This document shows positions 1-64,000 of a DNA stretch of 64,000 bases, piece by piece. This DNA is from an uncultured Latescibacterota bacterium (GTDB taxonomy: Bacteria; Latescibacterota; UBA2968). The first letter of the stretch is position 1. Every line of letters begins with the position of its first letter. Under the pieces are notes generated by a model, which was given only the letters and a program-made list of their open reading frames with translations, searched no databases and had not been told where the DNA came from. Made by a program: the position numbers and the translations under genes. The stretch covers positions 572,394 to 636,393 of the forward strand of contig OY282377.1 of NCBI GenBank assembly GCA_958295785.1, read 5' to 3'.

Positions 1-443
1 TCCTCGGGCGTGCCCAAACCGCCTTCGAGGTCGTCGCCGCACATGGTCGAGGCATACGCGGGCACTTTGTCGCGGTACCCGCCGAGCAATTTGTAAACCG
101 GCTGATTGAGCGCACGCCCGGCCAAGTCCCACAGGGCGAGGTCAACGGACATGATCACTTTGTCGGACAGCGTGCCCAGGTTGAGACGTTGCCGATGGTT
201 GAGGTCGCGCCAGATTTTTTCGCGCATAAAAGGGTCCTCGCCGATCAGCGCGGGTTTGACCACGCCGCGGATCACCTCGGCATTGGTGCCAAACCAGTAC
301 CCGCACACATCCGCGTCGGTTGAAATTTTGAGCAGGGTTTGCGCGGCTTCGCGTTTTGGCCCCGGATGCCCGTGTCCGTCGCTGTCGCGCTCGGTGTTGG
401 AAATGTAGGTGAAGCGAATGGTCTCGACATCGGTGATTTTCAA
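1..443 (-). CDS. Enolase-superfamily (mandelate racemase/muconate-lactonizing type) enzyme, N-terminal part
   Basis: This open frame runs off the left edge, so about 147 N-terminal codons are present. It starts with TTG at 443-441, with AGGAG about six bases upstream. The protein begins MKITDVETIRF and contains SVDLALWDLAGRAL followed by QPVYKLLGG and RDKVPAYAS. These mark the end of the N-terminal capping domain and the entry to the barrel in the mandelate racemase/muconate-lactonizing group. The catalytic Lys and metal-binding acids of the barrel lie outside the window, so the substrate cannot be named; sugar-acid dehydration is common in the family. The TTG start makes it easy to miss. Confidence 0.85.
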   Translation of the reverse strand, partial: MKITDVETIRFTYISNTERDSDGHGHPGPKREAAQTLLKISTDADVCGYWFGTNAEVIRGVVKPALIGEDPFMREKIWRDLNHRQRLNLGTLSDKVIMSVDLALWDLAGRALNQPVYKLLGGYRDKVPAYASTMCGDDLEGGLGTPE

Positions 444-495
444 GGGAAACTCCTTTCGGGGTAAGACGGGAGACGGAGAGGCAAAAGCAACCATA

Positions 496-956
496 TAATA
501 CCAATTTGATTTTTATTTTTCCGTATCTTGCCTCCCATTAGGGATGGAATTGGGAACAGACGTTCTGTACGGAATCAGGGGTTGCTTGTCTCAAGCATTT
601 GGCCTTACAGCATCGTTTGTTGCCTTCGATGCGTTGGCTACGCCTGTGCCTACGGCGTGCGGCGACTTCCTTTTTTTCAACAGGAAAAAAAGGAAGCAAA
701 AAATGCCGCTCTCAAACGCCGAGAGGCTTGCACAGCGCAAATCGCTTCGTTGCACACACGACATGCGTTGGCCTGCGAAGCAAGTTGCAAGAGGGAGGTT
801 GGTTGCGAGATGGCCTTGCGCGCTGTGCGTGATGGCTTTATCCGATGGTCTTTTGGGATGGCCTTGTTGCAATGGCTTCTCTGAATGACTGCGTAAGGTC
901 AAGGGGATCGCTTGCTGGCAACATAGCGCATCACATGAGGCCAACTGAAAATCAAT
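496..956 (+). repeat. Interspersed repeat, copy 1 (left-end terminal repeat present)
   Basis: This is the first of three long similar copies; the others start near 21605 and 25058. It opens with a terminal-repeat-like TAATACCAATTTGATTT and shares many blocks with them, for example around 560-620, 660-720 and 830-890. It ends at AAAATCAATTTA, exactly where the IS5-family element begins. That end resembles the inverse of its own left end, so the insertion element probably sits inside the right terminal repeat. Short overlapping open frames occur in every frame but are not conserved between copies, so no protein is called. Confidence 0.8.
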
Positions 957-959
957 TTA

Positions 960-1886
960 GAAGCCCTAACAAAAAGCGTTGCCATGGATTTGTGAGAGGC
1001 CGCTTTTCTTCTCAGCCCAACCCTTACAACGTCCTTGCCCGGCATCTGCAACCGGGCAAGGAGGGACAAATGTCCAAACCATGGGTGAGCGATGCACTCT
1101 GGGAAAAGGGCCACCCCCTTTTGCCGGTTCCCAAGCCTGGACGGTTCCGCTTTCCCGGACGTAAGCGCATTGACGACCGCAAGGCGTTGACCGGCATTCT
1201 ATTCGTCCTGAAGAGCGGCATCCCGTGGGAGCAGTTGCCCCAAGAGATGGGGTGTGGTTCCGGGATGACCTGCTGGCGTCGTCTGAAGGCATGGCATGAC
1301 GCCGGCGTGTGGGAGCGGCTTCATCATCTGCTGTTGTCCAAACTGCGAGCGGCCGATGGCCTGGCCGGGTCTCGCGCCTGCGTGGACAGCGCCTCCCTGC
1401 GTGCGGTAGGCGCTGGGGGGAAAACCCGGCCCCAATCCCACAGACCGCCGCAAGCCCGGGCGTAAGCATCATGGGATCACCGATGCCAACGGGCTGCCTC
1501 TGGCCGCGATTGTGCCCGGGGCGAACCGGCCAGATGTGACGCAATGGTTGCCATGGGTGGACGCTGTGCCTGCGGTCAGAGGCAAACGCGGTCGTCCGCG
1601 CCGCAGACCCCAACGGCTGTATGCAGACCGTGCCTATGACTTGAGGGCACACCGGAAGGCCCTGCGTGCGCGCCACATCTGGCCGGTGATCGCCCGGCGG
1701 GGTACAGAGCATGGCAGCGGGTTGGGGGTGTACCGGTGGGTCGTTGAGCGGACGCTGGCCTGGCTCCGGCAGTTTGGCAGCCTGCGGGTGCGCAACGAAC
1801 GCAGAGCGGACATCCATGAGGCGTCCCTCTCTATCGGCTGTTCTCTCATCTGTTTCAGATGCTTGATTTCTTTATGTTAGGGCTTC
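960..1886 (+). mobile_element. IS5-family insertion sequence (two-frame transposase type)
   Basis: The element is 927 bp and is bounded by inverted ends GAAGCCCTAACA and TGTTAGGGCTTC. TTA stands at both outer edges (957-959 and 1887-1889), which fits a 3-bp target duplication at a TNA site as in the IS427/IS1031 part of the IS5 family. It carries one transposase spread over two frames. Its two ends also make up the short non-autonomous elements at 4344, 22064 and 25513. The right end abuts a fragment of a type I restriction specificity gene. Confidence 0.9.
1070..1880 (+). CDS. IS5-family DDE transposase, two frames joined by a frameshift
   Basis: The start is the ATG at 1070 behind AAGGAGGG, giving MSKPWVSDALWEKGHPLLP. 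The first frame carries the N-terminal DUF4096-like region and the first catalytic Asp (CVDSASLRA), and stops at 1465. The second frame is open from before the run GGGGGGAAAACC at 1415-1426. It carries the second Asp (LYADRAYD) and the Glu (VVERTLAWLRQFG). A +1 (or -2) shift on that run would give one intact DDE transposase, as in other IS5-family members with split frames. All three catalytic residues are present, so it may still be active; a simple disabling frameshift is the alternative. Confidence 0.88.
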
Positions 1887-1895
1887 TTAGACAAA

Positions 1896-2165
1896 GTGAA
1901 CGTTCAATCGAGAGTTCCGGGCTTAAATCGAAACGACGCTTACCGAAAAATGATGGCACTTCCGGCTCTATCTATTCAACAAAAAATCGTCGCAGAGATT
2001 GAGGCAGAGCAGGCATTGGTGGATGGCAATCGGGAATTGATCGAGCGATTCGAGGAGAAGATACGCGATGCGGTGGGGCGGGTGTGGGGGGAGGATGAAA
2101 CAAAAGAGAAAAGCCTACCCGAAAGTAGGCTGATGAGTGAATCCATGATGCGAGGATACGCTTAG
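1896..2165 (+). pseudogene. Remnant of type I restriction-modification specificity (HsdS-like) C-terminus
   Basis: The translated stretch contains GLNRNDAYRKMMALP, LSIQQKIVAEIEAEQALV and NRELIERFEEKI. This is the conserved end of an HsdS target-recognition domain and its coiled-coil spacer, or of an HsdM-HsdS fusion. Everything upstream has been replaced by the IS5-family element, and no HsdM or HsdR gene is seen. The last codons run through the terminator of the neighbouring minus-strand gene, so the reading frame end is accidental. It is most likely the scar of a lost restriction system. Confidence 0.75.
2102..2131 (-). terminator. Rho-independent terminator of the MBL-fold gene
   Basis: On the minus strand a perfect 7-bp stem AGCCTAC/GTAGGCT with a six-base loop is followed by TTTTCTCTTTTG. 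It lies about 30 bases beyond the stop of the metallo-beta-lactamase-fold gene. Confidence 0.8.
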
Positions 2166-2932
2166 AATGTCCATTCCCAAGTGCCATTCACGTCAGTTCG
2201 ATAGACATTCTTTCTTGTATAGCTCAGGTAACGTTGCATCGCCTTGGGGTGAGGAACATTCTCGTGTACTCCGCACTTCGTCGATACCACTGTGTAGTCC
2301 GCGTTGCACTTCTTGATGAAGTCGAGATCGGCTCCATTGATACTCCCGTGGTGGCTGGCGTGGAGGATGTCGTCGCAGTAGTTCGGCGTGTTGTCGGCGA
2401 TCCATTTCAAACTGGCGTCAGAAGCGTCTCCGGTGAACAGGCATTGCCGGTTCCCCATGATCGCCAGGATGACCAAGCAGGCGTCGTGCAATTCTCGCGT
2501 GTCGCTCGTCGCGATGCTCTTAGTTGGGCCGATTATTCCGAAACTCACGCCGTCGGTACTCCCCCACGGCTTGTTAAAGCTCTGTTGGCGATATGGCTTG
2601 TGGAGTTTGGTGCCTTTTCTTCCGAAGTAGTCAAGGTATCCGTTGAACTCATGCCACTCATCAATAGATACACTATGATCGTTGTAGTAGCGCCGCTTAT
2701 ATGGGCTGTAGATCAGATGGTCAATGGTATAGCCCCTGTTTTTGAGGTAGCCGAGCCCCGAGTAATGGTCTTTATGCTGGTGGGTAATGAAGACGCCACG
2801 GAGTCTTTTGTTTGAGGGTAGCAGGCGAGCGTAATCCTCAATGTTGTGACAGTCGATCAGGAACGTTGCGCTTGAAGTCTTGATGACACTCGCGTCCGCA
2901 CAGCCGACCTCGAGATGGTATAATTTTCCCAT
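2162..2932 (-). CDS. Metallo-beta-lactamase-fold hydrolase, ComEC C-terminal type
   Basis: The 256-aa protein has no signal peptide. The metal site is clear: H51-x-H53-x-D55-H56 in THQHKDHYSGL, then H149 in ELHDACLVI, GD at 168-169 in LFTGDAS, and the HASHHGS motif at 191-197. That layout is typical of the stand-alone ComEC/Rec2-like branch of the MBL superfamily, whose members cleave phosphodiesters. It follows a 4-TM gene by four bases in one transcription unit and ends at a strong terminator. The pair sits beside a broken restriction gene and an IS. A nuclease or nucleotide-hydrolase role in defence is possible but only inferred. Confidence 0.8.
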   Translation of the reverse strand: MGKLYHLEVGCADASVIKTSSATFLIDCHNIEDYARLLPSNKRLRGVFITHQHKDHYSGLGYLKNRGYTIDHLIYSPYKRRYYNDHSVSIDEWHEFNGYLDYFGRKGTKLHKPYRQQSFNKPWGSTDGVSFGIIGPTKSIATSDTRELHDACLVILAIMGNRQCLFTGDASDASLKWIADNTPNYCDDILHASHHGSINGADLDFIKKCNADYTVVSTKCGVHENVPHPKAMQRYLSYTRKNVYRTDVNGTWEWTF

Positions 2933-2936
2933 GATT

Positions 2937-3554
2937 CTATTCCTTTCCGAAGACTGCCTGGCTACCGCCTTTGCCCTCGCGGAATTTCAGGTAGGCGATG
3001 CCTATTCCGCTCTGGAGCAGGGCGGTGACTATCCCTATCGTTACGGTCCATGACCAATCCCCATCCGAAAAGTAGAAGACCAGCAACGCGGGCATCAGCG
3101 CATTGAGGGACGCGATGAGGTAGCAGAGCCACGATTGCCAACTGCGCCAGTTGAAGTAGGGCGGCATTGCCGGATTCACATACATGCCTGAGATATTCTC
3201 GAACCCGAGCGGCTTGGCTTCGAGGAACAACTTCCTGTGCTCGTTGATGTAGCGACACACCACCACATAATAAACTCGGGTACGGATTGCGAGACAGTAG
3301 ATCAGCAAGCCAAGAACGAAACCTGCACCGAGGACAAACATCGCCGCTGGCGTCAGATCAAGGCTTTTATCGACAGAGTATCGATACATGCTGATCGCCG
3401 CACCGAGGATTGCAATATGAGCGATAAAGACGAAGCGGCAGATATTCCAGATTTGAGAGTCGTAGTGGCGTAGTTGTATGAAGCACTGGTTAAAATCTCG
3501 TTCCAAAAACTTTGTCGCCTCTGCATCGAACTTTGTTGTCTCTCCATTTTTCAT
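2937..3554 (-). CDS. Unrecognised membrane protein, four predicted transmembrane segments
   Basis: The 205-aa protein starts with ATG behind GGAGGG. It has a charged N-terminal 35 residues, hydrophobic segments near 38-58, 68-90, 142-163 and 167-187, and a polar loop of about 50 residues between the second and third. The order of a cytosolic head, two paired TMs and a loop recalls SLATT-type and other small membrane effectors of conflict systems, but I see no diagnostic motif. It is the promoter-proximal gene of the pair with the MBL-fold enzyme, so the two products probably work together at the inner membrane. Confidence 0.7.
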   Translation of the reverse strand: MKNGETTKFDAEATKFLERDFNQCFIQLRHYDSQIWNICRFVFIAHIAILGAAISMYRYSVDKSLDLTPAAMFVLGAGFVLGLLIYCLAIRTRVYYVVVCRYINEHRKLFLEAKPLGFENISGMYVNPAMPPYFNWRSWQSWLCYLIASLNALMPALLVFYFSDGDWSWTVTIGIVTALLQSGIGIAYLKFREGKGGSQAVFGKE

Positions 3555-3605
3555 AACACACCCTCCATTAAATACGTTCCGTCAATACGAACCAAATCAA
3601 TAGCT

Positions 3606-3634
3606 ATGATAAAGCGATGTTGGAAGTACGTCAA
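3606..3634 (-). promoter_or_regulatory. Sigma-70-type promoter of the 4TM-MBL pair
   Basis: On the minus strand TTGACG (3634-3629) and TATCAT (3611-3606) are separated by 17 bases. They lie about 50 bases upstream of the start at 3554. Confidence 0.65.
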
Positions 3635-3748
3635 GTCAATAGTAGGGGATGAAAGGGAAGTTACGGGCGGCTGGGCTGGTATGAAAAAAAAAAATTAAGA
3701 GATAGAGACCCATGTCATTGTAACCGCTTATCCGAAAGAGGTTTCCCC

Positions 3749-4018
3749 ATGAAATCCATGTCCTTGCAGATCACCTATCGAAAGGGCAAGCCCTTCGCGG
3801 CTTATATTTATCTCGCGTCCAAGCATGGACAGAAAAGTGTACACACGGCGCAGGTGACACAAGACCTCCTCATTGACTACGCCGAGAATGGCACACCTAT
3901 CGGGATTGAGATCCTCTCTCCTGAAGATGTGCGTATCGATGAAATCCAGCGCGTTTTTGAGCGACTGGGTCTCGATAAACCGGCATCAGCAGAGTTAGAG
4001 CCACTCAAGGCGGCCTAA
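3749..4018 (+). CDS. DUF2283-like small protein
   Basis: This 89-aa protein has the layout of DUF2283: an N-terminal beta strand region, then DLLIDYAENGTPIGIEILSPEDV, which matches the family core of a 'v.lDyd.dG.lvGiEil' pattern. The function of the family is unknown; members often lie near toxin-antitoxin or mobile genes. The region upstream shows AAAGAGG a short distance before the ATG. It stands alone between the MBL module and a probable gene remnant. Confidence 0.7.
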   Translation: MKSMSLQITYRKGKPFAAYIYLASKHGQKSVHTAQVTQDLLIDYAENGTPIGIEILSPEDVRIDEIQRVFERLGLDKPASAELEPLKAA

Positions 4019-4289
4019 CTGTTCTTCACACTGAGCACATCGCCCGCGTATTTGACACGCTGGAACGCGCCTACACCTATCAGATGCTCACCGAGCGCAG
4101 TTCGCTGATGCGCGATTTCATCCATGCTGGAGGGGAAGTTACAAGGGCGAGTGTGGGTGTAAGGGAAGCGAAATTTATGCTTCGTTTCAGCGGTCTCGAT
4201 GCGGTGTCGCTTTCAGAGATGGTGTGCGGAACTTATATCTTCTGGAAGTGCGTCTCTAACACAGATGCCGCCGACTATCTAAAACCAAA
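4019..4289 (+). other. Unrecognised open frame, probably a gene remnant
   Basis: A frame without a ribosome site stays open across here and contains HTEHIARVFDTLERAYTYQM, then TERSSLMRDFIHAGG. This looks like real amphipathic protein sequence and not noise. It then passes into poorer sequence and through a terminator. I could not assign a family. The internal ATG at 4084 has no clear Shine-Dalgarno site, so this is best read as a fragment left by rearrangement. Confidence 0.35.
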
Positions 4290-4322
4290 AAGGGTCACGG
4301 TGCAAATACCGTGACCCTTTTT
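4290..4322. terminator. Rho-independent terminator, usable on both strands
   Basis: An 11- to 12-bp stem AAGGGTCACGGT/ACCGTGACCCTT surrounds a six-base loop. It is flanked by AAAA on the left and TTTTT on the right. Confidence 0.85.
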
Positions 4323-4343
4323 CCATTTTGCTATGTGCTTTTA

Positions 4344-4455
4344 GAAGCCCTAACATAAAGAAATTAAGCATCTGAAACAGATGAGTGAACACCCGCAGGA
4401 ACGCCTCAAAGTCGGCCTCTCACAAATCCATGTCAACTCTTTCTGTTAGGGACTC
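4344..4455 (-). mobile_element. Non-autonomous IS5-derived MITE, 112 bp
   Basis: It starts GAAGCCCTAACATAAAG and ends GTTAGGGACTC, with TTA on both sides (4341-4343 and 4456-4458). The left part matches the reverse complement of the right end of the IS at 960-1886. The right part (GGCCTCTCACAAATCCATG) matches the reverse complement of its left end. The transposase gene is missing. It could be moved in trans by the complete IS. Confidence 0.85.
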
Positions 4456-4515
4456 TTAGTATAACAGGCCACCGGCCACTGATGGTGGCGCGGAGCGGCG
4501 AGCGGTGGCCTTTTC

Positions 4516-4543
4516 GGGTGGGCACGGGGGCACGCCCCTACAT
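4516..4543. repeat. GC-rich interspersed short repeat (GGGCACGGGGGC...GCCCCTACA type)
   Basis: The sequence GGGCACGGGGGCACGCCCCT, followed by ACA, recurs with small changes at 47114, 51395 and 59511, always between genes. It can fold on itself through GGGGC/GCCCC. The preceding bases 4465-4510 also hold a GGCCACCG...CGGTGGCC inverted pair. Confidence 0.6.
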
Positions 4544-4608
4544 TCTATTTTTTCTCGCCGCTTACCTTGAAGGGGCCGGTATGGTGGGGCGGACAGATAA
4601 CTGACCGC

Positions 4609-6060
4609 TCAATAAATCGGCCTATACCGCAGGTTCCCGCCTTCTGCGCGTTGTTTTTTGTAATCGGCTTCCAGTGCGTCTCGCAGCCAGTATTGCGGGG
4701 CAGACACGTAGCGCGATTGGTGTTTTTGGTTGTCGATCCCGTGTTCGAGCAAGCGGGATTTGAGGTCGCGTTCAACATGGGCCAGGTCCGAATCGCCAGC
4801 GCGATTGATGAGTTCGTTGGGATCGCTTTCGAGGTCGTAGAGTTCGGCAGATCCATCGGCGTAGTGCGCGTATTTGTAGCGCGAAGTTCGCACCATCACG
4901 CGCCCGCCAATCTCGCAGAATGCGGCATGGCGAATGGTCGTTGTGGGGGTCCTGAACAGCGGGCGCATGTCTGCCCCTTGTAGCGTGTCGGGCGGTTCGG
5001 CATCGCAGGCGCGGTAAAACAGGGGCACGAGATCGAGGGTGCTGACAAGGGCGGTTGAACGCCGATGCGCGGGAATATCCGGGCCGCGCATGATGAGGGG
5101 CACGTGCGACATGCTCTCGTAAAAAAAGCCTTTGAAGGGCAGGCCGTGATCGCCCAATGCGTCTCCGTGATCGCTGGTAAAAATGACGAGGGTGTCGTCG
5201 AACACGCGATGGGATTCGAGCGCGGCGATGATTTTGCCAATGCCTTCGTCGATCAGGCTGATATTGGCGTAGTAGTGTTCGCGCCATTTGCGGTAGTGTT
5301 CCGGCGTGGCTTGCGAATAATCCAAGCGAAACATGGAGTTGGCAAGGCTGCCGCGCCCGCGATCTCGTTGCGCGGGCGGTTTGTCGGCGAGTTCTTTCGC
5401 CGAGCCGACCGGTTCGGGAATGGGCGCGTCGGCATACATCTCGGCCATGTCTTCGGGGGGATCGTAAGGGTCGTGCGGGCCGGGAAAACTGACCCAAATG
5501 GCAAAGGGATTGTCGCCATGGTGCCGGAGCCATTCGGCGGCCTGATCGCCCACAAAACCATCGACGTGAAATTTGCGGTCGCGCGGCGTGATCGACGCGC
5601 CCATGTTGTCGTAATAACCGGGCAATGTGGTCGGGTGCGGCCGGTCGAGGCCGTGTGCCGCGAGAAACTGAACGTGGTGGTCGGGCAGATAAACATGCCG
5701 TTTGTCTTCGGCCATGATGCGTTCGTCAAACCCCTGAAGCGAATCCCACGGGTGAAAGTGCATTTTGCCAATGGCCGCGGTGCGCCGCCCGGTTTGCGCG
5801 AGGATACGCGGCCAGGTCGGCACATGCTCGGGCAGCCCGTTGCCATTGCCGAGCACGCCGGTCACGCTCGGATACTGCCCGCTCATCACAGACGCGCGGC
5901 AGGGCACGCACACAGGAGACGGGACAATGCAATGGTCAAAGACCATGCCCTCGCGTGCCAAGCGGTCGAGGTTGGGGGTGTGCATAAAGTCGAGGCCATA
6001 ACAAGGCAGGCTGTCCCAACGCTGTTGGTCCGTAGTTATCAAAAGGAGATTGCGCGCCAT
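4609..6060 (-). CDS. Sulfatase, Cys-type (alkaline-phosphatase superfamily)
   Basis: The 483-aa protein has no signal peptide. It opens NLLLITTDQQRWDSL, where D11 is a metal ligand, and carries the activation site C51-V-P-C-R55 in SPVCVPCRASVMSGQYP. The signature Cys is converted to formylglycine in this family. Further motifs are GKMHFHPW, FPGPHDPYDPP and the metal-binding FTSDHGDALGDHGL. The C-terminal part has the usual ELYDLESDPNELIN turn. Substrate cannot be fixed; sulfated polysaccharides or choline/aryl sulfates are typical. A formylglycine-generating enzyme gene at 20530-21477 can supply the maturation step. Confidence 0.92.
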   Translation of the reverse strand: MARNLLLITTDQQRWDSLPCYGLDFMHTPNLDRLAREGMVFDHCIVPSPVCVPCRASVMSGQYPSVTGVLGNGNGLPEHVPTWPRILAQTGRRTAAIGKMHFHPWDSLQGFDERIMAEDKRHVYLPDHHVQFLAAHGLDRPHPTTLPGYYDNMGASITPRDRKFHVDGFVGDQAAEWLRHHGDNPFAIWVSFPGPHDPYDPPEDMAEMYADAPIPEPVGSAKELADKPPAQRDRGRGSLANSMFRLDYSQATPEHYRKWREHYYANISLIDEGIGKIIAALESHRVFDDTLVIFTSDHGDALGDHGLPFKGFFYESMSHVPLIMRGPDIPAHRRSTALVSTLDLVPLFYRACDAEPPDTLQGADMRPLFRTPTTTIRHAAFCEIGGRVMVRTSRYKYAHYADGSAELYDLESDPNELINRAGDSDLAHVERDLKSRLLEHGIDNQKHQSRYVSAPQYWLRDALEADYKKQRAEGGNLRYRPIY

Positions 6061-6177
6061 CGGATTGCTCCAAAAGAAGATGGGTTAAAAACGACAAAAA
6101 AAGATATGTCGGATGGACAATATCGCGGGCTTGGTCCTTGGCAGCGGGCAGATCGACCCAATGAATGTCACCAACAC

Positions 6178-6390
6178 TCACCGCTCTTTCCTCTCCCATT
6201 GATCGATCCGTGCCCATGCCTCGTCGCTCGCCTTGTCCCATTGGTCTAATTCGGATTTGAGTTCAGGCGTCATATCCACAGGGCGAATTAGAATCTCTAC
6301 GCAGATGCCATTGGGCAAGGGGATATCGTTCTGGGGTACAATCACACCGTCTTTGACAGTCCCAGAAATTGTCCAACGCTCGGCTTCCAT
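6178..6390 (-). CDS. Small antitoxin-like protein (DUF104/AF2212 type)
   Basis: The 70-aa protein begins with a short beta-hairpin region, ISGTVKDGVIVPQNDIPLPNG followed by ICVEILI. This is the pattern of DUF104/AF2212-like putative antitoxins (G.v.dGvI.l....lp.G..VEV). The C-terminal half is a charged helix that would hold a toxin partner. A GGAGA site precedes the ATG. No PIN-type toxin gene follows within the 117-base gap to the sulfatase, so it is either an orphan or a regulator of something elsewhere. Confidence 0.55.
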   Translation of the reverse strand: MEAERWTISGTVKDGVIVPQNDIPLPNGICVEILIRPVDMTPELKSELDQWDKASDEAWARIDQWERKER

Positions 6391-6534
6391 AAAAATTCTC
6401 CAATACGCAATACATTTCCCGCTCGATTCACCGCATACGATAACAAAATTTCGGCTTTGAATGCAAGGAGAAAGGGATTGTGCCGAGATCCGTGCATTTC
6501 CAAATGAACGGGATAAACGATAAAGGCCGTCGTG

Positions 6535-6579
6535 AAAAAAATAGGGTCTGTTCTATATCTCAGAACAGACCCTATTTTT
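6535..6579. terminator. Strong bidirectional hairpin with A/T tails
   Basis: A perfect stem ATAGGGTCTGTTCT/AGAACAGACCCTAT with a seven-base loop is flanked by A6 and T5. No gene reads directly into it from the left. It may be a leftover from a lost gene. Confidence 0.7.
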
Positions 6580-6609
6580 GGGCTTCGTCCGTCCTAATGC
6601 CTGATTATG

Positions 6610-6722
6610 TCTCGTGCATGGTGCGCTTTGGGTTCGGCTCTGTCGGCTTTGTGCCGCGATATAGATAGATCGTCAAGACTTCTTCATCTGTGAATGTGGG
6701 CGCATCTAATGATGACAAATAT
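6610..6722 (-). pseudogene. Short transposase N-terminal remnant
   Basis: On the minus strand one frame reads SSLDAPTFTDEEVLTIYLYR and then loses similarity. The phrase 'DAPTFTDEEVLTIYL' is typical of the N-terminus of several IS transposases. Nothing else of the element remains. The call rests only on this short motif. Confidence 0.4.
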
Positions 6723-6855
6723 AGATGTATAGGGGGTGGGTTTCTCTTGCTATTCCATCGCGTTCTCGCTCCTTTTTATGAGGTGGGATAAGATACCTCG
6801 AGAAAGGACAAGGACGCGGTGTTTGCAACTCTTTATTCCCATTGAAAGCGGATTG

Positions 6856-7986
6856 CTAAACCGTGAGAAATTTGGGATAGGTGGTGAGATTTTCGCATCC
6901 GTTTTGCGTGACCACGACGAGGTCTTCGATGCGCGTGGCGCCTCGGCCCGGGTAATACAGGCCGGGCTCAACGGTGACGACGTTTCCGGCGCAGAGCGTT
7001 TCAGAGACTTTGCCGATGCGGGGGGGTTCGTGGATTTCGAGGCCCAAGCCGTGCCCCGTGCCGTGAAAGAATCCCTGCATGTGGTCGTCTGTGGTGCTGG
7101 TTTCGTAGTTGCGGCTGTCGAACAGTTCTGTCAGGGCACGGTGGATGGCTTGGCCGTCTGCGTCTGCGCGAATGCTTTCGAGGACGAAGTTTTGGCCTTC
7201 GAGCACCGCGCTGTAGATGTTTTGGAGTTCGGCCGAGGGTTCGCCTTTGACCACTGTGCGGGTGATGTCGGCAAAATAGCCGGTGCGGTTTGAACGCGGA
7301 AAAATGTCGATGATGATGGCGCGGTGGGCGCGCAGGGGGCCGCTGCCTTCGTCGTGGGGGTCGCAGGCTTGGTCGCCGCAGGCGACGATGGTGTGACTGG
7401 CGGTGCAGTCGCGTTCCATCAGGGTGAATTGAATGTGGCGTTTGACGAGTTCTGAGGTGAGCGGTTCGCCGTTGCGGTAGAGGATGTCGCCGCGAATGTC
7501 TGAGGTTCGGATGAGGTTTACGGCCGCGGCCATTGCGGTTTCGGCGTGTTGTTGCACGGTGCGAATGTGGGCGATTTCCGCATCTGTTTTGATCGCGCGC
7601 TCGGGCCAAAACGCGCCTTCTGGAAATGCGACGCGGTATCCGCGCTCGCGCAGGTCGTCTGCGATGGCAATGGGAAAGGCGCGGGGGACGTTCAGGCGTT
7701 TGATGTTTTTTTCGCTCATGAACTCGTGGAGGATGTCGATTGAAGACGGGGTTTCCGTGTCGCGTTCTTTGGCTTTTTCTTCATAAGCCGATAGGGCGAG
7801 GACGTGATCGACACGGGCTTGGGCGCGTGCGCGGTCGCGTTCCAAGTCGGACATGAGCAGGTATTTTTCCGCGCCGATTTGCAAAAAAATAAAGGGATCG
7901 GGCGCGAGAAAGCGCGTGGCGTAATACATGTCGGCATCGGTTTCACTGGCGGCGATCACGAGTCGCGCTTCGGTGGGATCGTTCAT
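6856..7986 (-). CDS. M24-family metallopeptidase (Xaa-Pro aminopeptidase-like)
   Basis: The 376-aa protein has a creatinase-like N-terminal domain (about 1-150) and a pita-bread catalytic domain. All five metal ligands are visible: Asp in IIIDIFPR, Asp in FADITRTV, His in [12 protein letters not shown], Glu in VTVEPGLY and Glu in RIEDLV. It probably removes N-terminal residues before proline, or cleaves small amide substrates, in the cytoplasm. It lies 10 bases downstream of the HtrA gene and is likely cotranscribed, which suggests a shared role in peptide turnover after envelope proteolysis. Confidence 0.88.
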
Positions 7987-7996
7987 GGGCTTGTCC

Positions 7997-9454
7997 TCAT
8001 TTCGGAATTTTCAGGGAGAGGAAGCGGCGGTTGCCATTGCGGTTGACGGAAAACGCGGCGTTTTTTCCCTTTTTGAGTTTGGATATGGCGCGCTCGAAAT
8101 CGCGGACGGTTTCGATGTCTTGCCGAAAGGGGATTTGACGCACGGCAAAGACGATGTCGCCTTCTCGAAAGCCGGCTGTGCGTGCGCGGCGCGAAACGCG
8201 GGTGACGATCACGCCTTTGGCGTCTGTTTGGATGCCGTATTCGCCTGCGAGCGCCGCGGTGAGGTCGCGGACTGTGAGGCCAATTTCCGAGACCGATGCG
8301 TTTTCACTGCCGCCGCTGGCGGGCGCGTCTTCTGCACGGGTGAGTTCTTCGGGCAGGGTTTCGCCCAAGGTGACGCGCACGGTCAGGGTGTTGGTATTGC
8401 GCCGCACGCTGAGGGTGACGACATCGCCCGGGTGTTTGCGGGCAACGAGGCTTTGCAGTTGATTGGGGCGGTTGACGGCTCGACCATCTACTTTGAGGAT
8501 GATGTCGCCGCTTCGCAGGTTGGACTCGGCGGCTGGGGTGTTGGCTAAGACCTCGTTGATGAGCACGCCTTTGGGCCGGTCGAGTCCAAAAGCCTCTGCT
8601 GTGCCGGCATCGACATTTGTGAGTTGAATGCCGATATAACCGCGTTTGACTTTGCCGTGGTCGACGATGTCGTTCATCACTTTTTTGGCGAGGTCGATGG
8701 GCACGGCAAATCCATAGCCGATGAAGGAGCGGTTGGAGGAGGCAATGGCGGTGTTGACGCCGATGACTTCGCCATTGAGGTTGACGAGCGCGCCACCCGA
8801 GTTGCCGGGGTTGATGGCGGCGTCTGTTTGAATGAAGTCTTCGATGCTCAGGCCCTTGCTGTCGCGGATGATGTCGATGTCGCGGCCTATCGCGCTGACA
8901 ATGCCCGCGGTGACGGTGGATTCGAGGTTGAGGGGCGCGCCAATGGCGAGCACCCATTCGCCAATTTCGACGGCGTCAGACCGCCCGATAGTCGCGGGTT
9001 TGAGACGCTTGGCGTCAATTTTGATCACGGCGATGTCGGTGCGCGGATCAGAGCCTACGAGCGCGGCATCGTATTCGCGGTTGTCGCTGAAGGTGACGGT
9101 GAGTTGGTCGGCTTCGCCCGCGACGTGGTGGTTGGTGAGAATATAGCCGTCAGCGGTCATGACAATGCCGGATCCCGTGCTTTGCCGATCCGGGATTCTG
9201 CCGCGAAATTCGGGAAATTGGAAGAAGGGGATGTCGCGCCGCCGGGACAGGTCGTCTTCATCTGTTTCACGGGTGATGGTGATGGTGACGACCGATGGGG
9301 TGACTTCTCGCGCAATGGCTTTGAAGGCGGTGTTATAGGCTTTGAGTTGGGCAATGGCCCGTTGTTCTTCGGCTGTGCGCGCGGCATGGCCCGTCGCGTT
9401 GAGGGATGCGAATGACAGGGTTGCAATGAGGGCGATGAGGATGCGGGTTTTCAT
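7997..9454 (-). CDS. HtrA/Deg periplasmic serine protease with two PDZ domains
   Basis: I place the start at the ATG at 9454 behind AAGGAG, giving a clean signal peptide (MKTRILIALIATLSFASLNA). A longer frame reaches 9508 but adds polar residues before the signal. The mature protein has the trypsin-like domain with catalytic H110 (ILTNHHVAG), D140 (DPRTDIAV) and S219 (NPGNSGGALV). A first PDZ follows at about 285-375 (RGYIGIQLTNV, GDIILKVDG) and a second at about 395-485. The length of 485 aa fits DegP/DegQ. It degrades or refolds misfolded envelope proteins. It is the first gene of a pair with the M24 peptidase. Confidence 0.93.
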   Translation of the reverse strand: MKTRILIALIATLSFASLNATGHAARTAEEQRAIAQLKAYNTAFKAIAREVTPSVVTITITRETDEDDLSRRRDIPFFQFPEFRGRIPDRQSTGSGIVMTADGYILTNHHVAGEADQLTVTFSDNREYDAALVGSDPRTDIAVIKIDAKRLKPATIGRSDAVEIGEWVLAIGAPLNLESTVTAGIVSAIGRDIDIIRDSKGLSIEDFIQTDAAINPGNSGGALVNLNGEVIGVNTAIASSNRSFIGYGFAVPIDLAKKVMNDIVDHGKVKRGYIGIQLTNVDAGTAEAFGLDRPKGVLINEVLANTPAAESNLRSGDIILKVDGRAVNRPNQLQSLVARKHPGDVVTLSVRRNTNTLTVRVTLGETLPEELTRAEDAPASGGSENASVSEIGLTVRDLTAALAGEYGIQTDAKGVIVTRVSRRARTAGFREGDIVFAVRQIPFRQDIETVRDFERAISKLKKGKNAAFSVNRNGNRRFLSLKIPK

Positions 9455-9648
9455 AAGGCGATTTGCTCCTTGTTCGAGGTGAGAGGCGGGTTTCGCCAGA
9501 AAAGACAAACACCGATAACCCTAAAAAAAACAATGTGTGTGCGGATATCCGTTTGCAATTTCGAGGCTTAGACCCACGACCCCGCGCGATAGTTCCGAGA
9601 AATTTTGAAGTGCAAAGTGCAAGGCCCGGCACCCCCTAACGGGGCGGG

Positions 9649-11172
9649 TTAGAGTTTGTATTGGTCAATTTTGCGGTAGAGGGTGCGCTCGGACATGCCG
9701 AGGAGTTTTGCGGCGCGCTTGCGGTGGCCGCCGGTTGCGCGCAGGGCATTGGCGATGGCTTCGCGCTCGAGGTCTTTTAAGGGGCGTATGTCGGCTTCTG
9801 TGGGCGTTGTTTCCGCGTCTGCTGGCGGTTCGCTTGCGGGGGCTTCTGTGTATTCGACGATTTCCGTGCTTTCGATGGGCGCGTTATAGACGGGGAGGCT
9901 CGGTGGATTTTGCAAATTTTGCATGAGATAGGCTTTGAGTTCTTTGACATCGCGGGCGACTTCGAGGATCGCCCAATAGAGCAGGTCGCGGTCGGATTCT
10001 GCGGGGGTTTTGCCCGCGTGTACGGGCAGAAAAGAGGGTTCGGGCGACGGGGGCGCGTCGAGATGGGGTGCGAGTTCGGCGGCCGATATCTGGCGGGTTT
10101 TGGACAAGACCATGAGGCGTTCGATGAGGTTGATGAGTTCCCGAACATTGCCCGGCCAGTGGTACTGTTGCAGCACCGCCAGCGCGTCGGGCGCAAATTC
10201 GATGGGCGGCATGCGGAGTTCGTCGCTCTGTTTTTGGACAAAGTGTCGGGCGATGAGGGGAATGTCTTGGGGCCGGGCGTGCAGGGGGGGCATTTCGATT
10301 TCAATGACGCGGAGGCGTTGGTAGAGGTCTTGGCGAAATGCGCCTTGGGAGACGGCGCGTTGCAGGTTGCGATTGGTGGCGGCTATGACGCGGACGTCGA
10401 CTGGAATCGCGCGGGTGCTGCCTAGGCGGGTGACTTCTTTGGCGTCGAGGACGCGCAACAAGCGCACTTGTGCAGAGGGCGACATTTCGCCGATTTCGTC
10501 GAGAAAAACCGTGCCGCGATTGGCGGCTTCAAAGATGCCGTGCCGCTTTGTGCGCGCGTCTGTGAACGCGCCTTTTTCGTGGCCGAAGAGTTCGCTTTCG
10601 AGGAGGGTTTCGGGTATGGCGCCACAGTTGACGATCAGAAAGGGTTTGTCGCTGCGCGCGCTTTGCCGATAGATGGCTTCGGCGATGAGATTTTTCCCTG
10701 AGCCGCTTTCGCCCGTGATGAGCACGCTGACGGGCGTGGGCGCGATTTGCGCGATGCTTTCGCGGATTTGCAGAATGGCGTCTGAGCGTCCGATGATGGC
10801 GGGGGCATCGCGGTCTCGGTTTTGATTCAGTTTGTCGCGCAATTCCGTTGCGTTGAGCGGGAAGGAGAGGAAGGCATCGGGCCCGAGGGCATTGGGCGGT
10901 TGCGTGCCGCCTTGCGTGGCGATTACAAAGAGGAGGGTTTTTTCGGGGCGCGCCGTCAAGACTTCGACGAATTGCGCGTCTGCGTCGCGCCATGTGGTTT
11001 CGTCTAAGACGAGCAGGTCGAACCGGTTTTCCGCGATCAGTTTTCTGGCCGAACTCGCGCTGTTGGTCCAGACGGTTTGCCAGCCGAGTTCTTCGAGTTC
11101 GGCGCGCAGGTCGCGGCCCAATGCGGTGGGTTGGGCGACGATGAGCAGGGCTTCTTTTGGTTTGGTTGACAT
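9649..11172 (-). CDS. Sigma-54-dependent transcriptional activator with degenerate receiver domain
   Basis: The start at 11172 (MSTKPKEALLIVAQ) is chosen because the upstream extension overlaps the preceding gene. Residues 1-115 look like a response-regulator receiver and keep an Asp at 57, but the acidic pair after strand 1 is replaced by Ala-Gln. The AAA+ domain follows, with Walker A GESGSGKN (154-161), the sigma-54 contact loop as GAFTDA (201-206, usually GAFTGA) and Walker B VFLDE (about 222-226). A Fis-type helix-turn-helix ends the protein (GGHRKRAAKLLGMSERTLYRK). It lies 5 bases after the giant TPR gene, so the two are one operon. Confidence 0.92.
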   Translation of the reverse strand: MSTKPKEALLIVAQPTALGRDLRAELEELGWQTVWTNSASSARKLIAENRFDLLVLDETTWRDADAQFVEVLTARPEKTLLFVIATQGGTQPPNALGPDAFLSFPLNATELRDKLNQNRDRDAPAIIGRSDAILQIRESIAQIAPTPVSVLITGESGSGKNLIAEAIYRQSARSDKPFLIVNCGAIPETLLESELFGHEKGAFTDARTKRHGIFEAANRGTVFLDEIGEMSPSAQVRLLRVLDAKEVTRLGSTRAIPVDVRVIAATNRNLQRAVSQGAFRQDLYQRLRVIEIEMPPLHARPQDIPLIARHFVQKQSDELRMPPIEFAPDALAVLQQYHWPGNVRELINLIERLMVLSKTRQISAAELAPHLDAPPSPEPSFLPVHAGKTPAESDRDLLYWAILEVARDVKELKAYLMQNLQNPPSLPVYNAPIESTEIVEYTEAPASEPPADAETTPTEADIRPLKDLEREAIANALRATGGHRKRAAKLLGMSERTLYRKIDQYKL

Positions 11173-11177
11173 GGTTT

Positions 11178-14100
11178 CTAATTTTCTCGCGCACTGTTGT
11201 TTTTGAGTTGTTGAATGCGTTTGTCCGCCCCCAAGCCGTAATTGCTGGTCGCGCCGTAGCGGCTTTTGATTTGTTCGAGTTCTCGAATGGCCTGTTCGAG
11301 ATGGCCCTGTGCGGCGTAACACTCGGCGATTTTCATTTGGGCGGATGCGATCCAAAGGTCGCTGGCTGTTGGGTTGTAGCGCAAGATCAAAAATTCTCGC
11401 TGTGCGTCCGTGTAGTCGCCACGGGCGAAATAACTCTCTGCAATGGCGTATTGGATGTTGGCTTTTTCGTGTTCGCCGGTTGCGATTTTGAGCAGAGGGC
11501 GGAGTTCGACAATGGCCTGTTGATGGTCGCCTTTGTTGGGCAAATAAATCGTGCCCAAGTCGATGCGGGCTTCGAGGGCGAGGGGGTGTTGCGGGTGTTC
11601 GCGGATGAGTTGGCGCGCAAAGTTGACGGCGAGGTCGTAGGCGTGGAGGTTGCCGTAATTTTTTGCGATTTTGTGAAGTATGTCGGGTTTTTCCGCTTGG
11701 GGGACGCCCTTTTCAATGGCGTTGCGATATGCGCGTGCAGAGAGGTTGTATTCTTCGTTGCGTTCCCAAAATTCGGCAAATTCGAGGTTGGCACTGGCCC
11801 AGTGCGGGCTGTCGGGATAGTTTTTGACAAAGGTGCTGAGCGCTTTGAGATAGGGTTCGTTGTTGCCCGCTTTGTCCGGGCCTTCGCTATAATAGGCGCG
11901 GATGATGTGGTAATGCGCGTCACTCCCGGCTTCGGTGGCGGGGTATTTTTTGATGATATCCGCAAAAATTTGCCGCGCTTTTTTGGCATTTTTGATGGCG
12001 AGTTGGTATTTGCCTTTTTCCACTTCAAAGCGCGCGAGCCATTCGGGCGCTGTTTTGTAGGTTTTTTTGAATTGGCCCGCGGCTTTGTCGGCTTCCCTGA
12101 TCCTCCGCAGGCGATAGAGGCTCAACACTTCGCGTGCGGCGAGGGTTTGGGTGCGCGCGGGTTGGGGAACGCGCCGGTAAGCGGCGAGGGCTTCGGCGTA
12201 TTTTTCCGTTTGAAAGAGCAAGTCCCCCACAGATTGGTCGGCCCGTGTGCGGAGCGGGCTGTCGGGGTATTGTCGGGAAAAATCGCGGAAGGCCGCCATG
12301 GCTTCTGACGTGCGGTTGAGGGCGGTCAGGTGTTCGGCGCGCGTGAAGGCGATGCTGTCGGCGTCGGGCGCACGGGGAAATTTGCGTAGGAACAGGCGGG
12401 ATGTCGCAACGGCCCGGGCGCGTTGGTCGCTGTGAAAATAGGATTGGGCCAAGCGGCGCAATAGGGCGGGCGTCGGGTTGCGATAGCTGAGGCTTTCGTC
12501 AATTTCGATGGCGCGTTGGTAGTCGCCGAGGCGGTAATAGCTTTCGGACAAAAGTTCGCGGGCAGACCGCCGCAGGGCGAGCGGTGGGGATATGGCTAAG
12601 AGTTCGGAGAATGCTTCTGCGGCGCTGGCGTAGAACTCGCGGTCGAGGAGGATGCGCCCCAGTTGAAAATGCGCGTGTGGGGCCAGGTCGCTTTGGGGAT
12701 ACTCAAAAAGGAAATTTTTGAGGGTGTCTTCGGCTCGCGCGTGTTGTTGTTGCAGGGCTTGACACAAGCCGATGCGATAGGTGGCTTTTTCTTTTTGCGT
12801 GGGATTGACGGCCCGGTTTTGAACTTGGAGATAGAGGGCCAAGGCCGAGTCGATATCGGCGTTTGAGAAGTGGGCGTTGGCGATGCGGAGGCGCAGGTCG
12901 GTTTGCAGGTCGCTGTTGGGATATGTCGTTTCAAAATCGCGGTACGCGCTCAGGCGGATTAGGGCGCGGAGGGTATCGGGTTGTAAATCGACGGTTGCCG
13001 CGTCTATGACGGCGAGGGCGGCGTCATCTGCCCAATCGCTGTCGGGAAATTTTTCCACGATCATTTTGAGGGTTGCCAGGCCCTTGTCGCGCCATTCGTC
13101 TGGGGATTTGTTTTCGAGTGTGGCTCTGCGGGCGCGTTTCAAATAGGTGTCGCCCAAAAGATAGGCGGCTTCGGCTGACCGCGAAAGCGCAGTTGTGTCC
13201 GATAGCGATGCTTCGAGGTGGACGGTGGCGCGGGTGTAGTATTTTTGCCGATAGAGGGTTTGGCCCAGGGCGAATTGCGCGTGGTTGTCCAACGCGGGCA
13301 GGTTGGCGAGCAATTCGATCCAGACGCGGTCGCGGTCGGTTTCAATGCCGTATTCGGTGAGGAGTTGGATGCGGGTTTCGGCGGTTTCGGCGCGCGGGCC
13401 GTCGGCGTAATTTTTGAGATAGGCGCGGTATTCTCGCAAGGCGAGGGCGTGTTGCCCGAGTTTTTCAAAGACTCGGGCAAGCCCAAATTGGGCTTCGGCG
13501 GCGGCGGGTGCGACCGGGCCGTCGATGAGGGCGCGATAATTTTCGGCTGCCAGATCGTACCAGTGCAGGTCTTCGCAAAGTTGCGCGATGTGCAGGCGCG
13601 CATCGGCTTTTTCGCTGGGGGATGGAATGCGCGTTTGGTATGTTTGGTAGGCGGATAGGGCCTTTTGGTGCGATCCGAGTGCGCGCCAGATATCGCCGAT
13701 GTCGCCGTGGGCTTGGATGCTGACCTCGGCATCGGGAAATTTTTCTTGGAGCTTTTTGAAGGCATCTAGGGCGCTGCGGTAATTTTTTAGATCGGCATAC
13801 GCGCGGCCATAGCCGAGCAGGGCATGGGCGCGGAAGGGGCTGTTGGGATAGGCTTTGAGAAAAGCGGCGTAGCGGTTGAGGGCTTCGCGGCTTTTGCCGA
13901 GTTTGCGTTTTGCATTGGCGCTGCCCAACACGGCTCGTTGGCGGCGGGTGTTGCGCGGCAAGGCGGAGAGCGCTCGGTCATAGATGGCTTCGGCGCGTGC
14001 CCAATCGCTTTTGCCCGCGCGCCATGCGGCTGTGATGAGGTGCGAATTTTCAGCGGCGGGCGTTTGGGGAAATCCGTTGCGGAGCTCGCCAAAGACGCGC

Positions 14101-14822
14101 TCGGCTTCTGAGAGATCGTCTCGTGCGAGGGCAATTTTGCCCATTTCGAGGAGGGCGTCGGGTTTGCGCTTTGTGGGGCCGGAAGATTCGGCGAGGATGC
14201 GAAATTGCGCGAGGGCTTCTTCGGTGCGCGATTCGTCGAGCAAGATGCGGCCGAGGTTGAAAGTGGCTTCATTGACCAGCGGGGATTTGGGGTATTGCGC
14301 GATGAGTTGGCGCAAGGCCGCGCCCGCATCTGATAGGGCGCCGCCCTCGTGGTAGTTCTCGCCGGCGGATAAGAGGTCTTGGGGGGCGCGTTCAGAAGCG
14401 GGATAGGCCGCGTGTACTGCGCGATAGGCTTCGCCGGCTCGGGTGTGTTCTTCGAGACGACTGAGCGCGTCGGCGCGTGCGCGCATGGCGTTGCCCACTT
14501 CGAGGTGGTTGGGGTTGCGGTCGATAAATTGCCGAAAGGCTTCGCGCGCGCGGTCGTATTGTTCGGCCTTGGCATACGCTCGACCCAGGCGCAGCATGGC
14601 ATCGGGCAGGCGTTCACTGGTGGGAAAATTGATGATGAATTGCTTAAATTCCCGCGCTGCGTCGCTATACATGCCGTCGTTAAAAATGCGGATTGCCAGT
14701 TCAAAATGCGATTTTTCGTCTTGGGTGCCCTGGGCGCAAAGGCCGGGCAATGCCGAAAGAAAGACCGTGCAAAATCCGATGGTTAAACCGCGTTTCCACG
14801 CGCTAAAAAAAAGGGCTGTCAT
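11178..14822 (-). CDS. Giant secreted TPR-repeat protein
   Basis: About 1214 aa. The start at 14822 gives MTALFFSAWKRGLTIGFCTV with a hydrophobic export segment ending near GLCAQG. The frame extends to 14846, but that ATG would be only about nine bases after the predicted transcription start. The rest is a run of more than twenty tetratricopeptide-like helical hairpins with recurring phrases such as YPDSPLR, FPDSDW and LGRAYA. It resembles BamD/YbgF-type envelope scaffolds, greatly enlarged. It is probably periplasmic or outer-membrane attached and serves as a protein-binding scaffold. Co-transcription with a sigma-54 activator is unusual. Confidence 0.85.
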   Translation of the reverse strand: MTALFFSAWKRGLTIGFCTVFLSALPGLCAQGTQDEKSHFELAIRIFNDGMYSDAAREFKQFIINFPTSERLPDAMLRLGRAYAKAEQYDRAREAFRQFIDRNPNHLEVGNAMRARADALSRLEEHTRAGEAYRAVHAAYPASERAPQDLLSAGENYHEGGALSDAGAALRQLIAQYPKSPLVNEATFNLGRILLDESRTEEALAQFRILAESSGPTKRKPDALLEMGKIALARDDLSEAERVFGELRNGFPQTPAAENSHLITAAWRAGKSDWARAEAIYDRALSALPRNTRRQRAVLGSANAKRKLGKSREALNRYAAFLKAYPNSPFRAHALLGYGRAYADLKNYRSALDAFKKLQEKFPDAEVSIQAHGDIGDIWRALGSHQKALSAYQTYQTRIPSPSEKADARLHIAQLCEDLHWYDLAAENYRALIDGPVAPAAAEAQFGLARVFEKLGQHALALREYRAYLKNYADGPRAETAETRIQLLTEYGIETDRDRVWIELLANLPALDNHAQFALGQTLYRQKYYTRATVHLEASLSDTTALSRSAEAAYLLGDTYLKRARRATLENKSPDEWRDKGLATLKMIVEKFPDSDWADDAALAVIDAATVDLQPDTLRALIRLSAYRDFETTYPNSDLQTDLRLRIANAHFSNADIDSALALYLQVQNRAVNPTQKEKATYRIGLCQALQQQHARAEDTLKNFLFEYPQSDLAPHAHFQLGRILLDREFYASAAEAFSELLAISPPLALRRSARELLSESYYRLGDYQRAIEIDESLSYRNPTPALLRRLAQSYFHSDQRARAVATSRLFLRKFPRAPDADSIAFTRAEHLTALNRTSEAMAAFRDFSRQYPDSPLRTRADQSVGDLLFQTEKYAEALAAYRRVPQPARTQTLAAREVLSLYRLRRIREADKAAGQFKKTYKTAPEWLARFEVEKGKYQLAIKNAKKARQIFADIIKKYPATEAGSDAHYHIIRAYYSEGPDKAGNNEPYLKALSTFVKNYPDSPHWASANLEFAEFWERNEEYNLSARAYRNAIEKGVPQAEKPDILHKIAKNYGNLHAYDLAVNFARQLIREHPQHPLALEARIDLGTIYLPNKGDHQQAIVELRPLLKIATGEHEKANIQYAIAESYFARGDYTDAQREFLILRYNPTASDLWIASAQMKIAECYAAQGHLEQAIRELEQIKSRYGATSNYGLGADKRIQQLKNNSAREN

Positions 14823-14861
14823 TTGAAAATTCCCGCAAATGTGCATTTTGTCGCGTAGTGC

Positions 14862-14890
14862 AATGTATTACATTTTGCAGAAGGCGTCAA
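14862..14890 (-). promoter_or_regulatory. Sigma-70-type promoter of the TPR/sigma-54-activator operon
   Basis: On the minus strand TTGACG (14890-14885) and TACATT (14867-14862) have 17-bp spacing. The predicted transcript starts near 14855, which supports the ATG at 14822 and not the one at 14846. Confidence 0.6.
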
Positions 14891-14920
14891 ATTGTAATGG
14901 AGAGATAGGGGGATATCGCG

Positions 14921-15781
14921 TTGGAGATTGTCGAGTATGCAAATGCGAAGATCAATTTGGGGCTGAAAATTCTCGGGCCGCGGCGCGATGGGTTTCACGA
15001 TATTTTGTCCGTGTTTCAGACGATAGATTTGTGCGACCGGTTGGTGTTTCGGCCCGCGGCGCGGGGGCGGATCGTTTTGGCGTGCGATGATCCAGCGTTG
15101 TCTGTGGGCCCCGAAAATTTGGTTCACGAGGCGGTTGTGGCGTTTCGGGATTACACGGGGATGGATCGAGGCGTCGAGATCGCGTTGGAAAAGCGGATCC
15201 CCATGGGCGCGGGTTTGGGCGGCGGGAGTTCGGACGCGGCGGCTGTGTTGCGGGTGTTGAACCGCATGTGGGAAGCGGGTCTTTCGCGGCGAGAACTTCG
15301 GGATATAGGCGCGACTTTGGGGTCTGATGTGCCGTTCTTTGTGCGAAAAAACGGGACGGCAATTGTTCGGGGGCGCGGCGAGAAATTGCGGTATGTGCCG
15401 TGGTCTGCGGATGTGGTTTACGCGCTGGTCTGCCCGGGGTTTGAGGTGCCGACCGGGTGGGCTTATGCGAATTATAGAAAGCCCTTGACAGTATATGGTG
15501 ATTATGCTAAGTTCCTCAATTCTGTGAATTTTGACGACTTGCCCGTTTCTGATTTGCTGTGTCATATTGAAAATGATTTTCTGCCCTTGGTCGCGCAGAC
15601 GCATCCGGAAACGCGCGAGATTTTGTCTCGATTGACCGATGCGGGCGCGGTCGTTGCATCTATGTCTGGCAGCGGTTCGACGCTTTACGGCGCGTTTACT
15701 TCTCGACCGGTTGCCGAGGCGGTTTGGGCGCGATTTAAGGCCGAGGATTTTCGGGTGTTTTTATGTTGTCCCGCGGTTTGA
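14921..15781 (+). CDS. ispE: 4-diphosphocytidyl-2-C-methyl-D-erythritol kinase
   Basis: The 286-aa GHMP kinase starts with TTG at 14921 behind GGGGGA. Motif 1 (YANAKINLGLKILG) carries the catalytic Lys, the ATP-binding glycine loop is PMGAGLGGGSSDAAA, and the third motif is MSGSGSTLYG. Length and motifs match IspE, which phosphorylates CDP-methylerythritol in the non-mevalonate isoprenoid pathway. It leads a co-directional run with the L25 and Pth genes, a common bacterial order. Confidence 0.95.
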   Translation: MEIVEYANAKINLGLKILGPRRDGFHDILSVFQTIDLCDRLVFRPAARGRIVLACDDPALSVGPENLVHEAVVAFRDYTGMDRGVEIALEKRIPMGAGLGGGSSDAAAVLRVLNRMWEAGLSRRELRDIGATLGSDVPFFVRKNGTAIVRGRGEKLRYVPWSADVVYALVCPGFEVPTGWAYANYRKPLTVYGDYAKFLNSVNFDDLPVSDLLCHIENDFLPLVAQTHPETREILSRLTDAGAVVASMSGSGSTLYGAFTSRPVAEAVWARFKAEDFRVFLCCPAV

Positions 15782-15815
15782 TTGAATGGCTTGCGGGCAT
15801 TGGAGTGTGCGATTC

Positions 15816-16490
15816 ATGTCTGATCAAATTTTTCTTATCGCAGATGTGCGGACGGAAGTTGGAAAGAAAGTCGCCAAGGATTTGCGCCATCAGGGGCGAT
15901 TGCCCGCTGTTGTTTACGGGGAGCGCGAAGCGTCTATTGCGTGTTCTGTGGAGAAGCGCGCATTGACGGATTTGTTGCGCGCTCACGGTCGCAACGCCAT
16001 TATCGCGCTTACAGCGGGCGATAAAAGCCAGAACGCGATTATTAAGGATATCCAGTATCATCCCTTGCACGGCGACATTTTGCACGTGGATTTTCACCGC
16101 ATTAATTTGGCGCGCAAAATTGTGGTCGAAGTGCCCATTGAGGCACAGGGGGTGCCGATTGGGGTGCGGAATGAAAGTGGGATTTTGGAACACATGTTGC
16201 ACGGTCTCGAAGTCGAATGCCTGCCCACGGATATTCCCGAGAAAATTGCAGTCGATGTATCGCAGATGGAAATTGGCGATTCGCTGCACGTTTCGGATAT
16301 TGCACTCGATGGCGATGAGCTGACCCTTGTCACGGATGGCGAGCGCACGATGTTTGCGGTGGTCGCGCCCGCGATTGTCGCCGCTGAAGAAGAAGATGAA
16401 GATGAATTGGTCGCCGAAGAAGAAATGCGAGAGCCGGAAGTGATCGAACGCGGCAGGCGCGGCGATGACGAAGAAGGCGATGCGGCGTAG
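15816..16490 (+). CDS. rplY: 50S ribosomal protein L25/general stress protein Ctc
   Basis: The ATG at 15816 follows GGAG; an upstream in-frame start at 15786 lacks a site. The protein is about 224 aa, the long two-domain (TL5/Ctc) form. The N-terminal beta-barrel binds 5S rRNA (RTEVGKKVAKDLRHQGRLPA, VVYG, HVDFHRI). The C-terminal domain (KIVVEVPIEAQGVP, LEVECLPTDIPEKIAVDV) is followed by an acidic tail. It ends one base before the Pth start. Confidence 0.93.
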   Translation: MSDQIFLIADVRTEVGKKVAKDLRHQGRLPAVVYGEREASIACSVEKRALTDLLRAHGRNAIIALTAGDKSQNAIIKDIQYHPLHGDILHVDFHRINLARKIVVEVPIEAQGVPIGVRNESGILEHMLHGLEVECLPTDIPEKIAVDVSQMEIGDSLHVSDIALDGDELTLVTDGERTMFAVVAPAIVAAEEEDEDELVAEEEMREPEVIERGRRGDDEEGDAA

Positions 16491-16491
16491 C

Positions 16492-17037
16492 ATGAAGGCG
16501 ATAGTGGGGTTGGGCAACCCGGGCGAGCGTTATGCACATACGCGGCACAATGTTGGGTTTTGGGTCGTGGATGCGATGGGCGTGGATGTGCAATGGCGCG
16601 CATTTGAATTTTGTACGTGGGGCGAGGTTGCAGATGATTTGGTGCTGGTCAAGCCGCTGACGTATATGAACAATAGCGGGTTGGCTGCGGCGCAAATTGC
16701 GCGGTGTTTTGGGGTGGCGGTGGGCGATATGCTGGTGGTGGTTGACGATGTGCATTTGGCGGTGGGCCGGTTGCGCTTTCGGCGTGCGGGCAGTCGCGGT
16801 GGGCACAATGGGTTGTGGTCGATTGAGCGCGAACTGGGGTCTTCGGATTTTCCGAGGATGCGCGTGGGCATTGGGCAGCCCGCAGAGGCGGATGGGTTGA
16901 TCGATTACGTGTTGGGTGAATTTACGCCCGAAGAAAGAGATGTGATCGCAGACGCTGTCGACCGAGCGGCCGACGGTGCTTTTTGTTGGGCAACACAGGG
17001 CATTGAACTGGCGATGAATCGGTACAATGCGCGTTAA
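16492..17037 (+). CDS. pth: Peptidyl-tRNA hydrolase
   Basis: The start is the ATG at 16492, directly after the rplY stop, giving [21 protein letters not shown] longer frame reaches 16465 but overlaps rplY. The catalytic His lies in HTRHNVGF, and the substrate-binding Asn in [25 protein letters not shown] and [14 protein letters not shown] complete the Pth signature. At about 181 aa it is the usual length. It recycles tRNA by cleaving peptidyl-tRNA that drops off the ribosome. Confidence 0.95.
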
Positions 17038-17054
17038 TGGGTTGGGAGAATTTT

Positions 17055-19037
17055 ATGGTTTTGGCACCTGTGCTGGGAGCAGTTGGGCTTCTTTGCGCTG
17101 GTTTGATTTATCTCTATGTCGCCAGACAAGCCGATGGCACGGACCGCATGCGGGAGATCGCAGCGGATATTCACGAAGGGTCAGTGACATTTTTGAAGCG
17201 CGAATACAGCGTGCTCGGGGTTTTTATCGCGGCGGTATTCGCGCTGGTGTTTTGGGGCATCAATTTGGCGACGGCCCTGTCTTTTTTGGGCGGCGCGCTG
17301 TGCTCGCTTTGCGCGGGGTTTATCGGCCTGAAGGCGGCGACCAAAGCCAATGTGAGAACCGCTTATGCCGCCAATCGGGATGGACGGGATAAGGCGTTGA
17401 ATGTCGCTTTTTCCGGCGGGGCCGTGATGGGCCTGGCCGTGGCAAGCCTCGGGCTTTTTGGCGTGGGCTTGCTTTTTTATTATTGCGGCAAACCCAGTCA
17501 AGCCGCCGCGATCAATGGGTTTGCCATGGGCGCGAGTTCCATCGCGCTGTTTGCGCGCGTTGGGGGCGGTATTTATACGAAGACCGCGGATGTGGGTGCG
17601 GACTTGGTGGGCAAAGTCGAAGCGGGGATTCCGGAAGACGATCCGAGAAATCCGGCGGTTATTGCCGACCATGTGGGCGACAATGTGGGCGATGTGGCCG
17701 GCATGGGCGCGGATATTTTTGAGTCTTATGTGGGGTCTATTATTGCGAGCATTGCGATAGCGGCAACGGCCGGCAGCGCGGCGCTGGAAAAATTGGGCGG
17801 CGATCAGATCGCGGCGATGCAATACCCGCTGGTCGTGGTGATGATCGGCTTGGTGGCGTCGCTGATCGGCGTGGGGTCCATTCGCGTGTTGCAGTCTTTA
17901 AGCCCGGATGCAGCCCTGCGCTACGCCACGTATATTTCCGCTGTTTTGATGCTTATAGGATCTTATTTTGCCGCCGAATGGATGGGGCTGGCGCGCGGCG
18001 TTTTTTGGGCGATTCTGTTTGGGTGCGTGGTTGGCATTGCCATCGCGCTGATGACCGAATACTACACGGGTGGGCCGCCTGTAAAACGCATTGCCAATTC
18101 TTCGGAGACGGGATCGGCGACCAATATGATCGCCGGCTTGGCGGTGGGGATGGAGAGCACGACATTGCCGGTTTTGGGGATATGCGTCGCCATTGGCGGC
18201 GCGTTTCACTTTGCCGGGCTATACGGCATTGGCATTGCCGCTGTGGGGATGTTGTCAACGGTGGGGGTTACGATGGCGGTGGATGCTTATGGCCCGATTG
18301 CCGACAATGCCGGGGGGATTTCCGAGATGGCCGAGTTGGGGCCGGAAACGCGCGAAATTACCGACGGGTTAGACGCGCTTGGCAATACGACTGCGGCGAT
18401 AGGAAAGGGGTTTGCGATAGGGTCTGCCGCGCTGACCGCGCTCGCGCTGTTTTCCGCGTATTCGGCGGCGGTGGGAATAGACTCGATTAACTTGACCAAA
18501 CCCCTGGTCGTGATCGGGTTGTTCATCGGCGGGGCCGTGCCCTTTTGCGTGGCGGCGTTGACGATGACGAGCGTGGGCAATGCGGCTTTTAAGATGGTCG
18601 AAGAAGTGCGCCGCCAGTTCCGCGAAATTCCGGGGTTGATGGAGGGGACGGGCAAACCCGATACGCGCCGATGCGTGGATATCAGCACTGTTGCCGCGTT
18701 GCGCGAGATGGTGGCGCCCGGGTTGGTGGCCGTGTTGACGCCCGTGTTGGTCGGGTTTGTTTTGGGCGCAGAGGCTTTGGGTGGGATGCTCGGCGGCGCG
18801 ACTGTGACGGGCGTTTTGCTGGCGCTGATGATGGCCAATAGCGGGGGGGCTTTGGACAATGCAAAAAAATTGATTGAGGGGGGCAATTTGGGAGGAAAGG
18901 GATCTGAGGCGCACAAAGCAGCCGTGGTTGGCGATACGGTTGGCGATCCCTTAAAAGATACGTCCGGGCCTTCGCTGAATATTTTGATCAAGTTGATGTC
19001 GGTGGTTTCCCTGATGCTGGCCCCGCTGCTGGCGTGA
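17055..19037 (+). CDS. hppA: Membrane-bound ion-translocating pyrophosphatase
   Basis: About 660 aa with some 16 hydrophobic segments. The start at 17055 follows GGGAGAA; an ATG at 17037 overlaps the pth stop and has no good site. The pyrophosphate site is intact: [20 protein letters not shown], then [20 protein letters not shown], and later [17 protein letters not shown]. The stretch [18 protein letters not shown] has Ala where K+-independent enzymes have Lys, so a K+-dependent type is likely. Whether it pumps H+ or Na+ cannot be read safely. Confidence 0.95.
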
Positions 19038-19054
19038 ATGGGATGCCATTTTTT

Positions 19055-19103
19055 AACCCCGTTCAGAACGCGGGATTCTGAACCGTAATGTCCGAGGGGG
19101 ATA
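19055..19103 (+). promoter_or_regulatory. Probable S6:S18-binding autoregulatory leader of the rpsF operon
   Basis: A hairpin GTTCAGAA/TTCTGAAC (19061-19068 and 19076-19083) is stacked on an outer helix CCCC (19057-19060) with GGGG (19096-19099). A 3'-side bulge contains CCG right after the inner stem. This is the layout of the known ribosomal S6 leader, in which the S6:S18 complex binds the CCG bulge. The outer helix would bury the AGGGGG ribosome site of rpsF. The fit was made by eye. Confidence 0.55.
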
Positions 19104-19107
19104 TTTT

Positions 19108-19479
19108 ATGTCACGAGAGTACGAGATGGCCTTGATCGTCGATACGCAACGCCCGAATAAGGAGGTGGATGAGACGGTCACGCGCTACGAGACGCTGCTC
19201 GGCGAGCAGGGTGCCGAGGTGGTCAATGTCGACCGCTGGGGGACGCGCAAGTTGGCTTACGAGATTCGCAAGCGGCAACAAGGCGACTACACGTTTTTTC
19301 AATTTCGGGCCGATCCGAGCGCGATTGCGGATGTCGATCGGGCGTGTCGATTGGATGAGGCCGTGTTGCGGCATTTGCTTCTTCAGATTGAAATTCCGGC
19401 CGCAGTGGCGGAGGACGATGCTGAAGAATCGCCTGAAACTGGTTCTGATATTTCGGAAGAAGAGGAGGACGAGGCATGA
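19108..19479 (+). CDS. rpsF: 30S ribosomal protein S6
   Basis: The 123-aa protein starts [14 protein letters not shown] and keeps the family core: [17 protein letters not shown], then [12 protein letters not shown] and [10 protein letters not shown]. It ends in an acidic tail (EEEEDEA), as in many bacteria. The ATG follows GAGGGGG. Its last four bases overlap the start of rpsR, so the two are translationally coupled. The leader just upstream probably controls the pair. Confidence 0.95.
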
Positions 19480-19727
19480 ACAGAGGTCGGTTGAAAGTGT
19501 GCCATATTTGCGAGGGCAACGCGCGGGCGTGCCGGTTTGAAGCGCATCGTTTGGAGGTCGATTACAAAAATGATCGCTTGTTGCGGCGGTTTGTGACGGA
19601 GCGCGGCAAAATTGTTCCGCGCCGCATGACGGGCACTTGTGCAAAGGGTCAACGCGCGTTGGTGCGTGCGATTAAGCGCGCGCGCTATCTCGCGCTGATG
19701 CCCTATGTGAACGATGCGGTTCGATAG
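19476..19727 (+). CDS. rpsR: 30S ribosomal protein S18
   Basis: The 83-aa protein contains the S18 core ([41 protein letters not shown]). The N-terminus has Cys residues in [16 protein letters not shown] and another in TGTCAKG, a cysteine-bearing form seen in some lineages that may bind zinc. It binds S6 on the platform of the small subunit. The start overlaps rpsF by four bases. Confidence 0.95.
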
Positions 19728-19780
19728 GACAGGGGACAGATGTGATCATGGCAGTTTTGCCGAAACAATAGGAATACGCG

Positions 19781-20224
19781 ATGAAGGTTATTTTGATTTC
19801 AGATGTGGATGCGCTGGGCAGTGCCGGCGATGTGGTTGAGGTGAAAGACGGGTATGCGCGAAATTTTTTGCTGCCTCGTTCGGTGGCGTTGATTGCAAAC
19901 AAGCGCAACATGGTCGTGTATGAGAAGGTGCGCCAACAGCGCGAAGCCCAACACACACGCGAAGCCCGCGAGGCCGAATCGCTGGTGAACACATTGAGCG
20001 AGGTTTCGTGCAATGTGGCGGTGACAGCAGGCGAGGGCGACCGCATTTTTGGATCGGTGACGGCCCAACAAATCGCGGCGTCGCTCAAGGATCTGGGGTT
20101 CGACATTGATCGCCGAGCCGTAGAACTCGAAGAGCCCATTCGGGCACTGGGTGTCTATGATGTGTCCATTCGCCTTCCCGCAGGGTTTAAGGCGTCTGTG
20201 AAGGTGTGGGTGGTTCGGGAGTGA
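19781..20224 (+). CDS. rplI: 50S ribosomal protein L9
   Basis: The 147-aa protein begins MKVILISDVDALGSAGDVVE and has the N-domain signature DGYARNFLLPRSVALIA, a long connecting helix, and the C-terminal domain (GDRIFGSVTAQQIAASL). It binds 23S rRNA near the L1 stalk. It closes the rpsF-rpsR-rplI cluster; no ssb or dnaB lies between or after. Confidence 0.95.
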   Translation: MKVILISDVDALGSAGDVVEVKDGYARNFLLPRSVALIANKRNMVVYEKVRQQREAQHTREAREAESLVNTLSEVSCNVAVTAGEGDRIFGSVTAQQIAASLKDLGFDIDRRAVELEEPIRALGVYDVSIRLPAGFKASVKVWVVRE

Positions 20225-20470
20225 TCCACGAAGGGACACGAAGAAAGGCGTGGCTCTGATGATGTGGTGGAGATGGGCGTTTCGCCACAAAAGGCACAAG
20301 AGGCGGGAGAGGGAAGGGGAAAGAGGCGAAATGCCATTGGCTTTCGGCTATCAGCCCCTCCCCATCCACCCTTAGACACTTGCGTTGTTCAGTTTATGGA
20401 CGACGGACTGCTCATGGCTTGTTTTGCTGACTGCTGACTGCTGATAGCTAAGATACAAGAGGTAAAAATT
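20225..20470. other. Intergenic stretch without recognisable genes
   Basis: This holds purine-rich sequence and a direct-repeat tract (TTGCTGACTGCTGACTGCTG near 20424) of the kind scattered between genes here. I see no gene or structured RNA. Confidence 0.5.
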
Positions 20471-20504
20471 GAAAAACCCCCGTTTTGGTATGCGGGGGTT
20501 TTTC
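20471..20504. terminator. Bidirectional terminator between rplI and the FGE gene
   Basis: An AAAAACCCCCG/CGGGGGTTTTT stem with a loop of about ten bases serves the plus-strand ribosomal cluster and the convergent FGE gene. Confidence 0.85.
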
Positions 20505-20529
20505 GCGTTTGGGCATGAAGATGGACTGA

Positions 20530-21477
20530 TCAGGCGTTTCGGGCGCAGCGGAAGCCGAGGTTGCCCGTGGAACTGTCGGGTGTGTTCGCGCTGCGGGCGG
20601 CCACGCGGTATCGGTTGCAATACGAGTCGTGACAGAGGTAGGAGCCGCCGCGCATGCTTTTCGCCTGTCCGATGGGCGGGCCTGTGGGATTGGTGGCTGT
20701 GCTGGCGAGGTGAAAGGTGGGGCTAAACCAATCGCTGCACCATTCCCACACATTGCCGGAGATGTTGTAAATGCCGAAATTGTTGGGTGAAAATGCCGTG
20801 ACGGGCGCAGTGCCGATATAGCCATCGGCTTTGGAATTGCGCTCGGGGAACGCGCCTTGCCATATATTGCACATGTGTTTGCCATTGGGCGTGAGGTCAT
20901 CGCCCCAGGGGTAGCGCGTGTGCTTTAGGCCGCCCCGTGCGGCAAATTCCCATTCGGCTTCTGTGGGCAGGCGTTTTCCGGCCCAGTTGCAATAGGCAAC
21001 CGCATCGTTCCAAGAGATGTGGATCGCCGGGTGGTTCCAGCGGGTTTGCACCTTTGTTCCCGGACCTTCGGGGCTGTGCCAGCAAGAGCCTTCAACGGCC
21101 CACCACCACGGCGTGTCTATGACGGTTTGGGAGATGCGCGATGCGTTTTCGGGCGATACAAAGAGGTGAAAGACAAAAGACCAGCCAAACATTTCGGCTT
21201 CGGTTTTGTACGCGGTTGCGCGGACAAATTTGGCAAATTCGGCGTTGGTGACCGCACACGCATCGAGGTAAAAAGGATTGACTGTGACTTCGCGCATGGG
21301 GCCTTCGCCATCTTCGGAAAAGCCTTCGCTGTCATTTGTGCCCATTAGAAAGGTGCCGCCAGACAGGCGAACCATGCCTTTGAGCGAGGTATCGCTTTTG
21401 CGTCTGATTTTTTGTTTGCGCGATTTTTTTTTCTTGGAAGCAACGGGTCTGGTCGCACCGCAGCATGGGGAGGCCAT
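20530..21477 (-). CDS. Formylglycine-generating enzyme (sulfatase-modifying factor)
   Basis: The 315-aa protein starts with ATG behind AGGAG. After a basic N-terminus it carries the FGE-sulfatase domain: GGTFLMGTNDSEGFSEDGEG, WNDAVAYCNWAGKRLPTEAE and GNVWEWCSDW. It ends with both catalytic cysteines, C282 and C287, in GGSYLCHDSYCNRYRVAARS, followed by NTPDSSTGNLGFRCA. This end is nearly that of human SUMF1 and true bacterial FGEs; most EgtB-like or generic relatives lack it. It oxidises the CxPxR Cys of sulfatases to formylglycine, so it should serve the three sulfatases of this window. Confidence 0.94.
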   Translation of the reverse strand: MASPCCGATRPVASKKKKSRKQKIRRKSDTSLKGMVRLSGGTFLMGTNDSEGFSEDGEGPMREVTVNPFYLDACAVTNAEFAKFVRATAYKTEAEMFGWSFVFHLFVSPENASRISQTVIDTPWWWAVEGSCWHSPEGPGTKVQTRWNHPAIHISWNDAVAYCNWAGKRLPTEAEWEFAARGGLKHTRYPWGDDLTPNGKHMCNIWQGAFPERNSKADGYIGTAPVTAFSPNNFGIYNISGNVWEWCSDWFSPTFHLASTATNPTGPPIGQAKSMRGGSYLCHDSYCNRYRVAARSANTPDSSTGNLGFRCARNA

Positions 21478-21524
21478 AGTGATACTCCTGAAAATGGGTT
21501 GATTCGCAATACGGGTTTCAGGGC

Positions 21525-21553
21525 ATGATACGATGTGGCGCGCTGGCTGTCAA
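21525..21553 (-). promoter_or_regulatory. Sigma-70-type promoter of the FGE gene
   Basis: On the minus strand TTGACA (21553-21548) and TATCAT (21530-21525) are 17 bases apart, about 45 bases upstream of the ATG at 21477. Confidence 0.75.
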
Positions 21554-21604
21554 GGAGTGGTCAGTTCCCGCCCTGCCACCTCCAAAGGCGTGAGATGTGA
21601 GACG

Positions 21605-22060
21605 TAATACCAAATTGATTTTTATTTGTTCGTATGCTGCCTCCCATCAGGGAGGAATGAGGAACAGACGTTCCGCAGAGACATGCGTTGCTTACCTCAA
21701 GCGTTTGGTTCTCAAGCGTCGTTTGTTGCCTTCGATGCGTGCGGCGTCAAACGCTCAAATTATTCGCGTTTTCATCCTTTTTTTCAACAGCAAAAAAAAG
21801 TAGGCGAGCGGGGTACAACTGCCTTAGCAGTTCAAAAATGCCGCTCTCATGCGCCGAGGGGGGCTCTGCACAGCGCAAATCGCTTTGCGGGTCGTTGGCC
21901 TGCGAGGTGGGTTGCGAGACGGCTGTGGGTTGCGAGATGGCTTTATCGGAGGGTCTTTTGGGATGGTATTTTGCCAGGGCTTATTTGACGTACTGCGTAA
22001 CGGCAAGAGGATCATTTGCAGGGAACATATCGCATCATATCAGGCCAACATAAAATCAAT
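21605..22060 (+). repeat. Interspersed repeat, copy 2
   Basis: This is similar over its length to 496-956. The left end is TAATACCAAATTGATTT and the right end AAAATCAATTTA, where a MITE begins. The right end is the inverse of the left for 11 bases. It contains an extra segment around 21805-21835 compared with the other copies. Confidence 0.8.
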
Positions 22061-22063
22061 TTA

Positions 22064-22175
22064 GAGTCCCTAACAGAAAGCGTTGCCATGGATTTGTGAG
22101 AGGCCGCCTTTGAGGCGTACCTGCGGGTGTTCACTCCTCTGTTTCAGACGCTTGCTTTCTTTATGTGAGGGCTTC
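22064..22175 (+). mobile_element. IS5-derived MITE, 112 bp, second copy
   Basis: It starts GAGTCCCTAACAGAAAGCGT and ends TTATGTGAGGGCTTC. The first 44 or so bases match the left end of the IS at 960 and the last 60 its right end. TTA precedes it; the right flank is AAG, so the target duplication is not intact. Confidence 0.8.
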
Positions 22176-22364
22176 AAGGCCGTGCCCACTTCTCGGGGCA
22201 CCTTGGGGGGGAGGGCCCCTGCTTTTTTGAACTGCCCGAACACCTTGCGCGCGGGCTTCCAATTTTGTATTTTGTTCGACACTGGCGGTCCCTTTCTCGA
22301 CTTGGGCCCCGGGAAGCGGAATATATTGCGTGTTCATTTTTTTGATGTCGCTTTGGGAACGCGT

Positions 22365-23063
22365 GTGAACCGATCAGCTGACCAAGGACGCGAGGCGAGA
22401 TTTCGCTTTTCGGATGACAGGTCCCCCTTTCTCGGCCTGTCAGTGGTTTTTCTTCTTGTGGTGAAGCCGTTGTTGGAGCGCGAAGCGCAGCCCTTTGTGC
22501 CCTTTCTTTTCTTGTTGGTTATGGCCGTGGTGCTCTGGACGCTCCGCCTTGCCAAGGTGCTCTTTGGGTTGTGTGTGGTTCTCGGATTGTTGGGGTTTGG
22601 ATTTTCGTTGTGGCTGGATCTGAGGGCCGTTTCAGAGGCCGTATCTGAAGGGGTTGCGTTGGCCTTGCTCGGTGTTTATGCCTCGTTTTACGGGATATGT
22701 CTCGTGGTTTTTTTGGACCGGATTTTCTCTGAGAAGATGATCGCGGCAGATACCATTCAGGGGGGAATTGCCGTCTCATTTCTCAGCGGGTTGTTGTGGG
22801 CGTTTTTCTATCCCATCTTGCTCTTGCTCGACCCCGCTGCGATTTCATTGCCGGTTCACACATCGGGCGAGTTTTCAGAGTTGATTTATTTTTCCTTTGT
22901 CAGGCTGACCCCTTTGGGGTACGGAGAGATAACGCCGGTGAGTTGGATGGCGCAAAACCTGACCCTGTTAGAAGCCGTTTGGGGTCAGCCGTATCTGGTG
23001 GTGCGGGTTGCTCGCCTGGTGGGCTTGCATTTGAGTGGGGCCGGTCAATCGGATCACAAATAG
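22365..23063 (+). CDS. Two-pore-loop-type ion channel-like membrane protein
   Basis: About 232 aa from a GTG at 22365 behind GGGAA. The open frame extends back to 22083, but that part crosses the MITE and is not credible. There are hydrophobic segments near 22-45, 48-75, 80-100 and 110-135. A pore region follows: ELIYFSFVRLTPLGYGEITP, then LEAVWGQPYLVVRVARLVGLH. This matches the Ion_trans_2 family, where TTLGYGD is the usual potassium filter; here it is TPLGYGE. The exact start is uncertain because the MITE lies close upstream. Confidence 0.7.
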   Translation: MNRSADQGREARFRFSDDRSPFLGLSVVFLLVVKPLLEREAQPFVPFLFLLVMAVVLWTLRLAKVLFGLCVVLGLLGFGFSLWLDLRAVSEAVSEGVALALLGVYASFYGICLVVFLDRIFSEKMIAADTIQGGIAVSFLSGLLWAFFYPILLLLDPAAISLPVHTSGEFSELIYFSFVRLTPLGYGEITPVSWMAQNLTLLEAVWGQPYLVVRVARLVGLHLSGAGQSDHK

Positions 23064-23071
23064 GAAGGGTT

Positions 23072-23173
23072 ATGACTGACAGATGGCCTGTTGTGTTTGG
23101 CGTTTTCTTTAGGGTGCTCTTATTGACGCCTGACGTTTGTGCTCAAAGTGAAAAAGAGCCCGTTGCTAGCTGA
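23072..23173 (+). CDS. 33-codon frame with signal-peptide-like sequence
   Basis: An ATG behind AGGAAGGG opens MTDRWPVVFGVFFRVLLL, followed by an Ala-Gln cleavage-like site, and stops after 33 codons. It looks like the beginning of an exported protein whose remainder is lost, or a tiny secreted peptide. It follows the channel gene by eight bases. Confidence 0.35.
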   Translation: MTDRWPVVFGVFFRVLLLTPDVCAQSEKEPVAS

Positions 23174-23273
23174 CCTCATTCCCGCATTTGCAATTCATTG
23201 AATTTTGTCCATCCAAAAAATAAAAACGCCCGGTCATTGTGCGACTGGGCGTTATTTTGCTCGAATTGCGTGA

Positions 23274-23716
23274 TCACTGGGTGCTTGGCTTGGTGTCTGT
23301 CAATGATGCGGTTGTTGGGGCGTTTGAGGGTTTGGCGAAAAAGTCGGGGATGGCAACAACGGGTTCTCCGAGGGACAGACGCATGCGCGCGTCCTGCATG
23401 CAGCATGCGGGTTCGTCGGCGCAGGGCGCGGTGCGATTGTTTGAAGCACGAAGAAAATGGGATGGCAGATTTGGTTTGGCTCTTGTAAGAGTCGGAACAG
23501 ACCTTATTTTCCGTCCCGTCCCCCTCGGCACAACTATATCGCCCTGCAAGACATAGACATCGTGAGCAATATCAGGAGCATGAACCTCATTCAATACATT
23601 CTGAAAACCCCCCTCATAACGCGCCACAGAAGCCGGCACCCTATGAGGTTCATTTGTCTCAAGCGACTCATAGACTTGCCAACCTTATGTTTCAAATCCG
23701 CTATCATATCCGCCAT
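23274..23716 (-). pseudogene. Unrecognised frameshifted gene
   Basis: An ATG at 23716 behind AAAGGCG gives MADMIADLKHK and then loses sense. The neighbouring frame continues with plausible protein, QVYESLETNEPHRVPASVAR, then GFQNVLNEVHAPDIAHDVYV, LQGDIVVPRG. Joining the two needs one frameshift near 23685. The tail beyond about 23520 is low-quality sequence. I cannot assign a family. Confidence 0.35.
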
Positions 23717-23761
23717 TATAGATCGCCTTTCTATTCACCCATCACCATCTCATAAACAAGA

Positions 23762-24142
23762 TCAGATCCCATCATAGATAGACTTCTCGCCCCCATCCGT
23801 CAACTTATCCCACAATATCAAAATCTTCCAAGCATCATCCCTCTCATGTCCTAAATCCATCAATCCCTTGACCAAACGCTTCCGCCAATACAAACTTTCC
23901 CTCTTCTCTCCATTTTTCTTTGTTACAAATATCTGCTTTCCATCCAACACTGCAAGCACTTTTCTCTGCAAAAGCAACTCTCTAATACGTCCATCCTCAT
24001 TTCCCTTTTTTCCTTTCACCACCCATTCTAAAACCCGTGACAACAACCCCCCCTTCATCATCCCCTGCATCCCTCCCAACATCCCCCGCTCATCCTTATC
24101 GCCTCCATCTGACGCCTCAACAACACCCAATGTCCGTCTCAC
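23762..24142 (-). CDS. Hypothetical protein of unknown function
   Basis: A 126-aa frame, highly charged, with a glycine- and methionine-rich N-terminus and a helical C-terminus (WRKRLVKGLMDLGHERDDAW). There is no signal peptide, membrane segment or known motif. The start could be at 24142 or at an internal Met near 24079. It lies in an A+T-rich patch just upstream of the broken gene on the same strand. It may be real but could also be a remnant. Confidence 0.4.
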   Translation of the reverse strand: MRRTLGVVEASDGGDKDERGMLGGMQGMMKGGLLSRVLEWVVKGKKGNEDGRIRELLLQRKVLAVLDGKQIFVTKKNGEKRESLYWRKRLVKGLMDLGHERDDAWKILILWDKLTDGGEKSIYDGI

Positions 24143-24317
24143 AATGCACCGCCATTTTCTTATACAACAAAAGGCAATAGACTATCGCCTTTTCACAAAA
24201 TTTTTGGAGCAGACAGAGCGATTGTCGGGATGGCTTCCTTCTACCCTATAGTGAAAAAACGACCGAAAAATCGAAATTATACAGACTTTACTGCTTATTT
24301 TTTTCTGACAGGCACCT

Positions 24318-24409
24318 CCCGATCATGCCCGTCAGAAAATCCCGATCATGCCCGTCAGAAAATCCCGATCATGCCCGTCAGAAAATCCCGATCATGCCCG
24401 TCAGAAAAT
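24318..24409. repeat. Four exact tandem copies of a 23-bp unit
   Basis: The unit begins CCCGATCATG and ends CGTCAGAAAAT, repeated four times without spacers. A partial relative (TTTTCTGACAGGCACCT) precedes it on the left. Confidence 0.95.
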
Positions 24410-24518
24410 CCAAAACGCAATGAATCTGACACCTACCATGATACTCAGAAAAACAAATATATCGCCGTTCACTTTCAACAACAGACAGATAACATTTTTG
24501 CTTTTTGCATCTCTCGAT

Positions 24519-24554
24519 GAGACAGGGCCTATCTTTGAGACAGGGCCTATCTTT
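24519..24554. repeat. Two exact tandem copies of an 18-bp unit
   Basis: GAGACAGGGCCTATCTTT occurs twice in succession. Confidence 0.9.
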
Positions 24555-24654
24555 GACGGGTTTGACCGGCGTCAATGGCCGAGGAAATGCACAAGAAAAC
24601 AAGCTCGACATCATCACTAAAACGCCCAACCAACCCAATCTCGAACACAATCCT

Positions 24655-24927
24655 TTACCCCAACAACCATTCTTTACCTTCAAGACGATTAGTCCCCACA
24701 AAACTTGACGCTCCTTGATCTACACGCTTTAACGGAGATTTCCCATACCGAGTATAACAGGCCACACAAAAATCGTTCCCAAGGGATGCGACTGCAACAC
24801 GTCCGTCAGCGCGAGGCGCGCCATGCCCTGAACGAGCACCTGCATCTTCAGAGGTTACCCGCGTGGGCAATTCAGGGGGCATGCGATCCGTTTCGATTGC
24901 GTTCACGCTCGGTAGGGGATTTGCCAT
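24655..24927 (-). other. Possible short gene or frameshifted remnant
   Basis: An ATG at 24927 stands behind a good GAGAGGAG site and opens MANPLPSVNAIETDRMPPEL. After about 30 codons a second frame gives more protein-like sequence (MQVLVQGMARLALTDVLQSH, PLGTIFVWPVILG) ending near 24735. Either one short gene or a frameshifted one is possible. I recognise neither half. Confidence 0.3.
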
Positions 24928-25057
24928 GACATATACTCCTCTCCGAATGCGAGCCGATCTCGCGCGCTGGCGTGAGTCAGAATGGCAGTTGGGGCGCGCT
25001 TTGTATGATATGATTTCACGCTGGAAACGCATGGGGCGTTTCGCTATATGGATGGGG

Positions 25058-25691
25058 TCTTATACCCATTTGATTTTTCTTTGTCCGTCTCCGGCCTCCC
25101 ATCAGGGAGGCAGGAGAAATGAGGAACAGACGCTCCTCAGAGATCATGCGGTGCTTGTCTCAAGCATTGGGTTCTGCCTCCTCGTTTGTTACTTCCGATG
25201 CGTTGGCTACGCCTGTGTCTACGGCGTGCGGCGTCAAACGCTCAAATTATTCGCGTTTTCATCCTTTTTTTTAACAGCAAAAAAAAGGAAGCAAAAAATG
25301 CCGCTCTCATACGCCGAGGGGGGCTCTGCACAGCGCAAAGCGCTTTGCGGGTCGCACACCATGCGCGGGCCTGCGAGGTGGGTTGCAAGAGGGAGGTGGG
25401 GTGCGAGACGGCCTTGCGCGCTGTGCGCGATGGTTTTATCGGAGGGTCTTTTGGGATGGCCTTTTTGCCATGGCTTTTCTGAATGCCTAGGTAACGTCAA
25501 GGGAATCATTAAGAAGCCCTCACATAAAGAAAGCAAGCGTCTGAAACAGAGGAGGGAACACCCGAGGGAGAGGAACGCCTCAAAGTTGGCCTCTCACAAA
25601 TCCAGGGCAACGCTTTTTGTTAGGGACTCTTAGTATAATTCGCAAATTTCTATGCAGAATACGGACAACTTGAAATCAAATGGGTATAAGA
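25058..25691 (+). mobile_element. Interspersed repeat, copy 3, with complete terminal inverted repeats
   Basis: Perfect 19-bp inverted ends TCTTATACCCATTTGATTT (25058-25076) and their complement (25673-25691) bound a 634-bp unit. The interior to about 25505 matches the repeats at 496 and 21605, and an IS5-derived MITE is nested at 25513-25629. No transposase is encoded, so the unit behaves as a non-autonomous element. GG or GGG flanks both sides, too little to claim a target duplication. Confidence 0.85.
25513..25629 (-). mobile_element. IS5-derived MITE nested in repeat copy 3
   Basis: It starts GAAGCCCTCACATAAAG and ends GTTAGGGACTC. Its orientation is opposite to the one at 22064, and its insertion point lies about 45 bases earlier in the host repeat, so this is an independent insertion. 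TTA follows it on the right. Confidence 0.8.
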
Positions 25692-25817
25692 GGGCAGGCC
25701 GCCCATCCGCCCCAAAGACGATCGATCACGGATGAAACGGATGAACGCGGATGAAAGGCAATCGTAGCCCCTGTGCCTGCCCAAAATCATTGGGTTGATT
25801 GCTGATTGTTTTTTTGC

Positions 25818-25847
25818 TTGATTTTTGTTTGTTCATCGTTCTATATT
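25818..25847 (+). promoter_or_regulatory. Sigma-70-type promoter of the bifunctional nuclease gene
   Basis: TTGATT (25818-25823) and TATATT (25842-25847) have an 18-bp spacer, about 50 bases before the ATG at 25899. Confidence 0.55.
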
Positions 25848-25898
25848 AGTTTTCATTCGCCGAGTGAGATTTGAGTTCTAATTAAGAAGGGTTTTCGC

Positions 25899-26495
25899 AT
25901 GATAAAAATGGAAGTGGTTGCCGTGCAACTCGAACCGAATAGCAATCATCCGTTGGTTTGGTTGAAAGACAAAGGGCAACAGGTTTTTTTGCCCATTGCG
26001 ATTGGCAATTTTGAGGCGGCTGCGATTTTTATGTCGCTTTACGACGAGCCGCCGCCGCGTCCGATTACGTATGATTTGTTGCGGTCAATTATCGAGGGGT
26101 TCAATGTGCGCGTTGAGCAGGTGGTGATCAATGCGTTAAAAGAGGAAACTTTTTACGCTGAGATCGCGTTTGTCCGCAATGGGAAGACGGTTTGTATTGA
26201 TTCGCGCCCGAGTGATGCGCTGGCACTGGCGTTGCGCGTTGACGCGCCGATTTTTGTGGCTGACCAAGTTGTTGAGGAAGCCGGTGTGCCGGTGCAGATG
26301 CAAGATGATCGAGATTCTGTGGAAGACTATTTGGACCTCGCGGCCATAGAAGAGGATGATCCAGACCAAGTGACGGAGCGGGTTGTCGCGCTTAAGGTGC
26401 GTTTGCGGAAGGCTGTCGCGCATGAAGAGTACGAAATCGCCGCCAGGCTTCGAGACGAAATTGGACGGCTTGAGCACGGCATTCAAAAGCGATAG
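25899..26495 (+). CDS. Bifunctional nuclease-family (DUF151) protein with UVR domain
   Basis: The 198-aa protein starts behind AAGGG. Residues 1-135 form the BFN/DUF151 domain (VFLPIAIGNFEAAAIFMSLY, RPSDALALALRVDAPIFVAD). Residues 160-195 form a UVR/UvrB-C-like motif (VVALKVRLRKAVAHEEYEIA, ARLRDEIGRLE). The family includes nucleases implicated in DNA or RNA turnover. The fused UVR motif suggests contact with UvrBC-like or Clp-type partners, as in McsA. Its last codons are included in the tandem duplication that follows. Confidence 0.88.
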   Translation: MIKMEVVAVQLEPNSNHPLVWLKDKGQQVFLPIAIGNFEAAAIFMSLYDEPPPRPITYDLLRSIIEGFNVRVEQVVINALKEETFYAEIAFVRNGKTVCIDSRPSDALALALRVDAPIFVADQVVEEAGVPVQMQDDRDSVEDYLDLAAIEEDDPDQVTERVVALKVRLRKAVAHEEYEIAARLRDEIGRLEHGIQKR

Positions 26496-26515
26496 GATTG
26501 CGGGAGGTGATTTTG

Positions 26516-26917
26516 ATGACAGAAGTGATAACGGTAATAGCGGTTGGCATTGGCCTTAGCGGGTTGATCTTGAACGGTCAGCGGAATGCCCGCGAGGAGA
26601 TACGGAACTCCGAAGCACGTCTTCGCAAGGAGATAGGCAACTCAGAGGCGCGTCTTCGCAAGGAAATGCAAAATTTCAAAGCGCAAGTGGATGCGCGGTT
26701 TGAGCAAGTGGATGCGCGGTTTGAGCAAGTAGATGCGCGGTTTGAGCAAGTGGATGCGCGGTTTGAGCAAGTGGATGCGCGCTTTGAGAAAATGGATGCA
26801 CGGTTTGAGAAAATTGAGGGTCGTCTCGGCGTGTTGGAGCGTCAGCAGGCGAAGTTGGAGGGGTTGTTGGAGGGGTTGCGGGAAGCCATATCGGGGCGGG
26901 CGTTGTCCGCAAAATAA
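26516..26917 (+). CDS. Small membrane-anchored coiled-coil protein, copy 1
   Basis: About 133 aa from the ATG at 26516 behind GGGAGGTGA. One N-terminal TM segment (ITVIAVGIGLSGLILNG) is followed by a long coiled coil. The middle holds tandem seven-residue repeats, VDARFEQ four times and then related DARFEK units. The end is leucine-rich (LERQQAKLEGLLEGLREAI). The architecture recalls XhlA/DUF1640-type proteins that sit as membrane-tethered rods. It probably oligomerises. Its function is unknown. Confidence 0.7.
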   Translation: MTEVITVIAVGIGLSGLILNGQRNAREEIRNSEARLRKEIGNSEARLRKEMQNFKAQVDARFEQVDARFEQVDARFEQVDARFEQVDARFEKMDARFEKIEGRLGVLERQQAKLEGLLEGLREAISGRALSAK

Positions 26918-26978
26918 GGATGGAAAAAAGGCTTGAGCACGGCATTCAAAAGCGATAGGATTGCGGGAGGTGATTTTG

Positions 26979-27296
26979 ATGACAGAAGTGATAACGGTAA
27001 TAGCGGTTGGCATTGGCCTTAGCGGGTTGATCTTGAACGGTCAGCGGAATGCCCGAGAGGAAATGCGGAATTTAGAGGCGCGTCTTCGCAAGGAGATAGG
27101 CAACTCAGAGGCGCGTCTTCGCAAGGAAATGAAAAATTTCAAAGCGCTAGTGGATGCGCGGTTTGAGAAAATGGATGCACGGTTTGAGAAAATTGAGGGT
27201 CGTCTCGGCGTGTTGGAGCGTCAGCAGGCGAAGTTGGAGGGGTTGTTGGAGGGGTTGCGGGAAGCCATATCGGGGCGGGCGTTGTCCGCAAAATAA
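26979..27296 (+). CDS. Small membrane-anchored coiled-coil protein, copy 2
   Basis: This is the duplicate of the preceding gene, about 105 aa, with the same TM anchor, ribosome site and C-terminus but 28 fewer residues because four VDARFEQ heptads are absent. Small differences such as REEMRNLEARL show that it has begun to diverge. The rod would be shorter by roughly four nanometres if fully helical. Confidence 0.7.
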   Translation: MTEVITVIAVGIGLSGLILNGQRNAREEMRNLEARLRKEIGNSEARLRKEMKNFKALVDARFEKMDARFEKIEGRLGVLERQQAKLEGLLEGLREAISGRALSAK

Positions 27297-27311
27297 GGAC
27301 GGAAAAAAGGC

Positions 27312-27340
27312 TTGACAGTCTGTTTTTCATTGCATATAAT
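27312..27340 (+). promoter_or_regulatory. Consensus sigma-70 promoter of the giant secreted protein genes
   Basis: A perfect TTGACA (27312-27317), a 17-bp spacer and a perfect TATAAT (27335-27340). The predicted start near 27347 leaves a leader of about 410 nt before the ATG at 27759. Confidence 0.85.
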
Positions 27341-27758
27341 TAGCCCATCATCTTTCGAATGTCAGCAGATAGATGAATTTTGCTGATTACACGCCAAACA
27401 GAAGGGTTTGATTTTTCCTATACGCATTCTCTTTGTCGCACTTTAGATTGAGAGATTGAAATGTGTTGGGCTGTTTTGGAAGGAGGTTCTCAAGACAAAA
27501 TGTGAGTTTATTGTTGTCCGTAACCCGTTGTTTCGTAAGGAAATTAAATAAAAAAAATAAATGCTTTGAAGGGAGGGATATTATTGGATGTGAGAAGTTC
27601 TTCTCCGCTGCTTCACAAAGGTTACAACCCTCACCCTTTTTGGGTTTTGATCATGCAGGAATGAAGGCAGTGTGAGAATTTGCAGTTTTGCAGTGCATTT
27701 AATTCGTTCGTAACAATCATTTGTCGTTTGTTTATCTCCTAATTCAAGGAGGTTGATA
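27341..27758 (+). other. Long untranslated leader of the giant secreted protein gene
   Basis: No gene is seen between the promoter and the ribosome site AAGGAGG at 27746-27752. The leader contains a hairpin near 27628-27655 (AACCCTCACCC...GGGTTTTGA) and A-rich runs near 27540-27560. I cannot match it to a known riboswitch. Confidence 0.5.
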
Positions 27759-30700
27759 ATGTTGTACTTTCGTAGAATTTGCCTTTTGGCTACCCTGGTT
27801 TTGAGCTTTGGCGCGAGCGATCTTTTCGCCCAAAATACACCGCCACCGGGTATTTCTGTTAAAATCGTGTCTCCCGATAGTCTTACTTGGGTTGGCCCTG
27901 ACGGTATTAAAGAAGTTATCGTTGATGTTCATAGTGTCAAAATTCGCAGTGGTCTATTCGCCGAGGACCGAGATGATGCGGATTTTGTCAAGTATTTTGG
28001 TATTCAACTTCATGTAGATGAAGACGGTGATCGTGAGTACGATCCTTTCGCAGAAGAAGGTACCGTCGATCATATTTATACGGGTGGTACGGCAGCTATA
28101 GACGCGGTCAACAACATTCCTGCTGGTGAGAGTGATGGCGGTGGCGATAGGGCGATACTCAAAGATGATCAAGGAAATGTGGCCGCGATGCATACGATAG
28201 GTAAGACTAGTGCCGTCGATGCATCTGGTACAGTTACTTGGGGGCCTCCGAATATTGGGAACACCCTCCAAGTAGTCGGAAAAGTACATAAGTATAGTGG
28301 CAATGTCCACACTGCCAGATACACCATTACTTTCCGAGATGTGGAAGCCGGCGCGGCCACCATAGCAGGGGCAGAGGGTGTTTTTGTCCGTGTGACAGTG
28401 CCAACGAGCGACGTGGACCCAGCGATTAAAGGTTCTGCCACCAACTTAGATGCTGGAGGTGATAATAAGACTTTCAATGTTGACAATAAACGCCCCATAC
28501 ATACTGCTGCAGCTACTTTCGACGAAGTTGGGGTCAGTGCTGATGATGATGGGACGGTTGATATATTCGAGGATAATAATAATACGGGTGCTGATGATAA
28601 AAGGAAATTCAAGATCGGCGATGAGATTAAGATGATGGCAGTGGTTAGGACCCCCATAGTTACCGAAGCGGTCAGTGTGGGACTTGGCATGTTTGCTCAT
28701 GACAGGACCTATCGTACGTGGTATAACACTCGCCCTGACAGTGCATTGGGAGGGGTGAAGATGTTTAAGATTGGCGATGGAGTGGAAGGCGCGATTGATG
28801 TCGGTGGCAAAGTTGTTCTGCGCCACACGGTGAAAGTGGGGGAAAACGCTTTTAAGGTCTTTGGGGGAGCTGCTACTGATACTGATGCTACTAAGACCAC
28901 CGCCCTGATGGATAATCTTAAGTTCAAAGTTGCTGTGTTCTTGGTGGATAGAGCTGGTAATAGGAGTACAGGAAATCCTGACTTGGGACCTTTCTCGGGA
29001 ACCGGTTCCGACAATATATTGACGGTGGACTCCAAAAAGCCGAAGATTAAGATCGCGTATCCACGTAACCATCCCGACAGCAATCGCTTCACGGGTCTGA
29101 CCAGCAAAAACTTCGCCGGGTATCGCATGGAGGATGGTGATTCGAGGACGCTGACGGTGAATTTCAAGCCGTTGGAGTTTTCAGTGGATGAAGAGGACAC
29201 GATTTTTGTTATCGCGAAAGCAGGGGCCAAGACGGATCGGGATACCCTAGCTGCAAATCTGTTTAGCGCTGACGATATCCGTCAAGGTACATCGAAGAAG
29301 ATTAGTACTATGGGTTCGTTCTTGAAAAACGTGAAATCGAATAATAGCGCGAAGGGCGGGAAGAGAATTGACCTGACCATTGAAGTGCAAGATGAGGTGG
29401 GCAACAGAGCTTCGGAGGCCGTTTCTAATGTTTGGCACGATCAGGATGTGCCTAATCCTGTGCGACGATTCCCGAGCATTGCCGCCTTGGGGGAGGATGA
29501 TCCGACGATCAACCAAGAAACGCGCCATCCGATCCTCCGATTCAATGAAAATCTCGATTCGCTTTCGGTGCGCTTTATTGAGGATACGTTCGATAATCTG
29601 CGCAATGCTATTCAGAAGGTTAGCGGTTCCAGTCTGACCATGGCGAACAAAGACATTGATGTGACGGTCGATTCTTCGCTCGCGGATGGTGCAGATTATT
29701 GGTTTCAGGTTTTCGCCCGCGACCTTGCAGGCAATGTGCATATCACGGCTGCGGAGAAGTTGACTTATAGTACTAAGTTCGAGAATCCGGTAGCTGACTC
29801 GTTTAAGGTTGAGGCAACCATGGGAGACTCTGCGATAGCTGGTTATCAGTTGCCAATCCGGATTACTGCACTCAACGCCGCCCTGACACGCGCGGATGAT
29901 ACAGATCGCGTGGCTGTGACGTATCGCAGTGAAGAGGTGAGGGTGAAGGCCATGATGGCTGATGGCAGTGATGCTAGTTCCGTGGTCATCTTGGGTGCGA
30001 CAAAAGATGATGATGGTTCTTACGCACTTAACAGTGCTGGCTGGAACGTTGGTACGCGCGTGATTAACGTCAAGTCGGACTCGGTTCGCAATGGCCTCAA
30101 AATTGTGGTTGAAGAAACGGCCACGAATACTGTTGATGGTGAGGATGTGACCACAGTGAGGTTCAGCAATAGCTTGGGTGACATTACCATTGATGAAGGC
30201 GATATGCGCCAGTTTGTGGTGACGGCTTGGGAAGGCGGTGATGAAGCGGACCTGGTTGCCGGTGATTTCATGATTCAGGTGGTGCCAGCTGACTCGTTGG
30301 GCAATCCATCTGTCAAGTATGGTGAAACCCTGACCAACACCAAAAACATTGGTACCCCGGGATTGTTTGATAAGGCGAAGCCGGACAAGTTGACGGGCAT
30401 TGATATTTTGGTTTCTGCCAACCATCCCAGGGCTGATGTGCCGCAGGGTCCGCAGACTGTGAACCCCGGAGGTACTTCCCTCACTGTTATTGCACCTGAT
30501 GGAGAAGGCAAAGGTCTGACTATTTCGGTAAGGGTCGCCCCTAGTGCTGAGATAAATCTAATAGGTAGTGCTCCGTATTTGCGCGCTACCGGTTCCGTGA
30601 CTGTTGACTATTCGGCTGTTGCTCCGACTAAAGCTGATTCGCTCGCGGCAGTGGCCTCTGTGACGGTGATGGATGTTCCGGACGATCAAGGGCACCATGT

Positions 30701-32378
30701 CGTGGTGACTTTCCCACTTTCAACCGATCACGCTAGGGTAGATGAGTATCGTTTGTATCGCGAGATGGATGTTGGAGACGGTTCAGGCCCGCGCTTTATC
30801 GAGTGGGGACCGGCGATTGAGCCATCTGGAGCAGATTCTATTGTGACGGTGTACAGATCTGTGCCGGACGTTATGGCAACTCACTGGGCTATTGAAGCCA
30901 TTGGCGATAAGCCTTCCAGCCCGACGGTATCTGGTAAGCTGAGTGCCGCAGTTATCGCTTCACCTCGCACGCAGACCGCAGAACCGGTGGCTGCCCTGGA
31001 TAATATAGCACCAGAAGCCGCGACCGAGGTCATGCTTGAGGACCTTACGGTTTCTTGGACATTGTCGCCCAGCGAAGGTCCAACGGATGCGACTTACACG
31101 GATCCTCGGTTTGAGGGAAGCCAAGAACGCCCAATTCCCGGTGTGACGGGATACCAGATTATGGTCGGTCTCAGTGCAGATGCTCTGAACTCTGTTGGCA
31201 AGGTTGACGCTGGTGAGTCCAGCTTTACACTGAGCGTAGAGGCGATTACTCCTTTGATTACCGCTGGCGTGATTACCCAAGCGCAACTCACTGAATTGCT
31301 CGCCAATGATCTCCTCGGCGTTGTGGTTCGCGTGGACGCGCTCGACCCCTCCAATAGCACTCCGAGTATGACTTTCACAGTTGAAAAAGTGACGCGCAAG
31401 GCGTTCATGAATGCAGCTGGTGAACCTGTCTTTATCGTCGATTTGGCGAGCGGCGATTTGACGGTTGACTTTGGTGATTTCATGGCCTTTGCCGCGGTGT
31501 TTAATACCAATGATGGCGACGATTCATGGGGTGCTCAGAATGTTCAGGCCGATCTCAACGACGATGGGGAAGTGAACTTCGCCGACTTCATCCTGTTCGT
31601 TAGCTCCTATGGCAAGACCGCTCAGGGGCCTTCAACCAAGCCCGTTATTCTGCCTCCCGGCGTGAATGAAAATGCCGAGTTTTCGCTCCGCTTGGGCAGT
31701 GAGCGCGTTGTGGTTGGTCAGAACGTGTTTGTGGATGTGTCTCTTGCAAACGTGCAGGCTTTGATGGGGTATGGGTTTGTGCTCAACTACGATGCCGATA
31801 AATTCGAATTCGTAGAAGCCGCTCCGGCCACGGAAGACCTGCTCCAAACCACAGGTGGTGAAATCCCGTTGTTCTCCGTGTTGCCTGGAGATGCCGGTCA
31901 GGTTTCCATTGCCAACGCAGTGGTCAATGCTTCGGAAATTGCCGGCGGTGGCGACATCGTTCGGTTGACCTTCCGCGTGTTGCAAGAGTTTGAAGAGAAC
32001 GCTCGGTTTGAAATTGCCGAGGGTCTGGTGTTTGACCCACAGCAACTTTCCAACCCGGCGGTGGTCGCAGGTGTGCTCGATGTTCAGACCACACCCACAG
32101 AGTTTGCACTGCTTCAAAATTTCCCCAACCCGTTCAACCCAGAAACGACAATCGGGTATGAACTGGCCGAGTCTGCCGACGTGACGCTTCAGATTTACAA
32201 TGTCGTGGGTCAGGTCGTGCGGACGTTGATCGCTGCTGAATCGCAATCGGCTGGTCGTTATCAGATGCGTTGGAATGGAATGGATGATCGCGGTGTGCCG
32301 GTTTCCAGTGGAGTTTATTTCTACCAGATCTCGGCAGGGGAGTTCCAAACCGTGCGGAAGCTGATGTTGCTCAAGTAA
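27759..32378 (+). CDS. Giant secreted multidomain protein with dockerin-like, cohesin-like and C-terminal sorting domains
   Basis: 1540 aa. The ATG at 27759 is six bases after AAGGAGG; a TTG at 27753 touches the site. A signal peptide (MLYFRRICLLATLVLSFGAS) ends near LFAQ. Residues 30 to about 1200 are beta-sandwich-like repeats rich in Asp, Gly and Thr. Residues 1227-1287 look like a dockerin, with two EF-hand-type loops (DFMAFAAVFNTNDGDDSW, ADLNDDGEVNFADFILFV). About 1304-1444 is cohesin-like. The last 90 residues are a FlgD-type Ig domain (NFPNPFNPETTIGYEL, SSGVYFYQI, LLK end), which serves as a C-terminal export and anchoring signal in FCB-group bacteria. Confidence 0.85.
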   Translation: MLYFRRICLLATLVLSFGASDLFAQNTPPPGISVKIVSPDSLTWVGPDGIKEVIVDVHSVKIRSGLFAEDRDDADFVKYFGIQLHVDEDGDREYDPFAEEGTVDHIYTGGTAAIDAVNNIPAGESDGGGDRAILKDDQGNVAAMHTIGKTSAVDASGTVTWGPPNIGNTLQVVGKVHKYSGNVHTARYTITFRDVEAGAATIAGAEGVFVRVTVPTSDVDPAIKGSATNLDAGGDNKTFNVDNKRPIHTAAATFDEVGVSADDDGTVDIFEDNNNTGADDKRKFKIGDEIKMMAVVRTPIVTEAVSVGLGMFAHDRTYRTWYNTRPDSALGGVKMFKIGDGVEGAIDVGGKVVLRHTVKVGENAFKVFGGAATDTDATKTTALMDNLKFKVAVFLVDRAGNRSTGNPDLGPFSGTGSDNILTVDSKKPKIKIAYPRNHPDSNRFTGLTSKNFAGYRMEDGDSRTLTVNFKPLEFSVDEEDTIFVIAKAGAKTDRDTLAANLFSADDIRQGTSKKISTMGSFLKNVKSNNSAKGGKRIDLTIEVQDEVGNRASEAVSNVWHDQDVPNPVRRFPSIAALGEDDPTINQETRHPILRFNENLDSLSVRFIEDTFDNLRNAIQKVSGSSLTMANKDIDVTVDSSLADGADYWFQVFARDLAGNVHITAAEKLTYSTKFENPVADSFKVEATMGDSAIAGYQLPIRITALNAALTRADDTDRVAVTYRSEEVRVKAMMADGSDASSVVILGATKDDDGSYALNSAGWNVGTRVINVKSDSVRNGLKIVVEETATNTVDGEDVTTVRFSNSLGDITIDEGDMRQFVVTAWEGGDEADLVAGDFMIQVVPADSLGNPSVKYGETLTNTKNIGTPGLFDKAKPDKLTGIDILVSANHPRADVPQGPQTVNPGGTSLTVIAPDGEGKGLTISVRVAPSAEINLIGSAPYLRATGSVTVDYSAVAPTKADSLAAVASVTVMDVPDDQGHHVVVTFPLSTDHARVDEYRLYREMDVGDGSGPRFIEWGPAIEPSGADSIVTVYRSVPDVMATHWAIEAIGDKPSSPTVSGKLSAAVIASPRTQTAEPVAALDNIAPEAATEVMLEDLTVSWTLSPSEGPTDATYTDPRFEGSQERPIPGVTGYQIMVGLSADALNSVGKVDAGESSFTLSVEAITPLITAGVITQAQLTELLANDLLGVVVRVDALDPSNSTPSMTFTVEKVTRKAFMNAAGEPVFIVDLASGDLTVDFGDFMAFAAVFNTNDGDDSWGAQNVQADLNDDGEVNFADFILFVSSYGKTAQGPSTKPVILPPGVNENAEFSLRLGSERVVVGQNVFVDVSLANVQALMGYGFVLNYDADKFEFVEAAPATEDLLQTTGGEIPLFSVLPGDAGQVSIANAVVNASEIAGGGDIVRLTFRVLQEFEENARFEIAEGLVFDPQQLSNPAVVAGVLDVQTTPTEFALLQNFPNPFNPETTIGYELAESADVTLQIYNVVGQVVRTLIAAESQSAGRYQMRWNGMDDRGVPVSSGVYFYQISAGEFQTVRKLMLLK

Positions 32379-32389
32379 TTCGCTTCAGT

Positions 32390-32429
32390 GTCTGGGAAGT
32401 TTCACACCGAGACTTCCCAGACTTTTTTT
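32390..32429 (+). terminator. Terminator between the two giant secreted protein genes
   Basis: An 11-bp perfect stem GTCTGGGAAGT/ACTTCCCAGAC is followed by T7. Only 30 bases separate it from the next start codon, leaving no room for a separate promoter after it. Confidence 0.88.
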
Positions 32430-32458
32430 GCTTTTTTTCGCTTTGAAGGAGTGTGAAA

Positions 32459-35400
32459 ATGTTTTTGAAAAACGGATTGTTGTTGATTATCGCTCTGGCG
32501 TTGTTGGCATTTGTAGGCCAAGCTTCTGCTGGCCCCAATGCCAATGCTGTTTTGTCTTTGGACATTGACGCCAGCGATAATAAAATGGATGACGGCAATA
32601 CATCGAGCACTGTTGCGGGTGCTGGTACCGATGTTGTCGTCGAGGTGTTTATCAGTGGATTGGCAGGTCCTATTGGCGGTGGTGTGTTGTCCTTTAATAC
32701 GGATCTGCTGACTGTCAAAAGTGTGGCTTTAGGTGCAGGATTTCTTTTGGGTAATACCGCTACAACTGCTAGTATTGGTATTCTACCGCCTGCTGATTTG
32801 ACCAATGGTCATTTGGCGACTGTTACGTTTACGACTGCTTCTGATGTAACAGGTATGGAGTTCCAAGTTGGTGCCAGTGTGAGTAATTTGGCTGCTGCGA
32901 GTGGTGGCACTGATATGCTTACCGCGGCGATGCCCTTGACTTTTAATGCCATGCCGCCTACGACAACGCCTCCGGTTATGATGGGGCAAGCGTTGGACTT
33001 GGACATTGGCAACCCCATGTGGAACGATGGCAATACATCGGGTAGTGCTCAGCCCGGTGATGAGGTTTCTGTTGAAGTATTTACCGGTATGGCAGGTCCA
33101 ATTAGTGGTGCTCAGATAACCTTCTCTCAGGCTATCCAAAGTATGGCCCCTGCTGATGGAATGAGCCTCCTTGGTGAGCAAGATTTTTCAACGGGTAAGG
33201 TTAATTTGATTGCAAGGGTCAATGGCGGCGGCATTATTAGTACCACCCTGAACGACGATGGTTATTTGGGAACTTTTAAGTTCGCGCTTGCCAATGTTCC
33301 TGCCACAGTTCGTGTTACTGAATTTATTGTGGTTTCTCCTAGTGGAATAAGTGACACACTGGATGTTGCTAATTTGCAGGTGATGTTTACGCAAGTTAGC
33401 TTGACAAAGGGTGAGACGACATATCAACCTGGCAGTGGGATGGTTGATGTGACAGCGATGGGTTTTGCTGCGGATGCTGACATTAGCTTTGGTGTTATGC
33501 CAGAGGGTGCAGCTATATTATCAGAACCCGAAAGAGGTGTGAGGACGGTGACAGTGACGGGTGCGGGCACTGTTAATGTGACCGTGACAGCCAGCGTTGG
33601 CGATCTCTCTACCTCGCTTCCTCTTACATTTGAGATACCGCCGCCAGTGCTTACATACACAAAACCAAACCCTGACAAAATTCCTCGTGGCGGCAGTTCC
33701 ATGGTTACGGTGACAGCGATGGGTTTTGCTGCGGATGCTGACATTCGCTTTAATGTTATGCCAGAGGATGCACCAGTTACAAAATCCGAGGATGGTGCGA
33801 CGGCGACGCTGACAGCGACGGATGCGACTACGGTGACAGTGACGGCCACTGATGGCACAACCACCAGCGATCCGGTTTCCATTGAGTTTCAGCGCGCTCC
33901 CTATCTTATGCCCTCTGAGACCTTGGCGTTGGTTTATGAAGACAGCAGTACCACAGTGACGGTGACTGCGATGCATTTTCCTGCCGTTATGTTCGTTCCT
34001 TCTATAAAGAACTCAGAGGGAGAAGTGACAATCACGCAGGAAGGAAATGTCTATACCTTGACATCGAATGGGCAGGCAACAGTGATGGTGACAGCCACCG
34101 ATGCTACCAACCCCGATATCTCCGATACCATAGAGATAACGTTCCGAAATGCGCCCAAGCTGATGGCTGATGCAAACATGGTGTTGGTGCATCGTGACAG
34201 CAGTGTCAATACTGCCATGGCTACGGTGACAGCGACGGGTTTTCCTGCGGATGCTGAAATTGAATTTAATGTTATGCCAGAGGGTGCAGTTACAAAATCC
34301 GAGGATGGTGCGACGGCGACGCTGACAGCGACGGATGCGACTACGGTGACAGTGACGGCCACTGATGGCGAAGTCACAACCTCACCGGTATCCATTGAGT
34401 TTCGACTCGATCCTTATCTTGAGGTGGATAAAGTCAGCCCGGTTGTCATTCCGCCTGGTGACTCTGCTGTGGTTAAGGTGACAGCCCTGGATTATCCTGA
34501 TGGTGCTGAGATCGATTTCGAAGTCGTGGATGCGGACGTAAGAAATACGGCTAACGTTAAACAGGCGGATGCGGGTAATGTACTGACGTTGACCGTTAGT
34601 GGTTCTGGTTCGGCTAGGGTGATAGCGATAGCCACCGATGGTACCAAAACGAAAACGGCCACCATTCAGTTTATTCAACCTCCCGAGCTTACGGTATCGG
34701 GAACACTTTCAGATAGCCTTATCACCATTCCGTTGGTTGATGGTGAGGCGGGTAGCGTTGAGGGTTCGGTGACAGCCTCGAATTTCCCTGCTGATGCTGC
34801 TCTCGAGTTTTCGGCTGAGATACAAACAGAGGATGCGGCTAAGGTTGATACGACATCTTCGGGTGCAGACCTGACCTTGACCGCTAGTGGTTCTGGTTCG
34901 GCTACTGTGATGGTGTCGGTCAGTTCTGGCAAATACGAACACCTCACAGCTGACCCAATCACCCTTCGATTTATTCATCCTCGGCTCGTGGCGGATGAAG
35001 ATAGCCTCATCATTTTGCCTGACAGCACTGCTGTGGCTACGATTACAGCAAAGGATTTTCCTGCTGAGGATGAGGTCAAGTTTGACCTGAGAAAAGAGGC
35101 AGACGAGTCGGTTACGGTTGAACAGGCGATCAGTGACCGTAAAGTGGTTTTAACTGCCCAGGGTTCAGGTTCTGCTACTGTGGTGGTGACCGCCAGTTCT
35201 GGTGAAGGCGAGAACAGGATAACCGCAGCACCTGATACCATTCGGTTTGATCAACCTGCACCAATTGATCCACCTGATCCACCTGATCCGCCTGGACCTC
35301 AACCTGCTCTGATGGCGGATGCAGATGAATACGTGATTCCACCTGATGGCGATGTTATGGCGACGATTACAGCCATAAATTTCCCCAAAGATGCTAAGAT

Positions 35401-38191
35401 TACGTTCAACTTGGTAAAGGTAGATGCAGAGGGGCCAGAAGTTACGATTGATGAGATGGCAAGCCAGGGGAAACTGACGTTGACGGCCAGTGGTTCTGGT
35501 ACGGCAACTGTCGAAGTGAAGGCAACGGATGGCGCGACCTCTGTTGCAGATACCATTCGGTTTATTCAGCCTTCCCTCATGCTCGTATCAGATGCTGAAG
35601 ATAAAACTGTGACAGTGATACTCAGTGATACTGAAGGCGAAATCACACAAGTCATGATTCCGCATAATGGTAGTGGTATGGTTATGGTTACAGCAAAGGG
35701 TTCTCTTCCTGCCGGTGCTATGGTTGCGTTTGCAGTGACGCCCGAAGATGCTGTTGAGCTGGCGCGGGATGGTGCTACGCTGACGCTTACCTCCAACAGT
35801 GAGGCTACTGTGACAGTGACGGCCAGTGCTGCTGAAGGCGAAATCACAGCCGAACCAATCACCGTTCAGTTTATTGAATATCAACCCAGACTTGAGTCGA
35901 GTGCAGATTCTGTCGTGATCCCATCTGATGGCAATGTTATGGTTATGGTTACAGCCGTGGATTTCCCTGCTGATGCTGAGATTACGTTCGATGTAGGGGT
36001 AGATGCAGACGGTTCGACGAAGGTTGAACATTCGCAGGAAGGTGCAGACCTGACTTTGACCGCTAGTGGTTCTGGTTCGGCTACTGTGATAGTGATGGCC
36101 AGTTCTGGTTCTGGTGAAGGTGAGATAACCGCATCTGCTACCATTCAGTTTGTACCGTCTACACCGCCTGGACCTCAACCTGCTCTGATGGCGGATGCAG
36201 ATGAATACGTGATTCCACCTAATGGCAATGTTATGGCGACGATTACAGCCATGAATTTCCCCGAAGGTGCTAAGATTGCGTTCAACTGGGCAAAGGTAGA
36301 GACAGATGGCCCGGAAGTTACGATTGATGAGATGGAAGAAGGTGCAGTCCTGACGTTGACGGCCAGTGGTTCTGGTACGGCAACTGTCGAAGTGATGGCA
36401 ACGGATGGCGCGACCTCTGTTGCAGATACCATTCGGTTTATTCAGCCTTCTCTCATGCTCGTATCAGATGCTGAAGATAAAACTGTGACAGTGATACTCA
36501 GTGATACTGAAGGCGAAATCACACAAGTCATGATTCCGCATAATGGTAGTGGTATGGTTATGGTTACAGCAGAGGGTTCTCTTCCTGCCGGTGCTGTGGT
36601 TGCGTTTGCAGTGACGCCCGAAGATGCTGTTGAGCTGGCGCGGGATGGTGCTACGCTGACGCTTACCTCCAACAGTGAGGCTACTGTGACAGTGACGGCC
36701 AGTGCTGCTGAAGGCGAAATCGTAGCCGAACCAATCACCGTTCAGTTTATTGAACCTCGACCTAGACTTGAGTCGTTGGTCGGTGACGCAGTCGTGATCC
36801 CGCTTAAAGGTAGTGCCGTGGCTATGGTTGCAGCCGTGGATTTCCCTGCTGATGCTGAGATTACGTTCAATGTAAATGTACAGGGAGATGCAGACGGTTC
36901 GACGAAGGTTGAACATTCGCAGGAAGGTGCAGACCTGACCTTGACCGCTAGTGGTTCTGGTTCGGCTACTGTGGTGGTGACCGCCAGTTCTGGTGAAGGC
37001 GAGATAACCGCATCTGCTACCATTCGGTTTGTTCAAGCAAGGCTTGTGTCGGATTCGGATTCGGATGCAAATGAATATGTGATCCCACCTGATGGCAGTG
37101 TTGTAGCTACGGTTACAGCAGAAGGTTTTCCTAATGGGATTACATATAGCTGGGTTCGGGTTGAGACAGATAGCCTGGTTACGATTGATGAGATGGAGGA
37201 AGATGCAGTCCTGACGTTGACCGCCAGTGGTTCCGGTGCAGTTACTGTGATGGTGAAGGGCACAGGAGGCGGCATAACTCGTGAAATCATGCTTCAGTTT
37301 ATTCAACCTCCACTTCCCGATCCTCCTGATCTCAGTGTTGATCGAGAGGTTTCGGATGAAATAGTCTCGCTTCCGCGTGGTGGTATTCCTGCAATTGTTA
37401 GGGTTACAGCAGAGAATTTCCCTGCCGATGCTGAGCTTACATTCGAGGTAGATATTGTGGGTGGTGTAGCTACGGTTGAACATTCTGACGATGGTTCTGT
37501 ACTTACTCTGGAAGTTACTGGTCCTGGTGCGGCGATTGTAAAAGTGATGGTCACTGATGGCACCACAACGGTTGAGAAAATCATTCAGTTTGACGAGCAG
37601 GTTGCCGTTGAATTGTCATCTTTTGTCGGCGAGGTGGTTGAAGAGCGCGTGGTGCTCAATTGGGTGACGGCTTCGCAGACCAATAACGCGGGGTTCCGCG
37701 TGCTTCGCAGCACAGATCGGGAAAACTACGAGGTGGTCAGTGACTTGATCGCCGGAGCGGGTACGACCGATCAGTTGATGGATTACACGTTTGAAGATGC
37801 CAGTCTTCCTGCGGTTGAGCGCGTTTATTACGTGCTCGAGCAGATTGACATCGATGGCACGGTGCATCGTTCCAATCCCGTCGAGGTGATGTTGGGTGCG
37901 CGTTTCTTGTTGCCCACGGAATTTTCCTCGTTTGTTTATCCCAATCCGTTTAACCCGAGCACGACCATTTCCTACGATCTGCCTTCTGATGCCGATGTTT
38001 CTATCGTCATTTACGATGCGATTGGTCAGGAAATTCGTCAACTCGTTAGTGAGTATCGCGCAGCGGGTCGTTATAGCGTCCGGTGGGATGCCACAGACCA
38101 TCGGGGCCGCAGCGTTGGTAGCGGCGTTTATATCGCCAAAATCAAGGCGGGTCAGCACACGGCCCTTCAAAAGATGTTGCTTTTGAAGTAA
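32459..38191 (+). CDS. Giant repeat-rich secreted protein with C-terminal sorting domain
   Basis: 1910 aa. The ATG at 32459 is seven bases after AAGGAG; a GTG at 32453 is too close. The signal peptide is MFLKNGLLLIIALALLAFVG, cleaved near QASA. Two cohesin-like beta-sandwiches (28-167 and 178-314) are followed by fifteen Ig-like repeats of about 95 residues. Each repeat shows a pattern of VIPPDG, VTA..FPADAEI.F, LTLTASGSGSATV and F.QP. An FN3-like domain (VELSSFVGEVVEERVVLNWV) and a FlgD-type sorting domain (YPNPFNPSTTISYDLP, MLLLK end) close it. It is probably a cell-surface adhesin or fibre. No catalytic motif is seen. Confidence 0.85.
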   Translation: MFLKNGLLLIIALALLAFVGQASAGPNANAVLSLDIDASDNKMDDGNTSSTVAGAGTDVVVEVFISGLAGPIGGGVLSFNTDLLTVKSVALGAGFLLGNTATTASIGILPPADLTNGHLATVTFTTASDVTGMEFQVGASVSNLAAASGGTDMLTAAMPLTFNAMPPTTTPPVMMGQALDLDIGNPMWNDGNTSGSAQPGDEVSVEVFTGMAGPISGAQITFSQAIQSMAPADGMSLLGEQDFSTGKVNLIARVNGGGIISTTLNDDGYLGTFKFALANVPATVRVTEFIVVSPSGISDTLDVANLQVMFTQVSLTKGETTYQPGSGMVDVTAMGFAADADISFGVMPEGAAILSEPERGVRTVTVTGAGTVNVTVTASVGDLSTSLPLTFEIPPPVLTYTKPNPDKIPRGGSSMVTVTAMGFAADADIRFNVMPEDAPVTKSEDGATATLTATDATTVTVTATDGTTTSDPVSIEFQRAPYLMPSETLALVYEDSSTTVTVTAMHFPAVMFVPSIKNSEGEVTITQEGNVYTLTSNGQATVMVTATDATNPDISDTIEITFRNAPKLMADANMVLVHRDSSVNTAMATVTATGFPADAEIEFNVMPEGAVTKSEDGATATLTATDATTVTVTATDGEVTTSPVSIEFRLDPYLEVDKVSPVVIPPGDSAVVKVTALDYPDGAEIDFEVVDADVRNTANVKQADAGNVLTLTVSGSGSARVIAIATDGTKTKTATIQFIQPPELTVSGTLSDSLITIPLVDGEAGSVEGSVTASNFPADAALEFSAEIQTEDAAKVDTTSSGADLTLTASGSGSATVMVSVSSGKYEHLTADPITLRFIHPRLVADEDSLIILPDSTAVATITAKDFPAEDEVKFDLRKEADESVTVEQAISDRKVVLTAQGSGSATVVVTASSGEGENRITAAPDTIRFDQPAPIDPPDPPDPPGPQPALMADADEYVIPPDGDVMATITAINFPKDAKITFNLVKVDAEGPEVTIDEMASQGKLTLTASGSGTATVEVKATDGATSVADTIRFIQPSLMLVSDAEDKTVTVILSDTEGEITQVMIPHNGSGMVMVTAKGSLPAGAMVAFAVTPEDAVELARDGATLTLTSNSEATVTVTASAAEGEITAEPITVQFIEYQPRLESSADSVVIPSDGNVMVMVTAVDFPADAEITFDVGVDADGSTKVEHSQEGADLTLTASGSGSATVIVMASSGSGEGEITASATIQFVPSTPPGPQPALMADADEYVIPPNGNVMATITAMNFPEGAKIAFNWAKVETDGPEVTIDEMEEGAVLTLTASGSGTATVEVMATDGATSVADTIRFIQPSLMLVSDAEDKTVTVILSDTEGEITQVMIPHNGSGMVMVTAEGSLPAGAVVAFAVTPEDAVELARDGATLTLTSNSEATVTVTASAAEGEIVAEPITVQFIEPRPRLESLVGDAVVIPLKGSAVAMVAAVDFPADAEITFNVNVQGDADGSTKVEHSQEGADLTLTASGSGSATVVVTASSGEGEITASATIRFVQARLVSDSDSDANEYVIPPDGSVVATVTAEGFPNGITYSWVRVETDSLVTIDEMEEDAVLTLTASGSGAVTVMVKGTGGGITREIMLQFIQPPLPDPPDLSVDREVSDEIVSLPRGGIPAIVRVTAENFPADAELTFEVDIVGGVATVEHSDDGSVLTLEVTGPGAAIVKVMVTDGTTTVEKIIQFDEQVAVELSSFVGEVVEERVVLNWVTASQTNNAGFRVLRSTDRENYEVVSDLIAGAGTTDQLMDYTFEDASLPAVERVYYVLEQIDIDGTVHRSNPVEVMLGARFLLPTEFSSFVYPNPFNPSTTISYDLPSDADVSIVIYDAIGQEIRQLVSEYRAAGRYSVRWDATDHRGRSVGSGVYIAKIKAGQHTALQKMLLLK
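35291..37042 (+). repeat. In-frame 876-bp tandem duplication inside the giant repeat protein
   Basis: Units 35291-36166 and 36167 to about 37042 are nearly identical and each encodes three Ig-like repeats (292 residues). Some internal stretches, for example around 35570-35690 and 36446-36566, are identical or almost so. Confidence 0.9.
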
Positions 38192-38210
38192 GTTGCTTTT
38201 AGGCGATTCA

Positions 38211-38248
38211 AAAAGGCCATTGGACTTATTGTCCAGTGGCCTTTTTTT
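38211..38248 (+). terminator. Rho-independent terminator after the giant repeat protein
   Basis: The stem AAAAGGCCATTGGAC/GTCCAGTGGCCTTTT with a five-base loop is followed by a T tract. Confidence 0.9.
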
Positions 38249-38249
38249 G

Positions 38250-38278
38250 TTGCGATATTGCAAAGGTGAAACTATATT
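38250..38278 (+). promoter_or_regulatory. Sigma-70-type promoter of the oxidoreductase gene
   Basis: TTGCGA (38250-38255), a 17-bp spacer and TATATT (38273-38278), directly after the terminator. Its transcript would have a leader of about 100 nt. Confidence 0.5.
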
Positions 38279-38384
38279 CGGGCGCGTTTTAGGCATACAA
38301 TGAGCGGAGCGAATAACGGGGCCGGGGGGATGGTCAAAAAAATTAAAACAGCTTCTGCGGTTTTCCTTTTGAAAGGAGATGGCG

Positions 38385-39407
38385 ATGGAGAAGAAAGTGC
38401 GAATGGGGTTGATTGGGTGTGGTGGCAATATGAGCGGTCATATTCGGCGATTGATGGCGATGCAAGATGTGGAAATTGTGGCACTGGCCGATCCGAGTGA
38501 GGCGAGTTTTGCGCGGTTGTTCGAGCGGGTGCCCCAAGCCGAGCAGTTGCCGAGGTTTGCAGATCACAAGGAGATGCTCGCCAATGTGGAGATGGATGCG
38601 ACCGAGATTTCGACGCCCCACACCTTGCACTTTGAACAGATTATGGACAGCTTGGGCAAGGGCCTGCATGTGTTGACGGAGAAGCCGATGGTTTGCACGG
38701 TGGATCACGCGCGCCAGGTGATGGATAGGGCAGATGAGGTCGACCGCATTTTGATGGTGTCTTATCAGCGGCATTTTGCACCCACCTTTCGGTTTATTCG
38801 CAACCAGATTCGGGCCGGCGAACTCGGCGAGGTTCAGTTTATACAGGCGATGCAAGATCAGCATTGGTATGAAAATCAGCAGGGCAAATGGCGGCAGGTT
38901 CACGCGCTGTCGGGCGGTGGGCAACTCAATGATTCGGGCAGCCATTTGTTGGATATCGTGCTGTGGATGGTGGATCAGGAACCCGAGCGCGTGTCGGCAT
39001 TTATGGAGAATTTGGATACGGAGGTGGATGTCAATTCCGCGCTGTCGATCCGGTTTGTCAATGGCGCGTTGGCGAATTTTTCGATTGTGGGCACGGGCCC
39101 TGGCCCGGGGATGTGGGAAGATATTACGATTTGGGGCAGCAAGGGCGCGATTTATTCCCGCAATGGCAAGGTGACGTGCAAATACGGCGGCAAAGCCCCT
39201 GTCGAGGTCGATGCCGATGGTTTGCCGTCTCGGTTTGTCAGTCCCGATCAAAATTTTGTGGATGCGATTTTGGGGCGCGATGAAGTTCAGGTGCCTCCCG
39301 TGTGCGGTTTGCGCGTGATTCAGTTGACAGAGGCAGCTTGGGAATCCGCAGCAAAAGGCGGGCGTCCGGTGCGCGTGAAGCGCGTGAGACGGCGGCGCAA
39401 CAGGTGA
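38385..39407 (+). CDS. Gfo/Idh/MocA-family NAD(P)-dependent oxidoreductase
   Basis: About 340 aa. The ATG at 38385 lies six bases after AAAGGAG; an ATG at 38379 touches the site. The Rossmann N-domain opens RMGLIGCGGNMSGHIRRLMA, with VALADPSEASF after strand 2. The conserved EKP motif is LTEKPMVCTVDHARQ, and the C-terminal domain has SGGGQLNDSGSHLLDIVLWM. Family members oxidise or isomerise sugars, inositols and their derivatives; the substrate here is unknown. It fits the sugar-scavenging theme of sulfatases and enolase-superfamily enzymes in the window. Confidence 0.92.
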   Translation: MEKKVRMGLIGCGGNMSGHIRRLMAMQDVEIVALADPSEASFARLFERVPQAEQLPRFADHKEMLANVEMDATEISTPHTLHFEQIMDSLGKGLHVLTEKPMVCTVDHARQVMDRADEVDRILMVSYQRHFAPTFRFIRNQIRAGELGEVQFIQAMQDQHWYENQQGKWRQVHALSGGGQLNDSGSHLLDIVLWMVDQEPERVSAFMENLDTEVDVNSALSIRFVNGALANFSIVGTGPGPGMWEDITIWGSKGAIYSRNGKVTCKYGGKAPVEVDADGLPSRFVSPDQNFVDAILGRDEVQVPPVCGLRVIQLTEAAWESAAKGGRPVRVKRVRRRRNR

Positions 39408-39449
39408 GCGGGCAGTTGACGCGCGTCGCAAAGAATTGGAGGTGGCGAT

Positions 39450-40391
39450 ATGAGGGCGTACATTGTATTTGTCGCGTGTTTTTTTTCTGTGAATCTCTTG
39501 GCTATTTCGCATGTTCAGGCACAACCCGTGGCTTTGAAACTCGACCATCCAGAGGGGCGCAAGACCCGATACAAGCACAAATTCCGCGTGGAGTATTTCA
39601 GCAATTTGGCCGAACAGATCGTGATGCAAAGCGGGTCTATGCGCGTGATCATAGACAATGAGTGGCGCAGCCACGAAGAGGGGGTTGTTCCCGAAGCCGC
39701 GCCCGGGAAAGAACTCCCCGAAGGGGTTATGGGCGTTCGCGCACAAATTAAAAAGGGCGCCAGTGCAGCGATTTTTCTGGGCGAAAAGCAAACGTATGAG
39801 CAGTATCCCTTTACATTTGACCTGTTCAATGACAAATTTTTTGTCTGGCAGGTGACGCCCGAAGGCAAAGTTCAAAATTTTGAGCCTGAGTTTCCCGCGT
39901 TTCGCGTGGAGCGGCAAGATTTGATCACGGATTTTTTTCAAGGGGCGATGCCCGCAGTTTCTTTGATTTTGCCCGATAACCCGGTTGATAAAGGCGATAC
40001 TTGGACGGGCGAACGCGAATTTTGGCGTCCATTTGCAAGTATGGATATGCTGGGGCGGGATTCGCAAATTAAGTTCAAGAGCACTTACGAAGTGAAAAGC
40101 ATCAAAAAGAAGAAGGACTATGTGGAAGTGACCGTTGAGGAAGTCAGCGAGGTGGCGTACACGGGGTGGATCGATGTGAGTTTGGCTTCTCTGTATTATG
40201 ACGGCAAGGGCACCGGCGGCGGTTCGTGGGTGATCGATGCCACGCGCGGGTTGGTGTTGCAACACAAGATGCATATCGACATCAATAAGCCCATCGTGAT
40301 TAAAGCCGGGCACAAAGACCCCATTGCCAGTATTGTTGCAGAAGTGAAAGTCGATTTGGAACGCAAGTTGGAAAAACTGGAAAAGGAGTAA
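39450..40391 (+). CDS. Secreted protein of unknown function
   Basis: 313 aa with a clear signal peptide (MRAYIVFVACFFSVNLLAIS, cleaved near VQAQ) and a GGAGG site before the ATG. The mature part is rich in beta strand, with ILPDNPVDKGDTWTGEREFW and later GGSWVIDATRGLVLQHKMHI. This is the shape of DUF6263-like periplasmic proteins that measure stability under detergent-like assays in no known way. It has no catalytic motif. It ends just before the proteasome promoter and is therefore not in that operon. Confidence 0.65.
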   Translation: MRAYIVFVACFFSVNLLAISHVQAQPVALKLDHPEGRKTRYKHKFRVEYFSNLAEQIVMQSGSMRVIIDNEWRSHEEGVVPEAAPGKELPEGVMGVRAQIKKGASAAIFLGEKQTYEQYPFTFDLFNDKFFVWQVTPEGKVQNFEPEFPAFRVERQDLITDFFQGAMPAVSLILPDNPVDKGDTWTGEREFWRPFASMDMLGRDSQIKFKSTYEVKSIKKKKDYVEVTVEEVSEVAYTGWIDVSLASLYYDGKGTGGGSWVIDATRGLVLQHKMHIDINKPIVIKAGHKDPIASIVAEVKVDLERKLEKLEKE

Positions 40392-40400
40392 GCGCACGGC

Positions 40401-40429
40401 TTGACATCGGTTTTGAGATGTGCTAAACT
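40401..40429 (+). promoter_or_regulatory. Sigma-70 promoter of the proteasome operon
   Basis: TTGACA (40401-40406), a 17-bp spacer and TAAACT (40424-40429). Predicted start near 40436, about 55 bases before the GTG start of the ATPase gene. Confidence 0.75.
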
Positions 40430-40490
40430 GTGGAGAAATTTTTGGGATGAGCTATATCCTGCAAATCCCGATCCCGGAAGGAAGGTGCCC

Positions 40491-42200
40491 GTGATTAACA
40501 CCAATGATTCTGATCGCCCGAGGAAATCGCCCGAAGATTTTCTTCAGGACTATGTGGATATGCAGCACACGTTTCAGTCCCTGTCGATTATCGATCAAAT
40601 TTTGATGACGATGGATGAAAGAGATCGGCGGCAGCCCTTGTTGTACCAACTTCGGCGACAACTCCAGGAAGATGAGATCACGTTTGAAGAAGCCAGGCGC
40701 ACCATTGTCGAGTTGGAAGGCGCGCTGGAAAAAGTGACGGCGCCTGCCAATCGGGTGGGCACGCTGTTGTCGCCAGCGGAGAATGGCGTTGCCTATATTA
40801 CAGTGGGTGGGTCAGAGTATTATGCCAATGTGGATGCGCGGTTGGATGAACGCGATTTGAAGGTGGGCACGCGGGTGCTGGTCAATGAGGCATTTGCCGT
40901 GGTGGGAGAGATGGGCGAGTCCCCCTCGGGAACCGTGGGCAAACTCGCCCATGTGCTCGACGATGGGCGGTTGCTGGTGGGGCAAGACCACGGTTCGCAG
41001 TCGCATGTGCTCTTGCGCGGTGCTAAGTTGGAGACCGAATCTTTGAAGGCCGGGGAGGAGGTTCGCATCGATCCCCATTTTCGCGTGGCACTGGAAAAGA
41101 TGGGGCATTCTGAAGTCGAGGATTTTTATTTGGAGGAAGTTCCCGAACTGCCGTGGGAAAAAATTGGCGGGCACAAAGATGCGATTCAGGCTATTAAAGA
41201 TACCATTGAGATGCCGGTGTTGCACCCCGAGTTGTTCGAGCGATTTCAGTACAGCACGCCCAAGGGGTTTTTGCTGTATGGCCCGCCGGGGTGCGGCAAG
41301 ACCCTGATTGGCAAAGCCACGGCCTACAATCTCGAGAAACAGGTGCGGGAAGACGGGTTGAATCTCAAGGCGTGTTTTATGCACATTAAGGGGCCCGAGA
41401 TTTTGAACATGTGGTTGGGGGAATCCGAACGCAAGGTGCGCGAGATTTTCTCTCAAGCGCGTGAAAAGCGGCGCGAGGGGTTTTTGCCGGTGGTGTTTAT
41501 CGACGAGGCCGAGTCCGTGTTGGGCACGCGGCGGGCGATTCGGTCGCACAATATTTCCAATACGATTGTGCCCATGTTCTGCTCTGAGATGGATGGGATT
41601 GAGTCGTTGCAAGATGTGGTGATTATTTTGACCTCCAATCGCCCGGATTTGATCGATCCGGCGATTTTGCGCCCGGGTCGGATCGACCGCAAGATCAAGG
41701 TGAATCGGCCGAGCGAGGATGCCTCCGGCGAGATTTTGGGCATTTATTTGACGCCTGATTTGCCAATCGCCGAGGCGGAGTTGGACGCGCATAATGGCGA
41801 TGCAAAAGCCGCGGTTGACGATCTCGTGGCGCGTACCATCGCCGAGATATTTGCCAAGCGCGATGATACGCGCTTTTTGGAGGTTACGCTTAGGAGTGGT
41901 CGAAAGGATGTGTTGAGCCGCGGGGATTTGTGTAGCGGTGCCATTCTCGAGTCGATTGTGAAGCGCGCCAAAGAGATTGCCATTAAGCGGTCGATTGCCG
42001 TAGGCGCGGAAAAGGGGATTGGTTTTGACGATATGCTCGCGGCGGTTGAGACCGAGTATGGGGAAAATGAAATTTTCCCGCCGACGGATAATACAGAAGA
42101 CTGGTTGAAGTTGCTCGATTACGATCCCGAAAACGTGGTGCGCGCCGTGCCCATTCGCCCGAGGCGATCACAACGCATTCATAGACAGAACGTGATTTGA
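40491..42200 (+). CDS. mpa: Proteasome-associated AAA ATPase (Mpa/ARC)
   Basis: 569 aa from the GTG at 40491 behind GGAAGG; the longer frame from 40401 would start inside the promoter. An N-terminal coiled coil (about 20-90) that binds Pup in the family is followed by OB folds (NRVGTLLSPAENGVAYITVG and onward). The AAA domain has Walker A LYGPPGCGKTLIGKA, Walker B VVFIDEAES and arginine-finger region LRPGRIDRKIKV. It would unfold tagged proteins and feed the 20S core. The C-terminus is RIHRQNVI, not the actinobacterial GQYL that docks on the core. It is the first gene of the operon, 37 bases before dop. Confidence 0.94.
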   Translation: MINTNDSDRPRKSPEDFLQDYVDMQHTFQSLSIIDQILMTMDERDRRQPLLYQLRRQLQEDEITFEEARRTIVELEGALEKVTAPANRVGTLLSPAENGVAYITVGGSEYYANVDARLDERDLKVGTRVLVNEAFAVVGEMGESPSGTVGKLAHVLDDGRLLVGQDHGSQSHVLLRGAKLETESLKAGEEVRIDPHFRVALEKMGHSEVEDFYLEEVPELPWEKIGGHKDAIQAIKDTIEMPVLHPELFERFQYSTPKGFLLYGPPGCGKTLIGKATAYNLEKQVREDGLNLKACFMHIKGPEILNMWLGESERKVREIFSQAREKRREGFLPVVFIDEAESVLGTRRAIRSHNISNTIVPMFCSEMDGIESLQDVVIILTSNRPDLIDPAILRPGRIDRKIKVNRPSEDASGEILGIYLTPDLPIAEAELDAHNGDAKAAVDDLVARTIAEIFAKRDDTRFLEVTLRSGRKDVLSRGDLCSGAILESIVKRAKEIAIKRSIAVGAEKGIGFDDMLAAVETEYGENEIFPPTDNTEDWLKLLDYDPENVVRAVPIRPRRSQRIHRQNVI

Positions 42201-42237
42201 GAGTGGACTAATCACCGACCATGGACGACTGACGACT

Positions 42238-43791
42238 ATGAGACGTTTATTTGGACTGGAAACGGAATACGGCATTACGATTGACGGCGTTGATAAAGTC
42301 GATGTCGTCGAGGAATCGATGCAGTTGATTCGGTGCTATCAACGAGGCGATTTTGTTCCGTTGTGGGATTATCAACTGGAAAACCCCCGCAGGGATGAGC
42401 GGGGGTTTGAGGTCGAGAATTTGTTGAATGACGCCGATGAAAAGGTGCATGTGCAACGCGACCGCAAGCGCAAAATTCCGTTTGTGGAATTGAAGAGCGA
42501 TTTGATTATTTACAATGGCGCGCGGTTTTACAACGATCATACGCACCCAGAGTTTTCCACGGGGGAGTGCTTGGGGTTGTTTGAACTCGTCGCACAGGAC
42601 AAGGCGGGGGAGCGCGTCGTCGATATTTGCGCGCGCAGGCGCACGGAGATGCTGGACATGGGCACGGTGCGGATGTACAAAAACAATACGGATTTTGAAG
42701 GGCATAGCTACGGATGTCACGAAAATTATTTGATGGATCGCGCCGTGCCTTTCGAGCGGATCTTGGCGGGGTTGTTGCCCTTTTTTGCCACGCGGCAGAT
42801 CTATTGCGGTGCCGGCAAGGTGGGGGTTGAGCGGGAAGACAGAGCGCCGATTTATCAGTTGTCTCAGCGCGCGGAATTTTTTGAAGTGATCGCGAGTGTG
42901 GATACGATGCACAAGCGGCCCGTTGTCAATACGCGCGATGAACCGCACGCAGATGCCACGCGCTATCGCCGGTTGCATGTGATTGTGGGCGATGCCAATA
43001 TGTCGGAATATGTCACAGCGCTCAAGGTGGGGGCAACGGCTCTGGTCATCGATTTGATCGAGGCGGATTGTCTGCCCGATTACCGGCTCGAGAATCCGAT
43101 TGCGGCGATGAAGAATATCGCTCGCGATCAGACCCATGAGTGGTTGGTGGAAGTCGAGGGGGCGGGCAACCGCTTGGTGCCGGCGGTTGAGATTCAGGAT
43201 GCCTTTTTGACTTTGGCCCGCCGCGAGTTTGCCGGGCGCGACCAGGAGACGGATTGGGTGTTGTCGGCGTGGGATGATGTGCTGGAAAAATTGCGCCGCG
43301 ATCCGATGGATTTGGTGGGCACCTGCGATTGGGTGACGAAGAAATGGCTGATTGACCGGTTTTGCGACGAGGAAAATTTGGCGTGGGACAATCCCGACGA
43401 TTTGTTTTGGATGCAGAGTCAGGATTTGGAATACAGCAATGTGGATCGGGAGTCCGGGTTGTACTATTTGTTGGAGTCCCAAGGGTATATGGTGCGGTTG
43501 GTGGGGGATGATGAGATTGCAGCGGCGATGTCGGAACCCCCTTCGGGCACTCGGGCGTATTTTCGGGGGCGCAGTTTGGAAAAGTTCGGGGAACATGTGT
43601 CGTCGATCAACTGGGATCGCATCGTGTTCAAGAACAATGGCCGCCAGCACGCGGTGGATATGAAGTCCTTGGTGGATGCAGAGCGCGTGCGGCATTACAA
43701 TGACGTGTTGGATCAGGCAGAGACGTTGGACGCTTTTTTGCAGGCTTTGCACAAGGTGGAGCGTTCTCTTAAGGAGGCTGGAGATGGATAA
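42238..43791 (+). CDS. dop: Dop-type Pup/UBact deamidase-depupylase
   Basis: 517 aa of the Pup-ligase superfamily (glutamine synthetase-like fold). It starts MRRLFGLETEYGI with the metal-binding E-x-E. It has a long insertion at about 38-85, matching the Dop loop, then NGARFYNDHTHPEFSTGEC. The NDH-HPE arrangement resembles Dop (VDHAHPEYS) more than PafA. Other shared motifs are YGCHENYLM, TRQIYCGAGKVG, NTRDEPHAD and YRRLHVIVGDANMSEY. It should remove the tag from proteins. Assignment against PafA rests on these two local features. Confidence 0.85.
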   Translation: MRRLFGLETEYGITIDGVDKVDVVEESMQLIRCYQRGDFVPLWDYQLENPRRDERGFEVENLLNDADEKVHVQRDRKRKIPFVELKSDLIIYNGARFYNDHTHPEFSTGECLGLFELVAQDKAGERVVDICARRRTEMLDMGTVRMYKNNTDFEGHSYGCHENYLMDRAVPFERILAGLLPFFATRQIYCGAGKVGVEREDRAPIYQLSQRAEFFEVIASVDTMHKRPVVNTRDEPHADATRYRRLHVIVGDANMSEYVTALKVGATALVIDLIEADCLPDYRLENPIAAMKNIARDQTHEWLVEVEGAGNRLVPAVEIQDAFLTLARREFAGRDQETDWVLSAWDDVLEKLRRDPMDLVGTCDWVTKKWLIDRFCDEENLAWDNPDDLFWMQSQDLEYSNVDRESGLYYLLESQGYMVRLVGDDEIAAAMSEPPSGTRAYFRGRSLEKFGEHVSSINWDRIVFKNNGRQHAVDMKSLVDAERVRHYNDVLDQAETLDAFLQALHKVERSLKEAGDG

Positions 43792-43975
43792 GGGCTTGCA
43801 GTACGAGAGACGGACAAAACCCGTTGCGCCAGGTGGCCCCGGGCCGGGCGATGATGGCGATGGCGGCCCGGCGCGCCCAAAGGTGGAGCGGCCAGACACA
43901 CGCGATTTGATGCGGCGCATGCGGCGCGTGGATCCCAATCAGGCGCGGCGTTATCGCCAGCGAACAGGCGAGTAG
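43784..43975 (+). CDS. ubact: Ubiquitin-like protein tag UBact (Pup homologue)
   Basis: 63 aa from the ATG at 43784, six bases after AAGGAGG, overlapping the end of dop by eight bases. The protein is small, charged and probably disordered: MDKGLQYERRTKPVAP, a Gly/Pro/Asp-rich segment, then RDLMRRMRRVDPNQARRYRQ and the end RTGE. The C-terminal Arg-Thr-Gly-Glu is the signature of UBact, the Pup relative described in several Gram-negative and candidate phyla. The final Glu would be joined to substrate lysines by the PafA-type ligase. The order between dop and the proteasome beta gene confirms the call. Confidence 0.93.
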   Translation: MDKGLQYERRTKPVAPGGPGPGDDGDGGPARPKVERPDTRDLMRRMRRVDPNQARRYRQRTGE

Positions 43976-43978
43976 CCC

Positions 43979-44785
43979 ATGATGGTATCGGGTGGAGATT
44001 TTGTCGATTTGCTGCGGCAAACGGGCTATCGGTTTCCGGGCGAGCAGTTGGGCGATGCCGCAGGGGATCGCGCCTTGCCCTTTGAGCCGACGGAGGGCAC
44101 GACCATTTTGGCATTTCAGTATGCCGATGGGGTGCTCGTTGCAGGTGATCGGCGCGCGACAGCGGGCAATATGGTGCTTTACGACCGCGCGGATAAGGTG
44201 ATCGATTTGGATGCGTATTCGGTGATGGCGATTTCAGGGTCGCCGGCTGTGGCGTTTGAGATCGCGCGCATTTTGGAGCATGCGTTTCAGTATTATCGCC
44301 GCCGGTTACTTCAAGAGATGAGTTTGCCGGCCAAGTTGCGCCGTCTGTCGCTGTTGATCAAAGACAATTTGCCCCTGGCCATGCAGGGCATTGGGGCCGT
44401 AATTCCGGTGTTTGCGACGTATGACCGCCGGGATGGGCGCGGCAAAATTTATTTTTACGACGCTTTGGGCGCGCAGTTTGAAAGCGCGGATTTTACGACT
44501 ACGGGATCGGGTTCGCCTGCGATTCGCGGGGCGATGTACTATCTCAATCGCTGGAGCGGGCGGCGGTTTGCCGAAATGGATCGCGAGACGGCTATCGGGC
44601 ATGCGTTGCAGCTTTTGGATACGGCGTCTGAATACGATTCGGCCACGGGGCGATACGAGCGGTCCGCCGATATTTTTCCCTCGGTCAAAACCATTACCGC
44701 GTCGGGCTTGGCGGAAATTGAGACCGAAGAATTGCGGCGGCTTTACGCGCAATACGTAGATGGGGAGGAGGCGGGACGCGCATGA
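43979..44785 (+). CDS. prcB: 20S proteasome beta subunit
   Basis: 268 aa. A propeptide of 40 residues ends at Gly, and the mature chain would start with Thr41 (EG|TTILAFQYADGVLVAGDRR), the catalytic nucleophile. The later Asp and Lys of the active site (AGDRRAT, YDRADKVI) and the GSGSPAIRGAMYYL region are conserved. It starts three bases after the UBact stop and overlaps prcA by four bases. The beta subunits form the inner proteolytic rings. Confidence 0.95.
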   Translation: MMVSGGDFVDLLRQTGYRFPGEQLGDAAGDRALPFEPTEGTTILAFQYADGVLVAGDRRATAGNMVLYDRADKVIDLDAYSVMAISGSPAVAFEIARILEHAFQYYRRRLLQEMSLPAKLRRLSLLIKDNLPLAMQGIGAVIPVFATYDRRDGRGKIYFYDALGAQFESADFTTTGSGSPAIRGAMYYLNRWSGRRFAEMDRETAIGHALQLLDTASEYDSATGRYERSADIFPSVKTITASGLAEIETEELRRLYAQYVDGEEAGRA

Positions 44786-45576
44786 TGTTGTCAGACGAAC
44801 CGTATCGCTGGGCAGAGGCGGTTGCCAATCGGCGCGAGTATATCGAGGATCAGATTCGTCCGGGCAGCCCGGTGGTGGGCGTGGGATATGAAGGCGGTAT
44901 TTTGTTGCTGACCCTGTCTCAGAGTCAGCAAAAATTGTTTGAGGTGTACGACCGCATCGGGCTTGCGGGCATTGGGCATTCCACGGATATCGAAAAGCTC
45001 CGGCAGGCGGCCATTGATATGGCGCATGCGATTGGGTTTAATTATTCAGAAGACGATGTGACGCTGCGCCAAATTGTGTACTTTGGCCTGGGACCCGCGA
45101 TGAAGGCGGGTTTTGACGATGTGGTGCGGTCGCCGTTTTTGGCGCGCGTGCTCCTCGCCGAGTTGGATGGGCAAGAAGGCGCGCAGGTGTTTTATACGGT
45201 GGATTACGATGGCGCGTTTCATCGGCGCGAAACCTGGGCTGTTGTGGGCGGTGTTGCCGAGGCCGATTTGATGATGGGGCGTGTGTTTTCGGAGTTGGAT
45301 GCGGAGGCGTTGTCCCTCACCGATGCTGCGGATGTTGCCCTTCGCGCTTGGGCCATGGGGCGATGGGTGGGGACGATGGAGGATGTGCCGGACGATGTCG
45401 CGGAGCTCGAGGAGATGGCAGATGGCGTGGATGTGGATGATGTTCTCAAAACCGAGTTGCAAAATTTAGAGGTGGAGGCGGTGGTGCTCGGTCGGTCGCT
45501 GGTGGGAAAAAACAAATACCGCAATTTGGATGCCGAGGAAATCGCGCCCGCGCTGGCGCGGTTCAAGGCGGATTGA
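44782..45576 (+). CDS. prcA: 20S proteasome alpha subunit
   Basis: 264 aa. The N-terminal region (SDEPYRWAEAVANRREYIED) is the gate helix of bacterial alpha subunits, followed by VVGVGYEGGILLLT and YDRIGLAGIGHSTDIEKLR, where beta subunits would carry the nucleophile domain. No catalytic Thr is present. A C-terminal acidic segment (ELEEMADGVDVDDVL) precedes a final helix. It forms the outer rings on which the ATPase docks. Coupled to prcB by ATGA-type overlap. Confidence 0.94.
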   Translation: MMLSDEPYRWAEAVANRREYIEDQIRPGSPVVGVGYEGGILLLTLSQSQQKLFEVYDRIGLAGIGHSTDIEKLRQAAIDMAHAIGFNYSEDDVTLRQIVYFGLGPAMKAGFDDVVRSPFLARVLLAELDGQEGAQVFYTVDYDGAFHRRETWAVVGGVAEADLMMGRVFSELDAEALSLTDAADVALRAWAMGRWVGTMEDVPDDVAELEEMADGVDVDDVLKTELQNLEVEAVVLGRSLVGKNKYRNLDAEEIAPALARFKAD

Positions 45577-45584
45577 GAGGCTTC

Positions 45585-47063
45585 ATGAGAGATCGCATTT
45601 TTGGTTTGGAGACCGAGTACGGGTGTTTGGCACCCGAGCGCGACGGCTTTGTGAGTCCAGACAACATTTCGGTCAAGGTGAAGGATCACATTTTTTTTTC
45701 CGACCGACTCGGGATTGTGGATATCCACTATCGAGGACGAGACGAACCCCCTGGCAATGGGGGTTTTCTCTTGAATGCCGGGCGCGTGTATATCGACATG
45801 GGGCATTTGGAATACGCCACGCCCGAATGCGCGGGCCTGTGGGATATCGTGGCGTTTGATCGGGCGGGCGATTTCATTTTGCACCGGGCATTGCAGGCAC
45901 TCGGCTTGGGCAAGGAAGCCTCGTTTTTGAAGAACAATATCGATCACTATACGGGGGCGACATTTGGCTGTCACGAAAATTATTTGATCCGGCGCAATGT
46001 GCCGTTTTCCACGGTGGTGATTCCGGCACTTCTGCCGTTTTTGGTGACGCGCCAAATTTTCTGCGGGGCGGGTCGCGTGGGCAGTTATGACGATAGTTTT
46101 TATTATTACGGCCGCGATGTGCGCGATGATGCGGACCGAGAAGACCCCGTGACCTTTCAGATTTCTCAACGCGCGGATCACATTGTAACCGAGATTTATC
46201 AATGGATTCAGTTTTCGCGTGCGATTATCAATACGCGGGATGAGCCGCTGGCCGATCACAGCAAGTATCGCCGGTTGCACCTTTTGGTGGGCGATTCGAA
46301 TATGTCGGAGTACGCCACGGCATTGAAAATTGGCACGACTGCGATGGTGCTCAATCTCTTGGAGCGCAAAATTTTTCCCTACGACCTCGGCTTGGGCGAT
46401 CCCGTGTGGGCACTCAAAGAGATTTCGCGCGACCCGACCCACAAATGGATTCTGGCGCGGCAAAACGGGCGAACCATTTCGGCCATTGATATCCAGCGCG
46501 TCTATTTGGCCTTGGCGCAACGCCATTTGAGCGGTTTGGATGAGGAGTCGGACTGGGTGCTCGATGCGTGGGAGCGCACGCTCGATGATCTGGAATCCGA
46601 TCCGATGCAATTGTCCGACCGTTTGGACTGGGTGGCGAAAAAGTGGTTGTTGGATGCGTTCCGCGAATCGGAAAATTTGACCTGGAATGATCCGTGGTTG
46701 CAGAGTTTGGATTTGGAGTATCACAATATCGATCCCAATCGCGGGTTGTATTTCGATTTGGAGCAACAGGGAAGGATGCAGCGCGTGTTGACCGATGATC
46801 AAATTGAGCGGGCGCGGTTGACGCCCCCGATAGATACGCGGGCAAAAGCGCGGGCCGCACTGGTGAAGACGCTGTCGGAAAACCGGATGCGGTACATTGT
46901 GGATTGGGATTCGGTGTATTTGGAAAATGAACGCCACTTGAGTTTGCGCGATCCATTTTGCACCTACGACGAAGAAGCCGCAGAGCTTTCTCGAGAGATC
47001 AGAGTCGAATCGAGGACAATAGACGCGATGCGTAGAATGCAAGAGGCAAGGCGGGAGAAGTGA
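45585..47063 (+). CDS. pafA: PafA-type Pup/UBact-protein ligase
   Basis: About 492 aa from the ATG at 45585 (a TTG at 45573 lacks a site). It is the second Pup-ligase-superfamily protein: MRDRIFGLETEYGCLAPERD, NAGRVYIDMGHLEYATPECA, FGCHENYLIRR, TRQIFCGAGRVG, NTRDEPLADHSKYRR. It has no Dop-loop insertion, and the IDMGHLEYATPEC block matches the PafA pattern, so it is the likely ligase that joins the UBact C-terminal Glu to lysines. It is the last gene of the operon, eight bases after prcA. Confidence 0.87.
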   Translation: MRDRIFGLETEYGCLAPERDGFVSPDNISVKVKDHIFFSDRLGIVDIHYRGRDEPPGNGGFLLNAGRVYIDMGHLEYATPECAGLWDIVAFDRAGDFILHRALQALGLGKEASFLKNNIDHYTGATFGCHENYLIRRNVPFSTVVIPALLPFLVTRQIFCGAGRVGSYDDSFYYYGRDVRDDADREDPVTFQISQRADHIVTEIYQWIQFSRAIINTRDEPLADHSKYRRLHLLVGDSNMSEYATALKIGTTAMVLNLLERKIFPYDLGLGDPVWALKEISRDPTHKWILARQNGRTISAIDIQRVYLALAQRHLSGLDEESDWVLDAWERTLDDLESDPMQLSDRLDWVAKKWLLDAFRESENLTWNDPWLQSLDLEYHNIDPNRGLYFDLEQQGRMQRVLTDDQIERARLTPPIDTRAKARAALVKTLSENRMRYIVDWDSVYLENERHLSLRDPFCTYDEEAAELSREIRVESRTIDAMRRMQEARREK

Positions 47064-47483
47064 GAGGCGAAACGCAACCACATAAGAACGCAGATGGACG
47101 CAGATGAAAAGCATGTAGGGGCGCGGCCCCTGTGCCCGCCCGAAGATATAAGAGGCGAGGCAACGTTCACCTGATAGGAGGATTTGCGATGGAACGGATT
47201 TTTTGGTGCCTACTTTGTGTTACTATGAGAAGCTAGAAAGAGAGGGGCCAATGCAATCATTCTTGGAAGTAAAGAGTCATCAGCTCAATCAAAAGTTCGC
47301 GTGAACGTGTACGGAGTTGAAAAAAAAAGAAAGGAATATGGTAGCCATAGCAATACGAATCTTTAAATAAAAAACCGCCATGTTTCACACAAGCACAGGC
47401 GAAGCCAAAGCAGGAGTTCCGTATGTTAAGTCTGGCCTGATGAGATGTAAGCCAAGGTCAATAAACCTGTTTGAAAGAACAAT
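47064..47483. other. Intergenic stretch with an interspersed short repeat
   Basis: It contains the tract CGCAGATGGACGCAGATGAA near 47088 and the GC-rich repeat TGTAGGGGCGCGGCCCCTGT at 47114-47142. The rest (47220-47480) is A+T-richer and shows no gene or terminator for the proteasome operon that I can see. Confidence 0.5.
47114..47142. repeat. GC-rich interspersed short repeat, inverted copy
   Basis: TGTAGGGGCGCGGCCCCTGT, followed by GCCCGCCCG, is the reverse-complement type of the element at 4516 and 51395. Confidence 0.6.
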
Positions 47484-48386
47484 ATGGGCAATTGGGTAAC
47501 TCGTGAAAGGGCAGAGAAATTATTTGCCGAAGCCGGCATAATAGGTCCCTTAAAGAACATAGGGCGTGGCCCCCTACTTTGGATCGGTCTAATTGGCAAT
47601 ATTGCTTCTATTTTTAGTCTTTGGCTTGATATCTTTCCCCAATGGACAATCATCTTTGCCGTTGTTGTTTTTTCCACTGTCATCGCAACCGGATTTTGGC
47701 ACTATCGCAGCAGGAAGAACCGGGCAGAAGAGCTACTATTTGGTCACATAGAGGCGACAGAACATCTGGTATCTTCTTTCACCTATATGCATCAACTTAT
47801 TCACGATACGCGCAATTCTTTCTTGCTCCAAAATTTCCAAAACGCTCACAAGAACAATGAAAGCTATGATATATTCTGGGTATCGGTCATTGTGCAAGCA
47901 ATCAACAATATTCAATATATGACTACAGCAGCTATCGGCATGCCTTGTTATGCCAATCTGATGATCCCTTCGAAAAACGATTCAAACTCATTGGTGTCCT
48001 CTTGGTGGTCAGAAAATACCCCTGCTGGCCGAAAAGAGAAATTCCCTCCTACTCAAATACCCATAGGTCACGGGATAGCAGGCAAGGCTTTTGCAGAGAT
48101 GAAGGTATATGTTGTGGGAAATGTGAGTGAGTTTCTCGGTTTTGTACCAAGAGGTGGAGCCGAACCATTGCCTTATACCAGTGTGATTTCTTGTCCATTT
48201 CGGATCCAAGGGAAACCCGCGGGCGTCTTAAATATAGATTGTAAAGTTAAAAACGCATTTGAACCTGAAGAGATTAAGTTTCTGGTTCAAGCTGCTGCCG
48301 ATACTCTGGCACTGATTTTGCAGGTGCAAGAATACGAGCAGTCTTTATTTTTAGAAATCCACAATCTCCCGCCATCAAGTTCGTAA
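47484..48386 (+). CDS. Two-TM protein with C-terminal GAF domain
   Basis: 300 aa. Two hydrophobic segments near 31-50 and 55-72 form a hairpin anchor, followed by a helical linker (AEELLFGHIEATEHLVSSFT) and a GAF-like domain at about 165-290. Visible GAF features are PIGHGIAGKAFAEMKVYVVG and TSVISCPFRIQGKPAGVLNI, then FEPEEIKFLVQAAADTLALI. GAF domains bind small ligands such as cyclic nucleotides; the ligand here is unknown. No kinase or cyclase domain is fused. The gene is A+T-richer than its neighbours and is followed by a 59-aa gene with its own promoter. A membrane sensor in an accessory module is likely. Confidence 0.75.
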   Translation: MGNWVTRERAEKLFAEAGIIGPLKNIGRGPLLWIGLIGNIASIFSLWLDIFPQWTIIFAVVVFSTVIATGFWHYRSRKNRAEELLFGHIEATEHLVSSFTYMHQLIHDTRNSFLLQNFQNAHKNNESYDIFWVSVIVQAINNIQYMTTAAIGMPCYANLMIPSKNDSNSLVSSWWSENTPAGRKEKFPPTQIPIGHGIAGKAFAEMKVYVVGNVSEFLGFVPRGGAEPLPYTSVISCPFRIQGKPAGVLNIDCKVKNAFEPEEIKFLVQAAADTLALILQVQEYEQSLFLEIHNLPPSSS

Positions 48387-48396
48387 AAATTGTCCT

Positions 48397-48425
48397 TTGA
48401 TGAGCAGTCAATTTGGTATTATATT
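48397..48425 (+). promoter_or_regulatory. Sigma-70-type promoter of the 59-aa gene
   Basis: TTGATG (48397-48402), a 17-bp spacer and TATATT (48420-48425), about 50 bases before the ATG at 48476. Confidence 0.55.
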
Positions 48426-48475
48426 GTTTCATATTGCAAGTAATACCCGTAAACGCTATCCAAGGAGGTGTTCCA

Positions 48476-48655
48476 ATGAAAAAAGAAGTTTATCCTCTGC
48501 CCATAAAAAAGTTGTCTCTTGGTGAGTTGCTGGAAAAAGGTAATGAAGTGGTGCTACAGCAACGTGCGGAAACGGCGAAAAAATTGTCTGATATCTTTGA
48601 CGCTGCAAAAAAATATGGCTTGGATAAAAAAGAGGCCTCCGCAGGCCAAAAGTAA
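48476..48655 (+). CDS. 59-aa charged helical protein of unknown function
   Basis: The ATG at 48476 follows a strong AAGGAGGTG by six bases. The product is mostly helical and lysine-rich: KKLSLGELLEKGNEVVLQQR, AETAKKLSDIFDAAKKYGL. No family recognised. It follows the 2TM-GAF gene by 89 bases, has its own promoter, and is followed by a terminator about 150 bases on. It may be a partner or regulator of the GAF protein. Confidence 0.6.
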   Translation: MKKEVYPLPIKKLSLGELLEKGNEVVLQQRAETAKKLSDIFDAAKKYGLDKKEASAGQK

Positions 48656-48798
48656 AGGATGCCTCTGAATAAGGTGGCTATCCAAACCATAGAAATCTCC
48701 CAAAGACCTTACAGGTGGTCCTATTGGCGAACGGGATTGGAGACATGTGCGTTATTTGCGACTAAATTTATCGCGCATCGCCATAGATTTTCGCCAGC

Positions 48799-48832
48799 AA
48801 AAAAGCCGGTCACATTGTGATCGGCTTTTTTT
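48799..48832. terminator. Bidirectional terminator between the 59-aa gene and the DUF1854 gene
   Basis: AAAAAAGCCGGTCACA/TGTGATCGGCTTTTTT forms a long stem with wobble pairs and A/T tails on both sides. Confidence 0.8.
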
Positions 48833-49412
48833 ATCCCCGTCGGCTTCTGCCTCCTCGGCGTCGGGAATCGTGACGAGAGCCGATGGGCAAGTAGGTGCGG
48901 GCGATTTTTTGGCTGGCGCGGTCGAGTTTGGTGAAGTCGGGAATTTTGTAGCGTTTGCGCGTGATGGCGTCTGTGAACACCACTTCGGGAAATGCGTTGA
49001 GACTGAGGCTTTGGTCGCCGCGCATTGTGAAACTCATCTGCCCTTCCTCGGTGTTGATATGCCAGATCGCGCCGCCCTGTTTGCTGCTTTCGATGTTGCG
49101 AAGGGATTGAATGATGGGGATGTCGTAGCGGGCTTTGAGGCGCGTCTCAAGCAAGGTTCGCGCTCGCGCATTCAATCCGTTGAGCGTGGGCAAAAGCCCG
49201 AGTTCGGCGCCGGTTTCGTCTCGGAAACTGATCCACTGATCCGGGGTGGTGAAGGGAAAACAGCGCACCACTTGATCGGCTGTTTGTTCCTCGCCATTGG
49301 CAATGAGGAGGAGGCCCGCGCCGTTTTGGCGAATGTCAATGGCGTGCGGAACGAGTTGGTGTTGGGTGACGAGGTTTATGGCGGGGACAAAAGGCGAGAC
49401 GAGATCGCGCAT
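48831..49412 (-). CDS. DUF1854 protein, partner of an ABC exporter
   Basis: About 193 aa. The start at 49412 lies seven bases after AAAGGA; an ATG six bases further upstream is too close. The family core is visible as CFPFTTPDQWISFRDETGAE, then LLETRLKARYDIPIIQSLRN and a beta-rich end (GGAIWHINTEEGQMSFTMRG). DUF1854 proteins are regularly encoded next to ABC exporters and in cyanophycin-related clusters. Their role is unclear. It lies about 40 bases downstream of the ABC gene and is probably in the same transcript. The basic tail (SRRRGGRSRRG) is unusual. Confidence 0.8.
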   Translation of the reverse strand: MRDLVSPFVPAINLVTQHQLVPHAIDIRQNGAGLLLIANGEEQTADQVVRCFPFTTPDQWISFRDETGAELGLLPTLNGLNARARTLLETRLKARYDIPIIQSLRNIESSKQGGAIWHINTEEGQMSFTMRGDQSLSLNAFPEVVFTDAITRKRYKIPDFTKLDRASQKIARTYLPIGSRHDSRRRGGRSRRG

Positions 49413-49454
49413 GGGCATGTCCTTTGTATGGGGCGATGAGGGCGTTGGGAACGG

Positions 49455-51248
49455 CTACAAAATATGGTTTTCCGCGAGGGCAAATTGCATGTCGCACAGG
49501 TGGGCGTAGAGGCCATCGCTGGCGAGCAGTTGGCTGTGTGTGCCGGATTCGACGATTTTGCCGCGGTCGATGACGTAGAGGCTATCGGCGCGGCGCACGG
49601 TGGATAGGCGATGGGCTATGGCAAAGGTGGTGCGCCCCGCCATGAGGCGTTCGAGGGCTTTTTGAATGAGCATCTCGGTCTCGGTATCGACGGATGATGT
49701 GGCTTCGTCGAGGATGAGGATGCGCGGGTTGTTGAGGATGGCGCGCGCGATAGAGATGCGTTGTTTTTCGCCGCCGGATAAGCGCACGCCCCGTTCGCCA
49801 ATGCGCGTGTCGTAAGCATCTGGAAAACCGCAGACAAAGTCGTGGGCATTGGCCATCATCGCGGCGTTGATGATGTCGTCTTCGGTGGCGTTGAGTTTGC
49901 CATAAGCGATGTTTTCGCGGATGGTGCCGTTGAAGAGGAAGGGCTCTTGCAAGACCATGCCAATTTGACTGCGTAAAGATGCGCGTTGCATATTTTTGAG
50001 GTCGCGGCCATCGACGCGCACGCTGCCAGAATCGGGGTCGTAGAAGCGACATATCAGGTTGATCATGGTGGTTTTGCCCGCGCCGCTGGGGCCCACAAGG
50101 CCGATGAGTTGCCCCGGTTGGGCGGTGAAAGAGACGTCGCTGAGAACGGGCGGGCCGTGTTCGTACGCAAAGACGACGTTTTGAAATTCCACCTGACCAT
50201 CCAAGCGCCCAAAGGCCCGGGCATTGGGGGCGTCTTTGATTTCGGGCTGAGTGTCGAGGATTTCAAAAATGCGGCGCGCTGAGGCTGCGGCGCGCACGAT
50301 GGTGTCGTTGATGCGGGTCAGGCTTTCCACGGGGCCGTAGAAACGGAAGAGATAGCTTTGAAAAGCGAATAGGGTGCCGATGGTGAGGTCGCCCGAGATG
50401 ATTTGTCGCCCGCCAAAGAGCAGAATGAGGAGAGGCCCCATTGAAATAATCAATCGGGCTAAGGGAAAAAAGGCCACGCGGATTCTGATGAGGGTGATGC
50501 TGATGTCGAGGAAGGCTTTGCACTTTTGGGTGAAGCGAGACAGTTCGTGGCCTTCGCGGGCAAAGCACTTGATCACGCGGATGCCCGATAGGTTGTCTTG
50601 CAACAAGGCGCTGATGTCGGCAATGCGCTCGCGGGCCATCGTGTAATAGGGCCGCACTTTGTGGTTGTAGAGGAGGATGAGGACGCTGTACATCGGCAGC
50701 GGGGCCAAGGTGATGAGGGCGAGTTCAAAGCTGAGACCAAAGAGGATGCTGCCGAAGATCAGGAGGGTTGCTATGTTGAGGAGCACGCGCTCTAAGGTGT
50801 CGGTGATGGTGTTTTGCAGGGATTCGACATCTGCTGTGACGCGGGACATGAGTTCGCCGGTGCTGCGGTCGTTGTAAAAACGCAATCCCAAGTGTTGGAG
50901 ATGATCATAGACTTGCACGCGCAGGCTGAAGAGGATTTCCTGCCCGGCCCGGTTGAGCAAGTAGCGGTTGATGAAGCCAAAAAAGGTGCGAAAAATATAA
51001 ATGCCCAAGAGGATCAGGGCGTAAAATTGGAGCAGATCGAGGTCGTTTGCGATTCTCGCGTCGAAGAAGTCGTCGCCGATATAACGGCCGTCGCTGAAGT
51101 AGGGGGTCAAGATGTTGTCGATGACCTCGCGCATGAGCAAGGGTTGCGCGGCTTCGAGGCCAATGACGACGAGTGTGGCGCTGATGCCGATGATGACGCG
51201 CCCGAGGTAGGGGCGAATGTAGGCGATGAGGCGGAGGAAGACGTCCAT
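49455..51248 (-). CDS. ABC transporter, fused permease and ATPase (type IV exporter)
   Basis: About 597 aa from the ATG at 51248 (MDVFLRLIAYIRPYLGRVII). The frame extends to 51413 over Pro-rich sequence that does not look coding. Six TM segments span about 15-300, and the ATPase domain has Walker A GLVGPSGAGKTTMINLI, signature LSGGEKQRISIARA and Walker B ILILDEATSSVDTE. The architecture is that of MsbA/LmrA-like half-transporters that act as dimers. A DUF1854 gene follows. No clear Shine-Dalgarno site precedes the start, so the first codon is uncertain. Confidence 0.92.
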   Translation of the reverse strand: MDVFLRLIAYIRPYLGRVIIGISATLVVIGLEAAQPLLMREVIDNILTPYFSDGRYIGDDFFDARIANDLDLLQFYALILLGIYIFRTFFGFINRYLLNRAGQEILFSLRVQVYDHLQHLGLRFYNDRSTGELMSRVTADVESLQNTITDTLERVLLNIATLLIFGSILFGLSFELALITLAPLPMYSVLILLYNHKVRPYYTMARERIADISALLQDNLSGIRVIKCFAREGHELSRFTQKCKAFLDISITLIRIRVAFFPLARLIISMGPLLILLFGGRQIISGDLTIGTLFAFQSYLFRFYGPVESLTRINDTIVRAAASARRIFEILDTQPEIKDAPNARAFGRLDGQVEFQNVVFAYEHGPPVLSDVSFTAQPGQLIGLVGPSGAGKTTMINLICRFYDPDSGSVRVDGRDLKNMQRASLRSQIGMVLQEPFLFNGTIRENIAYGKLNATEDDIINAAMMANAHDFVCGFPDAYDTRIGERGVRLSGGEKQRISIARAILNNPRILILDEATSSVDTETEMLIQKALERLMAGRTTFAIAHRLSTVRRADSLYVIDRGKIVESGTHSQLLASDGLYAHLCDMQFALAENHIL

Positions 51249-51503
51249 AAGCGGTGGGGAAATGGGGGCATGGGGGACGGGGCGGGGTATAGCTGCATAG
51301 CCGTTCATCAGCGGATGGGGTACAACTGCGATAGCAGGCCATCGAAGTGCGTGGGGTTTTGGGGGGTGTTGGGCAGGGCCTGACCCCTGACTTTTGGGCG
51401 GGCACGGGGGCACCGCCCCTACATTTTCGCCTTGTATCTGCGTTCTTATGCGTTGCGTTGTAGGCTTACGCCTGTGCGTCTATTCGTCGACAGGTGAACG
51501 ATA
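51249..51503. other. Intergenic stretch with a GC-rich short repeat
   Basis: This contains the repeat GGGCGGGCACGGGGGCACCG, then CCCCTACA, at 51395-51425. A phrase GGGGTACAACTGC near 51318 also occurs inside repeat copy 2 (near 21808). No gene seen. Confidence 0.5.
51395..51425. repeat. GC-rich interspersed short repeat
   Basis: This is the same type as at 4516, with a single-base insertion in the GCACCGCCCC part. Confidence 0.6.
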
Positions 51504-52127
51504 TTACGGGTTGACGATTTGGTCTGTGGATACGACTTCGACGCCCCGTTGTTGCCATTCGGCAACCAGTTGGTCGCCGCGTTCGGGGATGATGGCTTGC
51601 GTGGCATCGCGGACGAGTTGGATGGGTGCTGTGTTGCGTTTTAGGAAGCCGTTGATCGCATGGGCGTTGCACACGTCGAGGGCAACGCCGTAGAGGACGA
51701 TGCGGTCTGGTTTGATGGCGTTGAGCACGGGATCGACCTGGGGATTGGTGAAGACGTCGAAGCGTTGTTTGCGAAAGATGATTTCGCCGGTGTGTTTTTG
51801 TACTTGCTCGATGAGATTGACCGAGGGGGTTGGGTCGATCCACAGGGGATTTTGGGGTTGGGTTTCGGGCACTTTTTTTTGCCCCGAGGTGCCTGCGATA
51901 CAGTGGGGGGGAAAGGTTTCCCGAAAGTCTGGCTGGCCGGAGATTTCGGGGTCGTCCAAGCGGTGGCTGTCAACCGATCCGAAGATGGAGATGCCCCGTT
52001 GCCTCGCGTGGTCTGTAAGCCTTTTGAGATTTGGCAAGATCGCTTCTGCGCCGGTAACGTAGAGTTTGCCATCGGGCATGATGAAGTCGTATTGGGTATC
52101 GACATCCCAGAATATGACACGGGGCAT
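51504..52127 (-). CDS. Isochorismatase-fold cysteine hydrolase
   Basis: 207 aa. The triad of the isochorismatase/nicotinamidase superfamily is visible: Asp in FWDVDTQYDF, Lys in EIIFRKQRFDVF and Cys in LYGVALDVCNAHAI. A metal-site-like region (FGSVDSHRLDD) is present. The cis-peptide VAL precedes the Cys loop as usual. Members hydrolyse nicotinamide, carbamoyl or vinyl-ether compounds; the exact substrate is not clear. It stands alone between a CBS gene with its own terminator and the ABC gene. Confidence 0.85.
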   Translation of the reverse strand: MPRVIFWDVDTQYDFIMPDGKLYVTGAEAILPNLKRLTDHARQRGISIFGSVDSHRLDDPEISGQPDFRETFPPHCIAGTSGQKKVPETQPQNPLWIDPTPSVNLIEQVQKHTGEIIFRKQRFDVFTNPQVDPVLNAIKPDRIVLYGVALDVCNAHAINGFLKRNTAPIQLVRDATQAIIPERGDQLVAEWQQRGVEVVSTDQIVNP

Positions 52128-52229
52128 GATGGCCTCTTTTCCGCAGGAACTCGGGATACGTCGTCATGATAGGGCGTTGGGGAGAAATACGCAACTGTTG
52201 ATTTCGTGCTACAAAGTCTCGCATTGTTT

Positions 52230-52275
52230 GATAAAAAAAATCCCCGGTGCGATACGGCAACCGAGGATTTATTGA
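52230..52275 (-). terminator. Terminator of the CBS-domain gene
   Basis: On the minus strand AAATCCTCGGT/ACCGGGGATTT with an 11-base loop is followed by a T8 tract. One mismatch lies in the stem. Confidence 0.7.
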
Positions 52276-52312
52276 TCAGGCGACAAGGACGAATCCATGT
52301 GAACCTCCTGTT

Positions 52313-52756
52313 TTACGATGCGCGCCAATCCAAGGTGACGAAGTCTTTGTACTGCGTCACCTCCTCTTCGACATGCTGCAATTTGGCTTTGACAATGTCG
52401 CCGATAGAGATGATGCCGGCGAGGGTGTTTTCGTCATCCAAGACGGGCATGTGGCGAAAACGGCCTTCTGTCATTTTTGCCATGACGTATTCAATGTCGT
52501 GATCCGGGTTGCCCGTGACGATGTTGCGCGTCATGACGTCTTCAACGCGCACAGCACGCAAGTCCGTGTCTTTGTACACTTCGCGCATGAGGTCGCGTTC
52601 GGTGATGATGCCCAGCAAGGTGCCGGCGTGATCGTGTGCGATGAGCGCGCCGATTTTGTTTTCGATCAGGGTCGCCAGTGCCAAATACAAGGTGTGGTGT
52701 GGTTCAATGGTGATGACGCGAGTGCCTTTTTGGTTGAGGATGTCTTGAATGGTCAT
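52313..52756 (-). CDS. CBS-domain-pair protein
   Basis: About 147 aa from the ATG at 52756, eight bases after AGGAGG. Two CBS motifs fill it: residues 10-62 (VITIEPHHTLYLALATLIEN, LLGIITERDLMREVY) and 75-128 (VTGNPDHDIEYVMAKMTEGR, LAGIISIGDIVKA). This stand-alone Bateman module of the YrbK/CBS-2 kind binds adenine nucleotides. No effector domain is fused, so it may regulate an unlinked partner. Confidence 0.9.
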   Translation of the reverse strand: MTIQDILNQKGTRVITIEPHHTLYLALATLIENKIGALIAHDHAGTLLGIITERDLMREVYKDTDLRAVRVEDVMTRNIVTGNPDHDIEYVMAKMTEGRFRHMPVLDDENTLAGIISIGDIVKAKLQHVEEEVTQYKDFVTLDWRAS

Positions 52757-52992
52757 GATCGTTCCTCCTGTATGGGGCGGAAAGAAGAGAGAATAAACGA
52801 TGGCGCCGATCAAAAGTGGTTTGGGGCCTGACTTTTCATCGGGTTAAATTTATCGGTGGCATGGCCCTCCTCCTCTGGGATTGGACAAAAAACGAAGGTA
52901 AAGATCATCCCCAAGTTCAGCGAGTTAGAACCTTTTTACCGCAACAAAATTCAAAAAACGGCGGATTTCTGAACGCGCTTTCATCGCGTATC

Positions 52993-54243
52993 TCATTCAT
53001 CGTACAGCAAATACTTTTGTCGCGCGGCGGAGAAGTTTGCGAGTTGTTGTGCCCACTGCGTCCAGATTTGTTGTGCGTCATCGCCTCTTAACAGGGCTTC
53101 GCGCACGGTGCTCGTGCCCATGGCCCTGTCAAACCGGTCATACCGATTCTTTGGAATTTTGAACTCGGGATATCGCGCGATAAAATGCGCGAGCATTGCG
53201 ACTTCTGTGCGCGTGGGTCGAAACGCGATGGGGTCTGCCACATCCAAAACTACGGCTTGCACTTCCTCACCTCGAAACAGCCCCTTATCGGGCACAAACG
53301 TCATGGGACGAAAACGCACCCCCGGCAGTTGCATCGCGTTCAGGGCGCGGGTCGTTTCGTCTGCATTGACCCAGGGCGCGCCTGCGATCTGAAAGGGCAT
53401 TTCAGTTCCTATGCCGATGTGCAATGTTCCCAGCGTGCCAATTGTGCCCGTTGCCGCAAAACACACCGCGGATTCGGGCGAGGGGATATTGGGCGAGGGG
53501 GCGATCCAATCGCGCTCGACATCTCGCCAGCGCGTCGTGCGTTGGTATCCCGCCATCGGCACGACGGTTAGGGAACACGCCAGCGCGTGCTCTCGATTGA
53601 GATAGCGCGCGAGTTCGCCCACTGTGAGGCCATATACGCGCGGCACGGGATATAGCCCGATAAACGACAGCCATTTTTCTTCCGTCACCGGGCCATCCAC
53701 TGTTCGGCCGCCCAAGGGATTGGGGCGGTCGAGTACGATCACATGCTTATCGCGTTCGGCCGCCGCGGCCATGACTTCGGCCAAGCTCCAGATATAGGTA
53801 TAGGCTCTGCTTCCCACGTCCTGAATATCGTAGATCAGGACATCGACCGCGTCCAAGGCCGCTGGCTTGGGCCTTTTGCTGCCCCCTCCGTAGAGCGAAA
53901 ACACCGGCAGATCGTCCAACTGCGTATCGCCGATGCGTTTTCCCGCTTCTTCCCGCGCTTTGATCCCGTGCTCGGGGGCGAACAGCGCGACCAAATTCAC
54001 CTCTGGATGCTGCTGTAGGGCATGGATCGTCGTCTCGCCTGTTCTCGTGCGCCCGGTGGGGTTGGTGATCAAGCCCACCCGCGCGGCCGCTACGAGATGG
54101 GTGTCGCGTTTCAAAAATACATCCACACCCATCTGCACCTGCGGGGCTAGTAAAGCCGGGATGAGGCAGACGATGAGCAAACAGGAAGGTGCGACAAAAA
54201 TAACCCACAGCAAGAAGTCATCATTCCATTTACCCATTCTCAT
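52993..54243 (-). CDS. namZ: DUF1343/NamZ-family exo-beta-N-acetylmuramidase-like protein
   Basis: About 416 aa from the ATG at 54243 behind AAGGAAA. A hydrophobic N-terminal stretch (LLWVIFVAPSCLLIVCLIPA) is a signal or anchor. The family core follows: VGLITNPTGRTRTGETTI, FAPEHGIKAREEAGKRI, DVLIYDIQDVGSRAYTYIWS, VLDRPNPLGGRTVDGP. NamZ removes terminal MurNAc from peptidoglycan fragments in Bacteroidetes, and DUF1343 is the same family. It probably works in the periplasm in cell-wall recycling. It is separated from the upstream small gene by a terminator. Confidence 0.88.
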   Translation of the reverse strand: MRMGKWNDDFLLWVIFVAPSCLLIVCLIPALLAPQVQMGVDVFLKRDTHLVAAARVGLITNPTGRTRTGETTIHALQQHPEVNLVALFAPEHGIKAREEAGKRIGDTQLDDLPVFSLYGGGSKRPKPAALDAVDVLIYDIQDVGSRAYTYIWSLAEVMAAAAERDKHVIVLDRPNPLGGRTVDGPVTEEKWLSFIGLYPVPRVYGLTVGELARYLNREHALACSLTVVPMAGYQRTTRWRDVERDWIAPSPNIPSPESAVCFAATGTIGTLGTLHIGIGTEMPFQIAGAPWVNADETTRALNAMQLPGVRFRPMTFVPDKGLFRGEEVQAVVLDVADPIAFRPTRTEVAMLAHFIARYPEFKIPKNRYDRFDRAMGTSTVREALLRGDDAQQIWTQWAQQLANFSAARQKYLLYDE

Positions 54244-54259
54244 TTTCGTTTCCTTAAAT

Positions 54260-54294
54260 ACAAAAAACGAGCAGTTGCACACATGCGACTGCTC
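54260..54294 (-). terminator. Terminator of the small HTH gene
   Basis: On the minus strand GAGCAGTCGC/GCAACTGCTC with a six-base loop and one wobble pair is followed by GTTTTTTG. Confidence 0.75.
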
Positions 54295-54324
54295 ATTGTG
54301 TTTGATGAACCCGATTTAATCGCG

Positions 54325-54540
54325 CTATTGCGCGGCTTTGATATTTCGCGCTTGCTTTTTCCAGTTGCCAAACGCTTTCCAATTGATGGTTTCGCGCTCG
54401 CCATTGCAATTCAAAATCCCGGCGTTCAAATATTCTTTGATCCGCTCTTTGACCTGTTGGGGGGGGATATTCAGTTGTGAAGCGGCGATGTCTTCGCCAA
54501 TGCCAGCCGCCAGCAGTTTTAACAATGCCTTGTCGTCCAT
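54325..54540 (-). CDS. Small HTH-like DNA-binding protein
   Basis: 71 aa from the ATG at 54540, about eight bases after AAGGAG. The larger open frame upstream is not credible. Helical segments ALLKLLAAGIGEDIAASQLN, then IPPQQVKERIKEYLNAGIL, look like a helix-turn-helix followed by a wing. A basic tail (NWKKQARNIKAAQ) may contact DNA. It could regulate the downstream NamZ gene or something distant. No family is certain. Confidence 0.55.
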   Translation of the reverse strand: MDDKALLKLLAAGIGEDIAASQLNIPPQQVKERIKEYLNAGILNCNGERETINWKAFGNWKKQARNIKAAQ

Positions 54541-54763
54541 CACAAGACTCCTTAACAGAATCGCACAACGCCGCTCTAAAATCAGAGAATTGGACGCGAT
54601 GTGAATGGTTGGGGAGAAAAAGCGAAGCGCTTGGGAAGGATGGACGCAAAAAGCATTGCGCGAGCCGGTCAAAAAGCAGACCCATAACTCCCTCCCGAAA
54701 ATGCAATATAGTTATTCTCAACCCATTCGCAAGATAAATTGCGCCATATTGGAGGGGCGCGAG

Positions 54764-56194
54764 TCAGACCACGGGCAAGGGCGCGTCATCGCCTGTTTCG
54801 CGTTGCCAAAGCCGAATGCGGGCCGCCATTTCCCGCACGCGGTCCCGGTGGATGGGATCGTCAAACAAATTGGTTTCTTCAAAGGGGTCGCTGTTCAAAT
54901 CGAACAACTCGCACTGGTCGCCCGCGCACAAATTGAGCTTCCAGCGGTCGCCTGTCACCACGCAGCGCCAAGGCAAAGTCGCCATCAAATTGATCTGGGG
55001 ATTGCCCAAGTTGCGGTCGCCAATGCCGTTCCACTCCATGAATGTCGCGTGGGCGCGCAGGTCGGCCTCGCCTCGCAACACATCGGCGCACGCCCGGCCC
55101 GGAAGCGATTTGGGGATGGGCTGATCGGCCAGTTCCAAAAGCGTGGCGATCAAATCCGCGTGTCCAAAAACGCCGTTGACGCGCTTTTGCGATTGCGCGA
55201 GCCAGGGCACGCGCAAGATCATGGGCACGCGCGCGGATTCTTCGTAAAAGGCGCGCTTTTCCAGCATGGCGTGGTCGCCCGCCATTTCGCCGTGGTCACT
55301 GGTCAGGGCGAAGATCGTATTCTCCATCTGCCCCGTTTCTTCCAATGCCCGAACGATGCGGCCCACGGCGTCGTCGATGATTTTTACATTGCCGTAATAC
55401 TGGGCGCGCAATTTTCGCCAGGATTGCTCTCGGCGCAAGTTTTCGCCCTCGACCGTGTGGTTGAGATAGTGATCGGCGCGTGCGCGGTTAAACAGGGCGT
55501 GTCCTTCCGGCTTTTTGAGAAATGCCGGGCCGACCGGCAATGCGTGGGGATCGTACAGGCCATCATAAGGCCCGGTCATGGGCGGGTGCGGCTCGAATGT
55601 GCTGAACACGAGCAACCACGGACGGGCTGTGTTTTCCCGAATAAACCGCTCTGAATGATTGGCGACAAATGCAGCCATCTGATATTCGGGTGGCAGTTGG
55701 GAACGCTGGCGCGGGGAAAAAATGATTTCCCCGGTCGCGCTGTTGTTTTCGGGCGCGATGCCCTGCGCTTTCATCCAGTCGTAATAACTGCTGAAGGGCA
55801 AGCCCGGCCGGGAATACTTGTTGCGGTGGTCGTCTTCGGTGCTGATCCATTCGTCAAACCCGTGTTGTCGCACGGAATCGTCTCCCAGATGCCACTTGCC
55901 AAACATGGCTTTGCGGTACGTGTTGGGGAGCATTTCTGCGATAGACGGAATTTCATCGCGCAACTGAACTCGGTTGACCACACACCCATGCGAATGCGGG
56001 TACAGGCCGGTCATCAAAGAGCCGCGCGCAGGCGTGCATACGGGTTGCGTCACATACGTGTTTTCAAAAACAAAGCTGCGCTCTGATAGCGCGTCTTGAT
56101 GCGGCGACTGAATCCAATCGTTGCCGTAACACTTCATGGTATCCGTGCGCTGTTGATCGCTGATGAAGAGCAGAATATTCGGTTGCTTTGGCAT
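54764..56194 (-). CDS. Sulfatase, Cys-type
   Basis: 476 aa. It opens NILLFISDQQRTDTMKCYG with the metal-binding Asp, and the activation site is C53-T-P-A-R57 in TQPVCTPARGSLMTGLYP. Later motifs are MFGKWHLGDD and FSTFEPHPPM, and the metal site ALTSDHGEMAGDHAM. The C-terminal part has LFDLNSDPFEETNLF. There is no signal peptide. It runs opposite to the TRAP permease genes and is transcribed from a promoter between them. Substrate unknown; a taken-up sulfated organic acid or sugar would suit the neighbouring transporter. Confidence 0.93.
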   Translation of the reverse strand: MPKQPNILLFISDQQRTDTMKCYGNDWIQSPHQDALSERSFVFENTYVTQPVCTPARGSLMTGLYPHSHGCVVNRVQLRDEIPSIAEMLPNTYRKAMFGKWHLGDDSVRQHGFDEWISTEDDHRNKYSRPGLPFSSYYDWMKAQGIAPENNSATGEIIFSPRQRSQLPPEYQMAAFVANHSERFIRENTARPWLLVFSTFEPHPPMTGPYDGLYDPHALPVGPAFLKKPEGHALFNRARADHYLNHTVEGENLRREQSWRKLRAQYYGNVKIIDDAVGRIVRALEETGQMENTIFALTSDHGEMAGDHAMLEKRAFYEESARVPMILRVPWLAQSQKRVNGVFGHADLIATLLELADQPIPKSLPGRACADVLRGEADLRAHATFMEWNGIGDRNLGNPQINLMATLPWRCVVTGDRWKLNLCAGDQCELFDLNSDPFEETNLFDDPIHRDRVREMAARIRLWQRETGDDAPLPVV

Positions 56195-56257
56195 GGGGTT
56201 ACTCCTTTTTGGCGTTTAGATAGTCCGACCCGTTGCAAAACCGCCGCAATAACGAGC

Positions 56258-56286
56258 AAAATACGCGGTCTTTGATGGGATGTCAA
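56258..56286 (-). promoter_or_regulatory. Sigma-70-type promoter of the sulfatase gene
   Basis: On the minus strand TTGACA (56286-56281) and TATTTT (56263-56258) have a 17-bp spacer, 64 bases upstream of the ATG. Confidence 0.7.
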
Positions 56287-56371
56287 GTTGGATTGAACGC
56301 GCATTTTTTTTCGTGGCGCACGCTGAATTTTGGTATGTTATGGAGGTGGGATATTTTTTGAGGAGGGAACT

Positions 56372-56896
56372 TTGCGCGCGTTGAAAGCATATATTCGATT
56401 TGCCGATAGACTAAGCGAGCGCGTTGGCGGCGCGATTGCGTGGTTGACTGCGGTGTTGGTCGCGGTGGTGTGTTACGATGTTTTTACGCGGTACCTGCTC
56501 AAAAACAGCTCGGTCGCGGTTCAGGAACTCCAATGGCATCTGTTCGCGCTCATCTTTCTCATCGGCGCGGCGTATTCGCTCAAATACGACAAGCATGTGC
56601 GCGTGGATGTGTTTTACAGTCGGTTTTCGCCGCGCAGACAAGCATGGGTCAATTTCATTGGCAGCCTCCTCTTTCTCATCCCCTTTTGCACCATCGTCAT
56701 CGTCAGTTCGCAGACTTTTGTGGTCAATGCCTTCCGCATCGGGGAAACGTCGCCCGATCCGGGGGGATTGCCCGGCCGATGGGTGCTCAAAGCGGCCATT
56801 CCCTTGGGCTTTGTTTTGCTCCTGTTGCAAGGGCTTGCGTTGGCGTGTCGGTCGTTGCTCGCCATCCTCGGACGCCATGAGGAGGTGGATGCATGA
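56372..56896 (+). CDS. TRAP transporter small permease subunit (DctQ-type)
   Basis: About 174 aa from a TTG at 56372, five bases after AGGAGG. Four TM segments near 19-40, 55-72, 95-115 and 140-160 carry the family phrases VAVVCYDVFTRYLLKNSSVA, VQELQWHLFALIFLIGAAYS and DKHVRVDVFYSRFSPR. It stabilises the large subunit. It overlaps the next gene by four bases. Confidence 0.88.
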   Translation: MRALKAYIRFADRLSERVGGAIAWLTAVLVAVVCYDVFTRYLLKNSSVAVQELQWHLFALIFLIGAAYSLKYDKHVRVDVFYSRFSPRRQAWVNFIGSLLFLIPFCTIVIVSSQTFVVNAFRIGETSPDPGGLPGRWVLKAAIPLGFVLLLLQGLALACRSLLAILGRHEEVDA

Positions 56897-58212
56897 TCGA
56901 AGCCATGCCCTTGATTCTCTTTGGCGTCCTGTTTCTCCTGTTGTTGCTCGGCTTTCCCGTGGCGTTCACCCTCGGCGGCGTCTCTTTTATCCTCGGCTAT
57001 ATCGCGTTTGGGCCTGCTTTTTTCAATCTCTTACCCCTGCGTATCTGGGGCGTGATGACCAATTACGTGTTGATTGCCGTGCCCCTTTTTGTGTTCATGG
57101 GCGTGATGCTGGAAAAATCCGGTTTAGCCGAAGACTTGCTCGAAACAATGGCGCTGCTCTTCGGTCACTTGCGCGGGGGATTGGCGCTTTCTGTGGTCGC
57201 TGTGGGCGCGATGTTCGGCGCGTCAACCGGGATTGTGGGGGCAACAGTCGTCACGATGGGTTTGCTGAGTTTGCCGACCATGCTCAAACGCGGCTATCGC
57301 CCCGAGGTCGCCACGGGCACCATCTCGGCATCGGGCACGCTCGGGCAAATTATTCCGCCGAGCATCGTTTTGGTGCTGTTGGGCAGCGTGCTCAATATTT
57401 CTATCGGCGATATGTTCATCGGCGCCGTGTTGCCCGGCGCGGTCTTGGTGGGCCTTTACGCGATCTATCTCATCCTCGTCGCCATTTTTAAGTCCGAGTG
57501 GGCGCCTGCAATGCCCGAAGAAGAACTCGCCCAATTTCGCGGCAGGGCAATGGTGCAGCGCGTTTTTAAGGCGTTTGTGCTGCCCTCTCTGCTCGTGGTT
57601 GCGGTGCTCGGCTCGATCTTTGCGGGCATTGCGTCTCCGACCGAGGCCGCAGCGGTGGGGGCGTTTGGCGCGACGCTGTTGACGCTGTTGCAAAAGAAAT
57701 TCTCTTACGCCACCCTCAAATCCGTTATGGCCGACACCACGCATCTCACCTGTATGGTGTTTATTATTTTGGTGGGCGCCACGGCATTTGGCTTGGTGTT
57801 TCGCGGCATGCGCGGCGATGTTTATTTGACCGATCTCATCCTTGCGGCCAACATGAGTCCCGGCGGGTTTCTCGCGCTGGTGATGGCGATGATTTTTGTC
57901 GCGGGATTTTTTATCGACTTTATCGAAATTACCTTTATTATCGTCCCGGTTGTCGCGCCTATTTTTGGGGCACTGGGGGTCGATCTGTTGTGGGTGGGCA
58001 TTCTCATCGCCATGAATCTCCAAACCTCTTTTTTGACGCCGCCGTTTGGTTTTTCGCTCTTTTATCTCAAGGGGGTGGCGCCGCCCGAAGTCCGCACGGG
58101 CCACATCTACCGCGGCATCGTTCCCTTTATCATCATCCAACTCATCGGCCTTGCCATCGTCATCACCTTTCCCGAAATGGTGACCGAGTTGCCTCGGTAT
58201 TTGACCGAGTAA
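56893..58212 (+). CDS. TRAP transporter large permease subunit (DctM-type)
   Basis: 439 aa with about 12 hydrophobic segments. Hallmarks are LLLGFPVAFTLGGVSFILGY, GASTGIVGATVVTMGLLSLP, ATGTISASGTLGQIIPPSIV and FLTPPFGFSLFYLKGVAP. It uses the Na+ gradient to import carboxylates or sialic-acid-like compounds delivered by the DctP protein encoded convergently next door. Start at ATG, overlapping dctQ. Confidence 0.94.
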   Translation: MIEAMPLILFGVLFLLLLLGFPVAFTLGGVSFILGYIAFGPAFFNLLPLRIWGVMTNYVLIAVPLFVFMGVMLEKSGLAEDLLETMALLFGHLRGGLALSVVAVGAMFGASTGIVGATVVTMGLLSLPTMLKRGYRPEVATGTISASGTLGQIIPPSIVLVLLGSVLNISIGDMFIGAVLPGAVLVGLYAIYLILVAIFKSEWAPAMPEEELAQFRGRAMVQRVFKAFVLPSLLVVAVLGSIFAGIASPTEAAAVGAFGATLLTLLQKKFSYATLKSVMADTTHLTCMVFIILVGATAFGLVFRGMRGDVYLTDLILAANMSPGGFLALVMAMIFVAGFFIDFIEITFIIVPVVAPIFGALGVDLLWVGILIAMNLQTSFLTPPFGFSLFYLKGVAPPEVRTGHIYRGIVPFIIIQLIGLAIVITFPEMVTELPRYLTE

Positions 58213-58241
58213 AGGAGAGATGGTTTCTGCACAAGGCAGAC

Positions 58242-58275
58242 AAAAGCCCTCCTGTTTTCACAGAAGGGCTTTTTT
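58242..58275. terminator. Bidirectional terminator between the TRAP permease and binding-protein genes
   Basis: An AAAAGCCCTCCTG/CAGAAGGGCTTTTTT stem with one mismatch serves both convergent units. Confidence 0.8.
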
Positions 58276-58306
58276 GCATGTGATGACGACAGGGCGGTCA
58301 ATCCGT

Positions 58307-59416
58307 TCAGGCACTCAAGTTCAGATAATAGATTTTCTCGGAAACTTCTGCCCAGCCGTTCATCTTGTTGCGAAATGCGTCAAACGATGCGAACACCTTT
58401 TTGCTCATCGCATCGGAGGCGACCACTTCATCCACCACTTCCACCGCGTATTGCCGAAGCGTTTTGAGCACTTGGTCCGGGAATCGCTTCAATGCGACAT
58501 GGTGATCTTTCGTCAGGGTTTGCAGGTACGCGTTGTTTTTTGCCTCAAATTCCGATAGCACCCACGCATTGGCTCGCGCAGCCGCGGCGCGCACAATTTC
58601 TTGCAGGTTTTTGGGCAGGCTGTGATATGCGGATTTGTTGATGAGCAGTTCTAACACCGTGCCCGGTTCGTGCCAGCCGGGATAATAATAGTATTTCGCC
58701 GCTTTGTAAAAACCCATTGTAAAATCGTGAAACGGGCCAATCCACTCGGTCGCGTCGATCACGCCTCGTTCGAGATTGGTGAAAATCTCTGCGCCCGCCG
58801 ACAGCACGGCTGCCCCCCCGGCTTTGGAAATCACTTTGCCGCCCAGGCCCGGCATCCGCATTTTGAGGCCGTGAAAATCGCTCATCGCGTTGATCTCGCG
58901 GTTGAACCACCCGCCCATCTGCACGCCGGTGTTGCCAGCGGGCATCGGCAGGAGATCAAATGGCGCGTAGAGTTCTTCCCACAGTGCCAGGCCCCCGCCG
59001 CTGGCAATCCACGCATTCATCTGTTGCGCGTTCATGCCAAAGGGCACAGAGGCAAAAAACTGCGTTGCTCGCGCTTTTCCCGCCCAGTAATACGCCGCGC
59101 CGTGGCACATTTCTGCGGTTCCCGCGCTGACCGCATCGAAGCCCTCCAGCGGGGGGATCAATTCGCCGCCGCCATAAACCTGTATTTTGAGCTGACCGCC
59201 CGACATTTCTTCTGTCCATTTGGCGATGTGATTGGCCGCTTCGCCCAGAATGGGATAATGCGGGGGCCAGGTCGTCACCATTTTCCACGCATACTGTTTG
59301 CGCGTTTGCACAGCAGGTGCGGGCGTCTCTTGAGGGGACGCGCATCCGGCCAGCAATGCCGCGCCGCCGGCAAGTCCGGCTTTTTTAATGAAATCACGAC
59401 GTTTCACTCGTTCCAC
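58307..59416 (-). CDS. TRAP transporter substrate-binding protein (DctP-type), Tat-exported lipoprotein
   Basis: 369 aa from a GTG at 59416 behind GGAGG. The N-terminus KRRDFIKKAGLAGGAALLAG carries a twin-Arg motif followed by a lipobox at Cys25 (LAGCAS). The DctP domain includes MVTTWPPHYPILGEAANHIA, MRMPGLGGKVISKAGGAAVL and GVIDATEWIGPFHDFTMGFY. That last region contains the residues that hold the substrate carboxylate in related 2-oxoacid binders such as TakP, so 2-oxo acids or aldonates are plausible substrates. It is convergent to dctQM rather than in one operon. Confidence 0.92.
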   Translation of the reverse strand: MERVKRRDFIKKAGLAGGAALLAGCASPQETPAPAVQTRKQYAWKMVTTWPPHYPILGEAANHIAKWTEEMSGGQLKIQVYGGGELIPPLEGFDAVSAGTAEMCHGAAYYWAGKARATQFFASVPFGMNAQQMNAWIASGGGLALWEELYAPFDLLPMPAGNTGVQMGGWFNREINAMSDFHGLKMRMPGLGGKVISKAGGAAVLSAGAEIFTNLERGVIDATEWIGPFHDFTMGFYKAAKYYYYPGWHEPGTVLELLINKSAYHSLPKNLQEIVRAAAARANAWVLSEFEAKNNAYLQTLTKDHHVALKRFPDQVLKTLRQYAVEVVDEVVASDAMSKKVFASFDAFRNKMNGWAEVSEKIYYLNLSA

Positions 59417-59692
59417 ATAGACCTCCGATGCGAATCAACAAACCAACGAATTGGCGAATAGACGCACAGTAGCATAGCAAGCCATCACACCAATCCCCGC
59501 TAGGTGCAAGGACAGGCACGGGGGCCTGTCCCTACGGTTGATGGGGCCGGGCGGACTGACCTCTGACCCTATGCTACCAAAACATGGCGTTCTGATCAGA
59601 GAAAAGTCAATCAAAAAATTGAACCTTTGGACATTGTCGGGTGTATGCAATAGGTGAAAACGCATGGCAAATTACGCGACAGTTGGCTTTCT
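59417..59692. other. Intergenic stretch with GC-rich short repeat
   Basis: This includes the repeat GACAGGCACGGGGGCCTGTC at 59511-59537. No gene is seen before the sigma-factor start. A longer frame for that gene begins with GTG at 59654 but lacks a ribosome site. Confidence 0.5.
59511..59537. repeat. GC-rich interspersed short repeat
   Basis: GACAGGCACGGGGGCCTGTC, followed by CCTACGG, is a more palindromic variant of the element at 4516. Confidence 0.55.
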
Positions 59693-60277
59693 ATGCGCCT
59701 TAAATACCACACGTTCAGCGATGAAAAACTCATGGCCCGCATCAAGCGGGGCGATGCGGCGGCGTTTGACGAACTCTATGCCCGCTACGGCAAGCGCATG
59801 CTCTACTATTTCCATCGCATGCTCGGCGGCGACGAGGAGAAAGCGCAGGATTTTCTCCAGGATTTGTTCCTCAAAATTGTCGAAAAACCCGCTCGGTTTA
59901 GGGGTGGCCATGCCTTTGTTGGTTGGCTTTACACGGTTGCCCACAATATGTGCAAAAACGAGTATCGCAAACAGAGCGTGCGCCAAGTCGTGTTTAACGA
60001 CCCGGATATCGACATGCATTGCGCCCGGTTTGACGGCGTGCATCCCATTGAAAAGGCATGCGATGAACGGGCATTTTTGCACGCGCTGATGGACGAGTTG
60101 GACAAGCTCAGCGCGGATCAGCGCACCACCTTTTTGCTGCGGCATCAGGAAAATTGCAGCATTCGAGAGATCAGCCAGATTCTCAACTGCTCTGAAGGCA
60201 CGATCAAATCGAGGCTTCACTATATTGCGCGAAAACTCGCAGATCGGCTTCAGGCGAGAAACCCCCTGTGCGGATGA
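59693..60277 (+). CDS. ECF-type RNA polymerase sigma factor
   Basis: About 194 aa from the ATG at 59693 (MRLKYHTFSDEKLMARIKRG). Region 2 shows AAFDELYARYGKRMLYYFHR, DFLQDLFLKIVEKPARF and GWLYTVAHNMCKNEYRK. Region 4 shows LSADQRTTFLLRHQENCSIR and EISQILNCSEGTIKSRLHYI. There is no extra C-terminal domain. It is followed after nine bases by a one-TM protein that may hold it at the membrane. Confidence 0.9.
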   Translation: MRLKYHTFSDEKLMARIKRGDAAAFDELYARYGKRMLYYFHRMLGGDEEKAQDFLQDLFLKIVEKPARFRGGHAFVGWLYTVAHNMCKNEYRKQSVRQVVFNDPDIDMHCARFDGVHPIEKACDERAFLHALMDELDKLSADQRTTFLLRHQENCSIREISQILNCSEGTIKSRLHYIARKLADRLQARNPLCG

Positions 60278-60286
60278 GAGGTCGTT

Positions 60287-60721
60287 ATGAAAAAAATTGT
60301 GACAACGCCGTTCAAGGCAGAACAACGGGCCGATGAACAGTTTTTGCGCCACGCGCTCGCGGTTCCCGAGGTCGGCGGTCTCGAACCGGATCCGGCGATT
60401 CGCAATGGCATTGTCGCCCGTATGGCCGGGAGAAAACGCCGCGGATTCAACGCATGGCGCGCCTTGTCCAATCTGTTTCCCGTGCGCCGCTTGCCCGTGT
60501 ATCAAACCGCATTTGCCATGGGCATTGTTCTGTTTGCCGTGTTGTGCATCCGCAAAACGCAGTCCAACCCGGCACTCGCACCGCCTCCCGAATCTCCCAT
60601 CGCCGCGGTCGATACGAGCCAAACCCAACGCGATACCCCCCGCGCTTCATCTATGGATACGCTCGCGCAATACCCGGTTGTCAATATTTTTCGCGCTACC
60701 AGTCCGGTGGATAGCCTTTAA
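60287..60721 (+). CDS. Single-TM protein, possible anti-sigma or sigma-linked factor
   Basis: 144 aa behind GAGAGG. The cytoplasmic part (1-70) is basic, with an ERADEQFLRHAL-like helix (AEQRADEQFLRHALAVPEVG). One TM lies near 75-92 (TAFAMGIVLFAVLCI), followed by a Pro/Ser/Thr-rich outer tail of about 50 residues. There is no zinc-type ZAS motif, so it is not a classical anti-sigma protein. Position directly after the ECF sigma gene is the main reason for the suggestion. Confidence 0.55.
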   Translation: MKKIVTTPFKAEQRADEQFLRHALAVPEVGGLEPDPAIRNGIVARMAGRKRRGFNAWRALSNLFPVRRLPVYQTAFAMGIVLFAVLCIRKTQSNPALAPPPESPIAAVDTSQTQRDTPRASSMDTLAQYPVVNIFRATSPVDSL

Positions 60722-60724
60722 TCA

Positions 60725-60784
60725 AAAAAAACAGGGCGCGTCTGCCTGTGCTGTCAGTGCGACAAACAGGCCAGAAACGCGCCC
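60725..60784 (-). terminator. Terminator of the AAA-DUF4276 operon
   Basis: On the minus strand GGGCGCGTTTCTGGCCTGT pairs imperfectly with ACAGGCAGACGCGCCC and is followed by GTTTTTTTTGA. On the plus strand no T tract follows. Confidence 0.7.
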
Positions 60785-60794
60785 ATTCACTATC

Positions 60795-61358
60795 TCAATC
60801 GCCATCTCCGTGTACTTGGATTAATTGCCTGAATTTTTCGAGAAAAATATTAAAACTCCGAGAACGATTTTCTTGAAAATTGAGATACCTGCCGATATTT
60901 TTCGCACGGTCGATCTTGGTATGCACATTGATCAACCGCGCCAGTTCTTGCGAGGCATTCCCCAGTTCATCCGGCTTGCGGAACTTTGCCTTATTTTTTG
61001 GAACCGCTGCTTTTGGATATGCCCGTTTTATCGCCTCCATGTCGCCGAGCAACCAACTCTCCAGTTCCTGACATACAATTCGCACAGAAAAAGGTTTCTT
61101 ATATGGTTTCGCTATGTCACATAATTTTTGTTTGAGTACAAAACAATCCCCGCTATCGTTATCTCTCAAAATAACAAAGTGCGGGTTCCCGTAGTTCCAT
61201 CCCCTCATTTTGTTGGGGATTGACTTTTCTAGATCGCTTTTGCCCTGAAACGACAAACCCATCCAATCTAATCCCCCCACAGAATTGGGCCACAACTTTG
61301 GAATGATGACCTTCAAGCATTCCCCCATGGACTCTTCTTCGGTGAAGAGCACGATCAT
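60795..61358 (-). CDS. DUF4276 protein, TOPRIM-like partner of an AAA ATPase
   Basis: 187 aa from the ATG at 61358, which overlaps the AAA gene stop as ATGA. It opens MIVLFTEEESMGECLKVIIP with acidic residues at 7-9, then has FVILRDNDSGDCFVLKQKL (D66-x-D68) and the DUF4276 hallmark QELESWLLGDMEAIKRAYP. The E...DxD arrangement is like the TOPRIM nuclease fold, to which the family has been related. Together with an OLD-like ATPase this suggests an ATPase-gated nuclease of the defence type. Nuclease activity is inferred only. Confidence 0.8.
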   Translation of the reverse strand: MIVLFTEEESMGECLKVIIPKLWPNSVGGLDWMGLSFQGKSDLEKSIPNKMRGWNYGNPHFVILRDNDSGDCFVLKQKLCDIAKPYKKPFSVRIVCQELESWLLGDMEAIKRAYPKAAVPKNKAKFRKPDELGNASQELARLINVHTKIDRAKNIGRYLNFQENRSRSFNIFLEKFRQLIQVHGDGD

Positions 61359-62557
61359 CTTTTTGCTCTTTCTCTGAATCCTGCGAGCATGCCCTGTTCC
61401 CACAAATAGCCAGCCTTGTCTCCCGCCTCGAGCTGACCCCTAACGAGCGGATCCGCAGAGAAGGGCATAATTTTCGACACGCCTTCGGCTTTTTCAATCA
61501 AGAACAAACTCTCTAGCGGTATGGCATTTAGAAACTGCGGCGAGTGCGTGGAGGCGAATACCTGCCCGCCTCTGTGGGCGTATTCTATAAATTCTTCCGC
61601 GAGGATATTCATGAGTTCTGGATACAACTGGTTTTCGGGTTCCTCAACACAGAGAATTTTGTGCGGTTTGGGGTCGTGTAGCAACAGCAAATAGGCAAAC
61701 ATTTTTATTGTGCCATCGGAAATGTTGAAGTCCAAAAAGGGGTCTTTGAAAGTGCTGTCGGCGTAGCGAATGAGCAAACTTCCGTCTTCGCTGGTTTTGG
61801 CTTCGACGTTAGATACACCAGGCACTCTTTCGCTCATTTTTTTTAATACCATGTCAAAAGTATCGGGATATTCTTCTTTGAGATGAAAGGCGACCGAAGG
61901 CAGATTGTCTCCCGAACTGGAAAGATGAGAGCTTGGGGCGAGATTTTTCTTTCCGCGTGCGCCGTTGATGTGGAAGTTCGAAATATGCCAATTTTCTATC
62001 AAATTGCGAAAAGCGTTCGCGGCTTTGAAGCGCTGTAGTTGCCCCAAACTGCTGATAGCCAATACGTCAGGCATAACCGCTTGTTCTTCTCTGGTGAGTT
62101 CGATATCTTTATTGAAATCTTCTTCGTTGCTGACGGCAGTGCCTTGCCCTCTAGAAAAATCGATAAAGTGAAAAGGTGCGCCATAGCTGGAAAGCTTGTA
62201 GCGCAGTATTTCTCGGCGCACCAGCGGTTTCCCGTTTTCCAAGCCTATTTCCAGCCTATAGGTCGCTAGGCGTTCTCTTTTCGCTATGGTCAAGCGAAAT
62301 TTGAGTTCTATGACGATGCTTTCAGACAGACCGACGCCACGGGTGATCACTTCCTTAAATCCGTTGAACCCCCCTTCGTTTTGCAAGGCGATGCGGACGT
62401 TCTGTGATAAACAGTTCTTCAAAAATGAAAAGACGCGAAACAAGGTGGTTTTGCCGACCCCATTCTTGCCGACAAACACCGCCAATGGAGGCAGTCCCTT
62501 TAGGTTAATGTTCTTGAATGCCTTAAAATTTTGGATGTGGATTTCTTCTATGACCAT
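61355..62557 (-). CDS. AAA ATPase of the SMC/RecF-like (AAA_15/AAA_21) type
   Basis: 400 aa from the ATG at 62557 (MVIEEIHIQNFKAFKNINLK); the longer frame starts upstream of or within the promoter. Walker A is GKNGVGKTT at 30-38. A helical insertion spans about 80-250, with FIDFSRGQGTAVSNEEDFNK. The C-terminal half has signature-like DFNISDGTIKMFAYLLLLHD, Walker B ILCVEEPENQLYPELM and the switch FASTHSPQFLNAIP. This is the domain plan of ATPases paired with nucleases in OLD, Gabija, Septu and PARIS-like systems. It is coupled to the DUF4276 gene. Confidence 0.88.
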   Translation of the reverse strand: MVIEEIHIQNFKAFKNINLKGLPPLAVFVGKNGVGKTTLFRVFSFLKNCLSQNVRIALQNEGGFNGFKEVITRGVGLSESIVIELKFRLTIAKRERLATYRLEIGLENGKPLVRREILRYKLSSYGAPFHFIDFSRGQGTAVSNEEDFNKDIELTREEQAVMPDVLAISSLGQLQRFKAANAFRNLIENWHISNFHINGARGKKNLAPSSHLSSSGDNLPSVAFHLKEEYPDTFDMVLKKMSERVPGVSNVEAKTSEDGSLLIRYADSTFKDPFLDFNISDGTIKMFAYLLLLHDPKPHKILCVEEPENQLYPELMNILAEEFIEYAHRGGQVFASTHSPQFLNAIPLESLFLIEKAEGVSKIMPFSADPLVRGQLEAGDKAGYLWEQGMLAGFRERAKR

Positions 62558-62609
62558 AGCCAATACCCATGCATGAGGGAGCGATGCGGCTGAAAATGGC
62601 ATAAATGCT

Positions 62610-62638
62610 ATCGTAAGCGGTGTATATGATATTGTCAA
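62610..62638 (-). promoter_or_regulatory. Sigma-70 promoter of the AAA-DUF4276 operon
   Basis: On the minus strand TTGACA (62638-62633) and TACGAT (62615-62610) are separated by 17 bases. Transcript start near 62603 supports the ATG at 62557. Confidence 0.7.
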
Positions 62639-62721
62639 GCACAATGTATGACTTGCAATGTGCGGCACTATGACAATTCAAACGTTGCGGAGAGAGGCCG
62701 GAGGAGGGCCCCTATTTCGTC

Positions 62722-64000
62722 TTAAAACAACTTCTCGGATGGCATCACTTGTGGCGCGTCATTTGGGGACTGGCCGTCTGGGTCATTGACCCGAGAACCG
62801 CTCGGCGCGGCGACGTAGCTATCGGGCAACAGGGGATCATGTGTCTCTGCCATCCACTCATCCAACCGCTCGCGCAATGCCTTCCGAATCGGTGCCATAT
62901 CTTCTCGATCAATGATGTTGTGCGCTTCGTCGGGGTCGAACATCAAATCGTATAACATCTCTTGATCGCGCGGCAATTTCTCCCAATTTTGATCCAGCAA
63001 AAACGCTTTTGTCGGCGTATCATCCACATTGGGCAACACGAGTTTGTCGCGGCCGTCATATCGCCGGATATACTTGTATCTTTCCGTGCGGATGCTCCGC
63101 ATGGGTTCATACGCCGCGTGGTAGTTCACCTCTGAAAAAATTTCTTCCCGATGGCGATCCTCTCCGCCATTGACCAGCGGGCACAGGGATTTGCCTTCTA
63201 CATGGTCGGGTATTTCAATGCCCGCAACGCAATAGGCTGTGGGCAATACGTCCATCAAACTCACCATCGCATTTGCGACTTTCCCGCCTGCAAACCCGCC
63301 CGGCCCGCGGATGATCAAATACACGCCAATGCCGTGATCGGTCAGGTTGCACATGTTGCGCGGAAATTGCAACCCGTGATCGGCAAAACAGAACGTCAGG
63401 GTATGCTCTGCCAAACCGGTTTCTTCAAGCGCGGCGAGCACTTTTCCGTAGTGGTCGTCCATCACGCGCGCAGACGCTTTATAGTCCGCCATATCTGCTC
63501 GCGTCTCGGGCGTATCGGGCAAGGGGCGAGGGGGCAAGCAAAACTGTTCGCGCTCTGCGGGGTGATTTTGCGGGTCGGCTTTGTGAAAGGGCCGGTGCGT
63601 CTCATTCAATCCCAAATTTAAGAAAAAGGGTTGTCGCGGCGCGTTGGTCAAAAAATCCACCACCGCACCGGCCGGTTCGATCCGCTTGGGCAAGTTGGGA
63701 TAATTGGTGTCCAATCCCGAGAGCACGGCGTCATATCCAATCGCATTCAAATTCGGCATCGTGTGTTCCACGCCCGCTGTCGCGGTAAAATAGCCATTGG
63801 CCTTAAAAATGCGTGCCGCGTGCCAGTCGCAATTCGACATGGCAAAGCCGCGGTGTGCAAGGCCGAGCATCCCACACGAATGGGGGTACATGCCGGTCAA
63901 AAAACTCGCCCTGCTCGGCGAACACGTCGGCGCGGTGGCATAAGCCCGCCGAAACAACACGCCTTCTTCGGCCAGTCGCTGTACATGCGGCGTTGGCACG
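62722..64000 (-). CDS. Sulfatase, Cys-type, N-terminus beyond the window
   Basis: The frame enters from the right edge; about 426 residues are present. The first visible residues VPTPHVQRLAEEGVLFRRAY are those that normally follow the N-terminal metal site. The activation site is C-S-P-S-R in TAPTCSPSRASFLTGMYP. LGLNETHRPFHKAD and the metal-site region FCFADHGLQFPRNM are present. The latter lacks the usual second acidic residue after DHG, so the metal site is slightly atypical. It ends in a polar tail. Its own Cys should be matured by the FGE at 20.5 kb. Confidence 0.9.
   Translation of the reverse strand, partial: VPTPHVQRLAEEGVLFRRAYATAPTCSPSRASFLTGMYPHSCGMLGLAHRGFAMSNCDWHAARIFKANGYFTATAGVEHTMPNLNAIGYDAVLSGLDTNYPNLPKRIEPAGAVVDFLTNAPRQPFFLNLGLNETHRPFHKADPQNHPAEREQFCLPPRPLPDTPETRADMADYKASARVMDDHYGKVLAALEETGLAEHTLTFCFADHGLQFPRNMCNLTDHGIGVYLIIRGPGGFAGGKVANAMVSLMDVLPTAYCVAGIEIPDHVEGKSLCPLVNGGEDRHREEIFSEVNYHAAYEPMRSIRTERYKYIRRYDGRDKLVLPNVDDTPTKAFLLDQNWEKLPRDQEMLYDLMFDPDEAHNIIDREDMAPIRKALRERLDEWMAETHDPLLPDSYVAAPSGSRVNDPDGQSPNDAPQVMPSEKLF

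Follow-up and report, generated by a model that had tools for sequence, protein, structure and literature searches.

Conjugation of UBact coupled to a proteasome has been described in Gram-negative bacteria (Lehmann, Udasin, Livneh and Ciechanover 2017, BBRC 483:946, cited in PMC5751360). These systems combine a tag of the UBact family (NF033388, PF20513), PafA and Dop homologues and proteasome genes at one locus. The operon reported here shares these components, with no categorical difference, and therefore belongs to a kind already described. Gram-negative proteasomes are also on record in Armatimonadetes, Nitrospirae and Verrucomicrobia (PMC5666114); Latescibacterota and Poribacteria are not among the phyla named in the part of that paper excerpted. 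Like those systems, our locus is a non-actinobacterial one with genes for both proteasome subunit types, alpha and beta, and its PrcA and PrcB presumably fall in the same Gram-negative subcluster. The actinobacterial Pup-proteasome resembles it in gene order, enzyme families, the C-terminal G[EQ] of the tag and catalytic residues, but differs as follows: the UBact tag here does not match the Pup model, actinobacterial Mpa ends in GQYL whereas UBact-type Mpa ends in Val/Ile-Val/Ile, the ligase alpha-loop is unlike the actinobacterial one, and PafA and Dop form separate clades. HslUV, a related threonine protease with an AAA ATPase, is found in most of the remaining phylum yet is nearly absent from the class to which our locus belongs.

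Layout of the six-gene locus

The window, by which we mean the whole 64,000-nucleotide stretch of DNA analysed, contains mpa-dop-ubact-prcB-prcA-pafA, six genes all on the plus strand between positions 40491 and 47063, as assigned from the list of open reading frames and from NCBIfam and Pfam profiles (Table 1). A prior sequence-only reading had proposed a complete UBact/Pup-proteasome operon in a Gram-negative-type genome, and the profile assignment of all six genes supports it. The genes were also said to lie in one unit with spacing of at most 37 bases, which holds: gaps and overlaps run from 3 to 37 bases (mpa-dop, 37-nt gap; dop/ubact, 8-nt overlap; ubact-prcB, 3-nt gap; prcB/prcA, 4-nt overlap; prcA-pafA, 8-nt gap with ATG 45585, where the listed TTG 45573 would give a 4-nt overlap). 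The NCBIfam matches have E-values from 1.3e-141 (Mpa, TIGR03689) to 6e-23 (PrcA), homology far beyond chance. Only UBact exceeds its NCBIfam cut-off; Mpa (472.9 bits against 504.75), Dop, PrcB, PrcA and PafA fall below their equivalog cut-offs, and this counts against reading the locus as a UBact-proteasome system.

The unit had been drawn from position 40401 with a near-consensus promoter. Genes and strand stand, as does the match to consensus (TTGACA at 40401, a 17-nt spacer, then TAAACT). This site is the best-placed among seven matches in a promoter search, and shuffled sequence gives 4.8 +/- 1.7 matches, so that it is not significant by itself and is a plausible, putative operon promoter. 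The start of mpa had to be moved. The listed 599-aa frame begins with TTG 40401, within the putative -35 box, and GTG 40491 is preceded by GGAAGGAAGG; because TTG 40401 falls inside the promoter-like site and has the weaker ribosome-binding site, it was rejected, and GTG 40491 is the likely start.

Table 1. Features of the locus, with positions counted from the first base of the window
Feature	Position	Strand	Description
putative sigma-70-type promoter	40401..40429	+	TTGACA-17-TAAACT, TG ahead of second hexamer; consensus match only
mpa	40491..42200	+	proteasomal AAA ATPase (unfoldase), 569 aa, GTG start (likely), GGAAGG ribosome-binding site
dop	42238..43791	+	depupylase-type enzyme, 517 aa; TIGR03688 E 1.5e-134, PF03136 E 5e-154
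ubact	43784..43975	+	63-aa ubiquitin-like tag ending RYRQRTGE; GGAGG ribosome-binding site
prcB	43979..44785	+	proteasome beta subunit; TIGR03690 E 1e-50
prcA	44782..45576	+	proteasome alpha subunit, 264 aa; TIGR03691 E 6e-23
pafA	45585..47063	+	UBact ligase, 492 aa; PF03136 E 1e-144, TIGR03686 E 4e-113

Tag, core particle and conjugation enzymes

UBact scores well above the curated cut-offs of NF033388 (79 bits, cut-off 35; E 2.2e-22) and PF20513 (70.3 bits, cut-off 27.8), in line with the tag proposed from the sequence. The Pup model (PF05639) gave no match in the host genome at E 0.001, while a C. glutamicum control was detected; Nonomuraea Pup scores 106 bits. UBact ends in G followed by E, and RTGE or RTGQ closes the tag at all loci examined. 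As the terminal Glu is genome-encoded, this species can dispense with deamidation by Dop, a step that, by analogy with the Pup system, would be expected in relatives whose UBact ends in Q. Two genomes carry additional tag genes. At the G018 locus (L023:5103-7585, family f3), dop and ubact are separated by a restriction-modification pair (an N6_N4 methylase and an MjaI-type endonuclease), and a further UBact gene with a tail frame-shifted to RDGGVN follows. In G026, an intact second UBact gene stands on another contig (L030:4783-5022) with no operon beside it, flanked by genes for response regulators and for a sigma factor; it may be foreign, as this assembly has about 6% contamination.

PrcB has a 40-residue leader followed by TTILAF, and the leader is predicted to be cleaved off just before Thr1. 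The Thr nucleophile noted in the sequence-only reading corresponds to Thr1, which together with Asp17 and Lys33 is invariant in the aligned PrcB proteins (47/47, a count that includes the Nonomuraea reference). PrcA matches M. tuberculosis (Mtb) PrcA (E 1.7e-16) and keeps the activator-pocket lysine. Proteasome-like genes also occur apart from such operons. Outside the window, a 248-aa protein starting M(M)TAIVGMLC is present twice (G000:C1:1473714-1474142 and 3924328-3924756; L125 and L126), in copies 98% identical over 1448 bp; a 143-aa gene without a Pfam match lies upstream of it in L125, and the copies are possibly a mobile unit. In a Poribacteria genome (G064:C54:97253-97459) and a Nitrospirota genome (G066:C27:41292-41492), open frames of roughly 290-320 aa give a second weak match to the HslV model, which points to further PrcB-like genes outside the operon. 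A Proteasome-family match of 186 bits at G051:C256:8420-8965 is far above any other in the phylum; the Pup_ligase gene of G051 is truncated, UBact was not found in it, and the C256 contig is possibly foreign.

We are confident that the six genes are one operon encoding a UBact-proteasome system, whose biochemical steps are all modelled on the actinobacterial Pup system. PafA would use ATP to activate the gamma-carboxylate of the C-terminal glutamate of UBact and link the tag to a target lysine. The N-terminal coiled coil of Mpa would then bind UBact, and the tagged protein would be drawn through the Mpa pore into a 20S core built from rings of PrcA and of PrcB, there to be cleaved by PrcB Thr1, with Dop taking UBact off and recycling it. 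Alternatively, the tag could be mainly a reversible, non-degradative mark with degradation secondary. Some actinobacteria lack proteasome genes and still tag with Pup (PMC3511204), so a tag can be of use where nothing is degraded, and Dop is never lost; but mpa, prcB and prcA adjoin the tag in all complete loci of the window's class with their catalytic residues invariant, and we regard this alternative as improbable.

Two Pup-ligase-superfamily enzymes had been recognized in the operon, and a search of the host genome with the Pup_ligase model indeed returns these two and nothing else. Dop has the Dop-loop, the catalytic Asp and a DHTHPE segment that fits DH[AT]HPE; PafA keeps its catalytic Asp71 and has no Dop-loop, so that in Dop-loop and Asp the pair is as expected of one hydrolase and one ligase. 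Compared with the signature residues in Table 1 of PMC7947786, PafA carries the PafA-type residue at four sites (Phe, Gly, Ala and His). Its alpha-loop, HIVTEIYQWIQFSR, lacks most residues of the actinobacterial signature HxWEGxSSA..RS, and one extra residue beside the catalytic Asp is missing (DMG-HLE versus DVGSHPE). Both features count against the UBact-proteasome reading; the ligase has a substrate-loop sequence of its own. A predicted PafA model (mean pLDDT 83) is uninformative on this loop, because the stretch that contains it (163-214) has pLDDT below 50.

Could the gene named pafA encode a second hydrolase instead? Among solved structures, its product scores higher by sequence against Dop (302 bits) than against PafA (261 bits), and a fold search with the predicted model, in which Dop and PafA structures match about equally, puts Dop first by a tiny margin. 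The missing Dop-loop and the four PafA-type residues speak for a ligase, as do a slightly higher score on the PafA than on the Dop model (378 versus 370 bits) and a tree of PafA and Dop in which the protein groups with actinobacterial PafA, away from every Dop, at the supported split between the two enzymes (93/95). A tagging pathway lacking any ligase would moreover be senseless, and we consider a second hydrolase very improbable.

Distribution and origin

The host genome is a single 5.66-Mb contig, 99% complete, of the Latescibacterota, and its nearest named genome, uncultured Latescibacteria OX638329.1 (PafA 87% identical), is of the same genus. Handelsmanbacteria, a Latescibacterota lineage, are reported to be among the first UBact cases. 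Our literature search, limited in scope, found no paper tying Latescibacterota to a proteasome. Across 64 Latescibacterota genomes (47 of the window's class and 17 others), UBact was detected in 45/47 and 0/17, respectively, and Pup_ligase in 47/47 and 0/17. UBact is also present in 76 of the 85 genomes of the Poribacteria phylum. The remark that such operons are known in only a few phyla outside Actinobacteria thus made the system look more exceptional than it is: Gram-negative cases are published, and UBact occurs almost throughout this class and Poribacteria. Loci from Latescibacterota, Poribacteria, Nitrospirota and Nitrospinota share the six-gene order, as do some from Verrucomicrobia; two other Verrucomicrobia loci (L109, L079), one of them in Chthoniobacter flavus, have pafA separate and ahead of the tag.

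HslUV shows the opposite pattern within the phylum. HslV was above cut-off in 1/47 genomes of the window's class and 14/17 of the other Latescibacterota, and HslU was found in 1/47 and 15/17; the sole class member with HslUV, G018, has both proteins. HslV occurs beside UBact in both sampled Poribacteria, one Nitrospirota and one Nitrospinota genome. A general rule that the UBact proteasome replaces HslUV was therefore rejected: since Poribacteria and others, G018 included, retain both systems, loss of HslUV is a trait of the window's class.

The genes around the operon (an oxidoreductase gene, a DUF6263-like gene, a minus-strand gene at 48831 and an ABC transporter gene) adjoin it in same-family relatives too. 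The DUF6263-like gene (39450-40391), directly upstream of mpa, also lies close to mpa throughout families f1 and f2 and is perhaps just a neighbour. A GAF-domain gene at 47484-48386 is likely a recent insertion, because its third-position GC is low (0.41) and it is missing beside the operon in relatives.

None of the 80 loci kept from the genome scan was actinobacterial, so sequences from Nonomuraea (L123), Tsukamurella (L124) and the PDB served as a small reference set. In the PafA and Dop tree (35 rows, rooted by paralogue), a UBact-type PafA clade (100/100) stands beside the actinobacterial PafA clade (100/100), and a UBact-type Dop clade (98/98) beside the actinobacterial Dop clade (100/100). 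Nesting within Actinobacteria, named in the sequence-only reading as the mark of an import, is not seen for either enzyme among the few actinobacterial sequences sampled (two PafA, three Dop). A concatenated tree of five proteins (quick, with support other than bootstrap) places all Latescibacterota in one clade (97); f4 stands apart, f3 is beside f1 and f2, and f2 lies among f1 rows. These subclades broadly follow families, and the topology agrees with inheritance within the class.

Recent import from Actinobacteria, or assembly contamination, is likewise very improbable: the actinobacterial gene order and published views in which proteasomes and pupylation reached Gram-negative bacteria by transfer from Actinobacteria (PMC5666114; PMC7947786; PMC3511204) favour it, but the single contig, third-position GC of 0.64-0.68 in all six genes, similar to most neighbours, synteny of the flanks among same-family genomes, the class-wide distribution and the separate PafA and Dop clades refute a recent transfer. 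A transfer long ago, from or to Actinobacteria, may have taken place, as the actinobacterial sequences are few and Acidimicrobiia, the proposed donor for Leptospirillum, lie outside the sampling. The operon is genuine and complete; it is old, native to this lineage and nothing unusual for its clade. Non-actinobacterial pupylation has so far been described as sporadic and imported from Actinobacteria; its near-universal presence here and the placement of PafA and Dop contrast with that picture.

The Mpa tail and its proposed contact with the core

Mpa has two OB domains and an AAA module by Pfam, and a predicted model (pLDDT 74, pTM 0.50) has helices at 14-40 and 48-83, with the domain order of actinobacterial-type Mpa/ARC. 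Its C terminus reads ...RQNVI. Among 38 distinct UBact-type Mpa proteins (named loci, five phyla), all end in two Val/Ile residues after a variable linker and none has the C-terminal docking motif GQYL, in which the Tsukamurella reference terminates. In M. tuberculosis, the GQYL tail of Mpa is required for gate opening of the core, and docking of wild-type Mpa is still unsolved (PMC8142254); lack of this motif thus counts against the UBact-proteasome reading. Activator tails insert into a pocket of Mtb PrcA that contains Lys52 (PMC11962144), and the counterpart of this residue is a lysine in 48/48 UBact-type PrcA. We infer from this conservation that the tyrosine-free tail would occupy the same PrcA pocket, so that Mpa would dock on the PrcA ring through Val/Ile-Val/Ile and not through GQYL. 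A literature search, not exhaustive, found no earlier report of the conserved tail.

The apparently new details are the Val/Ile tail of Mpa together with the invariant PrcA pocket lysine, and the ligase loop sequence; both tail and loop are points deserving specialist attention. We tentatively suggest, at less than even likelihood, that the docking chemistry of UBact differs from that of Pup, with a tyrosine-free Mpa tail gating PrcA and a lineage-specific ligase alpha-loop. The gate would then open without the tyrosine of GQYL or of hydrophobic-Tyr-X motifs, and the alpha-loop would read UBact or the substrates. If so, UBact and Pup systems would have arisen from a single ancestral machine and evolved as two separate branches. 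The conserved tyrosine-free tail is a clear, testable difference in how the ATPase contacts the core particle.
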